Below are positions 1 to 64,000 of a stretch of 64,000 nt of DNA, in pieces. Every line of letters starts with the position of its first letter. Position 1 is the stretch's first letter. A program made the translations under genes and the position numbers. The DNA comes from Bryobacteraceae bacterium (GTDB lineage: Bacteria > Acidobacteriota > Terriglobia > Bryobacterales > Bryobacteraceae). The notes under the pieces were generated by a model. It was not told where the DNA came from. It saw only the letters and a list, made by a program, of their open reading frames with translations, and did not search any database. The stretch spans positions 505,757-569,756 of the forward strand of contig JANWVY010000001.1 of the NCBI GenBank assembly GCA_025056455.1, in the 5' to 3' direction.

Positions 1-944
1 GTTTGGCTGTCTACGAAGAAACGGCGGTTGCCCCCGACTGGGGTGACCGGCTCGATCCGACCGTGCTCGGAGCCGTGCGAGACAAAAAACTGCTTCCCGT
101 CTCGTCGCTAGACCGCGGATTCATCCGGCCTACCTACCCTTCGCAAGTCATCGTGTCCTATTTTCAGGCGGGCCGGATCTGCGACTACATTGCGCAAAAG
201 TGGGGCTTTCAAAAACTTCTTGACATGATGCACCAGTTCGCCCAGAACGTCTCTACCCCGCGGGTTATTGAAACCCAGCTTCAAATGAAGCCGGAGGCCT
301 TTGACCAGGCGTTTCTAGGTTGGTTGGAACAACAACTTGCAACACCGCTGGCCCGCTTCGGCGATTGGACGAAACGGCTCCGGCAGCTCGCCCAAGCAGC
401 CAGGGAGAAGCGTCATGACGACGTTATCCAGCAGGGGTTGGAAATTCGGGACTGGTTTCCTGATTATGTTGAAGCGGGCAACGTGTATGAGTTTCTCGCC
501 GACGCTTTCATCGCCAAGGGCGACCGCAAATCGGCCCTAGCGGAACTGGAACGCTACGCCAAAGTAGGGGGGAGAAACCCCGAATCTTTAAAACGGCTTG
601 CTGCCCTGTATGAAGAGCACAGCCAGCCCAAAAACGCCATGGCCACGCTTGAGAAGCTCAACTACATCTACCCCGTGGCTGACCCTGAGATGCACCGCAA
701 ATACGGCGAGTTAAGCTTGGAACATGGCTCAGTCAACGTGGCGATTCGCGAATTTCAGGCTGTGCTTGCCTCAAAGCCGGTGGATCTTGCCCAGGCGCAC
801 TATAATCTAGCCCGGGCTTACCGCAAAGCGAACCGCATGGAGGAAGCCCTCGACCAGGTACTGCTTGCCTTAGAGGCCGCACCGGGCTACCGGCCAGCAC
901 AAAAGTTGCTGCTCGAACTCAATTCCAAACAGAAGGCGAACTAG
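1..944 (+). CDS. Peptidase MA-like/TPR protein, C-terminal part (5' end outside window)
   Basis: The reading frame is open to the left edge, and the first visible residues (LAVYEE) match the stretch that follows the catalytic region in peptidase MA-like gluzincins (usually GLAxYEE). The HExxH site therefore probably lies upstream of the window. After about 110 residues of the peptidase-like domain comes a run of TPR-type helices from about residue 140 to the end (ALAELERYAKVG, AIREFQAVLASKP, AHYNLARAYRK). The TPRs suggest a protein-binding or envelope-assembly role. The MoxR gene starts 6 bases after the stop, so it is probably the first visible member of the MoxR-DUF58-BatA operon. The peptidase assignment is an inference from a partial sequence; the TPR part is clear. 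Confidence 0.75.
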   Translation, partial: LAVYEETAVAPDWGDRLDPTVLGAVRDKKLLPVSSLDRGFIRPTYPSQVIVSYFQAGRICDYIAQKWGFQKLLDMMHQFAQNVSTPRVIETQLQMKPEAFDQAFLGWLEQQLATPLARFGDWTKRLRQLAQAAREKRHDDVIQQGLEIRDWFPDYVEAGNVYEFLADAFIAKGDRKSALAELERYAKVGGRNPESLKRLAALYEEHSQPKNAMATLEKLNYIYPVADPEMHRKYGELSLEHGSVNVAIREFQAVLASKPVDLAQAHYNLARAYRKANRMEEALDQVLLALEAAPGYRPAQKLLLELNSKQKAN

Positions 945-950
945 GATCTC

Positions 951-1976
<1,026 letters not shown>

Positions 1977-2010
1977 CAGCCCTCAGTTCAACCGCAAAAA
2001 AGGCAAGCTC

Positions 2011-2898
2011 ATGCATCATCGATTCCTGGAACCCACGATTTTGGCTGGCATCTCCGGCCTGGAGCTGGTGGCCAAAACTGTGGTCGATGGATTTATTTCC
2101 GGGCTCCATCGCTCGCCGGATTTTGGATTCAGCCAGGAATTTGCCGAATATCGCCAGTATGTGCCAGGCGACGATTTGCGTTACGTGGACTGGAACGTGT
2201 TTGCTCGAACCGAACGCGCCTATTTGAAGCGCTACCGCGGCGAAACCAACACCTTTGTGACGTTGTTGCTGGACGCTTCAAAGTCGATGGCCTTTGGCTC
2301 TCACGCCGTCCCCAAGATGGATTACGCCCGTTACCTGGCTGCCTCTTTATGCTACCTCGCGAGCCAGCAGCGCGACGCCGTGGGTTTGATTGTTTTTGAT
2401 GACGAAGTGCGCAATTACGTGCGCCCATCGTCGCGGCAGGGTCAGATGGCGCGCCTTTTGCACGCCCTGGAAAAGGCAGAACCTGCGGCTCGCACCGATT
2501 ACGCGAAACCTTTCCTTCACTTCCAGCAGTTCCACGTGCGCCGGGGAGTCGCCTTGGTGATCTCCGATTTTTATGCCGATCCGGAAACCGTCGTCAAAAC
2601 CATTGAACCGTTGCGAATGCGCGGCAACGAAGTGGTGATGTTTCACGTGCTGGATCCCGAAGAGATCGCTCCGCGGTTCGGCGAGCCAGTGATTCTGATT
2701 GATTTGGAGACGGGCGACGAACTCGAAGTGACGCCAGACTACGCGACTCACGAATACCGCAAAAAGATCGACTCCCACGTCGAGGCGCTCCGCACCAAGG
2801 CGCAGAGTTCTGGAATCGACTATTACCTGGTGAACACGGCGCAACCGCTGGACGCAGCCTTGCGAGAATACTTCCGCATCCGGCAAAAGAGGTTTTAG
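2011..2898 (+). CDS. DUF58 domain protein
   Basis: This 295-residue DUF58 protein contains the hallmark YVPGDDLRYVDWNVFARTE near residue 50, followed by a VWA-like segment with a DxSxS metal site (LLDASKSM, about residue 87). I chose the ATG at 2011 because the start of homology (MHHRFLEP) lies there; an in-frame ATG at 1927 would overlap the moxR end by about 50 bases and adds unrelated sequence. DUF58 proteins pair with MoxR ATPases and BatA-like membrane proteins in gene sets linked to envelope stress or aerotolerance. The next gene begins directly after the stop codon, so translation is likely coupled. Confidence 0.92.
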   Translation: MHHRFLEPTILAGISGLELVAKTVVDGFISGLHRSPDFGFSQEFAEYRQYVPGDDLRYVDWNVFARTERAYLKRYRGETNTFVTLLLDASKSMAFGSHAVPKMDYARYLAASLCYLASQQRDAVGLIVFDDEVRNYVRPSSRQGQMARLLHALEKAEPAARTDYAKPFLHFQQFHVRRGVALVISDFYADPETVVKTIEPLRMRGNEVVMFHVLDPEEIAPRFGEPVILIDLETGDELEVTPDYATHEYRKKIDSHVEALRTKAQSSGIDYYLVNTAQPLDAALREYFRIRQKRF

Positions 2899-4911
2899 AT
2901 GGGATTTCTGGCACCCTGGTTTCTGGTTGGATTAGCCACACTGGGTCTGCCCGTATGGCTGCACCTGCTGCGGCAGCATAAGACGACACCGAAACATTTT
3001 TCTTCCCTCATGTTTTTCGAGCGGCGCACCCAGAGCTCGATCAAGCACCGACGCCTGAAATACCTGCTGTTGCTTGCGGCGCGCTTGTTGCTGTTATTGT
3101 TGCTGGTGCTCGCGTTTGCTTCTCCCTTCATCCGCACGAGCACCCCGGTGGCTGCGAGTAGCAATTCGCTGCTCGTTCTCACCATTGACAATAGCTACAG
3201 CATGAGGGCGGATAAACGCTTGGAACGCGCCAAACAGCAAGCTGCCAGCGTGCTTGCCTCACGAGCGCCAAGACAGCAGGCGCAGGTGCTGGCCATTGGC
3301 GCGACCGCCACGGCCCTGACTCAGCCCACCGTCGAGGGCAACGAATTAAAGGCGGCTGTGGAAAGCATCCAGCCGGGCGATTCCCGAAGCTCCTACGGCG
3401 AATTGGCGCGCCTTCTTCGATCCCTTGAGCAAACCTCTCGCCAGCCCCTGGAAGTGCATTTTTTCAGCGACATGCAGAAGACTTCGCTTCCCCCCGCCTT
3501 CGTGGATTTGCGCCTCGGCGATGCGACCCGCCTCATCTTGCACTCCGTGGCCGAGCAAACCCAGGCCAACTACGCTGTAGAGAACGTCACTGCGCCGCGG
3601 TCAGTTTTTGACCCGAAAAAAGCACGTATTCAGGCCGTGATTGCGGCTTATCAGGCGCCCGCCGCTCAGCGTACGGTGAGTTTGCTGATTAACGGGAGGT
3701 TGCTCGGGTCAAAAACCGTCGACATCCCGGAAAACGGCCGCGCCACGGTGGAGTTTCTTGGCCTCGATGCGAATTATGGGTTCAACCGCGGAGAAGTGAA
3801 ATTGGATGGTGGTCCGGCCGATGCGCTCGCCGGCGATGACAGTTTTTTCTTCGCTGTCGAGCGTGCCGACCCGCGGCGCGTGCTCTTCGTTCATGAGGCG
3901 CGAGGGCAGCGCAGCCTGCTTTACTTTCGCGCCGCGCTGGAGGCGGCTGCCGAAGGAGCGTTTCTGATCGATTCCGTCACCTCGGAGTCCGCCACAGGGA
4001 TTGATCTCAGCAAGTACGGATTTGTGGTTCTGAGCGACACGGGCAATCTCGCGCCCGCCTTTGAAAAGACGCTGCGCGACTATGTGCGGGCAGGCGGAGG
4101 ATTGTTCATTGCTGCCGGTCCCTCGATGGCAGCGCGCCAGAAAGTGCCCGTTTTTGAGGAGTCGGTGAAAGAATCGCGTTACGCCGCGCGGGCTGCCGAG
4201 AGGTTTCTGGTGGCTGGATCGATGGATGTCAACCACCCAGCTTTGCGCGCTGGACGTTGGGATAACGTGAAGTTCTACCAGGCCATACGAGTAGAGCCCG
4301 GACAAGCGCGGACGCTGGCCCGGCTTTCAGACGACACGCCACTGTTGTTAGAAAAACGTCTGGGCGAGGGACGAATCCTGTTACTCACCTCCACCTTGGA
4401 CAATATTTCGAACGATTTTCCTCTGCATGCTTGCTTTGTACCCTTCGTCGAGCAAGCGGGGCGTTATCTAACAGGATCGGAAGTGCGCCCGGCTTCCTAT
4501 CTCGTTGACTCCTACGTGGAGCTGCGCTCGGAGCAGGGGGCAAGCACGGTGGAAGTGCTCGACCCGCGAGGCAAGCGCGCGCTCAGCCTAGAGCAAGCTG
4601 CTCGCGCCCGGAGTTTCCCGCTCACAGAAATCGGCTTTTACGATATCGCCAGGGCGAACGGTCGACATGAACTGGTGGCCGTCAACGCTGACCGGAAAGA
4701 AAGTGATTTGGAACTCGCGCCGCGTGAAACGCTGGAGTTGTGGCAGGGAACGGGAGCACAGCCTCCTCCAGCAGCTGGGCCCTCGGCCGGGCAAACAACA
4801 AAACATCAGACAAACCTTTGGTGGTATGTATTGGTAGCAGCGGTGCTGGTGGCGTTATTGGAATCCCTGCTTGCTAGTCAGCATCTTTCGTTCAATAAGG
4901 AGTCCGCATGA
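2899..4911 (+). CDS. BatA-like membrane protein with VWA domain
   Basis: This is a 670-residue membrane protein. The first 80 residues form the BatA N-terminal domain: a first membrane segment (APWFLVGLATLGLPVWLHLL), the RRxQSSIKHRRLKYLLLLAAR region and a second leucine-rich segment. A VWA-type domain follows with DNSYSM near residue 98, which keeps the DxSxS metal site. The middle is periplasmic and includes a glutamine amidotransferase-like/DUF4159-like segment (about 330-530). A last membrane helix (WWYVLVAAVLVALLESLLA) lies near residue 645. It lies between the DUF58 gene and the DUF4175 gene, and its stop codon overlaps the next start by 4 bases (ATGA). It is likely an inner-membrane partner of the MoxR/DUF58 pair; the substrate is unknown. 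Confidence 0.88.
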   Translation: MGFLAPWFLVGLATLGLPVWLHLLRQHKTTPKHFSSLMFFERRTQSSIKHRRLKYLLLLAARLLLLLLLVLAFASPFIRTSTPVAASSNSLLVLTIDNSYSMRADKRLERAKQQAASVLASRAPRQQAQVLAIGATATALTQPTVEGNELKAAVESIQPGDSRSSYGELARLLRSLEQTSRQPLEVHFFSDMQKTSLPPAFVDLRLGDATRLILHSVAEQTQANYAVENVTAPRSVFDPKKARIQAVIAAYQAPAAQRTVSLLINGRLLGSKTVDIPENGRATVEFLGLDANYGFNRGEVKLDGGPADALAGDDSFFFAVERADPRRVLFVHEARGQRSLLYFRAALEAAAEGAFLIDSVTSESATGIDLSKYGFVVLSDTGNLAPAFEKTLRDYVRAGGGLFIAAGPSMAARQKVPVFEESVKESRYAARAAERFLVAGSMDVNHPALRAGRWDNVKFYQAIRVEPGQARTLARLSDDTPLLLEKRLGEGRILLLTSTLDNISNDFPLHACFVPFVEQAGRYLTGSEVRPASYLVDSYVELRSEQGASTVEVLDPRGKRALSLEQAARARSFPLTEIGFYDIARANGRHELVAVNADRKESDLELAPRETLELWQGTGAQPPPAAGPSAGQTTKHQTNLWWYVLVAAVLVALLESLLASQHLSFNKESA

Positions 4912-7900
4912 GCGCCTTCGATCAATTAGAGCTTTATCTGCGCCGCATTGAAAACAGGCTGCGCATCTTGGCGCTAACGCGGGGGCTTGCCATCGCCGCA
5001 GCGGCGGCACTGGTAGCCACTGTGTTGCTTGTGATGCTTGCCAACGGATTTGCATTTTCTGAAGGCAGCCTTCAAGTGTCGCGTTTCTTGCTTTTTCTCG
5101 CTATCGCGTTTGCCGTGAGCTTTGGCATCGTCACCCCTTTGCTGCGGTTGAACGCCCGGCGCGCGGCTCGCCGGGCCGAAGGCAAATATCCCGAATTTGG
5201 AGAGCGCTTGCTCACATTTGCTGAGCGCGGCCCGGGGGCGAAGGGAGATCCTTTTGTCGAACTGCTGGCGGCCGATACAGTTGAAGTGGCCCGCAAGACG
5301 CGCCTGGAGAGCTTCGCGCCCGGATTTCAGCTCTTGGGGTTCGCTCTCGCCGCGTTACTGGTGGCGATCTCGCTCATCTGGCTCACTACTTCCGGGCCAG
5401 GTTACTTAGGGCACGGAGCGGCGCTTTTGTGGGGTGGCACTCCTCGCGATGTTCAGCCTTATTACAGCATTCAAGTGACGCCGGGCAACCGGCGCCTCCG
5501 CCGGCGGACCGACCAGCTGGTCACGGCTCACCTGCTAGGTTTTCAATCGAGCTCCGTCCGTGTGTTTGCGCGATACAAAGGCACGAGCAAATGGGAGCAA
5601 GCGCCCATGACTCCTCAAAGCGAAGGCAACGGATTTGAGTTCCTCTTTGCAGGCCTTCCGGAAACTGTGGACTACTATGTCGAAGCCGGCTCGATTCGCT
5701 CGCCAAAATACACGCTCGAGGTGGTCGATTTACCCGGAATCCAAAAAATCCGTGTTCGCTACCGCTACCCTGCCTGGTCGGGCCTGCAAAACGCCTCCGA
5801 AGAGGGCTCTGGAGATCTGAGAGCTGTGAAAGGCACCGAGGCCGAAGTGGCTTTCCTAATGGACAAGCCTCTTGCCGGCGGTCTGCTGTTGATCGACAAC
5901 CAAACCGAGGTCCCGCTGCGAGAAATTGGCGGCGGATGGATCGCGGCGAAACTCCGCATCGAAAAGGATGGAGTCTATCATGTTGCGGCGATCGACCAAG
6001 GGCAGCGCGTGCGCCTGAGCGAAGATTTCTTCATTGAAGCGCGCCAGGCGCTGGAGCCCGTGGTGAAAATTCTCCGTCCCCGGGGAGATGCTCGCGTGTC
6101 CCCAATTGAGGAAGTGACGCTCGAGGTCGAAGCTGAGGATGACTACGGTCTGCAGGAAGTCAAACTGCATTACTCGGTAAATGGCGGTGAGGAGAAAGTG
6201 GTGAATCTCTTGCCCGCCCGTGGCCTGAAACAAGTCAGTGGCCGCACGCTGCTGGCGCTTGAAGAATACCGGTTGGTTCCTGGCGATGTGGTGAGCGCCT
6301 ACGCAACGGCCCGGGACGCGCAAACCGAGACGCGCACGGACATGATTTTCATCCAAGCCGAGCCGTTTGAGCGCGAATTCTCCCAGTCCCAGCAGATGGG
6401 CGGAGGCGGCGGCAGTGAAGGAGGGCCGCAGGAAAACGAAATCTCCAGCCGGCAAAAAGAAGTAATCGCAGCCACTTGGAACCAGATCCGTGACCGCTCT
6501 AACAACCGCGAGGCAGCAGCCGAAAACGGAAAGTTTTTGGCCGACGTGCAGTCAAAGTTGAAGGATCAGGCCGCTTCGCTGGCACGCCGAATGCGGAGCC
6601 GGGAGTTGGCTGGAACCAACGATCAGTTCAAAAATTTCGCGACCGAAATGGAACGTGCGGCCGAGGAAATGGCGGTGGCTGCGGAAAAGCTCAAGGCGCT
6701 TGCTTGGAAGGAAGCGCTTGGTCCCGAGCAGCGCGCCTTGCAGCACCTGCTTCGCGCCGAGTCTACCTTCCGTGAAATTCAAGTCGCCTTTGGCCAGGCC
6801 GGCGGCGGAGGCGGCATGAGCGGCGGAGGACGCGACCTGGCCAGCTTGTTCGATCTCGAGCTGGACACGGAGAAAAACCAGTATGAGACGGGGCGACAGA
6901 GCAGTGGCGGAGAGGATGACAAGCAAAAGAAGATCGACGAGGCATTGCAAAAGCTCGAGCAGCTGGCGCGCCGGCAAAAAGAACTAGCCGAGCAGCAACG
7001 CAAACAACCCAACGCGCCGCAGCAGCGCTGGCAGCAGGAGATGCTGCGCCGCGAAGCAGAGGAATTGCAGCGTCAAATGCAGCAGCTTGCCGGTCAGACG
7101 GGTCAGTCGGGCCAGAGCGGGCGGCAAGGCCAGTCCAGTCAACAGGCCTCGGCGAGCCAGAGCGGATCCGGTCTTTCATCCGGACAGCAGTCGAGCGTCG
7201 AACAGCGCCTCCGCCAGTTGACGCGCCGCCAGGATTCGCCCACCGGGTCGAGCGGCCAAAGTGGCGCCGACCGCATTGACCCTAGAGTCGCCAGGGCGCT
7301 TGACGAGCTCAAAAGGGCTACCGAGGACATGCGCCGCACCGGCCAGGGCAGCAGTGATGAAGCCAACGCGCGCCGTGCGGCTGAACGTCTCCAACAAGCC
7401 CAGGACCTTTTGTCCTCCTTACGGCGGCAAGAAAACTCGGGTCAAGTCGGGGACCTCGCCAGACGCGCGGAGGATATGGCCAACCGCCAGCGAGCCGTGC
7501 AGCAAGAAATGTTCCGCATGTTTGGACAGGGCCAAAACCAGGATCTCGAACAAATGCAGCGCAACATTCAGCGCTCCCGCCAGCTAGCGGCTGAGCAAGA
7601 GAAACTCGCCCGCGAACTCAAGCAGCTCGAACAGGACATGCAGCGCGCCGTACGCGAGCTGAGCGAAAGCAATAAAGCAGTGTCCTCAAAAATCCGGGAA
7701 GCACTGGGCGAGATGCAAGGCAGCGAACTTGCGCGGAATATGGAATGGAGCGCCCAGTATCTGCGCCAAGGTTACGGGCCGCAGATATACAACCGCGAAA
7801 TGCCGCTCACCAACGGACTGGACCGCCTGCGGCTCGGTTTGGCCGAGGCCCGAGAAATGCTCGACCGGGAGGGCGGCAAGCAGGGCTCTTCAAGTGAGCT

Positions 7901-8693
7901 GGAACGCGCCCTCAATCAAATCGAGCGGCTGAGGGCCCAGCTCCAGCGGCTTACCGAACAGCAGCGCAACCCGCAAGGGGCCCAATCGGGTCAGCAAGAA
8001 CAAGCTGGGCAGCAAGGTCAACGGGGGCAGCAAAATCAAGCGGGGCAACAAGGGCAAGGCGGACAGCAAGGAGCCTCGGGACAGCAAAGGCAAACAGGCC
8101 AACCGGGGCAAGCTGGACAAACCGGGCAGGTGGGCCAAACCGGGCAGCCGGGCCAGCGCAGCCAGTCTGCGCAAGTTGGACAACCCGGAAACCGGCAGGG
8201 CCTCGGCGGCCGCGGCGGAGCGTTTGGCGGGGAACGTCCGCTCCCCGGCGAAATTCAAGGGGGCCGTGCCTTCGACGACCGCCGCGATATCGGCTATGGC
8301 GCCTTAAACGACGGAACCCTACGAGCGCCGCGGGGACCCCTGCCGGCAGAATTCCAACGTGCGCTTGAAGGCGCCTACCGCGAGGGGCTCCGCGATCTAC
8401 AGGAAATCCGTCAGAGCCTGCGCGAAACCGACATGGAAACAGCAGCGCAAGTCGCCGAGTTGATTCGCGAAATGCAGCGCTTAGATCCCTCGCGCTTCCC
8501 CGGCAACCCGGCGTTGCTCGAGCAACTTCGCGCGCAACTTCTACCCGACCTGGAGCAGATGGAAATCCAGATCCGCCGTCAGCTTGAAGAGAAGCAAGGA
8601 GGGCAGGTCCGGACTTCGACCTCCGATCGAATTCCTACCGGCTACGCCGAGGCAATCGCGGAGTATTTCCGCAAACTGAGCAAAGGCAAGTAA
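4908..8693 (+). CDS. DUF4175-like giant membrane-anchored coiled-coil protein
   Basis: This 1261-residue protein fits the DUF4175 type found next to BatA genes. The N-terminal 165 residues contain three membrane segments (near 22-45, 58-78 and 142-164). Residues of about 180-480 look like beta-rich, Ig-like periplasmic domains (VKLHYSVNGGEE, VSAYATARD). From about 490 onwards the protein is mainly helical coiled coil, rich in Q, E, R and A, with two low-complexity Gln/Gly/Ser tracts (roughly 728-765 and 1023-1098). The last 130 residues are ordered-looking helices (FQRALEGAYREGLRDLQEIRQ). The start overlaps the BatA-like gene by 4 bases, so it is co-translated. It is probably a structural envelope component; no enzyme motif is visible. 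Confidence 0.82.
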   Translation: MSAFDQLELYLRRIENRLRILALTRGLAIAAAAALVATVLLVMLANGFAFSEGSLQVSRFLLFLAIAFAVSFGIVTPLLRLNARRAARRAEGKYPEFGERLLTFAERGPGAKGDPFVELLAADTVEVARKTRLESFAPGFQLLGFALAALLVAISLIWLTTSGPGYLGHGAALLWGGTPRDVQPYYSIQVTPGNRRLRRRTDQLVTAHLLGFQSSSVRVFARYKGTSKWEQAPMTPQSEGNGFEFLFAGLPETVDYYVEAGSIRSPKYTLEVVDLPGIQKIRVRYRYPAWSGLQNASEEGSGDLRAVKGTEAEVAFLMDKPLAGGLLLIDNQTEVPLREIGGGWIAAKLRIEKDGVYHVAAIDQGQRVRLSEDFFIEARQALEPVVKILRPRGDARVSPIEEVTLEVEAEDDYGLQEVKLHYSVNGGEEKVVNLLPARGLKQVSGRTLLALEEYRLVPGDVVSAYATARDAQTETRTDMIFIQAEPFEREFSQSQQMGGGGGSEGGPQENEISSRQKEVIAATWNQIRDRSNNREAAAENGKFLADVQSKLKDQAASLARRMRSRELAGTNDQFKNFATEMERAAEEMAVAAEKLKALAWKEALGPEQRALQHLLRAESTFREIQVAFGQAGGGGGMSGGGRDLASLFDLELDTEKNQYETGRQSSGGEDDKQKKIDEALQKLEQLARRQKELAEQQRKQPNAPQQRWQQEMLRREAEELQRQMQQLAGQTGQSGQSGRQGQSSQQASASQSGSGLSSGQQSSVEQRLRQLTRRQDSPTGSSGQSGADRIDPRVARALDELKRATEDMRRTGQGSSDEANARRAAERLQQAQDLLSSLRRQENSGQVGDLARRAEDMANRQRAVQQEMFRMFGQGQNQDLEQMQRNIQRSRQLAAEQEKLARELKQLEQDMQRAVRELSESNKAVSSKIREALGEMQGSELARNMEWSAQYLRQGYGPQIYNREMPLTNGLDRLRLGLAEAREMLDREGGKQGSSSELERALNQIERLRAQLQRLTEQQRNPQGAQSGQQEQAGQQGQRGQQNQAGQQGQGGQQGASGQQRQTGQPGQAGQTGQVGQTGQPGQRSQSAQVGQPGNRQGLGGRGGAFGGERPLPGEIQGGRAFDDRRDIGYGALNDGTLRAPRGPLPAEFQRALEGAYREGLRDLQEIRQSLRETDMETAAQVAELIREMQRLDPSRFPGNPALLEQLRAQLLPDLEQMEIQIRRQLEEKQGGQVRTSTSDRIPTGYAEAIAEYFRKLSKGK
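7977..8202 (+). repeat. In-frame Gln/Gly-rich low-complexity repeat
   Basis: A short unit read as GQQGQ, GQTGQ or GQPGQ recurs about fifteen times within the DUF4175 gene, so the DNA repeats caa/ggt/ggg codons imperfectly. It encodes a flexible hydrophilic linker between the coiled coil and the folded C-terminal part. A shorter Ser/Gln/Gly tract lies at about 7093-7197. Such tracts can change length by slippage, but the unit stays in frame here. Confidence 0.8.
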
Positions 8694-8720
8694 AGTCAAA
8701 GCTGCGAGTGCGGCTTGCCA

Positions 8721-8739
8721 GCCTGGTTCGGGGCCAGGC
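8721..8739. terminator. Possible hairpin between convergent genes
   Basis: A 6-base stem GCCTGG/CCAGGC with a 7-base loop lies in the 57-base gap between the converging DUF4175 and nadD-like genes. There is no T-run on either side, so intrinsic termination is only a guess based on position. Confidence 0.25.
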
Positions 8740-8750
8740 CCCAGAGGCTG

Positions 8751-9392
8751 TCAACCCTTGGGCTCGGGGGCAGGGCTTAGACTCAAAGAGCCATAGAGTT
8801 TACGCACCGGTTCGCGAATGGCCTCCGGCACCAGCTCCTCCCAGGGCTCACCGGCCGCGATTCTCCGGCGAACTTCTGTTGAAGAGACGCTTTCCCAATC
8901 GCCTTCCATCCGCAGGGGATGAATCGAAGCTTCCAGGCCCGGCGGCGGCAGATATTCGCCTTTTCGTTTCGCCACCAGTAAATCGAATTCTTTCAGCTGT
9001 TGTTCGATTGAAGGAAGACCTTCGTAGGGCCACTTGACAATGCGCTCCGCTGCGTCACGACCACAAAGAAAACGGAGCCGGGCCGCTTCTGGATAATGCG
9101 GGCGGGCCTCGCGAGCAATCTCGTAAAACAAACCTCCGTCGCTTAGCGCGACGCTGAAACGGGGCTCCCCGGAGGTAGCGTCTAGAAGCAGGGAAAGACG
9201 CTCATCAAGACCCACATTTTCGTATTTTTTATGAGGAAATCGCGCCGGTAAAACAAAGAGCACTTCGTCCGTTTCAAACAAATCGAGGGCTGTCCGTGCC
9301 AGCGCCAGGTGCGCCTGCGTCGGAGGGTGAAACGCGCCGGCCAGAATGCCCAGACGCGCGGGCGCCCCAATCGCTTTTCGGATGAACCGCAT
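8751..9392 (-). CDS. nadD: Nicotinate-nucleotide adenylyltransferase-like protein
   Basis: This 213-residue nucleotidyltransferase-fold protein resembles NadD, which adenylates nicotinate mononucleotide in NAD synthesis. The N-terminal nucleotide-binding motif reads GILAGAFHPPTQAHL (family form GGTFxPxHxGH), followed by a PxxxPHK stretch (PARFPHKK) and an ISSTxIR-like motif near the C-terminus (SSTEVRRRIAAG). The central segment (FLCGRDAAERIVKWP) matches the G-D-x-W region of NadD. The HxGH-type motif is degenerate (TQAHL), so a related adenylyl- or cytidylyltransferase cannot be excluded. It is cytoplasmic and stands alone, divergent from the zinc-ribbon gene with 23 bases between start codons. 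Confidence 0.72.
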   Translation of the reverse strand: MRFIRKAIGAPARLGILAGAFHPPTQAHLALARTALDLFETDEVLFVLPARFPHKKYENVGLDERLSLLLDATSGEPRFSVALSDGGLFYEIAREARPHYPEAARLRFLCGRDAAERIVKWPYEGLPSIEQQLKEFDLLVAKRKGEYLPPPGLEASIHPLRMEGDWESVSSTEVRRRIAAGEPWEELVPEAIREPVRKLYGSLSLSPAPEPKG

Positions 9393-9415
9393 ATGTAAAG
9401 ATGGTAGCTAGCCAC

Positions 9416-10429
9416 ATGTTCAGTTGGATTTGCCCCAAATGCGGCGCCGAAGTGCCGCCTCATGAGACCGATTGTCCACGCTGCGCGAAGGCGCAGGCCC
9501 CTCCGCCAGCAACAAGCCCCGCAGTTCAGGCTGCGAGCGCGCCGCCCTCTCCACCACCAAGCTCGACGCTGACCGCGACTGGAGCTTTTTCTCTTCCTCT
9601 GGCGAGTACGGTGGGGCAAACTTGGCCAGCAACGGGTGCGAAATCACCACCCCCTCCCCCCACCTCCCCGACTGCTGCCAGCCCCCCGAGTACCGCCTCC
9701 CCCGTTGCTCCCCCTTCGTACTCCTCTCCCCCTCTGCCATCGCCCCCATCGGCAGCCACACCTGCAGCAGCGCCAACCGCTCCACCAACCTCTCTGCCGC
9801 CATACGCTGCGCCAGCGCAGTACCCTTCTGCGAGCGCACAAACTACCGTGCCTGTCTCGCCGGGCCCGGCCTTTACGCCTGCAGCAGCTGCGGGAAGCTG
9901 GGAGACTACCCCAACCTCCCCGCCTGCCTACACGCTGCCACCTCCCTCGCAGGGCTTGCCAGCGTGGCTGGTCACTGCTCTTGTCGCCCTTGTCCTGATC
10001 GGAGGCGGCGCTCTCGGTCTCTACGTTTACAAAGGCGGCGGACTATCGGCTTCCAACCGAGGCGCCGAGGAAAACACCAAGCTCCTGAGTCCGGAGGAAG
10101 CTGCCAAGAGCGGCCGCACCAACCCCTACGCGAAATACATCGAGATCACTGGTATCCGCATCCTTGAAACGCCAAAGAAGCAGCTAGAAGTTAGGCTGGC
10201 CGTCGTGAATCATTCGCTTGCTCAGCTGCCTGACCTCACCTTAAACGTGCGGTTGCGCTCCACGAAAGCGTCGCCTGGCGAGGCCCCTATCGCCGCCTTC
10301 AACGTCAAGGTTCCCAGCATGGCGCCTTTAGAGACTCGCGACGTAAAAACCATCACGACAACCCGCTATCGCGCTTATGAATTGCCCGACTGGCAGTTTC
10401 TTACGGCAGATTTCAACGTTGAGAAATAG
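9416..10429 (+). CDS. Zinc-ribbon membrane protein with Pro-rich linker
   Basis: The product starts MFSWICPKCGAEVPPHETDC and carries a CPKC...CPRC zinc ribbon in the first 25 residues. A roughly 150-residue linker rich in P, A, S and T follows. One membrane helix (WLVTALVALVLIGGGALGLYVY) spans about 182-204, and a C-terminal beta-rich domain of about 100 residues (EITGIRILETPKKQLEVRLAVVNHS) resembles FxLYD-type extracytoplasmic domains. I chose ATG 9416 over ATG 9401 because the zinc ribbon normally begins within a few residues of the start. The domain order suggests a cytoplasmic sensor ribbon joined to an outer domain. The function is unknown. Confidence 0.75.
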   Translation: MFSWICPKCGAEVPPHETDCPRCAKAQAPPPATSPAVQAASAPPSPPPSSTLTATGAFSLPLASTVGQTWPATGAKSPPPPPTSPTAASPPSTASPVAPPSYSSPPLPSPPSAATPAAAPTAPPTSLPPYAAPAQYPSASAQTTVPVSPGPAFTPAAAAGSWETTPTSPPAYTLPPPSQGLPAWLVTALVALVLIGGGALGLYVYKGGGLSASNRGAEENTKLLSPEEAAKSGRTNPYAKYIEITGIRILETPKKQLEVRLAVVNHSLAQLPDLTLNVRLRSTKASPGEAPIAAFNVKVPSMAPLETRDVKTITTTRYRAYELPDWQFLTADFNVEK

Positions 10430-10633
10430 CCGCCGCTCAAAAGGCGCTTCGCATCCTATCTTCAGTTCCCTTCTGCTCTATTTTCCGTAGGCCTGAGGCG
10501 ACTAGCGTCAAGACCACCCCTGCAGTAAGATTTCAACGATCCGCGCCTGGTTTTTGTGGCCACCCGTTGCGAACTCGTGCTGTGTGGCCGCAGAACCAGA
10601 CTTAGGTTTCTAAAGCAAAAAAGGTCCAAAACG

Positions 10634-12604
10634 ATGTTCCCAAGCTGGGTGCTGCTGATTTTCCTTGAGAGCTTTATGAGCTTCTCGCAAACCAGAAATC
10701 CAAATGTTGCGGGCCCTGCAGAATTTGAGGCTCTTCAAAGTCACTTCGAGCGCTGTGTAAGAAGTCGCAACGAGCGCCTGTTTCAAGGGATCTCGACAGT
10801 GGGTCAGTGGGAACGCCGCAAACAAGAGGTGCGGGCGCAACTGAAAAAAATGTTGTGGCATGACCGCCGCTGGCCGGATCAGCCGCCGGCAGCCGTCATC
10901 ACGCACCGGCAGACGCAAGACCGCTATGTAATTGAAAATCTCGTTCTTGAAACCGCCCCGAAGCTGTTTGTGACCGCCAATCTTTACCTGCCCCGCACTG
11001 GCCCAAAACCATTTCCAGTCGTGCTCTATCAGTGCGGGCACGCCAACAAGGCCTATTACAAAAGACACGGAGCTTGGTTTGCCAGCCATGGCGTCGCCGC
11101 GCTTGTCATGGACAACATCGAAATGGGTGAGGCCCAGTTCACCCACCATGGCGTCTTTGCGCAGGCCTGGTTTCACTGGTACAGCCGCGGTTTTTCACCC
11201 CTGGCCATCGAACTGTGGAATGCGCGGCGCCTTCTCGATTACCTGGTGAGCCGCCCTGAGATCGACCGGCTGCGTATCGGCGCCACGGGGCGCTCGGGTG
11301 GAGGCATGACCAGCTTTTTTCTCGCGGCGCTGGATGATCGCATTGCGGCTTGCGCGCCCGTTTCTGGAACACTTTCCACACAGGGCTGGATCAAACAGCG
11401 TCTTACGGCTGTTCATTGCGACTGCCAGTATCCCGTCAACAGCTACGGCTTGCTCTATTCCGAAATTGGAGCTCTGATCGCGCCGCGGCCACTGTTGGTT
11501 TGCAACGCCGACTCCGATCCCGGATTCCCCATGGAGGCTTTCCAGGAACTGGTCGCTAACATGCGCGTCATCTATCGCCTTTACGAAGCCGACAACAATC
11601 TTTCCACGGCGGTCACTTCTGGCGGGCACCAAGACACTGAGGCGATTCGCCTGCCCGTGTATTCGTTTTTCCTCAAGCATTTCCTCGGACAAGAAATCGC
11701 CTTGGTGGAAGAGGGGCCCGTGCAAGATCCACCTTCTGAGGCCTTGCTCTGCTACCGCTCCGGGCTGCCGCTAGAAGAAGTACTATCCGGTATTGACGAG
11801 CGGTGGATCACCCTTCGCAAAACCGGGGCGCGCCCACTTTCCCTGGACCGCCGGCAGGTCCGCCGCCAGGCCCTGCTTTCCGACCTGCGCCGCGAGGTTT
11901 TTGGCTATTTTCCGAAGCAACCTCCAGCACTGGATGCGCAATGGGGTCCCCAGTCAGCTGCCCCAGGACGGAAGCTTCGCCCAGTGAGCTTTACTTCCTT
12001 CGACGGGCTTCGCGTGAAAGCCATCTATTCGCTACCAGCGGCACCTCAACGCACCAAGCTGCCCGCGGTCCTCGTTGCCGATTACCGGCGCGGAATCCCA
12101 GTATGGGGCAATGAAGAGCCCTGGGAACGTAAACAATGGGGTGATCGCGCCGTTCTCGTTGTCGAGACGCTGGATGTGGGGAGCCGGGCGCTTGAGCGAA
12201 ATTTGCGCAGCTTCACCGATAACGATGCAGCGCATCACATGCGGCGGCAAGCGATGATTCTGGGAACTACCATCGAATCGATGCAGGTCTATGAACTATT
12301 GCGTTCGCTTGAGTTTCTGCGGACCCTCAGCGAAGTGGACGGCGAAAGGATCACGCTTAGCTCCAAGGGTGAGATGGCAGTCAATGCGATGTACGCTGCT
12401 CTGATGGACGGCAAAGTAGAGCGTGTCATCCTTCATTCTCCAACTGGGTCTCACCGCCAAGGTCCCCATTATCTGAATGTACTGCGTTACACCGATGTTT
12501 CTGAGGTCGCCTCGCTTGTTAACGGCGTCAGGGTGATGGGAGAGGCCCCGGCGGAACTGGCGTTTGTGCCGCAATGCCGGGATCTGCCAGCTTGCCTTCC
12601 CTAG
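10634..12604 (+). CDS. Secreted two-domain alpha/beta-hydrolase (acetyl xylan esterase-like)
   Basis: The 656-residue product begins with a hydrophobic leader (MFPSWVLLIFLESFMSFSQ), which fits Sec export. Residues of about 50-375 form an acetyl xylan esterase/dienelactone hydrolase-type fold with a nucleophile elbow GRSGG (Ser near residue 220), an acid in NADSDPGFP and a histidine in GGHQD. The second half (about 390-656) looks like another hydrolase domain, but its elbow reads LSSKGEM, with no clear Gly before the Ser, so it may be inactive. I prefer ATG 10634; an upstream GTG at 10556 would put 26 charged residues before the leader. The natural ester substrate is not deducible; cell-wall polysaccharide is a reasonable guess from the family. 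Confidence 0.75.
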   Translation: MFPSWVLLIFLESFMSFSQTRNPNVAGPAEFEALQSHFERCVRSRNERLFQGISTVGQWERRKQEVRAQLKKMLWHDRRWPDQPPAAVITHRQTQDRYVIENLVLETAPKLFVTANLYLPRTGPKPFPVVLYQCGHANKAYYKRHGAWFASHGVAALVMDNIEMGEAQFTHHGVFAQAWFHWYSRGFSPLAIELWNARRLLDYLVSRPEIDRLRIGATGRSGGGMTSFFLAALDDRIAACAPVSGTLSTQGWIKQRLTAVHCDCQYPVNSYGLLYSEIGALIAPRPLLVCNADSDPGFPMEAFQELVANMRVIYRLYEADNNLSTAVTSGGHQDTEAIRLPVYSFFLKHFLGQEIALVEEGPVQDPPSEALLCYRSGLPLEEVLSGIDERWITLRKTGARPLSLDRRQVRRQALLSDLRREVFGYFPKQPPALDAQWGPQSAAPGRKLRPVSFTSFDGLRVKAIYSLPAAPQRTKLPAVLVADYRRGIPVWGNEEPWERKQWGDRAVLVVETLDVGSRALERNLRSFTDNDAAHHMRRQAMILGTTIESMQVYELLRSLEFLRTLSEVDGERITLSSKGEMAVNAMYAALMDGKVERVILHSPTGSHRQGPHYLNVLRYTDVSEVASLVNGVRVMGEAPAELAFVPQCRDLPACLP

Positions 12605-12686
12605 CGGTTCGGGGCCACAACCCACCCTTTGGCAAGCACTGCCTCTCGCCTGCCTTCAGGATTTGAAAGTGTGCCCGCTCGTAACT

Positions 12687-13862
12687 TTAGTTCGATGGAG
12701 TGTGCTTCTGGGCGAGCCGGGCAAACAGCACAACACCGACCAGCTGGGCAAAAAGCGAGCAAACAACGACCGCTGTCAGGGAAAGGTCATAAAGCAAGCC
12801 GATCGCCGCGCTGCCGGCAAACCAGGCGACACCATAAAGGGCATGAAACGCGCCGTAGGCTGTGGCTCTCCTCTCTGGAGGAACGAAGCCTGCTACCGCC
12901 GCTCGCAACACGCTTTCCTGAGCCCCTAAGCCAGCACCCCAAAGCAGGATGCCTGCCAGGACAGCGACCGGGTTCCCGCCGAATAAAAAGACGAGCGGTG
13001 CGGAAAGAACGCTGAGACAGGCGCCGGTCAGGAGAGCTGGCGCCATGGCCCGGTCATACCAACGGCCCAGCATCAACGCAGCAATGGCATCTGCGGCCAT
13101 CGCGGCTGCATACAAGGTGGGAATCGCTGCCTCGGAAAACAGCTGAGCTCGTTTCGCGTGGTAGGCAATGAGGGAGAAGTCGACAAAGCCAAAAGCCATC
13201 AAAGCCGCAGCCGTGCAGTAGACCCAGAAAGCCCGGGGCAGCCAAGCAAACAAGGGCTCGCCGACCTGCCTAGCGGAGCGGGCTGGCGAGGCGCAGAACG
13301 TCCGGCCGAAGCCTAAGGCCAGCATCGCGCACAAAGCTGGAATCGCGAGCAAAAGGAATGCCATTGAATAGCTGCCTGTTTTGCGAAGCACAAGGGCTAC
13401 AATGACAGGCCCGAGGACAGCGCCCGTTTGGTCAAGCGCCTCATGCAAGCCAAAACCCCATCCGCGGCCCGTGCGCTCCGCTGCATAGGAAAGCAAGGCG
13501 TCGCGCGCTGGGGATCGTACCGCCTTACCGAAGCGTTCCAAAACCAGCAGTCCAGCCGCCATGGGCCAGGTTTCAGCAAACGCCAGCAGGGGAACGGAGG
13601 CGAGATTGATCGCGTAACCGCAAAACAGGATGGTCCAGTAGCGACCCAGACGGTCGGTTAACCGCCCGAAAAAATAGCGCAGTCCGTAGGCCAAAAATTC
13701 CCCGGCACCGGCAATCAAACCGACCGCAGCCCCACTTGCGCCCAGGCTTGCAAGAAATGGCCCCGCCAGGGAGCGGGCTCCCTCGTAGGTGATATCTGCA
13801 AACAGGCTAACAACCCCCAGGCTGACGATAAGCCCAACAGCTGCGGTGCGGGTCGCGATCAC
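12687..13862 (-). CDS. MFS transporter
   Basis: This 391-residue major facilitator has about 12 hydrophobic helices. The cytoplasmic loop 2-3 signature is visible as YFFGRLTDRLGRYW near residue 64, and a second-half counterpart is MLGRWYDRA. The N-terminus (LFADITYEGARSLAGPFLA) resembles a subgroup of uncharacterised MFS proteins. Its start overlaps the end of the upstream HMA-like gene by 4 bases, so the two are almost certainly co-translated. That link hints at a role in metal or thiol handling, but the transporter itself shows no metal-binding motif. The substrate is unknown. Confidence 0.88.
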   Translation of the reverse strand: MIATRTAAVGLIVSLGVVSLFADITYEGARSLAGPFLASLGASGAAVGLIAGAGEFLAYGLRYFFGRLTDRLGRYWTILFCGYAINLASVPLLAFAETWPMAAGLLVLERFGKAVRSPARDALLSYAAERTGRGWGFGLHEALDQTGAVLGPVIVALVLRKTGSYSMAFLLLAIPALCAMLALGFGRTFCASPARSARQVGEPLFAWLPRAFWVYCTAAALMAFGFVDFSLIAYHAKRAQLFSEAAIPTLYAAAMAADAIAALMLGRWYDRAMAPALLTGACLSVLSAPLVFLFGGNPVAVLAGILLWGAGLGAQESVLRAAVAGFVPPERRATAYGAFHALYGVAWFAGSAAIGLLYDLSLTAVVVCSLFAQLVGVVLFARLAQKHTPSN

Positions 13863-14359
13863 GGCTTCGAGCCCGCCACGGCCTGTTGCACACTGCGCAC
13901 TTCGATGACTGCCATACGCTGGCCCTCGTGCGCCACCAGTTGCGCCAAACCTTTCAACTCGACAATTCCTGGCTTGACAGCATGCAGCAGCTTTTGTGGA
14001 TCTGTGAGCCGGACATTCTCAACGCCTTCAATCCTCAACTGCGGTTCACTCAAGCCCATGTCGGGAATGCCTCGCACGACCACACGCACCTGCCGGAGCG
14101 CGTAGCCGCTTTGCTGCACGGAGTCAAACAGCTGCATCAAACGGAGCCGGTTTTCTGGCTTCAAGGCGAGCTTCAAAACCCGTGGCTCGTCCTCGAAAAC
14201 CACCCTCTCCACAGCCGGATGACGGGAGAATTTCTTTTCGAGAAATTGGGCACAGCTCGGGCAATCGAGATCCTGCAAGTCGAGTTCGATGTTTAGATAC
14301 TCGCCCTGGCTTACGCCGAGCAGCCCAACGAGGAGAAACCCAACCCTTAGCAGCGTCAC
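13859..14359 (-). CDS. Secreted HMA-like protein with CPSC motif
   Basis: The 166-residue product has an N-terminal hydrophobic leader (LLRVGFLLVGLLGVSQG). A ferredoxin-like HMA-type domain follows at about residues 22-90, with DCPSCAQFLEKKF, a GV-like turn (HPAVERVVF) and a terminal SGYAL. HMA domains bind soft metals such as Cu or Hg through CxxC. The C-terminal 70 residues are a second alpha/beta segment without cysteines. The start is GTG at 14359. Overlap with the MFS gene suggests that the pair works together, with this protein outside the membrane. Thiol-disulfide chemistry by the CPSC pair is an alternative to metal binding. Confidence 0.7.
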   Translation of the reverse strand: MTLLRVGFLLVGLLGVSQGEYLNIELDLQDLDCPSCAQFLEKKFSRHPAVERVVFEDEPRVLKLALKPENRLRLMQLFDSVQQSGYALRQVRVVVRGIPDMGLSEPQLRIEGVENVRLTDPQKLLHAVKPGIVELKGLAQLVAHEGQRMAVIEVRSVQQAVAGSKP

Positions 14360-14437
14360 TTTTCTATTCTCGCAAACGCCACCCCCAGCAAACCGTTCTC
14401 ATGGTCAGGGGGAGAGCGATCAGCCTCGGTAACACGG

Positions 14438-14443
14438 TACAAT
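14438..14443 (+). promoter_or_regulatory. Candidate -10 box for the ctaB operon
   Basis: TACAAT lies 18 bases before the ctaB start. No convincing -35 box was found. It is the only strong TAnnnT in the 100-base divergent gap. Confidence 0.4.
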
Positions 14444-14461
14444 GAAAGAAGGCTCCCTCCC

Positions 14462-15313
14462 ATGAAAAATTATCTGGAGTTAACCAAGCCTCGTGTGACG
14501 TGGCTCATTCTGATGAGCACGGCCATTGGCTTTTGGTTCGGAGTTCGGGAAACCGGCAACTGGTGGGCTTTGCTTCACGCCCTTGCTGGGACATGGTTCA
14601 TTGCATCCGGCACTTTTACGCTAAACCAATGGTATGAACGAGAAGCGGACGCACGCATGCGCCGCACCAAAGACCGACCTCTGCCCTCCGGCCGTGTCAC
14701 CCCTCGGCAAGCCTTGCTGTTCGGCCTCGTTTTGTCTGGGATCGGATTTGCTGAGCTTTTTTGGGGCGCAAATGCACTGACCGGCTGGCTAGGACTTTTC
14801 ACGGAAATTACTTATCTCTGCGCTTACACGCCGCTCAAGCAAAAATCCTGGCATGCAACGACGGTGGGCGCGGTTCCAGGCGCCATGCCGCCTCTGCTGG
14901 GCTATGCAGCGGCTGCTGGAACCCTAACTTGGGAAGCTGTCGCTCTCTACGCCATTCTCTTCCTGTGGCAGTTTCCCCACTTTTATTCGATTGCGTGGCT
15001 CTACCGGGAGGATTACGCCCGGGCTAACATCAAGATGCTTCCTGTGATTGAAACCGACGGAACATCGACAGCCCGTCAGATCCTCCTAGCCTCTGCTATT
15101 CTCATCCCGGTGAGTCTCGCTCCCACCTATCTTTCGATGGCAGGAAATCTCTACGCCGCGGGCGCTATCCTGCTAGGGACGGGTTTCCTTTACACAGGCT
15201 GGAAGGTGGCAAAAGAACGCACGCTGGTTCGCGCACGGGGCGTGCTACTCGCATCGGTCATCTACCTTCCGGTTCTGTACGGCCTGATGGTGTTAGATCG
15301 TCCAGGCGTGTGA
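14462..15313 (+). CDS. ctaB: Protoheme IX farnesyltransferase (heme O synthase)
   Basis: This 283-residue UbiA-family membrane prenyltransferase converts heme B to heme O for heme-copper oxidases. The N-terminus MKNYLELTKPRVTWLILMST matches the family's KPR start. The first Asp-rich site reads NQWYEREADARMRRTKDRPLP (about residues 55-75, starting at NQWYE), and the second is the YREDYARANIKMLPV region near 180. About nine membrane helices are apparent. It is the first gene of an operon with an SCO lipoprotein (4-base overlap) and a DUF420 protein, all cytochrome oxidase assembly factors. The oxidase structural genes are not in this window. Confidence 0.95.
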   Translation: MKNYLELTKPRVTWLILMSTAIGFWFGVRETGNWWALLHALAGTWFIASGTFTLNQWYEREADARMRRTKDRPLPSGRVTPRQALLFGLVLSGIGFAELFWGANALTGWLGLFTEITYLCAYTPLKQKSWHATTVGAVPGAMPPLLGYAAAAGTLTWEAVALYAILFLWQFPHFYSIAWLYREDYARANIKMLPVIETDGTSTARQILLASAILIPVSLAPTYLSMAGNLYAAGAILLGTGFLYTGWKVAKERTLVRARGVLLASVIYLPVLYGLMVLDRPGV

Positions 15314-15882
15314 AGAAGAGCCGTGCCGCAAGCCTGTGCGCCACCGGTCTGCTACTGGCAGCCTGTAGCCGGGTTGCGCCCCTTGAAGTGTTCGGCCAAG
15401 TTCCACCCTTCCAATTGACCTCGCAATCAGGATCCGTCTTTGACAGCCAGAAAGAACTCAAAGGCCACGTCTGGGTCGCCGATTTCATCTTTACAAACTG
15501 TCAAGGCCCCTGCCCTCGCATGAGTGCGCAAATGCGCCGCTTGCAAGCAGCCACACCCCCAGACGTGAAGTTCGTGAGCATCACCGTGGACCCGGAACGT
15601 GATACACCGCCGGTACTTGCCGAATACGCGAAAAAGCATCAAGCCGATGGGTCACGCTGGAGCTTCCTTACTGGTCCCCAGCAAGAATTGCACCGCCTCA
15701 AACGGGAAGTGTTTTTGTTGGGTAACGTGGACGGAGAGCTGAATCATTCAACCCGCTTCGTACTGATTGACCGGCAGTCTCGCATCCGGGGTTATTACGA
15801 CACCTCCGAGCCCGAAAGCATCCAGAAATTAAAGCGAGATATTGATCGCCTTCGGAAAGAACCCGTTCATGAAACTACGTGA
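15310..15882 (+). CDS. SCO1/SenC copper-insertion lipoprotein
   Basis: This 190-residue thioredoxin-fold SCO protein delivers copper to the CuA site of cytochrome oxidase. A lipobox LLAAC places the modified Cys at residue 19. The copper-binding CxxxC appears in FTNCQGPCPRMSAQM (near residues 63-67), and the conserved distal histidine is in LNHSTRFVLID. The start is GTG, overlapping the ctaB stop by 4 bases. It is membrane-anchored and faces the periplasm. All three copper ligands of the family are present, so it should be functional. Confidence 0.93.
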   Translation: MKKSRAASLCATGLLLAACSRVAPLEVFGQVPPFQLTSQSGSVFDSQKELKGHVWVADFIFTNCQGPCPRMSAQMRRLQAATPPDVKFVSITVDPERDTPPVLAEYAKKHQADGSRWSFLTGPQQELHRLKREVFLLGNVDGELNHSTRFVLIDRQSRIRGYYDTSEPESIQKLKRDIDRLRKEPVHETT

Positions 15883-16282
15883 TCTTCCTACCGTCAACGC
15901 CATCCTCAATGCCACGGCCGCGACCTTGCTCCTGCTCGGCTACACCTGGATCCGTCAGGGTAAAAAAGAAGCGCACCGGAAGGCAATGCTGGGCGCCTGC
16001 GCCGTTTCGGCTCTGTTTTTGCTGTGCTATCTGATCTATCACTTTCAAGTTGGGTCGGTGAAATTTCAAAAGACGGGTCCGATCCGGACGGTTTATTTTG
16101 CGATACTCATGAGCCACACGGCGCTGGCTGCAACTGTACCTGTGTTGGCGATTCTTACGCTCCGCTTGGCCTTCACAGAACGCTTCAGCCGTCACCGCGC
16201 CCTCGCCCGTTGGACTCTACCCATCTGGATGTATGTGAGTGTGACGGGCGTTCTGGTTTACTGGATGCTGTATCGGCTGTAG
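15869..16282 (+). CDS. DUF420 membrane protein (CtaM-like)
   Basis: This 137-residue protein has four membrane helices and the DUF420 pattern, with conserved histidines in LCYLIYHFQVG, ILMSHTALAA and SRHRALARWTLPIWMYVSVTG. DUF420 proteins include CtaM, needed for assembly of some heme-copper oxidases. ATG 15869 overlaps the SCO gene by 14 bases, which supports co-translation. I reject the upstream in-frame ATG at 15842 because it adds nine residues inside the SCO end. The position downstream of ctaB and SCO agrees with an oxidase-assembly role. Confidence 0.88.
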   Translation: MKLRDLPTVNAILNATAATLLLLGYTWIRQGKKEAHRKAMLGACAVSALFLLCYLIYHFQVGSVKFQKTGPIRTVYFAILMSHTALAATVPVLAILTLRLAFTERFSRHRALARWTLPIWMYVSVTGVLVYWMLYRL

Positions 16283-16388
16283 TTGCCGCCCGCGATCGAC
16301 ACGCGCCGCATGGACCACCTACGGCCCGGGTACCTGTGAGCACGGACCGCTCTGACCTCGTGTTCAACCTTGCGCGTGGGAGCCCGCC

Positions 16389-17303
16389 TTACTGCTTGGG
16401 GAAACGCCAAATTCGCAGCGCATTTTTCCCCAGCAAGAGTTCGCGGTCGGCAGGAGTGTAGAAGTCGAGGATCTTGTCGACAAACTCCAATTCTTTGTCC
16501 ATGGGCAGCTCCCAGCGAGGGCGAGGATAACCCGTTCCCCAGACGAGTTGTTTTCCTCCGAATTCCTCATAGGTCGCCTTGAAAAACGGGATCGTGTCGC
16601 GATAGGGATACTGCTTGGTTAGCGAGAGCTCATAGGGCTCAGAAGCGCTAATCCATACCTGTGGGAAGCGCTTCAGCCGGAACATTTTCTTAAACTCCGG
16701 CCAAGGATCCGGGAGCCTCAGATCGGGCTTGCCCAAATGATCCACCACGATTTTGACGCCTGGAAAACGTCCTGCCATCTCCTCGAGCATTGGCATTTGA
16801 TGAGGCAAGATGTAGAAGTTGAAGACGGCTCCCAAGCGCTCGGCCTCTCTCCACAGCGGATAATGCTGCTTGGAGTTGAGCCACGTTGATTGCGGATGAT
16901 AAATCGGGCTGAAGCGCATTCCTTGAAACCCGTGCTCCTTCACCCAATACCGCAGCTTTTCTGTGACCTTGGGGTCCTCCGGATTGATCAGTCCGTGGGC
17001 GACGAAAAGCTTGGGATAGCGCTTGAGACAATGGCTGATATATGAGTTGTCCCAACCGTAATAACGAGGGTTAATCAAGACTGCGTAAGTCAATCCGAAC
17101 TCCTTCATCTGCTCCACTTGGTTTTCGATGGGTGCAGGTTGGGACACCTTCAGGTTGGGATTTTCGGGATGTCGGAAGGGAAACTTCGGATCCAAGGTCC
17201 AGACCTCAACGTGGGTGTCGATGATCAAGCGTTTGGAGGGAGCTGATTTGGCAAGCGCCGCGGCGGCGAGCGTTTGAAAAAAGGATCTTCTGGCAAAAGG
17301 CAT
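16389..17303 (-). CDS. Secreted amidohydrolase (PF04909 type)
   Basis: This 304-residue TIM-barrel amidohydrolase-2 family protein has a Tat-like leader (ARRSFFQTLAAAALA). The N-terminal metal motif is IIDTHVEVW, where the usual DxHxH becomes DTHVE, so one histidine is missing. The barrel continues with HGLINP, NFYILPHQ and IVVDHLGKPD (the conserved DHxG motif). ATG 17303 is preferred because a good ribosome site GAGGTG sits 6 bases upstream; a GTG nine bases earlier is less likely. It lies 5 bases after the enolase-superfamily gene and is probably in one operon with it. Lactonase or decarboxylase activities are typical of the family; the substrate is unknown. Confidence 0.8.
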   Translation of the reverse strand: MPFARRSFFQTLAAAALAKSAPSKRLIIDTHVEVWTLDPKFPFRHPENPNLKVSQPAPIENQVEQMKEFGLTYAVLINPRYYGWDNSYISHCLKRYPKLFVAHGLINPEDPKVTEKLRYWVKEHGFQGMRFSPIYHPQSTWLNSKQHYPLWREAERLGAVFNFYILPHQMPMLEEMAGRFPGVKIVVDHLGKPDLRLPDPWPEFKKMFRLKRFPQVWISASEPYELSLTKQYPYRDTIPFFKATYEEFGGKQLVWGTGYPRPRWELPMDKELEFVDKILDFYTPADRELLLGKNALRIWRFPKQ

Positions 17304-17308
17304 CGCGA

Positions 17309-18415
17309 TCACCTCGGGAACACCTGTTCTGCAACGGTGTATCTCTTCAACTTCCTGACATCCACCGAAAACCCCAACCCAGGAGCCGAAGACGGCAGCA
17401 GGTAACCATCTTGAAGCTCAATCAACGGCTCAATGAGATCGTCGCAAAACCAGCGCAGACTCGCTTCTACGTCGGTTGGGAAAGCGCATCCTTCGATTGT
17501 CGCGAGGGCAAGACCTTGCGCTTGACCAATGCCAAGCTCCGGCATGGTTCCAATCCAAAACGGGAGGTTGTGTTCCCGACAGATGTTGGCCATGGCCACC
17601 GCTTGGGTAAACCCGCCTACACGCTGGATTTTGATGTTGGCGATTCGAACACTGCCCAAACCGATTGCCGCGCGTAACTGCTCGAGGCTGTCCAAACTTT
17701 CATCCAGGCACACCGGAGTGCGAACTTGTCGCTGCAACTCGGCAAGCTCGCTTAAGCTTCCTGCCGGAAAGGGTTGCTCAAACATCAGGAGATCGAATTC
17801 GTCCAGCCGACGAAACACATCGGCTTGGGAGAGGTTGTAGGCGCCATTGGCGTCGACCAACAAAGGGATCGACCCGAAGTGACGCCGCACCTGACGAACC
17901 AAGTCTACGTCCCGGCCTGGTTCAATCTTGATCTTCACGCGCTGATAGCCAGCGGGCAAATAGCGCTCAATCGCGCGCAGCAGATCCGCTGGATCGTCGT
18001 AAAGGCCAACCGCCAGGCCGCTGGGAACAGGCCGGATGGCGCCACCTAGCAAGACGCACAGCGGGGTGCCATCCTGTTGCGCGGCGAGATCCCAAAACGC
18101 CGTTTCTACGCCCACCTTGGCAAAGTTGCGAACGGGCAGGGTGCTAGCAGTCCTTGCTGCCTCAAGCGGTGAAGCGAACTCGCCGCTCAAAAGGGCGGGG
18201 ACAACCTGTTCACACAACTCTCGCCAGCAACTCTCCGGTGTGTCGGATGAATAAAAACTCCCCGCCATCGGGGACGACTCGCCAAAGCCCACGCCAAGGT
18301 TGGTTTCAATTCTCACCACAATGGCATCCTTGACGGCAACAGCGCCGGAACTGATTCGAAAGGGCTCCACAAGCGGAATGCGGACATGCGTCAGGACAAT
18401 GCGTTCGAGGATCAT
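17309..18415 (-). CDS. o-Succinylbenzoate synthase/N-acylamino acid racemase-like enolase
   Basis: This 368-residue enolase-superfamily enzyme has the complete catalytic set: KIK at 161-163, metal ligands D188 (DAN), E213 (EQP) and D238 (DES), and the second lysine K262 in NIKIQRVGG. These motifs match the o-succinylbenzoate synthase/N-succinylamino acid racemase group. ATG 18415 starts exactly at the family N-terminus (MILERIVLTHVRIPLVEPF). An upstream in-frame ATG would add 30 unrelated residues. No other menaquinone genes are nearby and an amidohydrolase follows 5 bases later, so an N-acylamino acid racemase role is as likely as menaquinone synthesis. Confidence 0.85.
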   Translation of the reverse strand: MILERIVLTHVRIPLVEPFRISSGAVAVKDAIVVRIETNLGVGFGESSPMAGSFYSSDTPESCWRELCEQVVPALLSGEFASPLEAARTASTLPVRNFAKVGVETAFWDLAAQQDGTPLCVLLGGAIRPVPSGLAVGLYDDPADLLRAIERYLPAGYQRVKIKIEPGRDVDLVRQVRRHFGSIPLLVDANGAYNLSQADVFRRLDEFDLLMFEQPFPAGSLSELAELQRQVRTPVCLDESLDSLEQLRAAIGLGSVRIANIKIQRVGGFTQAVAMANICREHNLPFWIGTMPELGIGQAQGLALATIEGCAFPTDVEASLRWFCDDLIEPLIELQDGYLLPSSAPGLGFSVDVRKLKRYTVAEQVFPR

Positions 18416-18568
18416 GGAGCGGCTACCAGAGGTGCGACGCAGCGGCCTCCCGGTTAGTTTGGCGGGATGAGGGGCTTGCTGGTTCACGGAGGAATCATAT
18501 CTCATTGCAAGAGCGTTTCCGATAAACTATCCCCAACACCGGATCGAGAATTGAGGCTTGTCAACAGG

Positions 18569-20443
18569 ATGAGACCCGCGGCCGTATTTTGGATCGTTTT
18601 GCTTGCGGCGCCAAGCGCGTGGACCGCTGATTCTTGGATCACCATCGACACGCCGATGAAGCCACCGGCCTGGGCTTTCCTCGAGCGCCAGTTGCTTCAG
18701 GCAAACTCAAAGGCCGCTGAGAAATTCGGGGCGAAATATCTCGACTCGCGCGGTTACTTGCTTCATACTCCGCGATGGGGCACGCTCGACGGGCCCGACG
18801 ACGCCATCGAAACCTTTTATAACTGGACCCTTTTGCACGCCTTGGGCGGGTCCGATACCGTGTTGACGCTCTTTAAAAAGGCGCTCGAGGGCCATTACAA
18901 GCAGTATGGCGAGCTGCGCACCAAGCTCACCAAGCTGGCCGAAAACGGCGCTTACTACAAGGAATTCATCACCCAATCAGACTGGTTTCACACGGGCGAA
19001 GGCATGCGCGGGTTGATGTTTCTCGGTCTTTCTGATCCCAACAACGCAACCTTCCGCCAGCGAATGCAGCGCTTTGCCGCTATGTACATGGGCGAAGATC
19101 CGGAGGCGCCAAACTATGACCCGCAAAACAAGGTCATTCGCAGTCTCTGGACCGGCAGCAAAGGTCCCATGTTGCATCAGGCCACGGTCTATGATTGGGT
19201 GGGGGATCCGGTCCCAGGCAGTTTTCATCTCCTGCACAACAAGGCTGGGCGAAGCAAACTTCTCGATCTCAAGACCTATTACCCAAAGATGCTTGCCCAT
19301 TGCAAAGATTACTTGGACAGCGTCGGCGATCACCCGCTGAACCTCGCCGCCACGCATCTGGCCCTCAACGCCTACATGACCACACACGACAGCAAGTATC
19401 GTGACTGGATCGTTGAATACGTGACGGCATGGAAGCAGCGTACAGAACAGTGCGGCGGGAACATCCCAACGAACGTTGGTTTGGATGGCAAGCCGGGCGG
19501 CGAATACAACGGGCAGTGGTGGAAGGGAACCTATGGTTGGAACTTTACGATTTATGACGGAGAAATCGAGGAGATCGCTCATCGCAATACTTTTGCCGCA
19601 GGTTCCTGGCCCGGCTTCGCCAACGCGCTCCTGGTAACCGGTGATCAAAGCTTTATCGCAACGCTCCGCCGCCAAATGGACAACATTTATGCCCAAAAGA
19701 GAATTGAAAACGGCAGGACGCTGCTACCGCAGATGTATGGTGATCCGCGGGGTTACCATCAAAATGGCTCTCCATCGTGGTATCACTACACGGCAAACCT
19801 GTTCACGGACCGTTTGCTTGAGATTTATTTCTGGTCCATGGACCGGAAAGATCTCGAACGCCTGCCGCAAAATGGCTTTCTCGGTTATCTCGAGGGGCGG
19901 GAACCTGATTTCCCCGAAAAAGCCCTCGCTGCCGATCTCGAAGCGGTACGCCGCACCCTGCGCCAAATGGATGCGGATACCACAACTGCGGATACGCGGC
20001 TAGCGGATTATCTTCAGGCGCTGAATCCCGTTCACACCCAGGCCTTAACCATGCTCACCTTGGGCGCGTATCTGGCGGGCAATATTTGGAGTTTGCATGC
20101 GCGCTTCCGTTACTTTGATCCCGAGCGGCGGCGCGCCGGACTGCCGGAAGACGTGGCGGCGCTGGTGGAAAAACTGAGCGCTGGAGCTGCTACCTTGACT
20201 CTTGTCAACCTAGACGCCACTGAAGCCCGTACAGTCGTGGTGCAGGCAGGGGGCTACGGCGAGCACCGCTTTGATTCGGTGAGCTGGAACGGAAAATCGA
20301 GGCAGATGGAAGGCCCCACGCTTTGGGTGCGATTAGAGCCAGGTGCCGGTTCGCGGCTGGAGTTCCAAATGACCCGATATGTTCACCAGCCTTCACTGGC
20401 CTACCCCTGGGATCGCGGCTGGTATCCCGGACCAGCCCGGTAA
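18569..20443 (+). CDS. Large secreted protein of unknown function
   Basis: The 624-residue product begins with a classical signal peptide (MRPAAVFWIVLLAAPSAWTA). The mature part is rich in aromatic residues and helices (ETFYNWTLLHALGG, HLALNAYMTTHDSKYRDWI, WWKGTYGWNFTIYDGE), a pattern seen in alpha/alpha-toroid glycan-active proteins, though no catalytic motif can be named. The last 80 residues look like a beta-sandwich (TLTLVNLDATEARTVVVQAGG). I chose ATG 18569 because the signal peptide starts there. It stands alone between a divergent enolase gene and a downstream Gfo/Idh gene on the same strand. A polysaccharide lyase or unsaturated glycoside hydrolase-like role is speculation. Confidence 0.7.
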   Translation: MRPAAVFWIVLLAAPSAWTADSWITIDTPMKPPAWAFLERQLLQANSKAAEKFGAKYLDSRGYLLHTPRWGTLDGPDDAIETFYNWTLLHALGGSDTVLTLFKKALEGHYKQYGELRTKLTKLAENGAYYKEFITQSDWFHTGEGMRGLMFLGLSDPNNATFRQRMQRFAAMYMGEDPEAPNYDPQNKVIRSLWTGSKGPMLHQATVYDWVGDPVPGSFHLLHNKAGRSKLLDLKTYYPKMLAHCKDYLDSVGDHPLNLAATHLALNAYMTTHDSKYRDWIVEYVTAWKQRTEQCGGNIPTNVGLDGKPGGEYNGQWWKGTYGWNFTIYDGEIEEIAHRNTFAAGSWPGFANALLVTGDQSFIATLRRQMDNIYAQKRIENGRTLLPQMYGDPRGYHQNGSPSWYHYTANLFTDRLLEIYFWSMDRKDLERLPQNGFLGYLEGREPDFPEKALAADLEAVRRTLRQMDADTTTADTRLADYLQALNPVHTQALTMLTLGAYLAGNIWSLHARFRYFDPERRRAGLPEDVAALVEKLSAGAATLTLVNLDATEARTVVVQAGGYGEHRFDSVSWNGKSRQMEGPTLWVRLEPGAGSRLEFQMTRYVHQPSLAYPWDRGWYPGPAR

Positions 20444-20661
20444 CCTGCCAGAGAGCCTCAAAGCAACGTCGCGTCTTGGAACCTAGTTGAAGTCGACACA
20501 GACCGTGGTCGAGCAACGGGCAGCTGAACTCGACCCTCAGGTTTGTTATCATTCGCTAGCACAATGGTGGGAGCCAGAGAAGTTTTAGAACGGCGGAGTA
20601 GCTGCCTGCCAGAGCAGTCGGCGTCATCTCTGGCGCGATCACCGAACGGTGAGGATCAAAG

Positions 20662-22233
20662 ATGAGCATTTCGCGAAGATACTTCTTTTTTGGTTCGTTA
20701 CTGGCGGGAGCCATCCCTTCAGGCGGATTCGGTAGCGCCGCAAGTTTAAAACTTGCAGGTTATAAATCCCCGAACGAAAAACTCAACTTCGCCGCCATCG
20801 GCGCTGGGGGCCAGGGCGCAGTCAACCTGGCCGCAGCTGCGCCCACTGAAAACATCGTGGCCTTGTGCGACGTTGATGATCGCCGTGCTGCCCCGACCTA
20901 TGAGCGATATCCCAATGCCACCCGTTACCGCGACTTCCGTCAGATGCTCGACAAGGAAGCGCGTAACATTGACGCGGTCATTATCGCCACGCCGGACCAT
21001 ATGCACGGCATCACAGCCATGTGGTGCATGGAGCGGGGGAAACATGTCTACGTGCAGAAGCCACTGGTGCGCACCATTTGGGAAGCGCGCCAACTGCGCG
21101 AGGCGGCAGCAAAATACCGGGTCGCCACCCAAATGGGAAATCAAGGCTACTCTAACGAAGGCACACGGCAATGTGCGGAGATTATTTGGAGCGGCGAGAT
21201 TGGCCAAGTCACGGAAGTGCACGCCTGGACGGACCGACCGCTCTGGCCGCAGGGCTTGACCGAAATTCCCAAAGAAGATCCAGTGCCGAGCACGCTCGAT
21301 TGGGACCTCTGGCTTGGCATCGCCGAGAAACGTCCCTATACGGCGGGCGGCAAAACAGAGCCAGACCGCTGGGGAGGGTTCTTCTATCAACCCTTCAACT
21401 GGCGCGGCTTTTATGATTTCGGCTGCGGCGCACTCGGCGACATGGCCTGTCACATTCTGGGCGCTCCCAACTTAGCCTTACACCTCTCTAAGCGAAGAAT
21501 TACTGGCGTGGAGTGCCTGAAGAAAGAAGGCACCAGTTCCTTCATGTTCCCGAAGGCCTCGGTCATCCGCTTTGACTTTGGTCCGTATGGTGACATGCCC
21601 CCGGTGAAAGTTTTCTGGTACGACGGCCTCAAACAGAATCCTACAATTCCCGGCGTACCTGCGGAGGAATGGCTCGGCGATCCCCCGATGCTCGCACCCT
21701 CTGAGCCTGGCGGCTCATCCGGAGCTGGCGGCGGAAGACGTGGACCGGGGGGCCGCGGCATGCAGCCCAGCGAAGGCGGCTTTGAATTCCGTTCCCCAGG
21801 CCGTGTATTTCAGTGGGAACAATTCCAGGCCCTTCGAGCCCCTGGAGCGCAACTCCGCTTTCCCACTCCCAATGGGAGCGTTTTTCTCGGCGAGAAAGGG
21901 ATCTTAACGACTGGTACTTATGGCGAAGTTACTCGCCTTTTACCAGTCGAAAAGATGAAAGACTTTAAAATGCCCCCGCCTTTACTCACTCGATCGCCTG
22001 GACATATGCGCGACTTCATCCGAGCTTGCAAAGGCGGAGAGCCAGCTTGCTCGAACTTTGATGTCGCCGCACCCTTCACCGAATGGATGCTCCTAGGCGT
22101 AATTGCTCTGCGCTACGAAGGCAAGCTCGAGTATGATCCCGAAAAAATGAGAATTACCAATCATTCAGAGGCCAATAAATTGATCCGTCCAACAATTCGG
22201 AAGGGATGGGATTTCCACGCGATCAAACTCTAA
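20662..22233 (+). CDS. Tat-exported Gfo/Idh/MocA oxidoreductase with Gly-rich insert
   Basis: This 523-residue Gfo/Idh/MocA-type dehydrogenase has a Tat-like leader (SRRYFFFGSLLAG). The Rossmann start is LNFAAIGAGGQGAVNLAA, and the catalytic lysine region reads VYVQKPLVRTIWEA (family form EKP; here QKP). It is longer than the usual 350-450 residues because of a disordered Gly/Arg insert at about residues 350-373 (GGSSGAGGGRRGPGGRGM). A GAGG-type ribosome site lies about 8 bases before ATG. Such secreted family members are common in Acidobacteriota and Planctomycetota and probably oxidise sugars or act as sugar hydrolases with NAD bound before export. The substrate is unknown. Confidence 0.88.
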   Translation: MSISRRYFFFGSLLAGAIPSGGFGSAASLKLAGYKSPNEKLNFAAIGAGGQGAVNLAAAAPTENIVALCDVDDRRAAPTYERYPNATRYRDFRQMLDKEARNIDAVIIATPDHMHGITAMWCMERGKHVYVQKPLVRTIWEARQLREAAAKYRVATQMGNQGYSNEGTRQCAEIIWSGEIGQVTEVHAWTDRPLWPQGLTEIPKEDPVPSTLDWDLWLGIAEKRPYTAGGKTEPDRWGGFFYQPFNWRGFYDFGCGALGDMACHILGAPNLALHLSKRRITGVECLKKEGTSSFMFPKASVIRFDFGPYGDMPPVKVFWYDGLKQNPTIPGVPAEEWLGDPPMLAPSEPGGSSGAGGGRRGPGGRGMQPSEGGFEFRSPGRVFQWEQFQALRAPGAQLRFPTPNGSVFLGEKGILTTGTYGEVTRLLPVEKMKDFKMPPPLLTRSPGHMRDFIRACKGGEPACSNFDVAAPFTEWMLLGVIALRYEGKLEYDPEKMRITNHSEANKLIRPTIRKGWDFHAIKL

Positions 22234-22272
22234 TTCCTAAGTTACTCACTAAATCGCCCGAGCGCGTCACCA

Positions 22273-22301
22273 AGTCCACTTATTTTTAAAAAAAGTGGGC
22301 T
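22273..22301. terminator. Hairpin between convergent genes
   Basis: A 9-base stem AGTCCACTT/AAGTGGGCT (one G-T pair) with an A/T-rich 11-base loop sits in the 69-base gap between the Gfo/Idh stop and the response regulator stop. It lacks a T-run after the stem, but position and symmetry suggest a bidirectional terminator. Confidence 0.45.
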
Positions 22302-22302
22302 G

Positions 22303-22968
22303 TTAGCAAATCTTATGCTCGATTGCGTAACGGATAATTTGCGCTGTTGTTCGCAAATTCAATTTTTGTAAAACACGCGTCCGGTATGTCGATACGGTCT
22401 TGATACTGAGGTTGAGCTGCGTAGCGATTTCCGTGGGCGACATGCCCGTGCCTAACATTCTCAAAATCTGATACTCGCGTTCCGAGAGCAGTGTTTGCGC
22501 ACGATCCTCGTGGCGGATTTCAATCGACTCGGCCAGTCGCTCGGCAAGCGCCTCGCTAATATAACGCCGCCCAGCCAGGATGCGCTTGACCGCTCGCAAG
22601 AGCTCGTGCGGAGGCTGATCTTTCGTAAGATACCCCTGGGCGCCGAGCCGCAGCGCTTCAAAGCCCATCTCCTCCTCTGGATGCGAAGTATAAACGAGGA
22701 CGGACGTTTTGGGGCGAGCCATCCGCAACTCCTGCACAAGCTGCAAAGCTACCAATCCGCCCGGTCCCGGCTCAAAGATCACCAAGTCCCAGGCACTCTC
22801 GCTCAGTTGCGGCAAAAGCTCCTTCACCTCGGTGATCCGGCCGAGCTCGATCGGGCCTAGCTCCTCGGCGCTAGCCGCCTGTAAAGCCAGTTCAGCTTGA
22901 TTGGATGCGTCAACCACAAGGATCTTGTTGACTTTCCGTGCTTGCTGCTCGCCCCCTACCAAATCCAT
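22303..22968 (-). CDS. LuxR/NarL-type response regulator with Glu at phosphoacceptor site
   Basis: This 221-residue protein has a receiver-like domain (about 15-130) and a C-terminal LuxR-type helix-turn-helix (about 160-221; LSEREYQILRMLGTGMSPTE, then TQLNLSIKTVSTYRTRV). In the receiver, the residue aligned with the phosphorylated Asp is Glu66 (WDLVIFEPGPGG), and the N-terminal acidic pair is reduced to D20-A21. The conserved Thr94 (VYTS) and Lys116 (LTKD) remain. A Glu there often mimics the phosphorylated form, so the protein may be permanently active or controlled otherwise. A strong ribosome site GGAGG lies 6 bases before ATG 22968. No partner kinase is adjacent. Targets are unknown. Confidence 0.88.
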   Translation of the reverse strand: MDLVGGEQQARKVNKILVVDASNQAELALQAASAEELGPIELGRITEVKELLPQLSESAWDLVIFEPGPGGLVALQLVQELRMARPKTSVLVYTSHPEEEMGFEALRLGAQGYLTKDQPPHELLRAVKRILAGRRYISEALAERLAESIEIRHEDRAQTLLSEREYQILRMLGTGMSPTEIATQLNLSIKTVSTYRTRVLQKLNLRTTAQIIRYAIEHKIC

Positions 22969-23418
22969 GACGCCTCCGCGCCAGGGGCACCATGCACGGC
23001 GGAATGCTTGCCGACAGCAACGACGGTCAAAGAATCATGATCAGGCTTGTTGGATAGGACAAAAGGACAGTTCGAAGACGGCTTAAAAAACTCGATCGGG
23101 TTTCGCACTGGTAACACTTACACTCCTAGGGGCTATCCTAGCGCCCAAGAAAACTGAGTCGGGCAGTCGTGTCCCCGCTCACACTAAGCGCCGCCAGCTT
23201 CTGTAGCTGCTCAACTACTTGAGCATCAGTTGTAGCTTTTTTCCATTGTTGACATATTAGGCAGCCTCTTTTCAAGAGTCTGAAAAAGAAATTAGATAAA
23301 GAGAGACTATTCCTACAGGGCGGCTTTTCTCAGTTACTCCCACCCGCAGGACTTGAAAAATTCGGTTGGGCTTTATTTGCGAAAAACAAGTTCGGCGTAT
23401 CTTGCCAGAGCGACTGTC
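22969..23418. other. 450-base intergenic region without a recognisable gene
   Basis: No coding frame with a ribosome site and family-like sequence was found. It holds the leader of the response regulator on the minus strand, a perfect 7-base hairpin TGCTCAA-CTAC-TTGAGCA at 23208-23225 followed 11 bases later by a T-run on the plus strand, and a smaller CTAGG/CCTAG hairpin near 23130-23146. A TTGACA at about 23249 has no good -10 partner. A small RNA is possible but unproven. Confidence 0.4.
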
Positions 23419-24396
23419 TCAGAGGTTCTGCTTGTTCTGCTGGTTTGAAAGCCGTAGCTGATCGATGCGGTCAACTTCCTCGAGCGATAAGCGAAAGTCA
23501 AGCGCTCCGATCACGCCATCGACTTGCGCCGCACTCCGGACACCAACAATCGCGCCAGTCACTTCGGGTCTACGCAAACACCAGGCAATGGCGACCTCAC
23601 CAGGCGTGCGGCCGTGAGCCTTACCGATACTGCGTAACGTTTCTACGAGCGCGAGGTTTCGACTTAGGTTTGGCTCTTGAAAAGCGGGGTTTCTGCGACG
23701 CCAATCCTCAGCGGGTAGGCTGGCGATTCGCTCGCGGGTCATCGCGCCGGAAAGTAGCCCCGCCTTCATCGGCGAATACACGATGACCCCGATTTGGTGC
23801 TCCGCAGCATAGGGCAAAATTTCCTCTTGCGCCTCGGGCGAGACGATCGAATAGGGCGGCTGCAGGGAGGTGATGGGCGCAATGACGGCAGCGCGCCTCA
23901 TCTGGGCGACGTTGAAGTTGGATACGCCGATCCAACGGACTTTCCCTTCCTTTTGGAGAGCAGCGAGCGTCGCCCAGCCTTCTTCTAGCTCTTCGTCCGG
24001 CTCAGGCCAGTGAATTTGGTAAAGATCAATACAGTCCGTCTTCAAGCGGCGAAGACTGGCCTCACACTCTTGGCGGATGCTCCAAGCTTTCAGGCGCTTC
24101 CCGATTTCGCCCTTTTCATTCCAAACTCGCCCGCACTTGGTGAAGACGTACGGGCGGGGCCGGATGCCTTCAAGCGCACGCGCGACAACTTCCTCAGAGT
24201 GTCCGAGGCCATAGACGGCAGCTGTATCAATCCAGTTGATTCCGTGTTCGAGACCGCGGCGGATTGCCGCAATCGAATCCTGGTCGTCCTGAGGACCCCA
24301 GGAGAACGCCCACCCCGGGCCACCCATCGCCCAGGCGCCTATCCCAATTGGGGTGATTTCAAGATCAGAGTTACCAAGTCTCCGGGTTTGAACCAT
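23419..24396 (-). CDS. Aldo/keto reductase
   Basis: This 325-residue NADPH-dependent aldo/keto reductase has the full catalytic tetrad: Asp and Tyr in IDTAAVYGLGHSEE, Lys in YVFTKCGRV and His in YQIHWPEPDE. The TIM barrel continues with GVSNFNVAQM and QPPYSIVSPEAQ. The NADP-binding end reads AIVGVRSAAQVD. It is cytoplasmic, with no leader. It starts 6 bases after the stop of the upstream cupin gene, so the two form an operon. Family members reduce sugar aldehydes or ketones; the substrate here cannot be told. Confidence 0.93.
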   Translation of the reverse strand: MVQTRRLGNSDLEITPIGIGAWAMGGPGWAFSWGPQDDQDSIAAIRRGLEHGINWIDTAAVYGLGHSEEVVARALEGIRPRPYVFTKCGRVWNEKGEIGKRLKAWSIRQECEASLRRLKTDCIDLYQIHWPEPDEELEEGWATLAALQKEGKVRWIGVSNFNVAQMRRAAVIAPITSLQPPYSIVSPEAQEEILPYAAEHQIGVIVYSPMKAGLLSGAMTRERIASLPAEDWRRRNPAFQEPNLSRNLALVETLRSIGKAHGRTPGEVAIAWCLRRPEVTGAIVGVRSAAQVDGVIGALDFRLSLEEVDRIDQLRLSNQQNKQNL

Positions 24397-24402
24397 GGGA
24401 AA

Positions 24403-24813
24403 TTACGCTTGCCATTTATAAAAATAAAAAAGAAGTGGTGTTTTTCCGGTATTCACGATGCCATGCGATTTATTTGCAGCACAATACATCATGGCCCCTG
24501 GTCCTACCTTTGTCACCTTACCTTCCAAAATAATTTCTCCCGTACCTTCGGTAACGACAAGAAACTCCTCTTCCGGATGGGTGTGCGGCGGATGCGGCGA
24601 CATGCCAGGTTTCAGCCGTAAGCTTCCCGCAGTCATCGAACGAATTTGATCCGTGGATCCTTCAAAATAAATTCGTAACTCACCAAATTTTTCCTGAGTG
24701 AATTTAGCCTCAGACTGGCTGAGAGTCAAGTTTGGAATGGGCTTTTTATTTCCTGCGAAAACTAAGAGGGGCATCGCAGGTAAAGACTGAAGAAATCGGC
24801 GGCGTTGAGACAT
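24403..24813 (-). CDS. Secreted small cupin protein
   Basis: This 136-residue cupin has a Tat-like leader (SQRRRFLQSLPAMPLLVFAG). The metal-binding cupin motif is well preserved: HPPHTHPEEEFLVVTEGTGE, then PGAMMYCAANKSHGIVNTG carrying the last histidine. I chose ATG 24813 because an in-frame ATG at 24837 lies upstream of a likely -10 box (TACAAT at 24825-24830) and would put nine residues before the leader. It is probably periplasmic and metal-dependent, for example an isomerase or a dioxygenase-like protein. It is co-transcribed with the aldo/keto reductase downstream. Confidence 0.82.
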   Translation of the reverse strand: MSQRRRFLQSLPAMPLLVFAGNKKPIPNLTLSQSEAKFTQEKFGELRIYFEGSTDQIRSMTAGSLRLKPGMSPHPPHTHPEEEFLVVTEGTGEIILEGKVTKVGPGAMMYCAANKSHGIVNTGKTPLLFYFYKWQA

Positions 24814-24824
24814 AACTTTAAGAG

Positions 24825-24830
24825 ATTGTA
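24825..24830 (-). promoter_or_regulatory. Candidate -10 box for the cupin operon
   Basis: TACAAT on the minus strand lies 11 bases before the chosen cupin ATG, leaving room for a leader of only a few bases. Confidence 0.35.
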
Positions 24831-24956
24831 CCAGCAACGCCGTTTCGGGCCTGTATCGCTTTGGCGGACATTCCCAGCATTTTTACAAGGCCAATCACGC
24901 GCTGCGAGCCACGCACGACATCTCTGGCTGGCTAGCGTAAAATGTGGGCGAGGCAC

Positions 24957-26906
24957 ATGAGAAGATTCATCCTACTTCTGTGCGTGCTGCCCCGCTTGCT
25001 GACCGCCGCGATCGACTTTGAAAAATCTGTCTATCCGGTTTTTGAGAAGGCAGGTTGCGCAAATTGTCATAAAGAAAACGGAGTAGCCTCACCCACTCGC
25101 TTACGGTTCCCGGAACAGAAACTCTCTTCTGCCGAACTTTTAGAATTTGGCAACTCGCTTTCCGTCCTGGTCGATCGAAGCAATCCCTCAAACTCGCTAC
25201 TGCTGACCAAGCCAACGGCGCGCCTGCCCCACGCTGGCGGCAAACGCATCTTCGCGGGCAGCCCAGAGGAGGCGGCGCTTCGAGCCTGGGTGGAGCATCT
25301 GGCAGCCTCTCCTCTGCCCCAACCGGGACGCGTACCGAAGGTGGCAGCACACGGCGCTGTGGGACCCGTACTGCGCCGGCTCACTCACGCGCAGTACAAC
25401 AACACGATTCGCGATTTGCTTGGCGACAATTCGAGGCTGGCCGATCAGTTCCCACCCGAGGATTTTGTCAATGGCTTCCGCAATCAGTACCAGGCGCAGA
25501 ACACTTCCCCCATGCTCGCCGAAGCCTACAGCGCCGCTGCCGAAAAGCTAGCCGGCCGTCTCTTTGTGGGCGGCGATCTGCGAGGCATTGTTCCGTGTAA
25601 GCAGAGAAGCTTCGACGACGCAGCCTGCCGGCAGCGTTTTGTACGGGAGTTCGGTCGGCGGGCCTTCCGTCGCCCTCTCCAGGCTGCCGAGCTCGAGCGT
25701 TATGACAAATTGTTTCAAATCGAAGCCAGGAAACGAAAACAGTTTTACGACGGCGCGCAGGTAGTGGTTGAGGTGATGCTGCAATCGCCCAATTTTCTCA
25801 TGCGCACGGAAAATGGCGCCGATCCTTCCCTGCGTCCCTATGAGATCGCATCCAAGCTTTCTTATTTCATCTGGAACAGCATGCCGGATGAGACTTTACT
25901 CGAGGCCGCAAGTCGCGGTGAGTTGAATCATCGCGAGGGTGTCGAGGCGCAGGCGCGCCGCCTGCTGCAATCGCCCAAAGCCCGGGAAAGCGTCAACACT
26001 TTTGTCGAAGAGTGGCTTCGCTTTGACCGGCTGCTCGGCGCAGTGCGGGACCGCCGGATTTATCCGCAATTTAATCTCGAGCTCACCACCGCCATGATGG
26101 AAGAAACCCGCCGCCTGGTCGCTGATTTAGTTTGGAACAAGCGGAATTTTATGGAGTTCTTCTCCGCGCCTTATAGCTTTGTCAACACCGATCTAGCGCG
26201 GCTATACGGGTTGCCGGCGCCCAAAAATGAGTACGATCGCATGTTGCTGCCTCCAGCGACAGGGCGAGGGGGCATCCTTGGCCAGGCAAGCTTCCTCACC
26301 ATGACCAGCAAGCCGGCGGAAACCTCTCCCACAGCGCGCGGGCTGTTCATCCGCGAGCAGTTTCTTTGTCAGGAAGTGCCTCAACCCCCACCGGGCGTAA
26401 ACGCCAACCTGCCCACGCTCACCAAAGACCGGCCGATGACCCAGCGCGAACGCCTCGCCATCCACTTAAACAATGAGAGTTGCGCAAGCTGCCATTCTCT
26501 TATCGATCCCATCGGGCTGGGCCTCGAAAAATTCGACGCGATTGGGGGCTACCGGGAAAAACTCACGCTCACCATTTTCCCGGGCAGGGGTGAACGTGAC
26601 GAAGAGCCCAAGACGGTGGAACTAGACCTGGACACGCGCGGCTATGTCGCGGGGCTGCAGAATTCTAACTTCTCTTCCCCGATAGAACTTGGTAAGATTT
26701 TGGCAGCGGAGCCTACTTGCCAGCGATGTGTCGTTAAACAGGTGTTCCGATACATGGCTGGACGGCACGAAACGCTTGCGGACCGGGAAGTTCTGGAGAA
26801 GTCTTTCGAGGACTTCCGTCGATCTGGGTTTCAGTTTCAAGAATTGATCGTGGCTTTAGCCAAATATTCGAGTTTCGCCGACGGAGCTTTCGCATGGCGT
26901 CAATAA
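24957..26906 (+). CDS. PSCyt1/DUF1592 secreted cytochrome-like protein
   Basis: The 649-residue product has a signal peptide ([18 protein letters not shown]) and then a cytochrome c-like PSCyt1 domain with CANCH near residue 34. It continues with the DUF1587, DUF1595, DUF1592, DUF1588 and DUF1585 series typical of Planctomycetota and Acidobacteriota ([33 protein letters not shown]; a second CASCH with [18 protein letters not shown]). ATG 24957 is preferred over ATG 24942, which is overlapped by a TAAAAT box. A DUF1552 gene overlaps its end by 13 bases, the usual partner. It is periplasmic or exported; the biochemical role of this gene set is unknown. Confidence 0.9.
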
Positions 26907-28234
26907 TCACGAAACAGCGCGCTCTATCCCGGCGCATTTTTCTGCGCGGCCTCACTCAAATGGGGTCCGCAGCGGTTGTGGGACTGCCCCCACTCGCGGC
27001 CATGTTCAACTCCCATGGCACAGCGTATGCTGCTTCTGCCAAAGAAGTTTCGCAAACACCCCCGACGCGCTTCGTGCTCTGGTTCAATGGCAATGGCATC
27101 CCAGAGCGATATTGGATTCCCACGGAAACCGGTTCCCAGTGGGTCATGACCCCGTGCCTGTCTCCGCTAGCGCCTTTTCGGAATGAGATTCATGTCATCA
27201 CCGGCCTGGACAACCCAGCCGCCCGTCTTCCTGGGCCGGGCAATGATCACCACCGCTCGATGAGTGCGCTGATGACCGGCACGCAATACACTGGGCGGGG
27301 AGCTGGGGGGCCTTCGATTGACCAGATGATTGCGGCCAAGCTAGGAGGCGATTCGCGGTTCCGCTCGCTTCAATTTGGCGTCTCCCAGGAGTCGTTTGGG
27401 GAAAGCATTCAGCGGAACATGAGCTGGGCAGGCTATGATCGCGCTCTTCCCCCTGAGATGTTGCCGCATAAGATGTTTGACCGTCTGTTTGGCGGCCGCG
27501 ATCTCGGCTGGGTCAACCGAAAGAAGAGCGTGCTCGACGCTGTGCTGGAGGATGCCGCCTCCCTGCGCAAGGCGCTGGGTCAAGAAGACAAACTGCGTTT
27601 GGAAGAGCATTTGGCCGCCGTACGTGACGTGGAGCGGGCCATCGCGAGCCTGCCGCCAGAGTATCGCCGACTCGATCCGCCCGAACTGGATGGCGATATG
27701 AAGGACTGGCCACGGATTGCGAAGCTGCAAAGCGAACTGCTCGTGCATGCATTCGCTTCGGGACAAACGCGGGTCGCTTCTTACATGTTGACGAAGTGTC
27801 AGGGGCTCGCGCGCTTTCCATGGCTTGGCTACACCGCGGCTCGCCATCACGACTACACGCATCGCGATGGGAAAGCGCCAGGAGCGGATGGTCCCGATGG
27901 CCAGCGCATCATGCGTGACATCTGCCGCTGGCACGTGGAAGAATTCGCTTGGCTCATTGGCCGCTTAAAGGCCACGCCCGAAGGGTCGGGAACCCTCCTC
28001 GACTCGACGCTGCTTCTTTTTGTTCATGAACATGCCGAAGCAAACGATCACAAAAACAATGGTCTTTCGGTAATTCTTGCCGGGTGTGCTGGCAAGCTCC
28101 TAACCGGTCTCCACACCCGAACCACGGGCACCATCGGGGATCTCTATCTGGCGGTTGCGAATAAGGCCCTGGGTGCTGGTTTGAACAGTTTCCCGACGGC
28201 CAGCCGTGAATTGAGCGGAATTTTCCGTTCCTAA
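26894..28234 (+). CDS. DUF1552 secreted protein
   Basis: This 446-residue DUF1552 protein has a Tat leader ([19 protein letters not shown]). The family pattern is visible in [27 protein letters not shown], and [15 protein letters not shown]. It starts inside the end of the DUF1592 gene (13-base overlap), so both are made together. DUF1552 proteins resemble DUF1501 (alkaline-phosphatase-like fold) and are always found beside PSCyt1/DUF1592 proteins. No experimentally known function applies. It converges on the next gene, with the two stops overlapping by 4 bases. Confidence 0.9.
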
Positions 28235-29187
28235 GGCGCGCCCGCCTCCACTGCACCGGGAACGAACCGCGTGGCGCCACGCCAGGCGAGCCAAAATCGC
28301 GGGCCCAATCGGGGATTTTCTCCGCAGTGCGGATCCTGGAGAGAAGCTTCTCGAATGAGGAAATCGCGGACGCGGAGGTAACCTTCGGCTCCCTGCCCTC
28401 TGGCAGCATCTAGAATTTGCGTCAACCGTTTGAGAATTTCCTCCCGAGGCATGCGGTTCTCAAGCTGGCGGGCCAAGGCAAGGTCTTGCCAAGCGTTCCG
28501 CCAGACCACGGAACGGAGGCTTCGCACCAAAGCTGGTGCGACTTCCTGCCGGTTACTGGCATAAGAAGACAGGGCGGCGCGCGCGGCGGCGTCGGCCGGT
28601 GCCGTGGGTGGAGGCAAGACAACCGTCAGTGGACCTTGCGCAAGGTCCGCAATCCGCGCCCCGAGAATCCTCACCTCCATCGGCCACATCCGCCAGCGGT
28701 CGAACTTGGCGAGCACCTCGAGCCGCACCTTACCCGGCGGTAGATCAGCTGGAACAAAAACATCCAGCAAATACACACAGGTGTTTTGACCCTCGATGGC
28801 TTGATCCGGATCTGGCACAACCCCAAAATACGGCGGACTCAGCTCTTCCAAGGCATCAGGAATCCACCGCTGCCCATCGAAGGCAAACTTCTCTTCGTAG
28901 AGTTTCCAGCGAAAAGCCTCCGGCGGATACATTTGAACCGCAAGAAAGTACATCGACTTGGGTGGGGCGGTCACGGCGACATGAAGAGAAAAATGGCCGT
29001 TGCGAATCACCGCCGGGGAGAGAATCTCTCGTGGTTTTGGCGCGCGGTCGAGGTCTATCACGGCGCCAAAGGGATCGATGCGCTGAAACTCAGAAAACAC
29101 CCGCAGCTGAATTTCCTCGGCAAGAGCCAACGGGCCCGGGAAGATCGGCAGTAAAGCAACGGCCCCTAGCAGTAGCTGTCCCTTCAT
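28231..29187 (-). CDS. Secreted protein of unknown function
   Basis: The 318-residue product starts with a signal peptide ([21 protein letters not shown]). The mature N-terminal half is beta-rich and aromatic ([39 protein letters not shown]), like an Ig or carbohydrate-binding fold. The C-terminal 110 residues are helical ([20 protein letters not shown]). I chose ATG 29187 because it begins the leader; the frame remains open for 43 codons upstream, but this sequence is not protein-like and overlaps the divergent pspC leader. I recognise no family. It could be a component of the adjacent DUF1552 system by position only. Confidence 0.65.
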
Positions 29188-29303
29188 GCGCGGACAAAAT
29201 AAACCTCTGAACGGGCCTGAGTAGGGGGTATCGTTTGCCTCGAGCCACACTTGGGGGAACTTTCCAGTTCTCGGAAACGTTGTACGTTTCGAGAGGTACA
29301 TCC

Positions 29304-29660
29304 ATGTTCTGCACATCCTGCGGCAACTCGCTTCGGCATTCGGATCGCTTCTGTGCGCAGTGTGGCGCAGTAGTCAATTCCGCGGACCAAACCGCGAGTC
29401 CAGCGGTTGTTCTGAACGCTCCACGAAGACTCGAACGCCCTTTGAGGGACCGCAAACTTGCTGGTGTTTGCGCGGGATTTGCGCACTATTTTGGTTTCGA
29501 TGTAACGTTGATGCGGATTCTCTGGCTTGTGGGCACCTTCTACACCGTCGGGACGGGAATCATTGTCTACCTCATGTGCTGGGCCGTCATGCCATCCCAA
29601 GCGACAGCTCCCCTCGCCACAACCGCCGAATCTCCAGCTCCTTCTTCCCACCCAGCTTAG
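29304..29660 (+). CDS. Zinc-ribbon PspC-domain protein
   Basis: This 118-residue protein has an N-terminal zinc ribbon (MFCTSCGN...RFCAQCG, residues 1-21) and a PspC domain at about 45-105 (LRDRKLAGVCAGFAHYFGFD, then LMRILWLVGTFY, and a membrane helix GIIVYLMCWAVMP). PspC proteins bind the inner membrane and take part in envelope-stress signalling. ATG 29304 follows a GAGAGG ribosome site 7 bases upstream, which rules out the more distal in-frame start at 29235. It converges on a 48-residue membrane protein gene with a strong hairpin between them. Confidence 0.9.
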   Translation: MFCTSCGNSLRHSDRFCAQCGAVVNSADQTASPAVVLNAPRRLERPLRDRKLAGVCAGFAHYFGFDVTLMRILWLVGTFYTVGTGIIVYLMCWAVMPSQATAPLATTAESPAPSSHPA

Positions 29661-29671
29661 CCTGGAAACTG

Positions 29672-29696
29672 GCGGCGGCAGTCACTGTGCCGCCGC
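29672..29696. terminator. Strong GC hairpin between convergent genes
   Basis: A perfect 9-base stem GCGGCGGCA/TGCCGCCGC with a 7-base loop lies between the pspC-like stop and the stop of the small membrane protein. It probably blocks read-through in both directions. No T-run follows on either strand, so it is not a canonical intrinsic terminator. Confidence 0.5.
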
Positions 29697-29724
29697 AACA
29701 AAAACAAAATCGACCCGTCTATTC

Positions 29725-29871
29725 CTATTCAAGCATGCGAATGGCGAACAACAATCCACCCACTACGACCACCGAAATCAGCGCCGTGACAATGTACTTG
29801 GTGATCCGCTCCCGCGGCGTGGACTCGCGCTCGGCGTCATGCTTCATGGTTTCATCGAGGCTTTCAAACAT
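29725..29871 (-). CDS. 48-residue single-helix membrane protein
   Basis: A short minus-strand frame encodes MFESLDETMKHDAERE, then STPRERITKY, a membrane helix IVTALISVVVVGGLLFAI and the tail RMLE. A near-perfect ribosome site AGGAGG lies at 29880-29885, 8 bases before the ATG, the best in this window. The charged N-terminal half with a C-terminal helix suggests a tail-anchored inner-membrane protein. A promoter-like pair lies about 205 bases upstream (30078-30106), so the transcript has a long leader. It faces the PspC gene, which hints at envelope function. The family is not recognised with certainty. Confidence 0.72.
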   Translation of the reverse strand: MFESLDETMKHDAERESTPRERITKYIVTALISVVVVGGLLFAIRMLE

Positions 29872-30319
29872 GGTGAACACCTCCTGCTAACTTGGCTGCA
29901 CACATGATGCCAACCCCTCTGGTCTCAGGTACGCGGTCCTTTACAGTCTCACTCCCAGCCGCGCCTGATACCCAGCATCCGTTTCTAAGCGCCCAGAATA
30001 CAACAGCGGAACCCTACCCCTCGGTCCGCCGTTGCGGCGATTCACCCAGTCCAGCTTCACAACATGCTGGCCCCCGTATTGTATTCAGATCGAACAGCGA
30101 AGGCAACGGGTGGGCTATTTCGCCAACCAGCGAGATTCGAGCCCAGTAAAAGTGGGTGATTTGGCGCGGCCTTAAAACCAGGGCAGAGTCCCCTTGCCCG
30201 CGAGGGGCGAAACAATCAGTTGGCCTGCCACTGGTCACAACGTTCCCGGTCGCGCCTTTCCAACACGTGCCGAGTAACCTCGGCAAAACAGGCAACGCCT
30301 TTCCCAGCTGACACACCGT
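29872..30319. other. 448-base intergenic region with long leader and hairpins
   Basis: No protein-coding frame here looks real. On the minus strand it holds the putative leader of the 48-residue protein gene, with small hairpins such as CCAGC/GCTGG (about 30052-30071) and CGCCG-TTG-CGGCG (about 30030-30042). On the plus strand, 35 bases before the dienelactone hydrolase gene, there is a perfect 7-base hairpin TGCCGAG-TAAC-CTCGGCA at 30268-30285. The function of these structures is unknown. Confidence 0.45.
30078..30106 (-). promoter_or_regulatory. Candidate sigma70-type promoter
   Basis: On the minus strand, TTGCCT (30101-30106) and TACAAT (30078-30083) are separated by exactly 17 bases. This is the best two-box promoter seen in the window. 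It points at the 48-residue membrane protein gene starting at 29871. Confidence 0.5.
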
Positions 30320-31210
30320 ATGGAGCGCAAAAAGGCATCAGATTTTCCCCAAGAATTACTGAACTTGTTCGACCGTTATGTCCACGGCGAGATCGAACGG
30401 CGGGAGTTTCTAGACGGGGCGCAAAAGTTTGCCAGCGGTGGTGTGACGGCCCTCATGTTGTGGGAAAGTCTGCGTCCCAACTATGCCTGGGCGCAGCAGG
30501 TCCCCAAAGATGACAGCCGCATTCGGGCTAGCTATCAGACCGTCCCCTCCCCCCAAGGCAACGGCTCAATCCGCGGCTACTTGGTCCGGCCGTCTCGATC
30601 CACGGCGAAACTGCCGGGCATCATGGTGGTGCATGAAAACCGGGGATTAAATCCCTACATTGAAGATGTCGCGCGGCGTCTCGCCCTAGAGAACTACCTT
30701 GCGTTTGCACCAGACGGCCTGACTAGTGTGGGAGGTTACCCCGGTGATGATGAGAAAGGCGCGGCGGCTTTCCGGCAGGTAGATCGGGAAAAGATGGCCG
30801 AGGATTTTCTCGCCGCAGCTCGCTGGCTCAAGGCGCACCTGGAATGCACGGGCAAGGTTGGCGTGGTTGGATTCTGCTTCGGTGGCGGCATTGCGAACGC
30901 GATGGCCGTGAGGATGGGATCAGATCTCCATGCCGCAGTGTCTTTCTATGGGGGCCAGCCGCCGGCCGCAGATGTGGCCAAAATAAAGGCGCCCGTTTTG
31001 CTCCACTACGCCTCGTTGGACAAGCGCATCAACGATGGCTGGCCAGCCTACGAAGCCGCGCTCAAGGCGAACGGCGTCAGCTACACCATGCATATGTACG
31101 AAGGCGTCAATCACGGCTTTCATAACGACACGACCCCACGTTATGACCAGGCAGCAGCACAACTAGCCTGGCAGAGAACCCTCGAATTTTTCGCCCAACA
31201 TCTCCGCTAG
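30320..31210 (+). CDS. Dienelactone hydrolase family protein
   Basis: This 296-residue alpha/beta-hydrolase has a Cys nucleophile in GFCFGGG (near residue 183), an acid in SLDKRINDGW and the catalytic His in EGVNHGFHND. These are the DLH triad, so it should cleave a lactone or ester. The first 60 residues form an extension with RREFLDGAQKFASGGVTAL, a weak Tat-like leader, so export is possible. A leader hairpin lies just upstream at 30268-30285. It is the first of a run of plus-strand genes, but the next start is 87 bases away, so co-transcription is only likely. Confidence 0.9.
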   Translation: MERKKASDFPQELLNLFDRYVHGEIERREFLDGAQKFASGGVTALMLWESLRPNYAWAQQVPKDDSRIRASYQTVPSPQGNGSIRGYLVRPSRSTAKLPGIMVVHENRGLNPYIEDVARRLALENYLAFAPDGLTSVGGYPGDDEKGAAAFRQVDREKMAEDFLAAARWLKAHLECTGKVGVVGFCFGGGIANAMAVRMGSDLHAAVSFYGGQPPAADVAKIKAPVLLHYASLDKRINDGWPAYEAALKANGVSYTMHMYEGVNHGFHNDTTPRYDQAAAQLAWQRTLEFFAQHLR

Positions 31211-31297
31211 TGCCAGATGGCCGCTCGTCCTAGCTGGCCGCGCACCGGGTGGTGAGAAATGCGAGAATCATCCGGAGGCCAGTTCAGGAGTTCGAAA

Positions 31298-32170
31298 ATG
31301 AGCCCTCCTAGCGTAACCCGCCGTTCTTTCCTTGCGACCGCTGCCTTTTCCACTGGAATGCCGGCAGCAACGAAAGGTTTCCGACCGGGCTGCCAAACTA
31401 ACGCCTGGCGGATCCAGCCAGAAAACTTCCAGCAAGTCCTCGGGGTTGTGGACAAGATCAAGCGCTACGGCTACAAGGGGTTTGAAACCGGATTCCGCAA
31501 TGTTCAAGGGCAATTTGAGAATCCCCAGCGGGCGCGCTCAGCCTTCGACCAGCGCCGACTCGAATTCCTCGGCTGCCATATTTTCCTGCTGGAATATGAC
31601 CCATCGACGCAGATCGCTCCTGAGAGTCTCTACCGACGAGTGAGCCAGGGGGCAGCAGCCCTCGGAGCCAAACGTCTGATTCTCAGCGGAGGCACGGCTC
31701 GCAACCACGGGAAACTGGACGGCGATCTGTTGCGCCGCAAGGCGGACGCCTTGAATCATGCCGGTGAGCTGTGTAAGAAGTTCGGTCTCGTAGTGGCGTA
31801 TCATAACCACGACAAAGAATTCGCTCAGGGTGGCGAGGAAATGGAAGAACTCTTGCGGCTAACCGACCCGGCAAGTGTGCGGTTGATCCTCGATGCCGGC
31901 CATGCTTGGCGCGCGGGCATCTCCGTGCCGGAGTGGCTGGACCGCCATGCAAACCGGGTGGACGGCATCCATTTGCGTGATTTTCGCAACGGAGAACAAG
32001 TCCCCTTAGGACAAGGCGACTTCGACCTGTTAGCAGTGGCCCAAGTTCTACGCGCACGGAACTGGTCTGGCTGGCTCATCAACGAAGAAGAACGGCTTAA
32101 CGATATCAAGCCAGGCGATGCAGCCGTGGCCCCCGCGCGGCGACATTTGCGGAAAGTATTCGGCGTATGA
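31298..32170 (+). CDS. Secreted sugar isomerase/epimerase (xylose isomerase-like TIM barrel)
   Basis: This 290-residue TIM-barrel protein of the xylose isomerase-like superfamily has a Tat leader (VTRRSFLATAAFSTG). The barrel shows the usual metal-site strands: LILSGG, VVAYHNHDKEF, RLILDAGHAWRAG and GIHLRDF. ATG 31298 has a good ribosome site (AGGAG, 7 bases upstream) and starts at the leader; an ATG at 31259 adds 13 residues. It overlaps the Gfo/Idh gene by 4 bases, so they act together, probably in periplasmic oxidation and isomerisation of a sugar or cyclitol (inference). Confidence 0.87.
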   Translation: MSPPSVTRRSFLATAAFSTGMPAATKGFRPGCQTNAWRIQPENFQQVLGVVDKIKRYGYKGFETGFRNVQGQFENPQRARSAFDQRRLEFLGCHIFLLEYDPSTQIAPESLYRRVSQGAAALGAKRLILSGGTARNHGKLDGDLLRRKADALNHAGELCKKFGLVVAYHNHDKEFAQGGEEMEELLRLTDPASVRLILDAGHAWRAGISVPEWLDRHANRVDGIHLRDFRNGEQVPLGQGDFDLLAVAQVLRARNWSGWLINEEERLNDIKPGDAAVAPARRHLRKVFGV

Positions 32171-33348
32171 CCTTTAACCGTCGCAAATTCCTCTCGATGC
32201 CCGTTTTGGGCGCAGCTTCCTATCAGCGCGTTTTGGGCGCGAACAACCGTCTCGGCATCGCTCTGATCGGCTGCGGGCGCCGCGGCCGCGAAGTCATGAA
32301 CGCTTTCCTCCAAACAGGGCTTGCGGAACTGCGCGTCCTGTGTGACGTTTACGATCTCCAGCGCGAGCGAGCGCGCCAGGTGCTGGTCAAAGACGTCCGA
32401 CCCGATGCGTGCGTAGCCCACGAAGAAGCCATCTCGCACCCCGGTGTGGACGCCGTCTTGATTGCAACGCCAGACCATTTGCATGTTGATATCGCTGTGG
32501 CGGCGCTGGCTGCGGGTCGCGCGGTCTACTTAGAAAAACCTGCAACCCACCACTGGGAGGAAGGAGCGCTCTTGCTCGCAGCCGCGCGCCGGAGCGGCAA
32601 GGTTTGCCAGATTGGCACTCAGCAACGCAGTGGCTCGCACTATCGCCGCATTCGCCAGGAGTATTTTGAAGCGGGGAAACTCGGCCAAGTGCTCGCTGTC
32701 CGTGCCGTTTGGCACAACTTTCCCTGGCAAGCCCGCCGCATCGCCAAAACACCGAAACCACCGGGCCTCGACTGGGACCGCTTCCTTGGACGCTCGCCTT
32801 ACTACGAATACGACGCAGCACGCTATGACGCCTGGCGCTACTTTCCTGAGTATGGTGGGGGCGTGCTGGCCGACATCTTCAATCACTGGGCCGATGTTGC
32901 GCAGTGGATGATGAACGATAGCCGGCCGCTCCACGCCGTGAGTCTCGGTGGAATCTATCATCTACGCGATGGCCGCGTGAATCCCGATACTGTCCACGCC
33001 ATCGTGCAGTATCAGACTTGGAATCTGAGTTTTGAGTGCTCGGTCGCACCGCTGCGCGAAGATCGGCCAGGAGTGCTCTTTCAGGGAACAGAAGGGTCGC
33101 TGCTCGTGACCCGAGGCGGCTTTACTTTCACCCCGGCCAAAGGAAACGCGGTAGAAGTCCAGGCTGAGCAGGATCTCGACCTCGCGCACTCGAAAGATTT
33201 TCTCGAGGCCGTACTGCACGGCAAGAAACCTTCCTGCGATGTTGAGACCGGGCTCGAGGGGTTACGCCCGTGTTATTTGGCTCGCACGGCCTACTGGAGC
33301 GGCAAGCGCGCCTCTTACGACGCAGCGCGGAATCTCATTACCAGTTGA
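32167..33348 (+). CDS. Tat-exported Gfo/Idh/MocA oxidoreductase
   Basis: This 393-residue Gfo/Idh/MocA dehydrogenase has a Tat-like leader (NRRKFLSMPVLGAAS). The NAD-binding site is LGIALIGCGRRGREV, and the EKP lysine motif is VYLEKPATHHWEEG. The C-terminal sheet domain contains PDHLHVDIAV and GGGVLADIFNHWADVAQW, typical of the family. It overlaps the sugar isomerase gene by 4 bases, forming a two-gene unit; the next gene (bicupin) has its own candidate promoter. The substrate is unknown; a sugar alcohol or a cyclitol is plausible. Confidence 0.9.
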   Translation: MTFNRRKFLSMPVLGAASYQRVLGANNRLGIALIGCGRRGREVMNAFLQTGLAELRVLCDVYDLQRERARQVLVKDVRPDACVAHEEAISHPGVDAVLIATPDHLHVDIAVAALAAGRAVYLEKPATHHWEEGALLLAAARRSGKVCQIGTQQRSGSHYRRIRQEYFEAGKLGQVLAVRAVWHNFPWQARRIAKTPKPPGLDWDRFLGRSPYYEYDAARYDAWRYFPEYGGGVLADIFNHWADVAQWMMNDSRPLHAVSLGGIYHLRDGRVNPDTVHAIVQYQTWNLSFECSVAPLREDRPGVLFQGTEGSLLVTRGGFTFTPAKGNAVEVQAEQDLDLAHSKDFLEAVLHGKKPSCDVETGLEGLRPCYLARTAYWSGKRASYDAARNLITS

Positions 33349-33356
33349 GCCAACGA

Positions 33357-33362
33357 TACAAT
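33357..33362 (+). promoter_or_regulatory. Candidate -10 box giving a leaderless transcript
   Basis: TACAAT lies 6 bases before the bicupin ATG (33369), and no Shine-Dalgarno sequence fits between them. Transcription from it would begin at or beside the start codon. Confidence 0.4.
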
Positions 33363-33368
33363 CAAGTC

Positions 33369-34169
33369 ATGGCTACGACAGTTCCTGAGCCAGCGCCTGC
33401 CGCCGCTCCTCCCGTCAAACCCGCAAGACTCATTCGCTCGTCCGATCCGGGCATCGTCTTCCGCCAGCGTTTCACACCCGCTACGGCCAACCTAGAGTTT
33501 CTGAGTTGCGCAGAGTTTGAGCTCCCGCCCGGATCAACTTCCCAGGCTTTCTGCTTGCCGCGACAGGAGTCCCTGTTATTTCAGTGGGAGGGCGAATCGC
33601 TGGTGAGCGTTGAGGGGAAAGACTATCACCTGCGCCCCTACGACACGCTCTACGTCCCTCGTGGCGCAGAGTTTGCGCTGGCTCATGCATCGGGCGAGTT
33701 CGCAAAACTTGTCCAGTGCTCCGCCCCGGCCGAAACGCCCCACCCGGTCCATCACAGCCGCTTTCAGGAAATCTCGCAACGCGAGGACCGCATCCGCCGT
33801 TTGAAGGGGAAAGACGTCTACCTGATGTTTGATGTCACCGAGGCTGCTGACAAACTGGTGGCCGGCTACACGTTCTTTCGGCCTTTCCAGCGCTCCTGGC
33901 CACCCCACAATCATACTGATCAAGAAGAGGTGTATTTCTTCCTGCAAGGCGAGGGCGCGATGGAAGTCTACGAATCGCCTGAAACCTTGAGCTTCGTGCA
34001 CAGCGTGAAAAAGGGCGATTTGGTCACCATCCCTTTTCGCAATTACCACCCTGTGTTCTCCCAGCAGTCGCCCCTTGAATTCATCTGGTGCATTGCCGGA
34101 GAGCGCTACTGGATTGGAGACAAGAATAAAGAATTTCTGAAAGGGGTGGGTGGTCCCATTACAACCTAA
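33369..34169 (+). CDS. Bicupin of the IolB/KduI type
   Basis: This 266-residue two-cupin protein resembles 5-deoxy-glucuronate isomerase (IolB) and KduI. The C-terminal cupin has the metal motif SWPPHNHTDQEEVYFFLQG and PFRNYHPVFSQQ. The N-terminal cupin lacks the His set (SLLFQWEGESLVSVEGKDYH). I chose ATG 33369 because the family sequence begins after it and a -10 box precedes it; an in-frame upstream start lies inside the previous gene. IolB acts in inositol breakdown, which fits the neighbouring Gfo/Idh dehydrogenase and sugar isomerase, but no other iol genes are here. Confidence 0.83.
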   Translation: MATTVPEPAPAAAPPVKPARLIRSSDPGIVFRQRFTPATANLEFLSCAEFELPPGSTSQAFCLPRQESLLFQWEGESLVSVEGKDYHLRPYDTLYVPRGAEFALAHASGEFAKLVQCSAPAETPHPVHHSRFQEISQREDRIRRLKGKDVYLMFDVTEAADKLVAGYTFFRPFQRSWPPHNHTDQEEVYFFLQGEGAMEVYESPETLSFVHSVKKGDLVTIPFRNYHPVFSQQSPLEFIWCIAGERYWIGDKNKEFLKGVGGPITT

Positions 34170-34208
34170 CGGGATCGAGCTGCTCACGGCGTTGTGGGTG
34201 AAGAGGCC

Positions 34209-35861
34209 ATGCGGTGTGTTTTCTATTTCGCACTTGGAATCACAGCGGTGATCTCAGGCCTAGAGGCGCAGCCCCCCGCTCCGCAGATCGAATCGATTCG
34301 CCGGGATCAACTGAAAGCCGATGTCTTCTTTCTAGCTGGAGATTTCTTCCGTGGCCGGCTCACTGGTACGCCCGAATACCGCATCGCTGCCGAATACCTG
34401 GCCTCGCGATTTGAGCGCTTGGGCTTGAAGCCCCTGGCGCAGGATGGTTTCTTCCATCGCTTTGATTTGGTTCTTTCGCGTCTTGGCCGGGATTCTGATA
34501 ACCGAATTACGCTCAACGCGGCTGGTCGTTCCAAAGCTGGGAAATTGCTGGAGGATTTTTATCCTCTCATTTTTAGCGCTGACGGCGAAGCGGAAGGTCG
34601 GTTGGTGTTTGCCGGCTACGGTATTGTCGCTCCCAAACTTGGCTGGAACGACTATTCGGAAAGTATTAAGGACGACATTGTGGTCGTACTGGAAGGCGAG
34701 CCCGGGGCTGATGACCCGAAGAGCCCTTTCGACGGCCTGGTAACCTCGGAATACGCCAACGCAATTTCTAAGACTCTTGAGGCGCAGTCCCGGGGCGCAT
34801 CAGCCATTGTTTTTGTCAATCCCTCTCACCGCGGTAAAGGGACGCGCGCCTTTCCGGCTTCAGCGCGCGCTTACTGGCCTGAGAAACCGCCCCATCTCGA
34901 GCGCTATACGCTCGCCAGTCGAGCTGAGCGCGTGCGGATTCCGGTCCTGCAACTAGATCCAGTTTGGGTGGAGCAAGCTTTCGGAAAAACGGCTGGCGAA
35001 TTGAAGCAACGGGCTGAGAAGCCAGGGGCCTTCATCCGCTCGGAAAACCAATCTCTGCGAGTGGCGGTCGCGTTAAACCGCTTCATTGTTGAAGACCGTA
35101 GCGTCGTTGGTTTGCTCGAAGGCGGCGATGCTCAGCAACGGCAGGAGGCAGTTTTCGTAACCGCCCATTACGATCACAACGGCGCCACTGCCGAGCAAAT
35201 ATTTCCTGGCGCGGACGACAACGCTTCTGGGAGCGCCGCCGTCATCGAGATCGCCGAGGCGTTTGTCTTGGCAGCGCAATCGGGCCAGCGTCCCAAGCGA
35301 TCGGTAATTTTCGCCATTTGGGGATCCGAGGAGCGCTGTTGCGGTCCGCTACTCGGATCTTGGGCGTGGGTGGAAAACCCCGACTGGCCGCTCGAAAAGA
35401 CGGTGGCTGTGCTCAACATGGACATGATTGGCCGGAACGAGGAGGTCCCCGAAACAGGGGGCAGTAAATTCAACGGGCTGAAGCCACAAACCGCGCAGTC
35501 CAATGCCGGCAGCGTAAATTTGCTCGGATGGAGCTATAGCCCGGAACTGAGCCGTATGGCGGACGCCGCTAACCGGAAGATCGATCTGCGCCTGCTGCGC
35601 CGCTATGACAACAACCGCTCCAATCTTTTGCGGCGCAGCGATCAATGGCCGTTTCTTCAACGCGGCGTGCCCTCGCTTTTCGTTCACACCGGACTGCATC
35701 CCGACTATCACACCCCGTACGACCGCCCAGAGCGGATCGATTACTCTAAAATGGAGCGCATCACACGCTTTGTGTATCAGCTCAGCTGGGATCTGGCCAA
35801 CGCCGATGGCCGCCCTCGCTTTCTCAGCCCCCGGACCATCCTGCCCCCCGAAGCCGAGTAG
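34209..35861 (+). CDS. Secreted M28-family aminopeptidase-like protein
   Basis: This 550-residue zinc peptidase has a signal peptide (MRCVFYFALGITAVISGLEA). The M28 site is complete: His and Asp in VTAHYDHNGA and GADDNASGSAA, the Glu pair in IWGSEERCCG, Asp in LNMDMIGRN and His in HPDYHTPYD. A PA-like insert (about residues 120-260) precedes the catalytic part. Between GSEE and LLGS an extra RCCGP turn with two adjacent cysteines is present, which is unusual. ATG 34209 is preferred over GTG 34194. The alkB gene follows 8 bases later. It probably trims exported peptides outside the cytoplasm. Confidence 0.88.
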   Translation: MRCVFYFALGITAVISGLEAQPPAPQIESIRRDQLKADVFFLAGDFFRGRLTGTPEYRIAAEYLASRFERLGLKPLAQDGFFHRFDLVLSRLGRDSDNRITLNAAGRSKAGKLLEDFYPLIFSADGEAEGRLVFAGYGIVAPKLGWNDYSESIKDDIVVVLEGEPGADDPKSPFDGLVTSEYANAISKTLEAQSRGASAIVFVNPSHRGKGTRAFPASARAYWPEKPPHLERYTLASRAERVRIPVLQLDPVWVEQAFGKTAGELKQRAEKPGAFIRSENQSLRVAVALNRFIVEDRSVVGLLEGGDAQQRQEAVFVTAHYDHNGATAEQIFPGADDNASGSAAVIEIAEAFVLAAQSGQRPKRSVIFAIWGSEERCCGPLLGSWAWVENPDWPLEKTVAVLNMDMIGRNEEVPETGGSKFNGLKPQTAQSNAGSVNLLGWSYSPELSRMADAANRKIDLRLLRRYDNNRSNLLRRSDQWPFLQRGVPSLFVHTGLHPDYHTPYDRPERIDYSKMERITRFVYQLSWDLANADGRPRFLSPRTILPPEAE

Positions 35862-35869
35862 TGTTGGCC

Positions 35870-36559
35870 ATGGACACCCTGCCGTTTCCAAAGCTGGCCG
35901 GCCAGAACGACATCGAGGTTTTGGAAGAGGGGGCAGCGATTTTGCATGGATTTGCTCTGGCCGAAGCTCCCTTGCTACTGGCCGAAATCGAGAAGATTGC
36001 CCAGCAGGCGCCCTTTCGCCACATGGAAACCCCAGGCGGAAGGCGGATCTCGGTGAGCATGACCAATTGCGGGAAGATGGGGTGGATCTCTGACCGCACG
36101 GGCTATCGATACGAGGCGCTCGATCCTCTCAGCCATCGTCCTTGGCCTCCTTGTCCCGAAATCTTTCTTTCCCTGGCCGCCCGCGCCGCAGCCAGACTAG
36201 GCTTTCTTTCCTATCAGCCCGATGCGTGCTTGCTGAATCGCTATGAACCAGGGGTCAAATTAGGCCTTCACCAGGACCGCGATGAGGAAGATCCTTGGTC
36301 TCCGATTGTTTCGGTCTCACTCGGCTTGCCTGCAGTGTTTCTTTGGGGAGGCCGGCGCAGGTCTGGTCCCGTGCGCCGCATTCGCTTAGAGCACGGCGAT
36401 GTCGTCGTTTGGGGCGGGCCGGCGCGCTTCGTTTATCACGGGGTGGCGCCCATTGCCCCGGGTGAAAATTCCCTGACGGGGGCTGTGCGGTTCAATCTGA
36501 CGTTCCGCAAAGTGTTTTTGGAAAAAAACACTCTCCCTCAGCCAGCACCGAAGGACTGA
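35870..36559 (+). CDS. alkB: AlkB-type 2OG/Fe(II) DNA-repair dioxygenase
   Basis: This 229-residue AlkB removes alkyl groups from bases in DNA and RNA by oxidative demethylation, using 2-oxoglutarate, O2 and Fe(II). Its sequence closely tracks E. coli AlkB. Iron ligands are H134 and D136 (LGLHQDRDE) and H190 (FVYHGV); the 2OG-binding arginines are R207 and R213 (VRFNLTFR). The MTNCGKMGW and DACLLNRYEPG stretches are also kept. ATG 35870 is preferred; a GTG at 35861 would overlap the M28 stop by one base. It stands alone, with no ada or alkA nearby. Confidence 0.95.
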   Translation: MDTLPFPKLAGQNDIEVLEEGAAILHGFALAEAPLLLAEIEKIAQQAPFRHMETPGGRRISVSMTNCGKMGWISDRTGYRYEALDPLSHRPWPPCPEIFLSLAARAAARLGFLSYQPDACLLNRYEPGVKLGLHQDRDEEDPWSPIVSVSLGLPAVFLWGGRRRSGPVRRIRLEHGDVVVWGGPARFVYHGVAPIAPGENSLTGAVRFNLTFRKVFLEKNTLPQPAPKD

Positions 36560-36587
36560 CACCACCTAGCCGCCACGCTTGCCCGAG

Positions 36588-36610
36588 GCGCCTGGTTAGA
36601 CCCTAGGCGC
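36588..36610. terminator. Hairpin between convergent genes
   Basis: A 6-base stem GCGCCT/AGGCGC, with a few further pairs inside, lies between the alkB stop and the Gfo/Idh stop. A short T-run (TTT) follows on the plus strand, so it may stop alkB transcripts. Confidence 0.4.
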
Positions 36611-36612
36611 GT

Positions 36613-37920
36613 TTAGACATCAAGCTTCCAGGGCGCCCGGTATTTCGCTTTCAAATGGGGCTTCACCGCCTCCTGCTTGACCGTCCAGCTGGCTTCGTCC
36701 CAATCCAGCCGCTGGTTGAAGCGCATTGAGAGGTTCGCGAGAATGCATACCGTTGAAGAGCGGACGCAAGTCTCGATGTCGCTTGTCGGACGCTGGCGGG
36801 TGCGAATACACTCAATCCAGTTCTTCCAGTGCGGCACGTTCATCTCCCGCATCTCCGCGTTGTTTTCCCACACCTGAGCTTGCGCTTCCTTCTGATTGGG
36901 GATCAGCCAGCAACCGCGGCGGCTCACAATTAAAGTCGCTTCCGTGCCGTGGATGGCCGTGCCGTAGTTATGGTCGCCAAACATGGGCAGGGGATTGCAA
37001 GTGCGGCTTTCATAGCTGGCTAGCCACTTCGGATAGAGGAACGTCGCCAGCATGGTGTCCGGCGTTTCACTGTTGTCGGTGACGTAAAACTTCGAGCCCA
37101 TGGCCGTTACCGCCGTGGGCATGACTTCGTTAAAGCACTGGTGTAAGGGATCGATGAGATGGACGCCCCAGTCCGTCATGGCGCCGCCGGCGTAATCCCA
37201 GAAGTAACGGAAGGTGGGAAACCGGGCCACGCCAACACCGAAGCGGTTGCGATTGAACGGAACCTTCCGCGCGGGTCCGAGCCACATATCCCAGTCGAGC
37301 TCCTTGGGCGGCTCGCTGTCCGGGGGATTGCCCCAGCCCTCGCGCTTGGTCAGACTTGCCTGCCAAGTATGACAGAAGGTGACTTCACCGAGCGCTCCGG
37401 ATTTGACCAGCTCTGCGGCCTTTTTGAAATAGCCGCCCGAGCGCTGCATGGTGCCCGCCTGCACGACACGTGAATACTTGCGCGCGGCCTGCACCATTTT
37501 CTGGCCTTCCTCGACATACACGCAGGCCGGCTTTTCCACGTAAACGTCCTTACCCGCCTTGCAGGCCGCCACCGTCATATAGGCATGCCAGTGATCGGGC
37601 GTGGAGATGCAAACGGCATCGATGCTGCGGTCGGCGAGCATCTCGCGAAAATCGCGAAACGATTTCGGTTGCTGCCCGGCTTTCCGCGCCATGGCTTCGG
37701 CTTTTTCAAGCGCCGGTTGGTAGACGTCGCATAAGGCGGCTACCTCAACGTTGTCCAGACGCATGGCGTAGCCGAGGTTACCCGACCCCATGGCCCCCAG
37801 GCCAATAAAGCCAATTCGCAACCGGTCGTTTGCGCCGCGCACTCGTCCTGTAAATAGTGAGCTCGTAAACATGGCGCTCGCGGAACTCAGCAGGCCGCGA
37901 CGCCCGATCTGTTGGTTCAT
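36613..37920 (-). CDS. Tat-exported Gfo/Idh/MocA oxidoreductase
   Basis: This 435-residue Gfo/Idh/MocA protein has a Tat-like leader (IGRRGLLSSASAMFTSSLF). The NAD site is LRIGFIGLGAMGSGNLG, and the lysine motif is VYVEKPACVYVEEGQKM. The C-terminal domain has the usual DWGVHLIDPLHQCF segment. A good ribosome site (AGGAG, 7 bases before ATG) and a possible -10 (TACGAT, 37956-37961) lie upstream, so it has its own promoter and a normal leader. It is the third secreted Gfo/Idh gene of the window. The substrate is unknown. Confidence 0.9.
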   Translation of the reverse strand: MNQQIGRRGLLSSASAMFTSSLFTGRVRGANDRLRIGFIGLGAMGSGNLGYAMRLDNVEVAALCDVYQPALEKAEAMARKAGQQPKSFRDFREMLADRSIDAVCISTPDHWHAYMTVAACKAGKDVYVEKPACVYVEEGQKMVQAARKYSRVVQAGTMQRSGGYFKKAAELVKSGALGEVTFCHTWQASLTKREGWGNPPDSEPPKELDWDMWLGPARKVPFNRNRFGVGVARFPTFRYFWDYAGGAMTDWGVHLIDPLHQCFNEVMPTAVTAMGSKFYVTDNSETPDTMLATFLYPKWLASYESRTCNPLPMFGDHNYGTAIHGTEATLIVSRRGCWLIPNQKEAQAQVWENNAEMREMNVPHWKNWIECIRTRQRPTSDIETCVRSSTVCILANLSMRFNQRLDWDEASWTVKQEAVKPHLKAKYRAPWKLDV

Positions 37921-37969
37921 ATCTGCTCCTGTCTGAACCGTTTTCTGCTAGTTTGATCGTAAGCGAGTC

Positions 37970-38614
37970 TCAATTGCAAGGCGATTCCGGTGGAAGGCCG
38001 GAGTGAATCCTCGGACCAAACTCTTGTTCGCCGAGAATCCTGGCTTCGGCCTCCAGCAACTCCTCCCAGCGATGGTCAACCCGCTCCGGCCGGTCAACCG
38101 CGCGGGCCAGTTTGAGGAATACCAGATAATGACCTCGCTCCGAGGTAGAGAGCCGCTGGTAGAAACCGGCGAGTTCGGAATCTTGCGATTCGGTGGCAAG
38201 AACCGAAAACCGTTCGCAGGAGCGCAACTCAATGAGCGCGGAGACAAGCAAGCGGTCCACCATCTCGGCCGGACCTGCGCCCTTTCTCACCAGCAGACGC
38301 AAAGCATTGGCGTAAGGGTTTTTGTGCATGCGCTGCAAGCGTCCGCCGCGGCGCGTCAGCAGCCGGTGAACTTGCGATAAGTGCAAAGCTTCATCGCGGG
38401 CGATATCCGTCATCACCTGCGCCCAGCCCTCCACGCCCGGCTCGGGCCACTTCGTCAACAAATCGAGAGCGTTGTTGGCGGCTTTCTTTTCGAGAAACGC
38501 ATGATCGTTTAACAGGGCGAGCGGTTCAGCCAGTACGGCGCGCGCCCAGCGTCCCGGCGTTTGGGTGCGCAAAGGCAAGCTGTGAGAAGCGGAAAGTGAG
38601 ACAGGGCGGCTCAC
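37970..38614 (-). CDS. miaE: tRNA 2-methylthio-N6-isopentenyladenosine hydroxylase
   Basis: This 214-residue MiaE-family di-iron protein hydroxylates ms2i6A37 in tRNA. A ferritin-like four-helix bundle is visible: HAFLEKKAANNALDLL (Glu ligand), ARDEALHLSQVHRLLTRRGG (E..H), SALIELRSCERFSVLA and TSERGHYLVFLKLA. The length and the LTRRGGRLQR..KNPYA loop match the family. It is cytoplasmic and oxygen-dependent. No miaA or miaB gene lies nearby. The 174-base divergent gap to lpdA holds no gene. Confidence 0.9.
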   Translation of the reverse strand: MSRPVSLSASHSLPLRTQTPGRWARAVLAEPLALLNDHAFLEKKAANNALDLLTKWPEPGVEGWAQVMTDIARDEALHLSQVHRLLTRRGGRLQRMHKNPYANALRLLVRKGAGPAEMVDRLLVSALIELRSCERFSVLATESQDSELAGFYQRLSTSERGHYLVFLKLARAVDRPERVDHRWEELLEAEARILGEQEFGPRIHSGLPPESPCN

Positions 38615-38776
38615 CTTTTCAAGCTAGCGCAGAAGGACGGCCAGAGAAAATCGGGAGCTCAAGCCGGCCCGCAGGTGCTCGCTGCGCTTGTTGTTCAATC
38701 TCCAGTCTCACAAGGCGCCTGCACGAAGAGAACAACGGACCCAGCCGCAACAACGCGCCGGGGTGAAGCCAAATGC

Positions 38777-38782
38777 TAAACT
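38777..38782 (+). promoter_or_regulatory. Extended -10 box for lpdA, likely leaderless
   Basis: TGCTAAACT (38774-38782) is an extended -10 form. The box ends 6 bases before the GTG start of lpdA, with no ribosome site between. Confidence 0.45.
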
Positions 38783-38788
38783 ACCTTA

Positions 38789-40180
38789 GTGTCCTACGAT
38801 CTTGTCATCATTGGCAGCGGCCCGGGCGGCTATTCCGCTGCAGTGCGCGCCAGCCAGTACGGTCTGAAAACTGCAATCATTGAGAAAGATCCGAAGCTCG
38901 GCGGATGCTGCCTTCATGTCGGCTGCATTCCTACGAAAGCTCTCCTGCACACAGCCGAAATTTACACCCGCATGCTGCATGGAGCCGAGGAGGGACTGGT
39001 CTGCGACAATCCCCGCTTAGACTACCCGAAAGTAGTCGACCACAAACAAAAAATCGTGGATAAACACGCCAAAGGCGTTGAATTTTTAATGCGCCGCGGC
39101 AAAATCGACGTGCTGAGGGGCTACGGCAAGCTGCTCGGCAAGGGAAAAATTGAACTGAGCACGGAAAAGGGGCCCCAGATCATCGAAGCCAAAAACATCA
39201 TTTTGGCGACCGGTTCGGAAGCCCGAATGTTGCCAGGCCTTTCACCCGACGACACCATTTTGACCAATATCGAGATTCTCAACCTCCGCACCGTCCCGAA
39301 ATCGTTGCTGGTGATTGGCGCTGGCGCCGTGGGCGTAGAGTTCGCCTCAATCTTCAACCGGTTCGGCACAAAAGTGACCATTGTCGAAATGCTGCCGCGC
39401 TTGGTGCCGGTCGAGGATGAAGAAGTTTCTAAGGAGCTCGAGCGCTATTTCAAAAAGACCGGAATTCGCTGTGAAACCGGCGCGAAGACTCAAGACATAC
39501 AAAAGACTGCGGCCGGCGTCAAGGCGACCGTCACACTGTCCAACGGCAAGACGGAAGTCATGGAGGCCGAAAAAATTTTGATCGCCATTGGGCGCAGACC
39601 GAACACCGATCGCATCGGGCTTGAGAACACCAAGATTGAATTAGACCGCGGATACGTGAAAGTGGGCCCGATGCAGCAAACAGCCGAGCCTGGTGTGTAC
39701 GCCATTGGCGACATCGTAGCTGGCACTCCTCAGCTGGCGCACGTCGCCACCATGGAGGGAATGATCGCCGTGGCGCATATTGCGGGCAAGCCAGCTACTC
39801 CCATCAACAAAAACCGTATTCCCGGCGCCACCTATACCGAGCCGGGTATTGGCAGCGTGGGCATGACCGAAGCCCAAGCCAAAGCGGCGGGATTCAAGGT
39901 CAAGATCGGGAAGTTCCCGTTTGTCGGCAATAGCAAGGCCTCGATTGTGGGGCTGCACGATGGCTTTGTAAAAGTAGTGGCAGATGAGAAGTTCGGCGAG
40001 ATTTTGGGAGTCCACATCATCGGCTATCATGCCTATGAGCTCATTGCCGAAGCGGTGGCAGCCATGGAGGCGGAAGCGACCGTCGACACCATGCGAAACA
40101 CCATCCACGCTCACCCGACGTTATATGAGGCCGTGGGTGAGGCTTTCCACGCCGTCTACGGACAAGCGATCAATGCGTAG
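38789..40180 (+). CDS. lpdA: Dihydrolipoamide dehydrogenase (E3)
   Basis: This 463-residue flavoprotein reoxidises the dihydrolipoyl group of 2-oxoacid dehydrogenase complexes. The FAD site is IIGSGPGGYSAA, the redox-active pair is C41/C46 in CLHVGCIPTKA, the NAD site is VIGAGAVGVEFAS, and the C-terminal catalytic His442-Glu447 is in HPTLYEA. It starts with GTG at 38789; the next in-frame ATG is far downstream. lipB overlaps its end by 8 bases and the E2 gene follows, so a lipoate-centred operon is clear. E1 and lipA are not in the window. Confidence 0.96.
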   Translation: MSYDLVIIGSGPGGYSAAVRASQYGLKTAIIEKDPKLGGCCLHVGCIPTKALLHTAEIYTRMLHGAEEGLVCDNPRLDYPKVVDHKQKIVDKHAKGVEFLMRRGKIDVLRGYGKLLGKGKIELSTEKGPQIIEAKNIILATGSEARMLPGLSPDDTILTNIEILNLRTVPKSLLVIGAGAVGVEFASIFNRFGTKVTIVEMLPRLVPVEDEEVSKELERYFKKTGIRCETGAKTQDIQKTAAGVKATVTLSNGKTEVMEAEKILIAIGRRPNTDRIGLENTKIELDRGYVKVGPMQQTAEPGVYAIGDIVAGTPQLAHVATMEGMIAVAHIAGKPATPINKNRIPGATYTEPGIGSVGMTEAQAKAAGFKVKIGKFPFVGNSKASIVGLHDGFVKVVADEKFGEILGVHIIGYHAYELIAEAVAAMEAEATVDTMRNTIHAHPTLYEAVGEAFHAVYGQAINA

Positions 40181-40847
40181 TTGCGTGGTGCGGGATCTGG
40201 GCCGGATGCCATTTGCTGAAGCCTACGCGCTTCAGCAAGCGCTTGTGGAGCGCCGCAAACAGGGCCTCGATGCGGATTATTTGCTTCTGGTCGAGCATCC
40301 GCATGTGATCACCATGGGCCGCAACGGACGCCGCGAGCACCTCTTAGCAAGCGAAGAGCTACTGTCTCGCGCTGGCATTGAATTTCATCACACCGATCGC
40401 GGCGGAGACGTCACCTATCATGGTCCCGGGCAGCTGGTCGTCTACCCCATTTTCGATCTAAAGCAATGGAAGCGAGACGTGGGCGCCTACGTGCGCGGCC
40501 TCGAGCAAGTCGTTATTGACACGCTCGCGGATTTTGGCTTGAAAGGACAGCGGCTTGCTGGCTGTACGGGGGTGTGGGTCAGTGGCGCAAAAATCTGTGC
40601 CATTGGCGTGCATTTAAGCCGCTGGGTCACCTCCCACGGCTTAGCGCTCAACATCACCACCGATCTGAGCTACTTCCGCTATATTGTTCCGTGCGGACTG
40701 ACAAAACCGGTCACCTCCTTGGCGGAGTTGGGTTGCCGCGCAACGCGCGCGGATGTGGTCGCGCGGCTGATCCGGCATTTTGAAAGAATCTACGATTTGG
40801 ACACTGGGGCCAGCGAGGGAGCGGTCCCCAAGGAGAGGATTGCATGA
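40173..40847 (+). CDS. lipB: Octanoyl-[ACP]:protein octanoyltransferase
   Basis: This 224-residue LipB transfers octanoate from acyl carrier protein to lipoyl domains, the first step of lipoate synthesis. Its signature RGGDVTYHGPGQLV lies at 77-90 and the catalytic Cys174 (IVPCGL) and Lys140 (GAKICAIG) are present. ATG 40173 overlaps lpdA by 8 bases; the frame extends upstream inside lpdA, but with no LipB homology. Its stop overlaps the E2 gene by 4 bases, so the modifying enzyme and its lipoyl-domain target are made together. Confidence 0.95.
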   Translation: MRSCVVRDLGRMPFAEAYALQQALVERRKQGLDADYLLLVEHPHVITMGRNGRREHLLASEELLSRAGIEFHHTDRGGDVTYHGPGQLVVYPIFDLKQWKRDVGAYVRGLEQVVIDTLADFGLKGQRLAGCTGVWVSGAKICAIGVHLSRWVTSHGLALNITTDLSYFRYIVPCGLTKPVTSLAELGCRATRADVVARLIRHFERIYDLDTGASEGAVPKERIA

Positions 40848-42190
40848 TTGACGTTGTCATGCCCCAAATGGGCGAAAGCATTGTTGAGGGCACTCTCACC
40901 AAGTGGCTGAAGAAGGCCGGCGACCGCGTCGAACGCGATGAGCCGCTTTTTGAAATTTCGACGGACAAGGTGGACAGCGAGATTCCATCGCCCGCAGCGG
41001 GAATTCTAGCTGAGGTGTTAGTGAACGAAGGAACCACAGTGGCGATCAACACCGTGGTGGCTAGAATCCAGCAAGTGGACGAGGTCCCAGCTGGGCCAGC
41101 GACGACGCCAGCGGAGATCTCGAAGCCCGCTGCTCCACCGGCCGCGGCACCGCCACCTGTTCCGCCCGCTCCAGCGGCGTCCGCACCCCCGGCTGCGTCT
41201 CCCGCGCTGTCTCCACCAGCTGCGGTGGCGGCTCCTGCGGCCCCTGCCACTCCTGCCGAGCCTGTCGGTCCCCTTTCCCCCTTAGTGCGCCGGATGGCAC
41301 GCGAATACAACATCGATCTGAGCCAAGTACGAGGCACTGGCGCGGGCGGCCGGATCACGAAAGCCGATCTAGAAGCTTACATGGCCGCTCAAGGGGCACG
41401 GACAGCAGCCGCTTCCATGGCTCCCGCCCCTGCCCCCATCCCAGCAGCACCCCCGGCGGCGGAAGTTCCGCCCGTCCCCCGGACGGCCCCAGCCAAAACC
41501 CGCGTGGAGCCAATGTCCACCATGCGCGCCAAGATTGCCGAGCACATGGTTTTTTCCAAGCGCACCTCGGCCCACGTCACTACGGTGCACCGCGCTGATG
41601 TGACCAAGATCGCGAACCTGCGAGAAAGGCTGAAAGCTCAATTTCAGGAACGCTACGGCTTCTCGCTCACCTATCTCCCCTTCGTGGTGCGAGCCGCAGC
41701 CGAGGCGCTTCGCACCTTCCCCATCGTCAACGCCTCGATCGAGGGCACCAACATCATCTACCACAACGAGATCAACATCGGGATCGCCGTGGCGCTCGAC
41801 GGAGGGACGGGCCTCATTGTGCCGGTGATCCGGAACGCCGATGAGCGCAACGTCGTGGGCTTACAGCGGGCAATTGTGGATTTGGCGGGCCGGGCCCGCT
41901 CCAAGCAACTCAAGCCCGACGAAGTGCAGGGTGGCACCTTCTCCATCACCAACTTCGGTAGCTTTGGCAGCATTTTCGCAACACCCGTTATCAATCAGCC
42001 GCAGGTGGCGATTCTTGGAGTGGGTGCGGTCGAAAAAACACCCGTTGTCGTTGACGACGCCATCGCCATCCGGTCCATTTGCCACCTCGCTCTCACCTTT
42101 GATCACCGGCTCATCGATGGCGCCTTGGCGGATCAATTCTGCCAGAAAGTGAAGCAGATTCTCGAAAACTGGTCGGAGCAGGTGCTCTAG
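40844..42190 (+). CDS. 2-Oxoacid dehydrogenase E2 acyltransferase
   Basis: This 448-residue dihydrolipoamide acyltransferase has an N-terminal lipoyl domain with the lipoylated Lys42 (STDKVDSE), an Ala/Pro-rich linker, a peripheral subunit-binding domain (LVRRMAREYNIDLSQVRGTG, about 143-180), a second linker and a catalytic domain ending with the HxxxDG motif (DHRLIDGALADQ). It transfers the acyl group to CoA. One lipoyl domain and the linker layout fit SucB or BkdC types; the substrate specificity cannot be told because no E1 gene is adjacent. It is co-translated with lipB (4-base overlap). Confidence 0.93.
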   Translation: MIDVVMPQMGESIVEGTLTKWLKKAGDRVERDEPLFEISTDKVDSEIPSPAAGILAEVLVNEGTTVAINTVVARIQQVDEVPAGPATTPAEISKPAAPPAAAPPPVPPAPAASAPPAASPALSPPAAVAAPAAPATPAEPVGPLSPLVRRMAREYNIDLSQVRGTGAGGRITKADLEAYMAAQGARTAAASMAPAPAPIPAAPPAAEVPPVPRTAPAKTRVEPMSTMRAKIAEHMVFSKRTSAHVTTVHRADVTKIANLRERLKAQFQERYGFSLTYLPFVVRAAAEALRTFPIVNASIEGTNIIYHNEINIGIAVALDGGTGLIVPVIRNADERNVVGLQRAIVDLAGRARSKQLKPDEVQGGTFSITNFGSFGSIFATPVINQPQVAILGVGAVEKTPVVVDDAIAIRSICHLALTFDHRLIDGALADQFCQKVKQILENWSEQVL

Positions 42191-42250
42191 CAGGGCATAC
42201 CTAGGAGAAAGGCACAAGCCCCCTGCGTCCCGTTACCGGGCCAGAGGGCG

Positions 42251-42280
42251 CGCCGAAATTTGAGTCGCCGAAATTTGAGT
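42251..42280. repeat. Two perfect tandem copies of a 15-base unit
   Basis: CGCCGAAATTTGAGT occurs twice, head to tail, in the 120-base gap between convergent genes. It looks like a recent local duplication, with no palindrome or coding role. Confidence 0.85.
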
Positions 42281-42310
42281 GGAGAAGGAAAGAGCTGAGC
42301 GGTTTTGCGA

Positions 42311-42985
42311 CTAGTCGTTTAGATGGAAGGTGCCGACAAAGGCGCTCCGCTTGCCCGGGCTGGACCAGCGGGTATCGAGACCTTCACCCCGATACTCGTG
42401 GTTCAAGGCGTAGGCAGGCATCGCGTGATCCAGCTTGGTAAGGGGCGAATACCAAACTTCTTCGTTCGCGCAAATGTGGTCTCCACCACCAATCGCACGC
42501 GTGGTGATTTCGGCTAGTTCACCCGCCTTCAGAGTGGCCTTGGCTGAGTGGATATTGTTGTTTTCCACGGTGAGATCGACAGGCATGTAGTAGACCTTTG
42601 CGACATCCTGCAACAAGTCGCCGCCCATGCGCTTGGCGAACTTTTGCAGGGCGATGCGTTGCTCGGCATTGGCGCGTTCGTCAACAATGAGCACGGACTT
42701 CACGGGATAGGCACTCGTAGTGACATCGCCCAGAGTGGCACTGGCCCGCACCACGCCGATGACGCCCAGGCCATCCAAAGCAACGCCCTCGAATTTCCCT
42801 TTTGCGATGCGCCATCCAAAAACGGCCAAGTTTCCCATCAGGTTGATTTCCGCATTGGCAAAGCAAGGCCCGGTGAAGACATCCGCCGTGCGAGCTTCGA
42901 CATACTCGCCATACAGATTGGATCTCTCAACGCCGCCGGCAAAGGCTGCCGTGGCAATGGCTAGGCTAAACGCAAGAAGTTTCAT
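42311..42985 (-). CDS. Secreted DUF1326-like protein
   Basis: The 224-residue product starts with a signal peptide (MKLLAFSLAIATAAFAGG). The mature part begins with LYGEYVEARTADVFTGPCF, the DUF1326 pattern in which the second Cys-containing loop is variable (GEYVEA...C). It continues with LGVIGVVRASATLGD and KSVLIVDERANAEQRIALQK. ATG 42985 has a GAGG ribosome site 9 bases upstream; 16 further codons upstream are open but unlikely. DUF1326 function is unknown. It lies downstream of the molybdoenzyme operon on the same strand, 84 bases from the small cysteine protein gene. Confidence 0.78.
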   Translation of the reverse strand: MKLLAFSLAIATAAFAGGVERSNLYGEYVEARTADVFTGPCFANAEINLMGNLAVFGWRIAKGKFEGVALDGLGVIGVVRASATLGDVTTSAYPVKSVLIVDERANAEQRIALQKFAKRMGGDLLQDVAKVYYMPVDLTVENNNIHSAKATLKAGELAEITTRAIGGGDHICANEEVWYSPLTKLDHAMPAYALNHEYRGEGLDTRWSSPGKRSAFVGTFHLND

Positions 42986-43069
42986 CGATCTTTTCCTCGC
43001 CTCTAAAGCGCATCTTAACATGCGCATTGCCAACGGGTGACGGCCGCCGGATTCAAAAGCGGCCGCGCC

Positions 43070-43288
43070 CTACAACTCTTCATAACACTTCCGAAACGGG
43101 TTGCACTCGTAGTCATCTACGGGCTTACCGTCCGGCCCGGTCACCGTTTGGGTCCGGTGACACCAAAAGGCACGGTCGTTACCGTGCTGGACGTTGGGGT
43201 CCCAAGGAGCGTCGATGTAGAGTCCCTTCCACCGCAGGCTCTGGCAACGGTCGTCGTCGATCACCGTCAAACTCGATCGTTCCATCAT
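43070..43288 (-). CDS. 72-residue four-cysteine protein in molybdoenzyme operon
   Basis: This small soluble protein has four cysteines (C15, C43, C62, C68), tryptophans at 20, 29 and 42, and a compact core (CQSLRWKGLYIDAPWDP, then FWCHRTQTVTGPDG and ECNPFRKCYEEL). The spacing suggests one metal site or two disulfides. It has no leader or helix. The gene follows the FAD-subunit gene by 14 bases, so it is the fourth gene of the molybdenum hydroxylase operon. I do not recognise a named family. It might be an electron-transfer or maturation partner, but this is inferred only from operon position. Confidence 0.75.
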   Translation of the reverse strand: MMERSSLTVIDDDRCQSLRWKGLYIDAPWDPNVQHGNDRAFWCHRTQTVTGPDGKPVDDYECNPFRKCYEEL

Positions 43289-43302
43289 GCCAGCAAGCCC
43301 CC

Positions 43303-44286
43303 CTAGGCCCGAGCTTTCATGGCCTCCATCAAGGCGCGCTTCACTGCCACGCGCGTTAGCTGCACCTTGTACTCGTTACCGCTCAGCGGTTTCGCGCCGT
43401 TGACGGCAACTTTGCCCGCCTCGGCGGCAAGGTCCGGGGTGAGCGCCTTGCCTGCAAGCAGGGCTTCCGCCTCGGTCGCAATCACCGGCGTGGGTCCGAC
43501 GTGGCCGAGCACGATTTTGGCGCTGGCTACGGTGGAGCCCTTCATCCGCAGCGCCACCGAGGCCGTGGCGAGCGGCCAGTCGAGGGCTTGTTTATGCCGC
43601 ACCTCGTAGGTCGCATTCCGCACCCCGCGAGCAGACGGGATAAGGATTTCGGTCAAGATTTCATTCGGCGCCAGCGACACTTCCCTTCCTTTGTTGCTGG
43701 TCGGAACGACGAAGAGCTCCTCCACGGGAATTTCGCGGGAACCGGAAGGACCAGCAATCTTGACCTTGGCGCCCAGGGCAATGAGGGGCGGACCCAGACT
43801 CGAGGCACTCACAAAGTAGGCGTCGCCTTTCGGGAAAATCGCATGGTAACGATTTTCGCCAATCGGCGGCAGGCTGGTACCATCTTTGTCTTTGCCCAAC
43901 GTGCCGAAGCCTTGGCGGAAATACCAGCAGCGGTTACGCTGGCAGAGGTCGCCGCCTACCGTACCCATGTTTCGGATTTGCGGACTCGCCACCCCTAACA
44001 CGGCTTGAACAATCGAAGGATACTCCGAGCGGATAAGCGGGCTTTCCGCTACTTCGTCGAAGGTGACCACGGCTCCGATGCGGAGGCCCGTAGCGGTTTT
44101 GGTGATGCCCTGAAGCTCTTTGAGTCCCTTGATGTTGACGACGCGCTTGGGGGTGTGAATGTAGTCCTTCATGAGGCTGATCAAGTCCGTGCCGCCCGCT
44201 AGAATATCGGCTTCTCCCCACGAAGAGCCGAGCATGGCCACGGCTTCTTGCAGCGTCGCTGGATTGGCGTATTCGAAGGCTTGCAT
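43303..44286 (-). CDS. Molybdenum hydroxylase FAD-binding subunit
   Basis: This 327-residue FAD_binding_5/CO_deh_flav_C protein is the medium subunit of a xanthine dehydrogenase/aldehyde oxidoreductase-type enzyme. The FAD motif AILAGGTDLISLMK appears here as DILAGGTDL (28-35) and a second one as MGTVGGDLCQRNRCWYF. Related periplasmic enzymes (PaoB type) carry four Cys in the loop after this motif for a 4Fe-4S cluster; here only C115 and C120 are visible before ENRYHAIF. The C-terminal domain follows (EVRHKQALDWPLATASVALR). It starts 2 bases after the Mo-subunit stop and is co-translated. Confidence 0.92.
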   Translation of the reverse strand: MQAFEYANPATLQEAVAMLGSSWGEADILAGGTDLISLMKDYIHTPKRVVNIKGLKELQGITKTATGLRIGAVVTFDEVAESPLIRSEYPSIVQAVLGVASPQIRNMGTVGGDLCQRNRCWYFRQGFGTLGKDKDGTSLPPIGENRYHAIFPKGDAYFVSASSLGPPLIALGAKVKIAGPSGSREIPVEELFVVPTSNKGREVSLAPNEILTEILIPSARGVRNATYEVRHKQALDWPLATASVALRMKGSTVASAKIVLGHVGPTPVIATEAEALLAGKALTPDLAAEAGKVAVNGAKPLSGNEYKVQLTRVAVKRALMEAMKARA

Positions 44287-44288
44287 CG

Positions 44289-46430
44289 TTAGGCTCTCCT
44301 CTCTTGCAAGGCGGCGAGAACACGGTTCGGCGTTAGAGGAACCGTCGGCACTCGAACGCCAATGGCGTTGGCCACAGCATTGGCAATCGCGGCAATGCCG
44401 CCCACCGTGGGAGGCTCACCGAGTCCGATCACGCCGCGCTTATCGTTTTCCGGAGTAATGTGCAGATCTACCAGAATCTCACCAATATCGCCAATGCCCG
44501 CGAGTTTGTAGAACTCCATATCGGGATTCAACACGCGGCCTGTCTTGGCGTCCATAATGCGCTCTTCCATCAGGGCGCCGCAAATGGACATGATGCAGGC
44601 CCCATAAACCTGGCTTTCGGCCAGCCGGGGGTTAATCACCAAACCACAATCCTGCACTGCCACCATGCGGTTCATGGTCACAACGCCGGTCTCCGTGTCC
44701 ACGGAAACATCCGCCACTTGAATCCCCGCGACCCCTTGCGTGTTCAATCCGCGCGGATTGCGGGGATCGTTGGTTCCCATTTCAGAGATGCTTTGCACGC
44801 CTAACTTTTTGCAGGCAGCACCCCACAACAGATTTTTTGAAGGATTCCCCTTGACTTGGATTTTTCCGTCCACCGCCTCGAGCTGGTCCGGTTGTGCGCC
44901 CAGGGCCGGAGCAACTTTCTCGAAGAGTTTCTCTAGGGCATTGACGGCTGCAATCCGGGAAGAACTGCTCACGCCGCCCACCGTCGTGGATCCGCCAGAA
45001 GGATTCGAGGGCGGATAGGAGTTATCTCCCAAGTTCACCTTGATGGATTCCAGCGGCAGACCGAGCGTCTCTGCTACGACCTGCGCAATCACCGTACGGG
45101 TGCCCGTTCCAAGATCCTGGCTGCCCAGCTCGACAATCACCGAACCGTCGGGGTGGATCGTCACACGGCAGTTCGAGGCATGGCCTAAACCGCCCCAGGT
45201 GCAGATTCCAATGCCCATGCCGCGCTTGATGGGACCCGGCCCAGAATCACCGCGGCGATGCCACCGCTTGGACCACTCCGACATTTCCGCCGCTTTCTTC
45301 AACTGGGCCAAATAGCTGTCGCGCCGCGCTTCCGCCACCCACTGCATGTTCTTGGCAAACACTTCCATGGGATCCAAGCCCAGCTTCGCAGCCAGATCCT
45401 CGATGGCCGAACAGGTGAGGAACGAGGCCTGGGGATGGTTCGGCGCACGCCAAGCGCGCAGCGGTCCGCAGTTGGTCATCACCGCCGTGTGGTTCATCCG
45501 CCGGTTGGGGATGTTGACAAAGACGTAGGGAATCGGGGGCATGCCGCCGCCCGACATCCCGCCCGTGGCCCATGAGCTCGACTCCCAGCCGATAATCGTG
45601 CCGTCTTTCTTCGCGGCAAGACGGATCTTGGCGAAAGCCGAAGGCCGGTTGCCCGCGATATTGAGTTCCGTAGCGCGATCCAAAAACAGCTTGACGGGCC
45701 GGCCACCGCTTGCTTTGGACAGATTGGCGCACTCAACCCCCCAGCGGTCGGCAGGAAACTTGCTGCCAAAGCCTCCGCCGATGTGGTCCATGTGCACCTT
45801 CACTTGCGTGGCGGGCACGCCTAAATTTTTGGCCAGGTCCGGACCGATGTTGGTCACATTCTGCGTGGAAGGCCAGTAATTGATTTGATCGCCTTTCCAC
45901 TCCACGACTTGGCCGTGAGGCTCCAGGCAACAGTGTGTCAACACCGGAATGCCATACATCCCTTCACTGATAACCTCTGCCTCGCGGAACGCTTTGTCCG
46001 GATCGCCAGTGACTTGTTCGCCGGCGGGCTTGGCGCGATCAGCAACCTTGGAGAGATCTTCTTCCCGCACCACGTGCGGCAGGACTTCATAATCGACTTT
46101 GATCGCGCGGACGGCATCACGCGCCACCTCTTCGCTGGTTGCGGAAACGAAGGCGATCTCCTGGCTGACCCATTGCAGTTCAGTTCCCGCTGGAGCGACC
46201 ACGCGCACCGCCGTCACGCCCGGCATCTTCTCTGCCTGGGAGGTGTCAATGCTGCGCACCTTGGCGTGGGCGTAGGGCGAGGTCAGCATGGCGGCAAAAA
46301 GCATTCCCGGCTTGTTGAGATCGGAGTTGTATTTTGCCCGGCCCGTTGCTTTTTCGATTCCATCCACACGGCGGTAGCGCTTGCCAATCTGCTTGCGCGA
46401 CTCCATGGGGGGCCAGCTGTAGTTAGGCAT
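44289..46430 (-). CDS. Molybdenum hydroxylase Mo-binding subunit
   Basis: This 713-residue large subunit has the aldehyde oxidase/xanthine dehydrogenase a/b hammerhead (RVDGIEKATGRAKYNSDL, about 23-40), molybdopterin-binding segments (GGGFGSKFPADRWGVE; GPLRAWRAPNHPQASF) and the catalytic base Glu672 in GLGEPPTVGGIAAI. It oxidises an aldehyde or N-heterocycle with water as the oxygen source. It has no leader, but the small subunit has a Tat leader, so the whole complex could be carried out together, as in E. coli PaoABC. The gene overlaps the FeS gene by 8 bases. The substrate cannot be told. Confidence 0.94.
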   Translation of the reverse strand: MPNYSWPPMESRKQIGKRYRRVDGIEKATGRAKYNSDLNKPGMLFAAMLTSPYAHAKVRSIDTSQAEKMPGVTAVRVVAPAGTELQWVSQEIAFVSATSEEVARDAVRAIKVDYEVLPHVVREEDLSKVADRAKPAGEQVTGDPDKAFREAEVISEGMYGIPVLTHCCLEPHGQVVEWKGDQINYWPSTQNVTNIGPDLAKNLGVPATQVKVHMDHIGGGFGSKFPADRWGVECANLSKASGGRPVKLFLDRATELNIAGNRPSAFAKIRLAAKKDGTIIGWESSSWATGGMSGGGMPPIPYVFVNIPNRRMNHTAVMTNCGPLRAWRAPNHPQASFLTCSAIEDLAAKLGLDPMEVFAKNMQWVAEARRDSYLAQLKKAAEMSEWSKRWHRRGDSGPGPIKRGMGIGICTWGGLGHASNCRVTIHPDGSVIVELGSQDLGTGTRTVIAQVVAETLGLPLESIKVNLGDNSYPPSNPSGGSTTVGGVSSSSRIAAVNALEKLFEKVAPALGAQPDQLEAVDGKIQVKGNPSKNLLWGAACKKLGVQSISEMGTNDPRNPRGLNTQGVAGIQVADVSVDTETGVVTMNRMVAVQDCGLVINPRLAESQVYGACIMSICGALMEERIMDAKTGRVLNPDMEFYKLAGIGDIGEILVDLHITPENDKRGVIGLGEPPTVGGIAAIANAVANAIGVRVPTVPLTPNRVLAALQERRA

Positions 46431-47067
46431 TGCGTCCTCCTTTCATCGCCTTGGCTGCTTCTAAAACCGCTTTGCGAACCCCTACATAGGTGCCGCAGCG
46501 GCAAAGATTGCCGCCCAGGCCCTTTTCGACTTGCTCGAGTGTGGTGACATTGGGGTTGCGGTCCAAAAAACCTTTGGCCGCCATCACAAAGCCTGGCGTG
46601 CAATAGCCGCACTGCTGTGCGTCGTTATTCACAAAAGCTACGGAAACCGGATGCGGCTTGCCGGCTTGTGAGATGCCCTCAATCGTTTGGATCTTCTTTC
46701 CCTGCACATCGATGGCGAGAACCGTGCAGGAGTAGACCACCTTGCCGTTGACGATCATCGTACAAGCGCCGCATGTGCCCCGGTCACAGACGCGCTTGGC
46801 GCCAGTCAAATCGAGATGGTTCCGGCACGCATCAAGCAGCGTCACGCGAGGCTCGACGGTGAGCTTTTGATCCGCGCCGTTGATGTTCAACGTGATCGGT
46901 ACTGCCGAAGGCCCAAACAACCGCCCTGCGGTTTGAGCCTGTGCATCTTCTTCTAGGATGGCGCTACCCAGAGCGCCACTGGTGACACTCACGCCTTTTA
47001 GGAATCCACGGCGTGAGAAGCCAGATCGGAGGGCTTTCTCTTCCCGCTCATCGTGGTGCTTGCTCAC
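46423..47067 (-). CDS. Tat-exported 2Fe-2S subunit of molybdenum hydroxylase
   Basis: The 214-residue small subunit carries two 2Fe-2S clusters. The plant-type cluster is C94, C99, C102, C114 (CDRGTCGACTMIVNG...YSC), and the second is C153, C156, C189, C191 (CGYCTPGF...CRCGTY). A Tat leader FSRRGFLKGVSVTSGALGSA lies at 17-36. I chose GTG 47067 because it places the twin Arg near residue 20; an in-frame ATG at 47172 would add 35 residues. Being first in the operon (FeS, Mo, FAD, small Cys protein), it probably guides the folded complex through the Tat pore. Confidence 0.9.
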   Translation of the reverse strand: MSKHHDEREEKALRSGFSRRGFLKGVSVTSGALGSAILEEDAQAQTAGRLFGPSAVPITLNINGADQKLTVEPRVTLLDACRNHLDLTGAKRVCDRGTCGACTMIVNGKVVYSCTVLAIDVQGKKIQTIEGISQAGKPHPVSVAFVNNDAQQCGYCTPGFVMAAKGFLDRNPNVTTLEQVEKGLGGNLCRCGTYVGVRKAVLEAAKAMKGGRNA

Positions 47068-47226
47068 TGTGAGACACCGTCCTTTCGCGTCATGAATCAG
47101 CTTTGATAGACCAAAACGATCGCGCCGTTGCCGTTCACGAAAAGCTGAACAAGCGCTCGCTCTGCTCCGCAAGCCGGAGAGCTTGGAAGTAGGCCTGCAC
47201 GCTTGCTCGCAGCCGTCGTGAAGATC

Positions 47227-47239
47227 AGTCAGACTGACT
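47227..47239. promoter_or_regulatory. Perfect palindrome AGTCAG-A-CTGACT, operator-like
   Basis: Two 6-base arms flank one central base, in the gap between the molybdoenzyme operon and the histidine kinase gene. Sites of this form are typical for TetR-family repressors. No tetR gene is in the window, so the binding protein is unknown. Confidence 0.5.
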
Positions 47240-47312
47240 ATATCAGATGCAAAAACGAGTGGACAAGGTTACGCCGCGGCCAAGGTGATTCTACTGGCTA
47301 ATCTCAAGACGG

Positions 47313-47318
47313 TACAAT
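47313..47318 (+). promoter_or_regulatory. Candidate -10 box for the histidine kinase gene
   Basis: TACAAT overlaps an in-frame ATG at 47317, so that ATG is unlikely to be translated from this promoter. GGAGG at 47334-47338 followed by TTG at 47350 gives a consistent leader and start. Confidence 0.4.
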
Positions 47319-47349
47319 GGGGGTTGTTCCCCTGGAGGCGTTCGCTATC

Positions 47350-48828
47350 TTGACGGCGCGAATTTTCCTCAAGCTGATTTTCGCTGTCTTTTGCATTCTG
47401 GTGGTGGCGGTTCTGGCCGCCGACTATATCGCCTCGCGCTTTGTCGAGGAAAACTACATCCAAAACATGACTGCCGATCTCGGCGACAAGGCGCGAATGG
47501 TGGCCATCACCTTACGACGGCTTCCCGATCCTCCCCAGCAAGAACTCTTGACGGAAATGGGAAAAGCGCTAGGCGGCCGGCTCACGCTGGTGGACCGTAC
47601 CGGGAGAGTAATCGCCGATTCTGAGGCGAAACCGGAATCCATGGCCAACCATTCTGACCGTCCGGAGATTATCCAAGCCCTCCAAGGTCAGCTGGGCTCG
47701 GCCATCCGCTCCAGCTCAACCCTGGGCACGCCCTTTCTTTACGTGGCTATTCCCATGGAGGACAGGGTCTTGCGCTTGGCCGTCCCGGTGGCCCGCGTGC
47801 GTAGTGGCGTAGATGGCGTGCGGCGGCAGATGCTGGCTGCCGTTGCCATCGGCTTTATACCCGCCATCCTGCTGACTGCACTGATTGCCCGCTATGTTTC
47901 CGCCCGCCTCGGGAAAATCATCGAATACGCGGGTAAACTCGCCGAAGGACATTTCGACCGGCGCATTCCCTCTCCGGGCGACGACGAACTGGGGATTCTT
48001 GCCCGCAAGTTGAACGAGACCGGCGAGAAACTTCAACGCACTGTCGAACAGCTCCAGCGCGAGCACGTAGAACTCGAAAAATTGGAGCGGATTCGAAAAG
48101 ATTTCGTCATCAATGTGTCACATGAGCTGCGCACGCCACTTGCGTCCATCCAAGGCTACACGGAAACCCTACTCGATGGCGCTCTCCACGACCCTCAAAA
48201 CAACGTGCGCTTTCTCTCTATTATTCGCCAGAACGCCGAACGGCTCGCCCGGCTTACGGCCGATCTCATGACGCTTTCCCGCATTGAGCTTAAGACCCAA
48301 AAATTTCAATTCGCAGCCTACTACGTCAACTCGCTGATCACGGAAACGTTGGACTCGCTTCGTCCAATGGCCGAGAAAAAGCAAATTCGGTTGGAGTTCC
48401 AACCGGCGCCCGCGCACACCGAAGTGTTCTGCGACAGCGAAGCGGTGCATCAGATCTTGAGCAATTTGATCGACAATGCCATCAAGTACACTCCTGAAGG
48501 CGGCCGGATTACGGTTGCCGCTACCCCCCTTAATCACCCCAAGGATTTCGTCGAAATCTCGGTGGCGGATACGGGCATTGGCATCCCCGAAGAAGATTTG
48601 CCCCGATTATTCGAACGCTTTTATCGCGTGGACAAGGCTCGTTCCCGAGAACTCGGCGGAACGGGCCTGGGCTTAGCGATTGTCAAACACTTGGCGAAAG
48701 CCATGGGCGGCGACGTCGGGGTTAGCAGCCAGCTCCAGCACGGCTCTCGCTTCTGGTTTACGCTCCCAGTCCAGGATCTCGGCCTGTCCGAACATACCAG
48801 CGTTCAAGCACAGTTAACAGTTTCGTAA
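47350..48828 (+). CDS. Membrane sensor histidine kinase (PhoR-like)
   Basis: This sensor kinase has a first membrane helix (FLKLIFAVFCILVVAVLAADY), a periplasmic domain of about 120 residues with a PAS/cache-like pattern (LTLVDRTGRVIADSE), a second helix (AAVAIGFIPAILLTALIARY), a HAMP linker, and then HisKA with phospho-accepting His258 in VSHELRTPLASI and HATPase motifs NLIDNAIKYTPEGG, DTGIGIPEE and GGTGLGLAIVKHLAKAMGG. I prefer TTG 47350 with GGAGG upstream over ATG 47317, which overlaps a -10 box. Its regulator follows 39 bases downstream. No phosphate transport genes are nearby, so the PhoR label rests on architecture only. Confidence 0.93.
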   Translation: MTARIFLKLIFAVFCILVVAVLAADYIASRFVEENYIQNMTADLGDKARMVAITLRRLPDPPQQELLTEMGKALGGRLTLVDRTGRVIADSEAKPESMANHSDRPEIIQALQGQLGSAIRSSSTLGTPFLYVAIPMEDRVLRLAVPVARVRSGVDGVRRQMLAAVAIGFIPAILLTALIARYVSARLGKIIEYAGKLAEGHFDRRIPSPGDDELGILARKLNETGEKLQRTVEQLQREHVELEKLERIRKDFVINVSHELRTPLASIQGYTETLLDGALHDPQNNVRFLSIIRQNAERLARLTADLMTLSRIELKTQKFQFAAYYVNSLITETLDSLRPMAEKKQIRLEFQPAPAHTEVFCDSEAVHQILSNLIDNAIKYTPEGGRITVAATPLNHPKDFVEISVADTGIGIPEEDLPRLFERFYRVDKARSRELGGTGLGLAIVKHLAKAMGGDVGVSSQLQHGSRFWFTLPVQDLGLSEHTSVQAQLTVS

Positions 48829-48867
48829 TTGATTTGAAACTTTGAAAAGGCATTGTCAAAAGGGACC

Positions 48868-49575
48868 ATGAAGAAAATCGCATTAATCGAGGACGACGCG
48901 GATCTTTATGCCCTTCTCAAGTACAACCTGGAGAAGGAAGGGTTCGCTTTGGTCGGTGCACAGACCGGAAAAGGAGCGCTGGAGCTTTGCCGGCGCGAAC
49001 GCCCGGATTTGATCCTGCTCGACATTATGCTGCCGGATTCGGATGGTTTGGATATCTGCAAAGGAATCCGTTCGCATCCGGAGCTGGCGCACATCCCAGT
49101 GATTTTCCTCACGGCGCGCGCCTCGGAAACGGATCGCATTGTGGGGCTCGAGCTGGGCGCCAACGATTACATCGTCAAACCGTTCTTCATCCGCGAGCTG
49201 ATTGCTCGTATCAAGATCCAATTCCGCGGACAGCCAACGGCCAATCGCACGCTTAAGGCCGGTCAGCTGGAGCTTGACCGCAGCAGTTGCCGGGTGCGTC
49301 TGGATGGAAACCCGGTGTCGCTCACTGCCACCGAATTCCGCCTTCTCGAGTTTCTGATGAGCCGACCTGGCGTGGTCTTCAGCCGCGAGCAACTGCTAGA
49401 TGCGGTTTGGGGTCATGATCGCGCGGTGACCGATCGCACCGTGGACGTCTATATTCTCCGGCTCCGTCAGAAGATCGAGCCGGACAACTCGAACACTACC
49501 TACATTCGCTCGGTTCGGGGCTTCGGCTACAGCTTCAACGAGAACGTCTCGGAAACGGTGAGCGCCTCGGCTTAA
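48868..49575 (+). CDS. OmpR/PhoB-family response regulator
   Basis: This 235-residue regulator has a complete receiver (acidic pair D10-D12 region, phospho-accepting D52 in LLDIMLPDSDG, then FLTARA and IVKPF) and a winged-helix DNA-binding domain (LTATEFRLLEFLMSRPGVVF, then TVDVYILRLRQKIEPD and RSVRGFGYSF). It is the partner of the upstream histidine kinase. ATG 48868 follows AAAAGGGA closely; an upstream TTG at 48853 is possible. All key phosphorylation residues are kept, unlike the LuxR-type regulator at 22303. Confidence 0.93.
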   Translation: MKKIALIEDDADLYALLKYNLEKEGFALVGAQTGKGALELCRRERPDLILLDIMLPDSDGLDICKGIRSHPELAHIPVIFLTARASETDRIVGLELGANDYIVKPFFIRELIARIKIQFRGQPTANRTLKAGQLELDRSSCRVRLDGNPVSLTATEFRLLEFLMSRPGVVFSREQLLDAVWGHDRAVTDRTVDVYILRLRQKIEPDNSNTTYIRSVRGFGYSFNENVSETVSASA

Positions 49576-49576
49576 A

Positions 49577-49605
49577 GTCCGAGTCGCGTTGGTGTCCGAG
49601 TCGCG
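49577..49605. repeat. Direct repeat GTCCGAGTCGCG, two copies
   Basis: The 12-base unit occurs twice, separated by 5 bases (TTGGT), immediately after the response regulator stop. Its role is unknown; a tandem binding site or a chance duplication are both possible. Confidence 0.6.
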
Positions 49606-49760
49606 GCGCGCAAAGCCCTCCTGAGGTTGGGTTTGTGTGTAGCTTGTGTCCCCCAAGGGACGACGGCGGCGGCGAAGTTCCTTTGAAGTCGGATCGGATC
49701 AAGGCCTCGGGAGGGCCGCCTCTCGTACCGAGGATTGCAGCAGATTCGGGGTAATCCCAG

Positions 49761-49766
49761 TACGAT
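49761..49766 (+). promoter_or_regulatory. Candidate -10 box giving a leaderless transcript
   Basis: TACGAT ends 6 bases before the ATG at 49773 of the DUF1592 gene, with no ribosome site between. Confidence 0.4.
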
Positions 49767-49772
49767 GTTGAT

Positions 49773-51653
49773 ATGGGCGCCCGCGCTGTCTTCTTCCTGC
49801 CTTTCCTCACTCTCGCCGTTCCCGCAGCTGACTTTTCCTTTTCTGAAGCGCAAGCCTTGCTCAAATCCTATTGCTCGCCGTGCCATAACTCCAAACTCGC
49901 GTCCGGGGGTTTTGACGTTTCGCGCTACGCCACGATGAAGGCGATTCTCGACGAGCCGCGTAAGATGAGCTCGGCGCTCCGCCGCGTGCGGGAAAACGAG
50001 ATGCCTCCGCTCGGCGCCAAGGCGCTCCCCCAGCGAGAACGCGAACAATTTGTCCGCTGGCTTGATACCGCACTGCGCACGGCAGCCTGCTCGGATGGGG
50101 TCTCGCCTGCCCGTCAGCCCGTTCGCCGTCTCAATCGAAATGAGTATTCGGCTACGGTTCGCGACCTTCTGAATATCCACATCAGCGCGGGTCGCGACCT
50201 ACCGGTCGATGGAGCTGGGGGCGAGGGATTTGACAACGCCGCTGAAACACTGTTTCTGTCTCCGATTCACGCTGAAAAGTACTTAGAGGCAGCCAAACAG
50301 GCTCTGCATTATGGCTCCAAAGATCCGCGCTCCCGGGCCCGGTTCCTCATTGCCGAACCCAGTGCCCAGGTCCCGCCTGAAGCCGCGGCGCGGAAAATCC
50401 TCGAGGCCTTCCTGCCGCGCGCTTTTCGCCGGCCCGCCCAACTCGGCGAGATCGAAAAGTTTCTGAGAGTCTTTCATGCGGCCCTGTCCCGCCGCGAAGG
50501 TTTTGAGGAAGCCATCCTCCATACTTTGCAAGGGGTCATGGTCTCGCCCCACTTTCTTTTCCGGCTGGAAGAGCCAAATCCAGACGATCAGCCGCGCCTG
50601 GTGAGCGACTACGAAATGGCCTCACGGCTGTCCTACTTCCTGTGGGGCAGCATGCCTGACGAAACGTTAATGGAGCTAGCGGCACAAGGAAAGCTTCAAG
50701 ATCCAGCCGTATTGAAGGAACAGGCCACGCGCATGTTGAAAGACAGCAAATCGACCGAATTCGCCGAGCAGTTTATTGAGCAATGGCTGGGCACACGGGA
50801 ACTTGGACGCGACATCAAACCCGATCCAAAACTGTTCGCTCCCTACTATGAGCCCGAGGTGCAGAGCGGAATCCGCTATGAGCCGATTTTGTTTTTCCAA
50901 GAAATCCTCGCGCAAAACCTGTCGCTGCTCAATCTCATCGATTCGAAGTTTACTGTTGTGTCCAACAAGCTAGCCCGTTATTACGGTTGGAACATCGAGG
51001 GCCTGCGACAGCAGCCCAAGCGCGTCGAAATCCCGGAGGGCAGTCCCCGCGGAGGCCTTCTGGGTATGGCTGCGATCCACGCCGTCACATCCTTACCGCA
51101 GCGCACCAGCCCCGTGCTGCGGGGCAAGTGGGTGCTCGATGCGCTGCTTGGAACGCCGCCGCCTCCGCCCCCGCCTAACGTGCCAGAGCTCAAAGAAGAG
51201 CACGGGGCCGCACCTCGCACCATGCGAGAACGTTTGCTTCAACATCGCTCCAATCCAGCCTGCGCAAGCTGCCATAACCGCATCGATCCAATTGGCTTTG
51301 GCTTGGAGAATTTCGACGTCATCGGAAGATACCGCACAGAGGAAAACGGCAAGCCCATTGACACCCAGGGTGAGTTGCCCGATGGCGCCCGTTTTCAAAA
51401 CTTGGCCGAATTCAAACAAGCCTTGCTGGCCAAACGCGACCTCATCTTGCGCAATCTCACTGCAAAACTCCTAGGCTATGCACTTGGTCGCAGCCTGACT
51501 CTGGAGGATCACTGCGTGGTGGATCAAATTCTCAGAGACCTCGCCGCACATGACTATTCGGCCCACACGCTGATTCACGGCGTCGTTCTCAGCGTCCCGT
51601 TCCGTTACAAGCCGGGTAGGATACCTAACCTCGCGGTTACTTCTACCAATTAA
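49773..51653 (+). CDS. PSCyt1/DUF1592 secreted cytochrome-like protein (no DUF1552 partner)
   Basis: The 626-residue product has a signal peptide (MGARAVFFLPFLTLAVPAA), an N-terminal CxxCH (YCSPCHNSK, near residue 37), then the DUF1587/1595/1592/1588/1585 series (RLNRNEYSATVRDLLNI; ASRLSYFLWGSMPDETL; CASCHNRIDPIGFGLENFD). It is a paralogue of the gene at 24957, but no DUF1552 gene follows; the next gene is a bacilliredoxin 215 bases away. A candidate -10 box lies 6 bases before ATG. It is probably periplasmic and heme-bearing at the first CxxCH. The function is unknown. Confidence 0.9.
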   Translation: MGARAVFFLPFLTLAVPAADFSFSEAQALLKSYCSPCHNSKLASGGFDVSRYATMKAILDEPRKMSSALRRVRENEMPPLGAKALPQREREQFVRWLDTALRTAACSDGVSPARQPVRRLNRNEYSATVRDLLNIHISAGRDLPVDGAGGEGFDNAAETLFLSPIHAEKYLEAAKQALHYGSKDPRSRARFLIAEPSAQVPPEAAARKILEAFLPRAFRRPAQLGEIEKFLRVFHAALSRREGFEEAILHTLQGVMVSPHFLFRLEEPNPDDQPRLVSDYEMASRLSYFLWGSMPDETLMELAAQGKLQDPAVLKEQATRMLKDSKSTEFAEQFIEQWLGTRELGRDIKPDPKLFAPYYEPEVQSGIRYEPILFFQEILAQNLSLLNLIDSKFTVVSNKLARYYGWNIEGLRQQPKRVEIPEGSPRGGLLGMAAIHAVTSLPQRTSPVLRGKWVLDALLGTPPPPPPPNVPELKEEHGAAPRTMRERLLQHRSNPACASCHNRIDPIGFGLENFDVIGRYRTEENGKPIDTQGELPDGARFQNLAEFKQALLAKRDLILRNLTAKLLGYALGRSLTLEDHCVVDQILRDLAAHDYSAHTLIHGVVLSVPFRYKPGRIPNLAVTSTN

Positions 51654-51843
51654 GCCAGCGGGGATTGGACTTCCTCGTATTCCGCACAGACGATCCGCTG
51701 GGTGTGACTCTGCGTGCCTGCCAAAGCCTTGTCGCTTTGTCATTGAACCCGCGCCTTCGTGCCGCCAGCCTCTCGCCTTGGTCGGTACGCTTCCAGCCAC
51801 GGTGTCAATGAGCGAGAAGCCGATCGATGGAGAATTCTCTTAC

Positions 51844-51859
51844 TGTACTTTCCTGTACA
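51844..51859. promoter_or_regulatory. Palindrome TGTAC-N6-GTACA before the bacilliredoxin gene
   Basis: The inverted repeat overlaps a TACAAT -10 box (51856-51861) and ends 9 bases before the ATG, so a bound protein would block transcription start. The regulator is not known; a thiol- or peroxide-responsive repressor would fit the gene's function. Confidence 0.5.
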
Positions 51860-51868
51860 ATTAAAGGC

Positions 51869-52306
51869 ATGAATCGTTATCCGGAACAGCTGATTTTGCC
51901 AATGCGCCGCGATTTGACGCAGTATGGCGTGGAAGAGGTGCGCACGCCGGAGGCCGTCGATGAGGCCTTAGGACCGCAGAGCGGTTCCGTGCTGATGGTG
52001 ATCAACTCGGTTTGTGGATGTGCCGCAGGTAAGGCTCGTCCTGCCGTGGGCATGGCCTTGAATCATCCGAACCGGCCGGACCGTGCAGTCACGGTTTTTG
52101 CCGGGGCTGACGTCGAAGCGGTCCAGCATTTGAGGGCAACAAAGTTGTCCTCCGTTCCCCCATCCTCCCCTTCGATCGCTCTTTTTCGAAATGGGGAACT
52201 GGTGTTTATTCTCCACCGCCACGATATCGAATCAAGCGAGGCCCCGCAGATTGCCCAGCGGCTTACGGCGGCGTTTGATCAATACTGCGCCACGGCCAGA
52301 GTTTAA
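51869..52306 (+). CDS. Bacilliredoxin (BrxA/BrxB, YphP/YqiW family)
   Basis: This 145-residue thioredoxin-fold protein carries the family's CGC motif at C49-G50-C51 (NSVCGCAAGKARPAV) and the rest of the fold (VTVFAGADVEAVQ, ALFRNGELVFILHRHDIE). Bacilliredoxins remove bacillithiol or other low-molecular thiols from oxidised proteins. ATG 51869 is chosen because the family starts there. A palindromic operator candidate lies directly upstream and a strong terminator directly downstream, so it is a single-gene unit under its own control, probably induced by thiol stress (inference). Confidence 0.93.
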   Translation: MNRYPEQLILPMRRDLTQYGVEEVRTPEAVDEALGPQSGSVLMVINSVCGCAAGKARPAVGMALNHPNRPDRAVTVFAGADVEAVQHLRATKLSSVPPSSPSIALFRNGELVFILHRHDIESSEAPQIAQRLTAAFDQYCATARV

Positions 52307-52319
52307 CCCACCAAATTGA

Positions 52320-52348
52320 GCGGGGGCGCTGTTAGCTCCCGCCTTTTT
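52320..52348 (+). terminator. Rho-independent terminator of the bacilliredoxin gene
   Basis: An 8-base GC-rich stem GCGGGGGC/GCTCCCGC (one G-T pair) with a 7-base loop is followed at once by CTTTTTCT. It lies 14 bases after the bacilliredoxin stop. It is the clearest intrinsic terminator in the window. Confidence 0.85.
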
Positions 52349-52392
52349 CTCCTTCCTGCCAAGCCTGGCTTGGAACATCTACCAAACCGCAG

Positions 52393-52398
52393 TAGCAT
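52393..52398 (+). promoter_or_regulatory. Candidate -10 box for the DUF1549 gene
   Basis: TAGCAT lies 8 bases before the ATG at 52407, with AGAGGG between. The transcript would be leaderless or have a leader of only one or two bases. Confidence 0.35.
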
Positions 52399-52406
52399 AG
52401 AGGGAA

Positions 52407-55058
52407 ATGCGTCCGTCCGGCCTGGTCATTTTCCTCGTTTGCGCGCCTGCATGGCCTAGCCAGGAGATTGTCCAGCTTTTCTCAAGTCACTGCGCGCCGT
52501 GTCATAACCAGCAAACCAAGCTGAGCGAGCTAAATGTAGAGTCGCGCCAAGGGTTGCTGCAAGGAGGCCGCCGCGGACCAGCCATCGTGGTAGGACGGCA
52601 TCAGGAGAGCCGTTTGTACCAGTGGGTGGCAGAAGGCAAAATGCCGCCTGGAAAACGGTTAAATGAGGCCGACGTGCGGCGTATCGCGGCTTGGATCGAC
52701 GCCGGAGCTCCCTGGCCGGCGGCTTCATCCCACCCAACCGCAAACCAAACCTGGTGGGCCTTCCAACCGCCGGTGAAACCTTCTGGAGGCTCGATTGATT
52801 TTTTTATTGAGGCCAAACTCCGCCAGCATGGCCTGGCGCTCAATCCGCCGGCCGATCACCGCACGTTGATCCGGCGGCTGTGCTTCGACCTGACAGGCCT
52901 TCCGCCAGAGCCTAGCGACTACGCGCTCACCTATGAGCAGGCCGTGGACCGCTATCTTGCTTCCCCGCGCTATGGCGAGCGATGGGCCAGGCACTGGCTC
53001 GACGTTGTACGTTTTGGCGAAACTGACGGCGGGGAGCACAACCATGAGCGCCTTCAAGCCTGGCCCTACCGGGACTGGGTTATCCAGTCTCTCAACGCCG
53101 ATTTACCCTACGACCAGTTTGTCCGCGAACAGATCGCCGGCGACGTGCTCTCGCCTGAGGACCCAAAGCGTGTGGCCGCTACAGGCTTCCTCGTGGCAGG
53201 ACCCTGGGATTCAGTCAGCGCAGTCCTCAACAAAGACGCTACGTTGAAATTGCAAGCGCGCATGGACGAACTCGATGACATGGTCACCACCGTCTCCCAC
53301 AGCTTCTTGGCTCTGACCGTGAACTGCGCGCGCTGCCATGATCATAAATTTGACCCCATCCCCACTCGCGACTACTACCGCATGACTGCGTTCTTTACTG
53401 GCGTCGGCTTCGGGGAGCGCGAGGTGGGCAGTGAGGAAGAGCGGCAAAAACTCGAGCAACAGCTCAAGCCTCTGCGGGAAGAACTGGCTCAACGCAAGCG
53501 GGACTTGGCCACCCTTGAAGACCCGCCGCGCGCTCGCATTCTAGCAGCGCGCTACGCAGCTTTCGACCAGCAACGTGCTTCCGCACCGCGCCGCATTCCG
53601 TTGAATCCGGTCTGGAACCGCAATGCATTCCCTGCAACGAAGTCCCAGCGCTTCCGTCTTGTCGTTTTGGGCCATGTTGGCGAGCGGGCGCGGCTTTCTT
53701 ACTTGGAGTTGTTGCCAGCCGGCCACCGGGTCACCAATTGGACAGCACAGCGTCTCGCATCGGCCGACCAGCCAGAAATCCTGGAAATCGAGCTGGGACA
53801 AGCTGTTGAAGTTAACGAAATCCGCTGGGCTAGCGATCCAGAATTCGCTCGGCGTGAGGGCAGCATTAGCATTTATCGCTTTGAGGTGTTTGAGCCCGGG
53901 TCCGGCTGGCGGCTGCTGTGCAGTTCTCTCGATCATGTGGGCGCGCAGGAGTTAGACCTGCCCGCGGTTGAGGATTCCGAGCTTGAGTCCGCACTCGACG
54001 GGCCCGCGCAAGAAAAGCGGCGCCAGCTGATGGCTTCAATCCAGGCGCTCGAAAAGCAGCTCGAAGTGGCCCCCTCCAGCAAAATTTTCGCAGCGAAACC
54101 GCGGGAGCCTGAAAAATCTTACGTGCTCGAGCGGGGAAATGTCACTCGTCGCGGAGAAGAAGTTGGCCCCGCAACCTTGAGCGCCATTCCCCTACCAAGT
54201 CCTAATCTGGAAGGTGCCAGCGCTGGTTTGCGGCGTCTGGCCTTGGCCAACTGGATTGCAGATCCGCGGAATCCGCTTACGGCGCGCGTCATTGTCAACC
54301 GTGTCTGGCACTGGCACTTTGGCAACGGCATCGTAAACACTCCCAGCGATTTCGGTGTGAACGGCGAGCGGCCTTCTCATCCGGAGCTGCTCGACTGGCT
54401 CGCGGTCTCTTTCATGGAAAATGGATGGAGCTTGAAATGGCTGCACCGCCAGATCGTGCTCTCAAAAACCTACCGGCAATCCTCCACCTTTCAAGCTAAG
54501 GCGCACGCCATCGACGCCGGCAATCGCTTGCTGTGGCGCATGCCCTTGAAGCGCATGGATGCAGAAACTCTGCGAGACTCCATTCTCTGGGCTTCCGGCA
54601 ATCTCAACCTTCGCATGGGAGGACCTAGCTTTCAGCTCCAAAAGAAAGGGACGCGTGGCTCTTATATCTACAAAGCACTTGATGTTGACGGGCCTGAGGT
54701 CTGGCGGCGGACGGTTTACCGGTTTGTGGTTCGCGGTGGCGAACGCCTGATGATTGATAGCTTCGATTGTCCCGACCCCTCGGTGGCAACTCCGCAGCGC
54801 GCTTTCAGCAACACACCTGTGCAAGCCCTGACGCTCCTTAATAATGAATTCGTCGTCCGCCAGGCAAGCTACTTCGCTCAGAGACTCCTCGCAGAGGCAG
54901 GACTGGAAGGCGTGATTGAAAGAGCGTACCAAATTCTGTTCGGGCGCCAGCCTACGGCCGAGGAACTGGCGCGCGACCGGCGCTTCTTAGAAAACCAGCC
55001 CCTGGCGCTTTATTGCCGGGTACTGTTCAATTCCAATGAGTTCGTCTATGTCCCCTAA
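52407..55058 (+). CDS. PSCyt1/DUF1549/DUF1553 secreted cytochrome-like protein
   Basis: The 883-residue product has a short signal peptide (MRPSGLVIFLVCAPAWPS), a cytochrome-like PSCyt1 domain with CAPCHNQ near residue 33, then DUF1549 (about 130-330; LCFDLTGLPPEPSDY, YGERWARHWLDVVRFGETDG, ending with a second CARCHDHKFDPI) and DUF1553 (about 580-880; ANWIADPRNPLTARVIVNRV, QRAFSNTPVQALTLLNNEFV). A charged coiled region lies between them. The next gene (DUF1501) overlaps by 23 bases, the standard partner. It is presumed periplasmic; the biochemical role of this gene set is unknown. Confidence 0.92.
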   Translation: MRPSGLVIFLVCAPAWPSQEIVQLFSSHCAPCHNQQTKLSELNVESRQGLLQGGRRGPAIVVGRHQESRLYQWVAEGKMPPGKRLNEADVRRIAAWIDAGAPWPAASSHPTANQTWWAFQPPVKPSGGSIDFFIEAKLRQHGLALNPPADHRTLIRRLCFDLTGLPPEPSDYALTYEQAVDRYLASPRYGERWARHWLDVVRFGETDGGEHNHERLQAWPYRDWVIQSLNADLPYDQFVREQIAGDVLSPEDPKRVAATGFLVAGPWDSVSAVLNKDATLKLQARMDELDDMVTTVSHSFLALTVNCARCHDHKFDPIPTRDYYRMTAFFTGVGFGEREVGSEEERQKLEQQLKPLREELAQRKRDLATLEDPPRARILAARYAAFDQQRASAPRRIPLNPVWNRNAFPATKSQRFRLVVLGHVGERARLSYLELLPAGHRVTNWTAQRLASADQPEILEIELGQAVEVNEIRWASDPEFARREGSISIYRFEVFEPGSGWRLLCSSLDHVGAQELDLPAVEDSELESALDGPAQEKRRQLMASIQALEKQLEVAPSSKIFAAKPREPEKSYVLERGNVTRRGEEVGPATLSAIPLPSPNLEGASAGLRRLALANWIADPRNPLTARVIVNRVWHWHFGNGIVNTPSDFGVNGERPSHPELLDWLAVSFMENGWSLKWLHRQIVLSKTYRQSSTFQAKAHAIDAGNRLLWRMPLKRMDAETLRDSILWASGNLNLRMGGPSFQLQKKGTRGSYIYKALDVDGPEVWRRTVYRFVVRGGERLMIDSFDCPDPSVATPQRAFSNTPVQALTLLNNEFVVRQASYFAQRLLAEAGLEGVIERAYQILFGRQPTAEELARDRRFLENQPLALYCRVLFNSNEFVYVP

Positions 55059-56445
55059 ACAGCTCATCAGCCGACGGGATCTGCTTTGGAAACTGGGCGG
55101 CGGCGGTGTGGGGCTCGGCTTGGCGCAGCTGCTAGCGGCGGAGGGCCAAACCCCTCGCACACACTTTCCCGCAAAAGCGAAACACCTGATTCTCATTTCG
55201 CTGCCTGGCGGCCTGAGCCATATCGATAGCTTTGATTACAAACCAGAGCTCGCCCGTCACCATGGCAAAGAAACCCAAGGCGCCAATACCATTACGCCTT
55301 TTTTCGGCAAGCGCGGCACGCTCATGCGAAGCCCGTGGACCTTCCGTCCCTATGGCCAATCGGGCAAGATGATTTCCGATCTGTTTCCCAATTTCGCCCA
55401 GCGCGCCGATGATTTGACCTTCATTCACTCGATGGTGAGCCGCAGCAACGCCCACGGGCCGGCGATTTTTCAAATGTCGACAGGCTTCATCTTCCAAGGT
55501 TTCCCTTCCGTAGGCGCTTGGATTAGTTATGGGCTGGGCTCAGAAAACGAGAATCTTCCTTCGTTTGTGGTCTTACCCGACGCCCGCGGCTTGCCTCCGT
55601 GCGGGGCCGCCAACTGGGGAAACGGTTTTCTGCCTGCCGCGCACCAAGGGGTGGTTTTCGGCGGAGAGAAACAGCCCGTAGCCGATCTCCACCCGCCCTC
55701 GAGTATTAGCCAAGAACAGCAGGCGGCTAGCTATGACCTGCTGACCCAAATCAACCACTCCCATCTGCAATCCCACCCTGGCGAAGATGCTCTCGTCGCC
55801 CGCATCAAAGCCTACGAGCTGGCGGCACGAATGCAACTGACCGCACCCGAAGTGACCAATCTGGCGGGCGAATCCGAGAAGACAAAACAGATGTACGGAC
55901 TTGATCAGCCAGCCTCGCGCGCCTTTGGCTACAACTGCCTGCTAGCGCGCCGGCTGGTGGAACGCGGGGTTCGTTGCGTTCAGCTGTTCAATGGCGGCCA
56001 CTTTGGCTCGCCGCGCGTCAACTGGGACGCCCACGAGGATCTTGTGGCCAACCACTCCAAGAACGCAGAAACCTTTGACAAGCCGGTCGCTGGCCTCCTT
56101 GCGGATCTCAAACAGCGCGGCCTGCTCGCTGAAACCCTGGTTGTCATTACGACGGAATTTGGACGCCTGCCCATTAGCGAAGGGTTAGGCGAAGGAGGCC
56201 GCGATCACAATCCCGAAGGCTATACCTCGATCCTGGCAGGCGCGGGTCTCAAAGCTGGCTTCAGCTACGGCTCAACGGATGAGCTCGGTTACAAGGCCGT
56301 CTCACCAACGACGGTCTACGACTTTCACGCCACAATTCTCCATTTGATGGGCATCGACCACACACGGCTGACTTTCTACCATAACGGCCTGCAAAGGCGC
56401 CTTACCGACGTGCACGGTCACGTCATCAGCGCCGTGCTGGCCTGA
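55036..56445 (+). CDS. DUF1501 secreted protein
   Basis: This 469-residue DUF1501 protein, with an alkaline phosphatase-like fold, has a Tat-like leader (ISRRDLLWKLGGGGVGLGLA). Family motifs include LISLPGGLSHIDSFDYKP, RSNAHGPAIFQMSTG, LLARRLVERGVRCVQLFNG and GLLAETLVVITTEFGRLP followed by GGRDHNPEGYTS. It overlaps the DUF1549/1553 gene by 23 bases; an in-frame ATG at 55048 would shorten the overlap and is an equally good start. It is probably exported with or beside its partner. No activity is established for the family. Confidence 0.91.
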   Translation: MSSSMSPKQLISRRDLLWKLGGGGVGLGLAQLLAAEGQTPRTHFPAKAKHLILISLPGGLSHIDSFDYKPELARHHGKETQGANTITPFFGKRGTLMRSPWTFRPYGQSGKMISDLFPNFAQRADDLTFIHSMVSRSNAHGPAIFQMSTGFIFQGFPSVGAWISYGLGSENENLPSFVVLPDARGLPPCGAANWGNGFLPAAHQGVVFGGEKQPVADLHPPSSISQEQQAASYDLLTQINHSHLQSHPGEDALVARIKAYELAARMQLTAPEVTNLAGESEKTKQMYGLDQPASRAFGYNCLLARRLVERGVRCVQLFNGGHFGSPRVNWDAHEDLVANHSKNAETFDKPVAGLLADLKQRGLLAETLVVITTEFGRLPISEGLGEGGRDHNPEGYTSILAGAGLKAGFSYGSTDELGYKAVSPTTVYDFHATILHLMGIDHTRLTFYHNGLQRRLTDVHGHVISAVLA

Positions 56446-56506
56446 GAGAGAATTCCAGTTTAAACACAACCGCCGGGGAGCCAAACCAAATGTCGGCACT
56501 GGCAGG

Positions 56507-57604
56507 CTAGAGGCTCGGGGAATCGCGCAAGCCCAGTCCCGGTTCGTTGGGCAACACGAGCCTGCCCTGGACCACCTTCACGCCAGAATAGGGATCGTTG
56601 CTGACTAGCAAATTGCCGTCTAGATCGGCGTAATCCACGAGTGGAGAAAGGTGCGCCGCTGCAGTGATGGTGCAAGAGCTCGAAACCATGCAGCCCAGCA
56701 TTACCTTCATGCCCAGCGACCGCGCCAGATAGATCATCCGCAGCGCTTGTTGCGTTCCGCCGCACTTATCCAGCTTCACGTTAATACCGTCGAAGGCACC
56801 TGCTAGTTTGGGAACGTCAGCCGGGCGCAGCGCGGCTTCATCGGCGAAAATCGGAATGTTCACCTTGCCGCGCAACCACCGCTGTTCGTCGAGCATCTCC
56901 GCTGGCATGGGCTGCTCAATCAACTCGACTCCCTGCGTTTCGAGCCATTTGATCTTCCGCAGCGCCTCCTCCTTGGTCTTCCATCCTTCGTTCGCATCGA
57001 CGCGCAAAGGCTTTGTGGTCACACTACGCACTGCGGCTAGAGTTGCTTCATCAGAATCTAAGCCGACTTTGATTTTGAGCACGGGATAGGCTTCGGCTTC
57101 CCTCACCTTCTGCTTGGTCCTTTCAGGGGTGTCGATGCCGATGGAAAACGTCGTCACCGGAGCATCCGCTGGATCACAACCAAACCACTGGTACAAAGGC
57201 ATACCAGCTTTCTGAGCTACCCAGTCCATCACCGCGATATCGATTGCGGACTTGGCCGCCCACTGGCCTTCGATTCGGCCAAAGACGGTATTCAGTACTT
57301 TCTGGTAAGCCCGCAAGTCCGCCGTTGCGAGATAATCCTTCACTGCCTCAATTGCTTTTCGCGCTGACTGCGCCGATTCCTGGTATCGGACGATGGGCGC
57401 GCCCTCACCCCTCGCGCGAATGCCTTCCCGATGGATGCGCAGCTGCACTGTGTCTCGGTACTCGCTCGATGACATCACCGTCGTCCAGGTATGGCGTAGC
57501 TTCAAACGCTTGATCTCGACCTCGACCCGAGCAGCCGTTGCAGCGGGGGACGGCAGGCTCGCTGCCGCCATGGAGCCCAAAAAGAAACGTCGCTTCACGT
57601 CCAC
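56507..57604 (-). CDS. Tat-exported dipeptide epimerase-like enolase
   Basis: This 365-residue enolase-superfamily protein has motifs of L-Ala-D/L-Glu and related dipeptide epimerases: KIK at 177-179, D203 (DAN), E230 (EQP), D255 (ADE), K278/K280 (VKLDKCGG) and the DLDG segment at 327-330. It carries a Tat-like leader (KRRFFLGSMAAASLPSPA), unusual for this family, which is normally cytoplasmic and works on murein peptides. Export would let it act on peptides in the periplasm. It converges on the DUF1501 gene with a 61-base gap. Confidence 0.88.
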   Translation of the reverse strand: MDVKRRFFLGSMAAASLPSPAATAARVEVEIKRLKLRHTWTTVMSSSEYRDTVQLRIHREGIRARGEGAPIVRYQESAQSARKAIEAVKDYLATADLRAYQKVLNTVFGRIEGQWAAKSAIDIAVMDWVAQKAGMPLYQWFGCDPADAPVTTFSIGIDTPERTKQKVREAEAYPVLKIKVGLDSDEATLAAVRSVTTKPLRVDANEGWKTKEEALRKIKWLETQGVELIEQPMPAEMLDEQRWLRGKVNIPIFADEAALRPADVPKLAGAFDGINVKLDKCGGTQQALRMIYLARSLGMKVMLGCMVSSSCTITAAAHLSPLVDYADLDGNLLVSNDPYSGVKVVQGRLVLPNEPGLGLRDSPSL

Positions 57605-57732
57605 CTCCAGCCTGTCATCCTAGCGCCTTACCCGAGTCTCCTGGGAGGCGCCGCGCAAGCTGCTGGGGCAAAGCGCCGCCGGATCGAAGCAAGCCCCCTA
57701 AGAACCCGGGCAGCGAGAACACGCTGCTTCGC

Positions 57733-57738
57733 TATACT
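57733..57738 (+). promoter_or_regulatory. Candidate -10 box
   Basis: TATACT lies 10 bases before the ATG of the 86-residue protein gene, leaving at most a very short leader. Confidence 0.35.
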
Positions 57739-57748
57739 AAATCGCGGC

Positions 57749-58009
57749 ATGCGCCGCAGCCTAGAATATTTTGGCGACAAGGAACTGGCTCTCGTTTATA
57801 TTGCCAGGAAGCTGAAAGAGGCTCTCGCGCTGGAACAGCTGCTGACGCGCGCCGAGTTCGATTATCTGGTTGAGGCCGATCGCTACCGGGGTGGCGTCAT
57901 CTTTCAAACCGAACGGATTGGCGCCTTCTTTTACGTAGATCCCGCTCGGGAAGAGGAAGTTCGCCAGTTTCTCAGCGCCAATGGGTATCAGCCGTGGACC
58001 GCATGGTAA
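57749..58009 (+). CDS. Conserved-looking 86-residue protein of unknown function
   Basis: A small soluble protein with an alpha/beta pattern (KELALVYIARKLKEALALEQ, then ADRYRGGVIFQTERIGAFFY and EEEVRQFLSANGYQPW). It resembles small signal-transducing or DUF2007-like folds, but no family can be named. A TATACT box precedes it, and its stop lies inside the start of the Rieske oxygenase gene, so translation of the two is coupled. A regulatory or accessory role for the oxygenase is possible. Confidence 0.65.
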   Translation: MRRSLEYFGDKELALVYIARKLKEALALEQLLTRAEFDYLVEADRYRGGVIFQTERIGAFFYVDPAREEEVRQFLSANGYQPWTAW

Positions 58010-59106
58010 AAAACAGAAGCCTGTCCGACTTCGAGCCCGAGCCGGACCTCCGACGAGCATCCACCCTGCCCGCGCGCTGGTATTGCGATCCTACACTGCT
58101 TGAGCTCGAGCAAGAAAAAGTATTCGCGGCAACCTGGCAAGCCGTTGGACACACCGCAGACGTCGCCCAGCCCGGCGATTACTTCAGCTGTGAATGCGCC
58201 GGCGAACCTTTGATCGTCGCGCGCGGCCTCGATGGCAAGCTCCGTGCTTTTTCCAATGTATGCCGCCACCGGGCGGCGCTCCTCGCGGAAGGCAAAGGTC
58301 ACGCGACGGTGCTCCGCTGCCCTTATCACGGTTGGACCTATCAGCTGGACGGTTCCCTTCATAGCGCGCCGGAATTCGAGGGTGTGTTGGACTGGCGCCG
58401 GGAGGAGGTTCTGCTTCCCCAGGCGCAAGTCGAAACCTGGGGTCCTTTTGTTTTTGTCCGCCTGAGCCCGACCGGACCCTCGTTGCTCGAATATCTGGGC
58501 GACATTCCCCAACGAATTCGAGAATTTGGCTGCCAGTTGGAATCTCTTCGCTTCCATGCGCGAAAAGATTATTTCCTGGATTGTAACTGGAAGGTTTATG
58601 TGGACAACTATCTGGAAGGCTACCACGTGCCGGCGGCCCATCCGGGGTTATTTCGCGAACTCGACTACAAACAATACCAGGTAGAAACGTTTCGCTATTA
58701 CTCCAAACACCACGCGCCGCTACGGCCCGCCGCATCGGATGAGCAAAACCGCCGCTATGGCCAGGCTTCCCAGAGCGGCGCTCTCTACTACTGGCTGTTT
58801 CCAAACTTCATGCTCAACATCTACCCCGACAATTTGAGCAGTAACATCATCCTTCCCCTGGGTCACCGTCGCACGCTGACTGTTTTTGAGTGGTTCTTCC
58901 CCGCCGAGCAGCTAACCTCCCAATCCGATGTGGTTCATCGCACGCTGAATTTCAGCGAAGAAATTCAACAGGAAGACATTCGTTTGTGTGAAAGCGTTCA
59001 GCGCGGTTTAGAGTCCCGGTCCTACCACCAAGGCCGCTTTTCTGCCGCGCGGGAAAACGGCGTGCATCATTTCCACCTGCTGCTGCACGAATTCCTCACT
59101 CGCTGA
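58003..59106 (+). CDS. Rieske non-heme iron oxygenase, alpha subunit
   Basis: This 367-residue ring-hydroxylating/choline monooxygenase-like protein has the Rieske 2Fe-2S site C87-x-H89 (NVCRHRAALL) and C106-x2-H109 (RCPYHGWTY). The mononuclear iron site is H208 and H213 (NWKVYVDNYLEGYHVPAAHP), with Glu205 in the bridging position where many members have Asp; a late Asp (EDIRLCESVQRG) gives the third ligand. It needs a separate reductase, not in the window. GTG 57994 and ATG 58003 are both possible starts; I prefer the ATG. An amino acid permease gene follows 6 bases later, so a quaternary amine or amino acid derivative may be the substrate (inference). Confidence 0.9.
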   Translation: MVKNRSLSDFEPEPDLRRASTLPARWYCDPTLLELEQEKVFAATWQAVGHTADVAQPGDYFSCECAGEPLIVARGLDGKLRAFSNVCRHRAALLAEGKGHATVLRCPYHGWTYQLDGSLHSAPEFEGVLDWRREEVLLPQAQVETWGPFVFVRLSPTGPSLLEYLGDIPQRIREFGCQLESLRFHARKDYFLDCNWKVYVDNYLEGYHVPAAHPGLFRELDYKQYQVETFRYYSKHHAPLRPAASDEQNRRYGQASQSGALYYWLFPNFMLNIYPDNLSSNIILPLGHRRTLTVFEWFFPAEQLTSQSDVVHRTLNFSEEIQQEDIRLCESVQRGLESRSYHQGRFSAARENGVHHFHLLLHEFLTR

Positions 59107-59112
59107 CGGGCC

Positions 59113-60444
59113 GTGGAACTAAGACGCGAGTTGGGGCTGCTCGACCTCACGCTATTTAATATCTCGGCCGTAGTGGGAATCCGCTGGCTGGCGGCTGCCG
59201 CGCATACTGGCCCGGGAGTCCTCACGCTATGGCTGGTCGCCGCGCTTCTTTTTTTCGTACCTTCGGCGCTGGCAGTGGCATCGCTTTCCCGCCGCTTCCC
59301 CCAGCAGGGAGGCCTCTATGTTTGGACCCAACAAGCATTTGGCCCCTGGCATGGCTTTCTTTGCGGTTATTGCTACTGGCTCAGCAATGTGTTCTACTTT
59401 CCGAATCTGGCGTTAGCAGGCGTGAGCATGACGGGGGCAGCCGTCGGTCTCCGCGAAGGCGATGTGCAAGTGGCTGCGCTGCTGGTGGTCTGGCTTGTGC
59501 TCATGTTCAACTACTTTGGATTGGGCGTAAGCAAGTGGATCAGCAATCTCGCAGGAGCCGCTACCTACAGCACCGGCATGATCTTGGTTGTTGCCGGTCT
59601 AGCGACTCTCATCGCGCACGGCTCAGCCTCCCGGGTGACGATCTGGCCAGAAGCAAGCCTGGAGAAGCTGAACTTCTGGTCACAAATTGCTTTCGCCTTT
59701 GGCGGACTGGAACTCGGCGCTGTTCTAGCCGGAGAAATCCGCTCCCCCCAGCACACGATCGCTCGCGCGGCTTGGACAAGCGGTCTTATCATCACTGGCT
59801 TCTACATCCTAGGAACACTGGCCTTGCTGGTGCTCGTCCCTTCTTCCGAGATCAGCATGCTGAACGGACTGATTCAAGCGGGGCAGGCCATCGGCAAGCA
59901 GTGGCAGTTGCCCATGGCTTCCGGTGTTTTCGCCACGCTGGCCTGCCTGAGCATCGCTGGCCAGCTTGGATCCTGGATGGCCGGAGCAGCCCGCATCCCG
60001 TATGTAGCCGGCATCCACCACCTGCTACCACCCTCCTTCAGCCAGCTCCATCCCCGCTGGCGCACGCCTTATGTTGCCATCCTCACGCAAGGCGCACTCT
60101 CAACGATTTTTTTGGTGGCCATGAACGCGGGTGAAAATCTGAAAGCCGGGTATCAGATCCTGGTCGATATGACCGTGATTCTCTATTTCATTCCGTTTGG
60201 CTACTTGTTTGCCGCCGCTTGGAAGGGAGGCCAGCGGCTGGCTGGGGCCTGCGGAATGCTAGTTACCGGGATTGCGCTCGTACTGACCCTAGTTCCACCT
60301 CCGGGCGTTTCCTCCGTTGCTGGCTTTGAGCTGAAGCTGTTGGGCGGCGCCGCCGTGCTGATTGCTTTCGCGCGGGGTTGGTTTCTGCGGTTCAGCGCGT
60401 CTCGCACACCCCCCGTCCTTGCAACCCGTGATCCACAAATTTAG
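59113..60444 (+). CDS. APC-family amino acid permease
   Basis: This 443-residue transporter has about 12 membrane helices and the APC pattern, with an N-terminal LGLLDLTLFNISAVVGIRWL, the family GxxG-like region, and the SFAFGG-like IAFAFGGLELGAVLAGEIRSP in helix 6. Its start is GTG. It lies 6 bases after the Rieske oxygenase gene and is probably co-transcribed, suggesting import of that enzyme's substrate. The exact amino acid or amine cannot be told. Confidence 0.9.
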   Translation: MELRRELGLLDLTLFNISAVVGIRWLAAAAHTGPGVLTLWLVAALLFFVPSALAVASLSRRFPQQGGLYVWTQQAFGPWHGFLCGYCYWLSNVFYFPNLALAGVSMTGAAVGLREGDVQVAALLVVWLVLMFNYFGLGVSKWISNLAGAATYSTGMILVVAGLATLIAHGSASRVTIWPEASLEKLNFWSQIAFAFGGLELGAVLAGEIRSPQHTIARAAWTSGLIITGFYILGTLALLVLVPSSEISMLNGLIQAGQAIGKQWQLPMASGVFATLACLSIAGQLGSWMAGAARIPYVAGIHHLLPPSFSQLHPRWRTPYVAILTQGALSTIFLVAMNAGENLKAGYQILVDMTVILYFIPFGYLFAAAWKGGQRLAGACGMLVTGIALVLTLVPPPGVSSVAGFELKLLGGAAVLIAFARGWFLRFSASRTPPVLATRDPQI

Positions 60445-60458
60445 CGGTGTTTGGTTGG

Positions 60459-60473
60459 CCGGCTGACAGCCGG
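60459..60473. other. Palindrome between convergent genes
   Basis: CCGGCTG-A-CAGCCGG is a perfect 7-base inverted repeat with one central base in the 75-base gap between the permease and DUF1080 stops. It may form a terminator-like structure, but lacks a T-run. Confidence 0.35.
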
Positions 60474-60519
60474 ATGAATTCGCATCGCAAGCGATCCTAG
60501 AAACAACGTTCGCCGCGTA

Positions 60520-61698
60520 TTAGCGCGGAAGTCGCGCGATGCGGATGTTCTTAAAGTCTAAATTGGTCGTGGGATCGTGCGCCTGCAAGCTGATAACACC
60601 AGGCGTGAGCTTGGCTTGCTTTTGCCGGACGTTATTGCCTTCGGGATGGGGGTCCTCCCAGGAAGTTACAGGAAAGCCATTCACCCACACCGAGAAGTGG
60701 CGGCCGCGGGCCACGATGGTTTTGGTAAAAAACTGGTTGTCATTGGCCACAACTTTTCGTGCCGGCTGATAGTGGTAAATGCCGCCAGTGCCAAAATCTA
60801 CCGGCTGAGTGCAGTCCCCATCCTTGTATTCATTGCGGATTTGCGACTCGTAGCCAGACCAGCTCACGTTGGGCTCTCCTCGCAGAAAAATTCCGCTGTT
60901 AGGGTGTTTGTCGGGTGCGGGCGCATTGGCACGAATGTCAATCTGTAAGACGAAGTCATCGAAAGTGGCCTCGGTTTCGAGCTGGCCTGGCCCCTTTTCG
61001 ACGTGCAGCAAACCGTTGCGGACGCTCCAGGTGGGCGGCTCCTTCGCCCGCGGATGCTTGGTCTCACGCCACCCGGCGAGCGTTTTGCCATCAAAAATCG
61101 GCGCTAGCCCAAGAGGCTTAACTTTCAGGTTGCGAAATTCGATCTTCTTCCCTTTGTTGTATTGGAGGCCGATGTGGCCCACGAGGCTCTTTGAGTCACG
61201 CGTCTCCAACACCTTCTTACCATCCAGGCGCACGAGAATTCGATCCCCTCGCAGTTCCACCTCATAGGATTGCCAGCCGCCGGTGATGCGCGCAGGCTTC
61301 GCTACGGCATGGTTGACCAAACTGCCGGTCTTGAATTTCTCGTGCTGATCGTAGATTTGAAGTTCATAGCCCGTGACGTGTGGCTGGCCGAGCTTGGCGC
61401 TGCGAAGAAAAATGCCGCTGTTGCCATCTGGCGCGGAACGGAATTCACACTTCAAAATGTAGTCCGCAAAGACAGCGTTGGATCGCAAGTAGCCAGACTC
61501 GCCCCGGTCAGCAACCAAGGCGCCATCCACAACACGCCACTCGGCCCCTCCCTCGGGCGTCCATCCGAACATCGACTCGCCGTCAAAGAGCAACACCCAG
61601 CCCTCAGCCGCCTCTTTGGGGGTAAGGGAATTCAGCTGCGCTCTCGCTTGCGCATGGAACAGCAAAAGGCAGGCAAAGCAAACCAAGATCGTTTTCAT
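60520..61698 (-). CDS. Secreted protein with two DUF1080 (3-keto-disaccharide hydrolase) domains
   Basis: The 392-residue product has a signal peptide (MKTILVCFACLLLFHAQARA) and two tandem DUF1080 (PF06439) beta-jelly-roll domains, at about 28-205 and 206-392. Each has the family's pattern of WxxxDGxLxxxxGxxGxLxSNxxF, a GNSGIFLR turn, and a GYELQIxD or GYESQI strand. Some DUF1080 members hydrolyse 3-keto-glycosides, which fits the secreted Gfo/Idh oxidoreductases elsewhere in the window. ATG 61698 starts the leader. It lies 73 bases downstream of the phosphoketolase gene on the same strand. Confidence 0.9.
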   Translation of the reverse strand: MKTILVCFACLLLFHAQARAQLNSLTPKEAAEGWVLLFDGESMFGWTPEGGAEWRVVDGALVADRGESGYLRSNAVFADYILKCEFRSAPDGNSGIFLRSAKLGQPHVTGYELQIYDQHEKFKTGSLVNHAVAKPARITGGWQSYEVELRGDRILVRLDGKKVLETRDSKSLVGHIGLQYNKGKKIEFRNLKVKPLGLAPIFDGKTLAGWRETKHPRAKEPPTWSVRNGLLHVEKGPGQLETEATFDDFVLQIDIRANAPAPDKHPNSGIFLRGEPNVSWSGYESQIRNEYKDGDCTQPVDFGTGGIYHYQPARKVVANDNQFFTKTIVARGRHFSVWVNGFPVTSWEDPHPEGNNVRQKQAKLTPGVISLQAHDPTTNLDFKNIRIARLPR

Positions 61699-61771
61699 GA
61701 CGGCTATCCTAACAGTCCTTGGGATATCCGAGAGGTTGGCTCGTCTTGGGAGTAAGCCTCTGTCCGCTTGC

Positions 61772-64000
61772 TCAATACGGCCAGCGCCAGTTGACGATCT
61801 CCGGCGGATCGATGCCATGCTCATGGGCGTACCTGACACAAGCAAGCTGCGTGTTGCGGAATTTTTCCTTGGCGTGGGCCCCCGCCACGCGCAGCCGCTC
61901 CACCCGGTCAATCACGTCCATGGCCAACGTGAAGCGGTCAATTTGGTTCTCGATGGCCAGCTCGAGCGGCGTATTGATACTGCCCTTCTCCTTATAGCCC
62001 CGCACGTGCAAGTTACGGTGGTTGGTATGGCGGTAGGTCATGCGGTGAATCAACCATGGGTAGCCGTGGAAGTTAAAGATGATCGGTTTGTCCAAAGTAA
62101 ACAGGCTATCGAAATCCTTGGGGTGCAAACCATGCGGGTGCTCACTGTCGGGCAACAATTTAAACAGATCGACGACATTGATGAAACGCACTTTTAAATC
62201 CGGGAACTCGGCACGCAGCAAGGCAGTGGCGGCCAGTGCTTCTTGTGTGGGAATGTCGCCCGCGCAAGCCAGAACAACGTCGGGTTCGGCGCCTTGATCC
62301 GTGCTGGCCCAGTCCCAAATTCCGATTCCTTTGGCGCAATGCGTCATCGCCGACTCGATATCGAGATACTGCAAGTGAAGCTGCTTGTCGCAAACAATCA
62401 CGTTGACGTAATTCTCACTGCGTAGGCAATGATCAGCCACCGAAAGCAAGCTGTTAACGTCGGGAGGCAGATAGATGCGCGTGACCTTAGCGCTCTTGTT
62501 CAACACAATATCCAAAAATCCGGGATCCTGATGCGTGAAGCCGTTGTGGTCTTGACGCCAAACCGTGGAGGTAATCAGGAGATTCAGCGAAGCCACCTTC
62601 TGGCGCCAAGACAGCTCATGACAAATCGAGAGCCACTTGGCATGCTGGTTGAACATGGAGTCGATGATGTGGGCAAAGGCTTCATACGTGGAGAAGAAGC
62701 CGTGTCTGCCAGTCAGCAGATAGCCTTCGAGCATGCCCTCCAGAGTGTGCTCGCTCAACATCTCAATAACGCGGCCATCGGCGGCAAGCTCGGTGCCTTC
62801 GTCATCCTCTGGAAAGCGGGCCGCGATCCAGAACTTTTTGCTTACCTCATAGACCGCGGACAGTTTGTTGGATGTGTTCTCATCGGGTCCAAACACACGA
62901 AAATTGTGAGGATTGGCCTTGAGCACATCTCGTAGCAGGCGTCCGAGTGGCGGCGTGTTTTCAGCCTCCATCACGCCAGGCTTTTCCACTGGGATTGCAT
63001 ACTGACGGAAGTCTGGCATGCGAAGTGGTTTTTTGAGTAACCCCCCATTGGCATGCGGGTTGCTTCCCATGCGCCGGCGTCCTTTTGGCGCAAGCTCTCT
63101 TAACTCCAGCACGGGGGCTCCGGTTTCATCGAACAATTCCTCTGGGCGGTAGCTGCGCAGCCAGTGCTCTAGTGCTCGCAGCTGTTTGGGGTTTCGTTTC
63201 GCTTCCGGCAGAGGGACTTGGTGCGCCCGCCAAAAACCCTCGATCTTTTTTCCATCGATGTCGCCGGGCCCGGTCCAACCTTTGGGTGTGCGCAGCACGA
63301 TCATCGGCCAGCGCGGTCGGAACGCCTGTGCCGTGGAGCGGGCCTGCGCCTGCGCGGCGCGGATCTCTTCGATACACCGGTCCATGGTGGCAGCCATGGC
63401 TTGATGCATGGACTCTGGCTCGGAGCCCTCCACAAAATAGGGCGTCCAGCCGTAGCCACGCAGCAACTGTTCGAGCTCTTCGCGGTGAATCCGCGCCAGC
63501 AACGTCGGATTGTTGATCTTATACCCGTTAAGGCTCAGAACGGGAAGGACGGCTCCGTCTCGAATGGGATTGAGGAACTTGTTGATGTGCCACGAAGTGG
63601 CAAGCGGACCCGTTTCCGCCTCGCCATCCCCCACGACGGCGGCGACAATTAAATCCGGATTGTCAAACGCCGCGCCGCAGGCATGCGATAGCACATAGCC
63701 TAGCTCGCCGCCCTCATGGATCGAGCCTGGTGTTTCCGGCGTACAGTGGCTGCCAACGCCGCCGGGAAATGAAAATTCCTTGAAAAAAAGTCTGAGTCCC
63801 TCCTCATCGAGCCCCTTATTGGGGTAGATCTCTGAATAGGAGCCCTCTAGATAAACGGGTGCCAAAACCCCTGGCGCTCCGTGCCCCGGACCCGCCATGA
63901 AGATCGCATCGAGATCATATTTGCAAATGACGCGATTCATATGAACATACACAAAGGACAAGGCCGGGCTTGCACCCCAGTGGCCGAGCAACCGGTTCTT
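61772..64000 (-). CDS. xfp: Xylulose-5-phosphate/fructose-6-phosphate phosphoketolase (5' end outside window)
   Basis: The frame is open to the right edge; about 50 N-terminal residues are missing of the usual near-800. This thiamine diphosphate enzyme splits xylulose-5-phosphate or fructose-6-phosphate with phosphate to acetyl phosphate. Visible are the start region [18 protein letters not shown], the GPGHGAPG site, the ThDP motif [15 protein letters not shown] with NKFLNP, and C-terminal LYI-like segments ([30 protein letters not shown]). It ends with WRWPY, the typical phosphoketolase C-terminus. No acetate kinase gene is in the window. Confidence 0.96.

Follow-up and report, generated by a model that had tools for sequence, protein, structure and literature searches.

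The window is a stretch of DNA of 64,000 nucleotides from a Bryobacteraceae bacterium. On its minus strand, an open reading frame running from an ATG at 29871 to a stop codon at 29725 translates into a protein of 48 amino acids, MFESLDETMKHDAERESTPRERITKYIVTALISVVVVGGLLFAIRMLE (window 29871-29725, minus strand). The genes and features around it are listed below in window coordinates.

29304-29660, plus strand: gene with a zinc ribbon and a PspC domain, convergent neighbour, near the small-protein gene in one of 86 loci, the window's own
29672-29696, strand-neutral: GC-rich hairpin with a 9-bp stem, in the gap that separates the PspC gene from the convergent small-protein gene, from sequence and folding
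29725-29871, minus strand: small-protein gene, stop codon included, from family-wide conservation, third-position variation and a two-helix model
29872-30070, minus strand: predicted untranslated leader of about 199 nt, without a counterpart and of ordinary structure
29880-29885, minus strand: Shine-Dalgarno sequence AGGAGG, 8 bases 5' of the ATG
30078-30083, minus strand: predicted -10 box TACAAT, with TA[TCG]AAT upstream in 10 of 10 non-redundant genus loci
30101-30106, minus strand: predicted -35 box TTGCCT, part of a [GT]TGC-N19-TA[TCG]AAT pattern
30320-31210, plus strand: dienelactone-hydrolase-like gene with a YqhI-like N-terminus, divergent, near the small-protein gene in one of 86 loci, the window's own

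Elsewhere in the window, at 24942-28234, a DUF1592/DUF1588-type gene adjoins a DUF1552 (HXXSHH) gene.

The small protein and its family

The original prediction had described a 48-residue reading frame with AGGAGG 8 bases 5' of its ATG and a single C-terminal membrane helix. Frame and ribosome site are both present at 29725-29885 on the minus strand, and hydropathy gives one membrane segment at about residues 24-46. The start codon it chose is borne out by M1-F2, which is invariant in homologue alignments of 26 and 63 sequences, and most homologues are preceded by similar purine-rich GGAGG-type ribosome sites. Homologues were compared across 86 distinct loci: from 99 relatives in the named genome collection 80 were kept, one duplicate (L154) was removed, and six earlier loci and the window were added. 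The protein is 48 residues long in 72 of these loci and 47-50 in 85, the remaining one encoding a longer form of 57 residues. The consensus reads MF[DE]SLD[ED]xMKHD, followed by a variable acidic stretch and a conserved ER; next come W/Y, the membrane helix with GGLY at its end, and R.LE. An AlphaFold2 model (mean pLDDT 87, pTM 0.49) places helices at residues 2-15 and 19-47, and the basic residues ahead of the membrane helix suggest that the N-terminus is cytoplasmic.

The protein proved to be conserved across the family. Among 60 related genomes besides the window's own, near-full-length homologues (at least 46 of the 48 residues at E ≤ 3.2e-5) were present in 11 of 11 genomes of the same genus and in 16 of 25 from other genera of the family, while none of 24 genomes from other families of the order or class had one (best E 0.0146). 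The most similar homologue found shares 77% protein identity with that of the window. A profile search detected the gene in 153 of 200 family genomes at E ≤ 0.01 and in 146 at E ≤ 1e-4; for seven of the 153 the E value falls in the range 4.6e-4 to 0.01, so these could be chance matches. Three genomes (G127, G128 and G141) each gave four profile matches at E ≤ 0.01, so paralogues may exist there. Across the phylum, 88 of 297 genomes matched at E ≤ 0.1, the best besides the window's own at E 1.6e-4. The matches listed were partial and nearly all within longer frames, so none was counted as a homologue, and no convincing copy was seen outside the family in this search. As far as searched, the small protein appears limited to Bryobacteraceae, the family being read from the titles of the named relatives: Bryobacterales, Bryobacteraceae, Solibacter and other acidobacterial names, with two exceptions. 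These two, L120 and L133 (titles Arcobacter and Acidimicrobiia), carry typical small-protein genes, and their assemblies are probably mislabelled. Comparing the window with the 11 other genus loci gives totals of 142 differences at first, 84 at second and 310 at third codon positions (the comparisons are not independent); third positions are the most variable, and the gene shows purifying selection. Judged from this conservation, 29725-29871 on the minus strand is a real, conserved gene.

We asked whether the protein resembled anything known. At E ≤ 1 the window protein had no match among the Pfam and NCBIfam models, and a PDB sequence search returned nothing better than E 0.63. Foldseek found no match to the model in the PDB at E ≤ 10, as is expected for two helices. 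The best weak Pfam matches of its relatives were to EssA (PF10661; 10 of 26 aligned members, best E 7.8e-4) and DUF5326 (PF17260; seven of 26, best E 6.6e-4), neither of which is matched by the window protein at E ≤ 1, and two of 26 members weakly matched the NCBIfam model of NADH-quinone oxidoreductase subunit J (best E 0.0071). We tentatively read all three as membrane-helix likeness. Subunit IV of aa3-type cytochrome c oxidase (1m56_D, 5weh_D) is likewise about 50 residues long with a similar hydrophobic stretch, but the match covers only 19 residues at E 5.8-5.9, which is chance level. Among the papers listed in the literature search, none is about this protein, judged by titles and abstract openings, and the main text of PMC10903887 has no mention of Acidobacteria, Solibacter or Bryobacter.

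At 48 residues with one predicted membrane helix, the protein falls within the size of small single-pass proteins (up to about 60 residues). AcrZ, CydX and MgrB are small single-pass membrane regulators or accessory subunits. The protein shares with them a length below about 50 residues, one membrane helix and a gene of its own, and differs in having no confident match in Pfam, NCBIfam or the PDB; its kind is thus familiar, even though the libraries searched contain nothing that matches it confidently. SecE combines a short amphipathic helix with a single membrane helix behind it, the two-helix AlphaFold2 model has the same plan, and one of 26 members matches PF00584 at E 0.014, so that the gene might encode a second or degenerate SecE. 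We consider this very improbable and reject the identity: the window protein has no PF00584 match at E ≤ 1, and a full SecE (E 7e-18) sits separately in the same genome, the sole match there at E ≤ 0.001.

Promoter, leader and the TCATA element

TTGCCT-17-TACAAT lies at 30106-30078 on the minus strand, with 206 bases from hexamer to ATG. Alone it is at chance level (one found against 1.2 expected in 3 kb, both strands), and the promoter gains weight only because relatives share its pattern. Within 240 bases upstream, all 10 non-redundant genus loci contain TA[TCG]AAT, compared with a mean of 0.62 and at most 5 in shuffles. The fuller pattern [GT]TGC-N19-TA[TCG]AAT, a sigma-70-type pair of -35 and -10 boxes at conserved spacing, occurs in 8 of the 10, one of them the window's TTGCCT-17-TACAAT, and in none of 200 shuffles, although it was written only after viewing the genus loci. 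Outside the genus, within 130 bases, the strict -10 box is found in 31 of 67 loci (4.54 in shuffles) and the fuller pattern in six of 67 (0.04). A GG-N10-GC match ending 25 bases before the window's gene was considered as a sigma-54 promoter and rejected, as relatives do not repeat it at that position.

The distances from genus boxes to the ATG are 206, 142, 184, 142, 129, 140, 160, 161, 159, 160 and 143 bases, and 70 in L088; L088 is thus the one exception among 12 genus loci, the box of the other 11 lying 129-206 bases upstream, with the window's distance the longest. Elsewhere, -10-like boxes fall at -60 to -41 in 22 of 67 non-genus loci and at -80 to -61 in 11, other 20-base bins holding 0-6. 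Since the boxes lie far upstream in the genus and 40-80 bases away elsewhere, the long leader looks like a genus trait. The original prediction had placed a promoter about 205 bases upstream and a leader of about 200 bases behind it; the promoter, at chance level alone, agrees with the pattern common to the genus loci, and through that shared pattern a leader of about 200 nt before the small gene is likely.

The same prediction had proposed a structured leader with control at the RNA level, and this part is not supported. The proposal that the 199-nt leader is an RNA switch controlling translation draws on the long leader predicted in 11 of 12 genus loci and on the minimum-energy fold of the window, which pairs bases just 5' of the ATG. 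One genus leader, that of L087, folds clearly better than shuffles (z -2.60). For 11 of the 12 genus leaders (the short one of L088 was excluded), RNAalifold gave a weak consensus of five pairs that includes the ribosome site, three of them changed on both sides yet kept, but its energy is just -0.67 kcal/mol; for 14 leaders from elsewhere, hand-picked as alike among 74 non-genus loci, it gave no pairs and a consensus of 0 kcal/mol. The window leader folds ordinarily (z -1.18, 25 of 200 shuffles as stable; mfe z -0.76 with the first codons included). Across 50 loci, those of a 77-locus set in which a -10 box was found, folding and ribosome-site opening were like those of shuffles (mean z -0.12 for mfe and +0.17 for opening). 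The idea that GGYCTC might pair with the ribosome site in relatives was dropped, as this opening test revealed no such pairing overall. Leaders are common to some close genus relatives (L100-L103; L089 and L095), but that of the window has no counterpart: against 11 other genus genomes it gave only short, chance-like matches, the best of them (47 bases, E 0.012) falling on a contig that does not carry the small gene, and against the 85 other loci no match rose above chance. The leader conservation that was looked for is thus absent for the window as far as the available genomes reach. Rfam at gathering scores returned no match in the window and no known riboswitch or cis-regulatory leader, and a new structured cis-regulatory RNA was marked by neither conserved sequence nor covarying structure in the relatives examined, the closest homologue among them at 77%. 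We therefore regard an RNA switch as quite improbable, and the leader as more likely a passive spacer.

A different signal emerged from the leaders of relatives. In the 77-locus set (loci with 400 or 420 bases upstream and at most 80% identity to any kept locus), TCATA is the top-ranked 5-mer, present in 33 leaders compared with 5.9 in shuffles. It is strand-biased, its reverse complement TATGA occurring in two of 77 leaders and, over a longer stretch, in six of 74 against 6.0 expected. Copies often lie close behind the -10 box and are sometimes repeated, and GGCYTCATA occurs 11 times against 0.05 expected, a pattern written after viewing the loci. When all 74 non-genus loci were counted with redundancy kept, TCATA was found in 31 of 74 leaders of the small gene (6.3 expected) but was not enriched upstream of the facing gene described below (5 of 55, 5.8 expected) or of a kinase gene (2 of 18, 1.3 expected); of the three gene starts examined, only that of the small gene shows the enrichment. 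Examples of YTCATA can be seen in the leaders of L048, L107, L112 and L121. A DNA operator or RNA-binding site that regulates the small gene in much of the family would account for the enrichment, the strand bias and the specificity. The element is, however, absent from 44 of 77 loci, present in only four of 10 genus loci, and missing from the stretch tested in the window, 165 to 14 bases before the gene, and we hold such a site to be a tentative possibility rather than a probable one. The strand-biased TCATA hints at some leader- or operator-level control, which weighs against a purely passive leader.

Neighbouring genes and the CHASE2 kinase

The original prediction had also noted a PspC gene facing the small gene across a hairpin, and from it had suggested a link to envelope stress. 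Gene and hairpin are present, and the two genes are convergent. The hairpin, whose stem is 9 bp long, has a folding energy of -20.2 kcal/mol (z -1.46), which 17 of 200 shuffles equalled or bettered; no T-run follows on either strand, so it is not a canonical intrinsic terminator, and it is absent from the terminator scan listing. The likeness to phage-shock systems lies in this convergent PspC gene. Within the flanks covered, a PspC gene lies near the small gene in the window alone of 86 loci; the linkage is not conserved there, and the envelope-stress suggestion is not supported.

Neighbour searches covered flanks of up to 8 kb at most loci and less at some, and among the genes tested no neighbour common to the 12 genus loci was found. 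Outside the genus, 72 loci extend at least 900 bases downstream, and in 55 of them a convergent glucosaminidase-like gene faces the small gene. Of two such genes tested, one matched PF01832 at E 5.5e-4, under the cut-off, and the other matched nothing. A strict -10 box precedes this facing gene in 28 of 55 stretches (4.1 in shuffles), and it too therefore seems to have its own promoter. The common arrangement, seen at L113 and similar loci and reaching from some 3.4 kb upstream of the small gene to 0.7 kb beyond it, is CHASE2 kinase, NtrC-type regulator, small gene and convergent glucosaminidase-like gene. None of the 12 genus loci keeps it, although all 12 genomes have a homologue of the kinase elsewhere (E ≤ 1.1e-171) and one of the facing gene.

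These neighbours raise the question of whether a CHASE2 sensor kinase and its NtrC-type sigma-54 regulator have a dedicated modulator in the small protein. In 27 of 68 non-genus loci the same strand carries a regulator gene no more than 4 kb upstream, and in 19 of the 68 that gene ends within 300 bp; the kinase and regulator domains were confirmed at two loci. Against this, 41 of the 68 lack a regulator within 4 kb, none of the 12 genus loci retains the linkage, and in many loci a -10 box belonging to the small gene separates it from the regulator gene. Co-occurrence is likewise two-sided. The kinase was detected at E ≤ 1e-110 in 173 of 200 family genomes. Taking these to be the same 200 genomes as in the small-gene counts (the labels agree), the small gene occurs in 145 of the 173 genomes that have the kinase and in eight of the 27 that lack it (Fisher p 2e-8, ancestry ignored), or six of the 27 at E ≤ 1e-4. 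By genus, 60 of 69 with the kinase have the small gene and nine have the kinase alone, while the seven without the kinase lack the small gene, save for weak matches (E 0.0025 and 0.0099) in one. In an RpoB tree built from 26 genomes, a single clade holds four of the five kinase-less rows, with two changes in all, so the co-absence is largely the shared ancestry of one lineage. For this tree, three of 30 genomes gave no RpoB match, as was the case for three of the seven kinase-less genera, and G114, with RpoB in two pieces, was excluded; the positions of G132 and G097, taken from a wrong longer reading frame (odd lengths, composition flags), are meaningless. Overall, a dedicated modulator of the kinase pair seems unlikely to us, and the joint reading, in which the 48-residue protein tunes the CHASE2/sigma-54 pair and the leaders of relatives carry a TCATA operator or RNA-binding site, is improbable.

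Proposed role of the small protein

The reading we favour, with modest confidence, is that of a stand-alone gene: an inner-membrane protein apparently restricted to Bryobacteraceae, with its own sigma-70-like promoter and a long passive leader, that docks on a larger partner. Under this stand-alone reading, the gene would be transcribed from its own promoter (-10 box TACAAT), with a leader that homology suggests was lengthened in the window's genus, and the strong ribosome site would drive translation. The acidic amphipathic N-terminal helix (MF[DE]SLD..MKHD) would lie on the cytoplasmic face, and the membrane helix may dock through its G-G-L-Y face on the larger membrane partner, which the small protein would stabilise or tune. 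We infer the partner, the topology and the membrane location. By analogy with other small membrane proteins, our best guess is that it serves a membrane complex as an accessory subunit.

Gene callers readily overlook small membrane proteins. The one described here is retained in roughly three in four of the family genomes searched, the named ones being mostly metagenome assemblies, and it therefore probably has a steady role in these bacteria. Concrete starting points for studying it are the family alignment, the promoter and the leader element.
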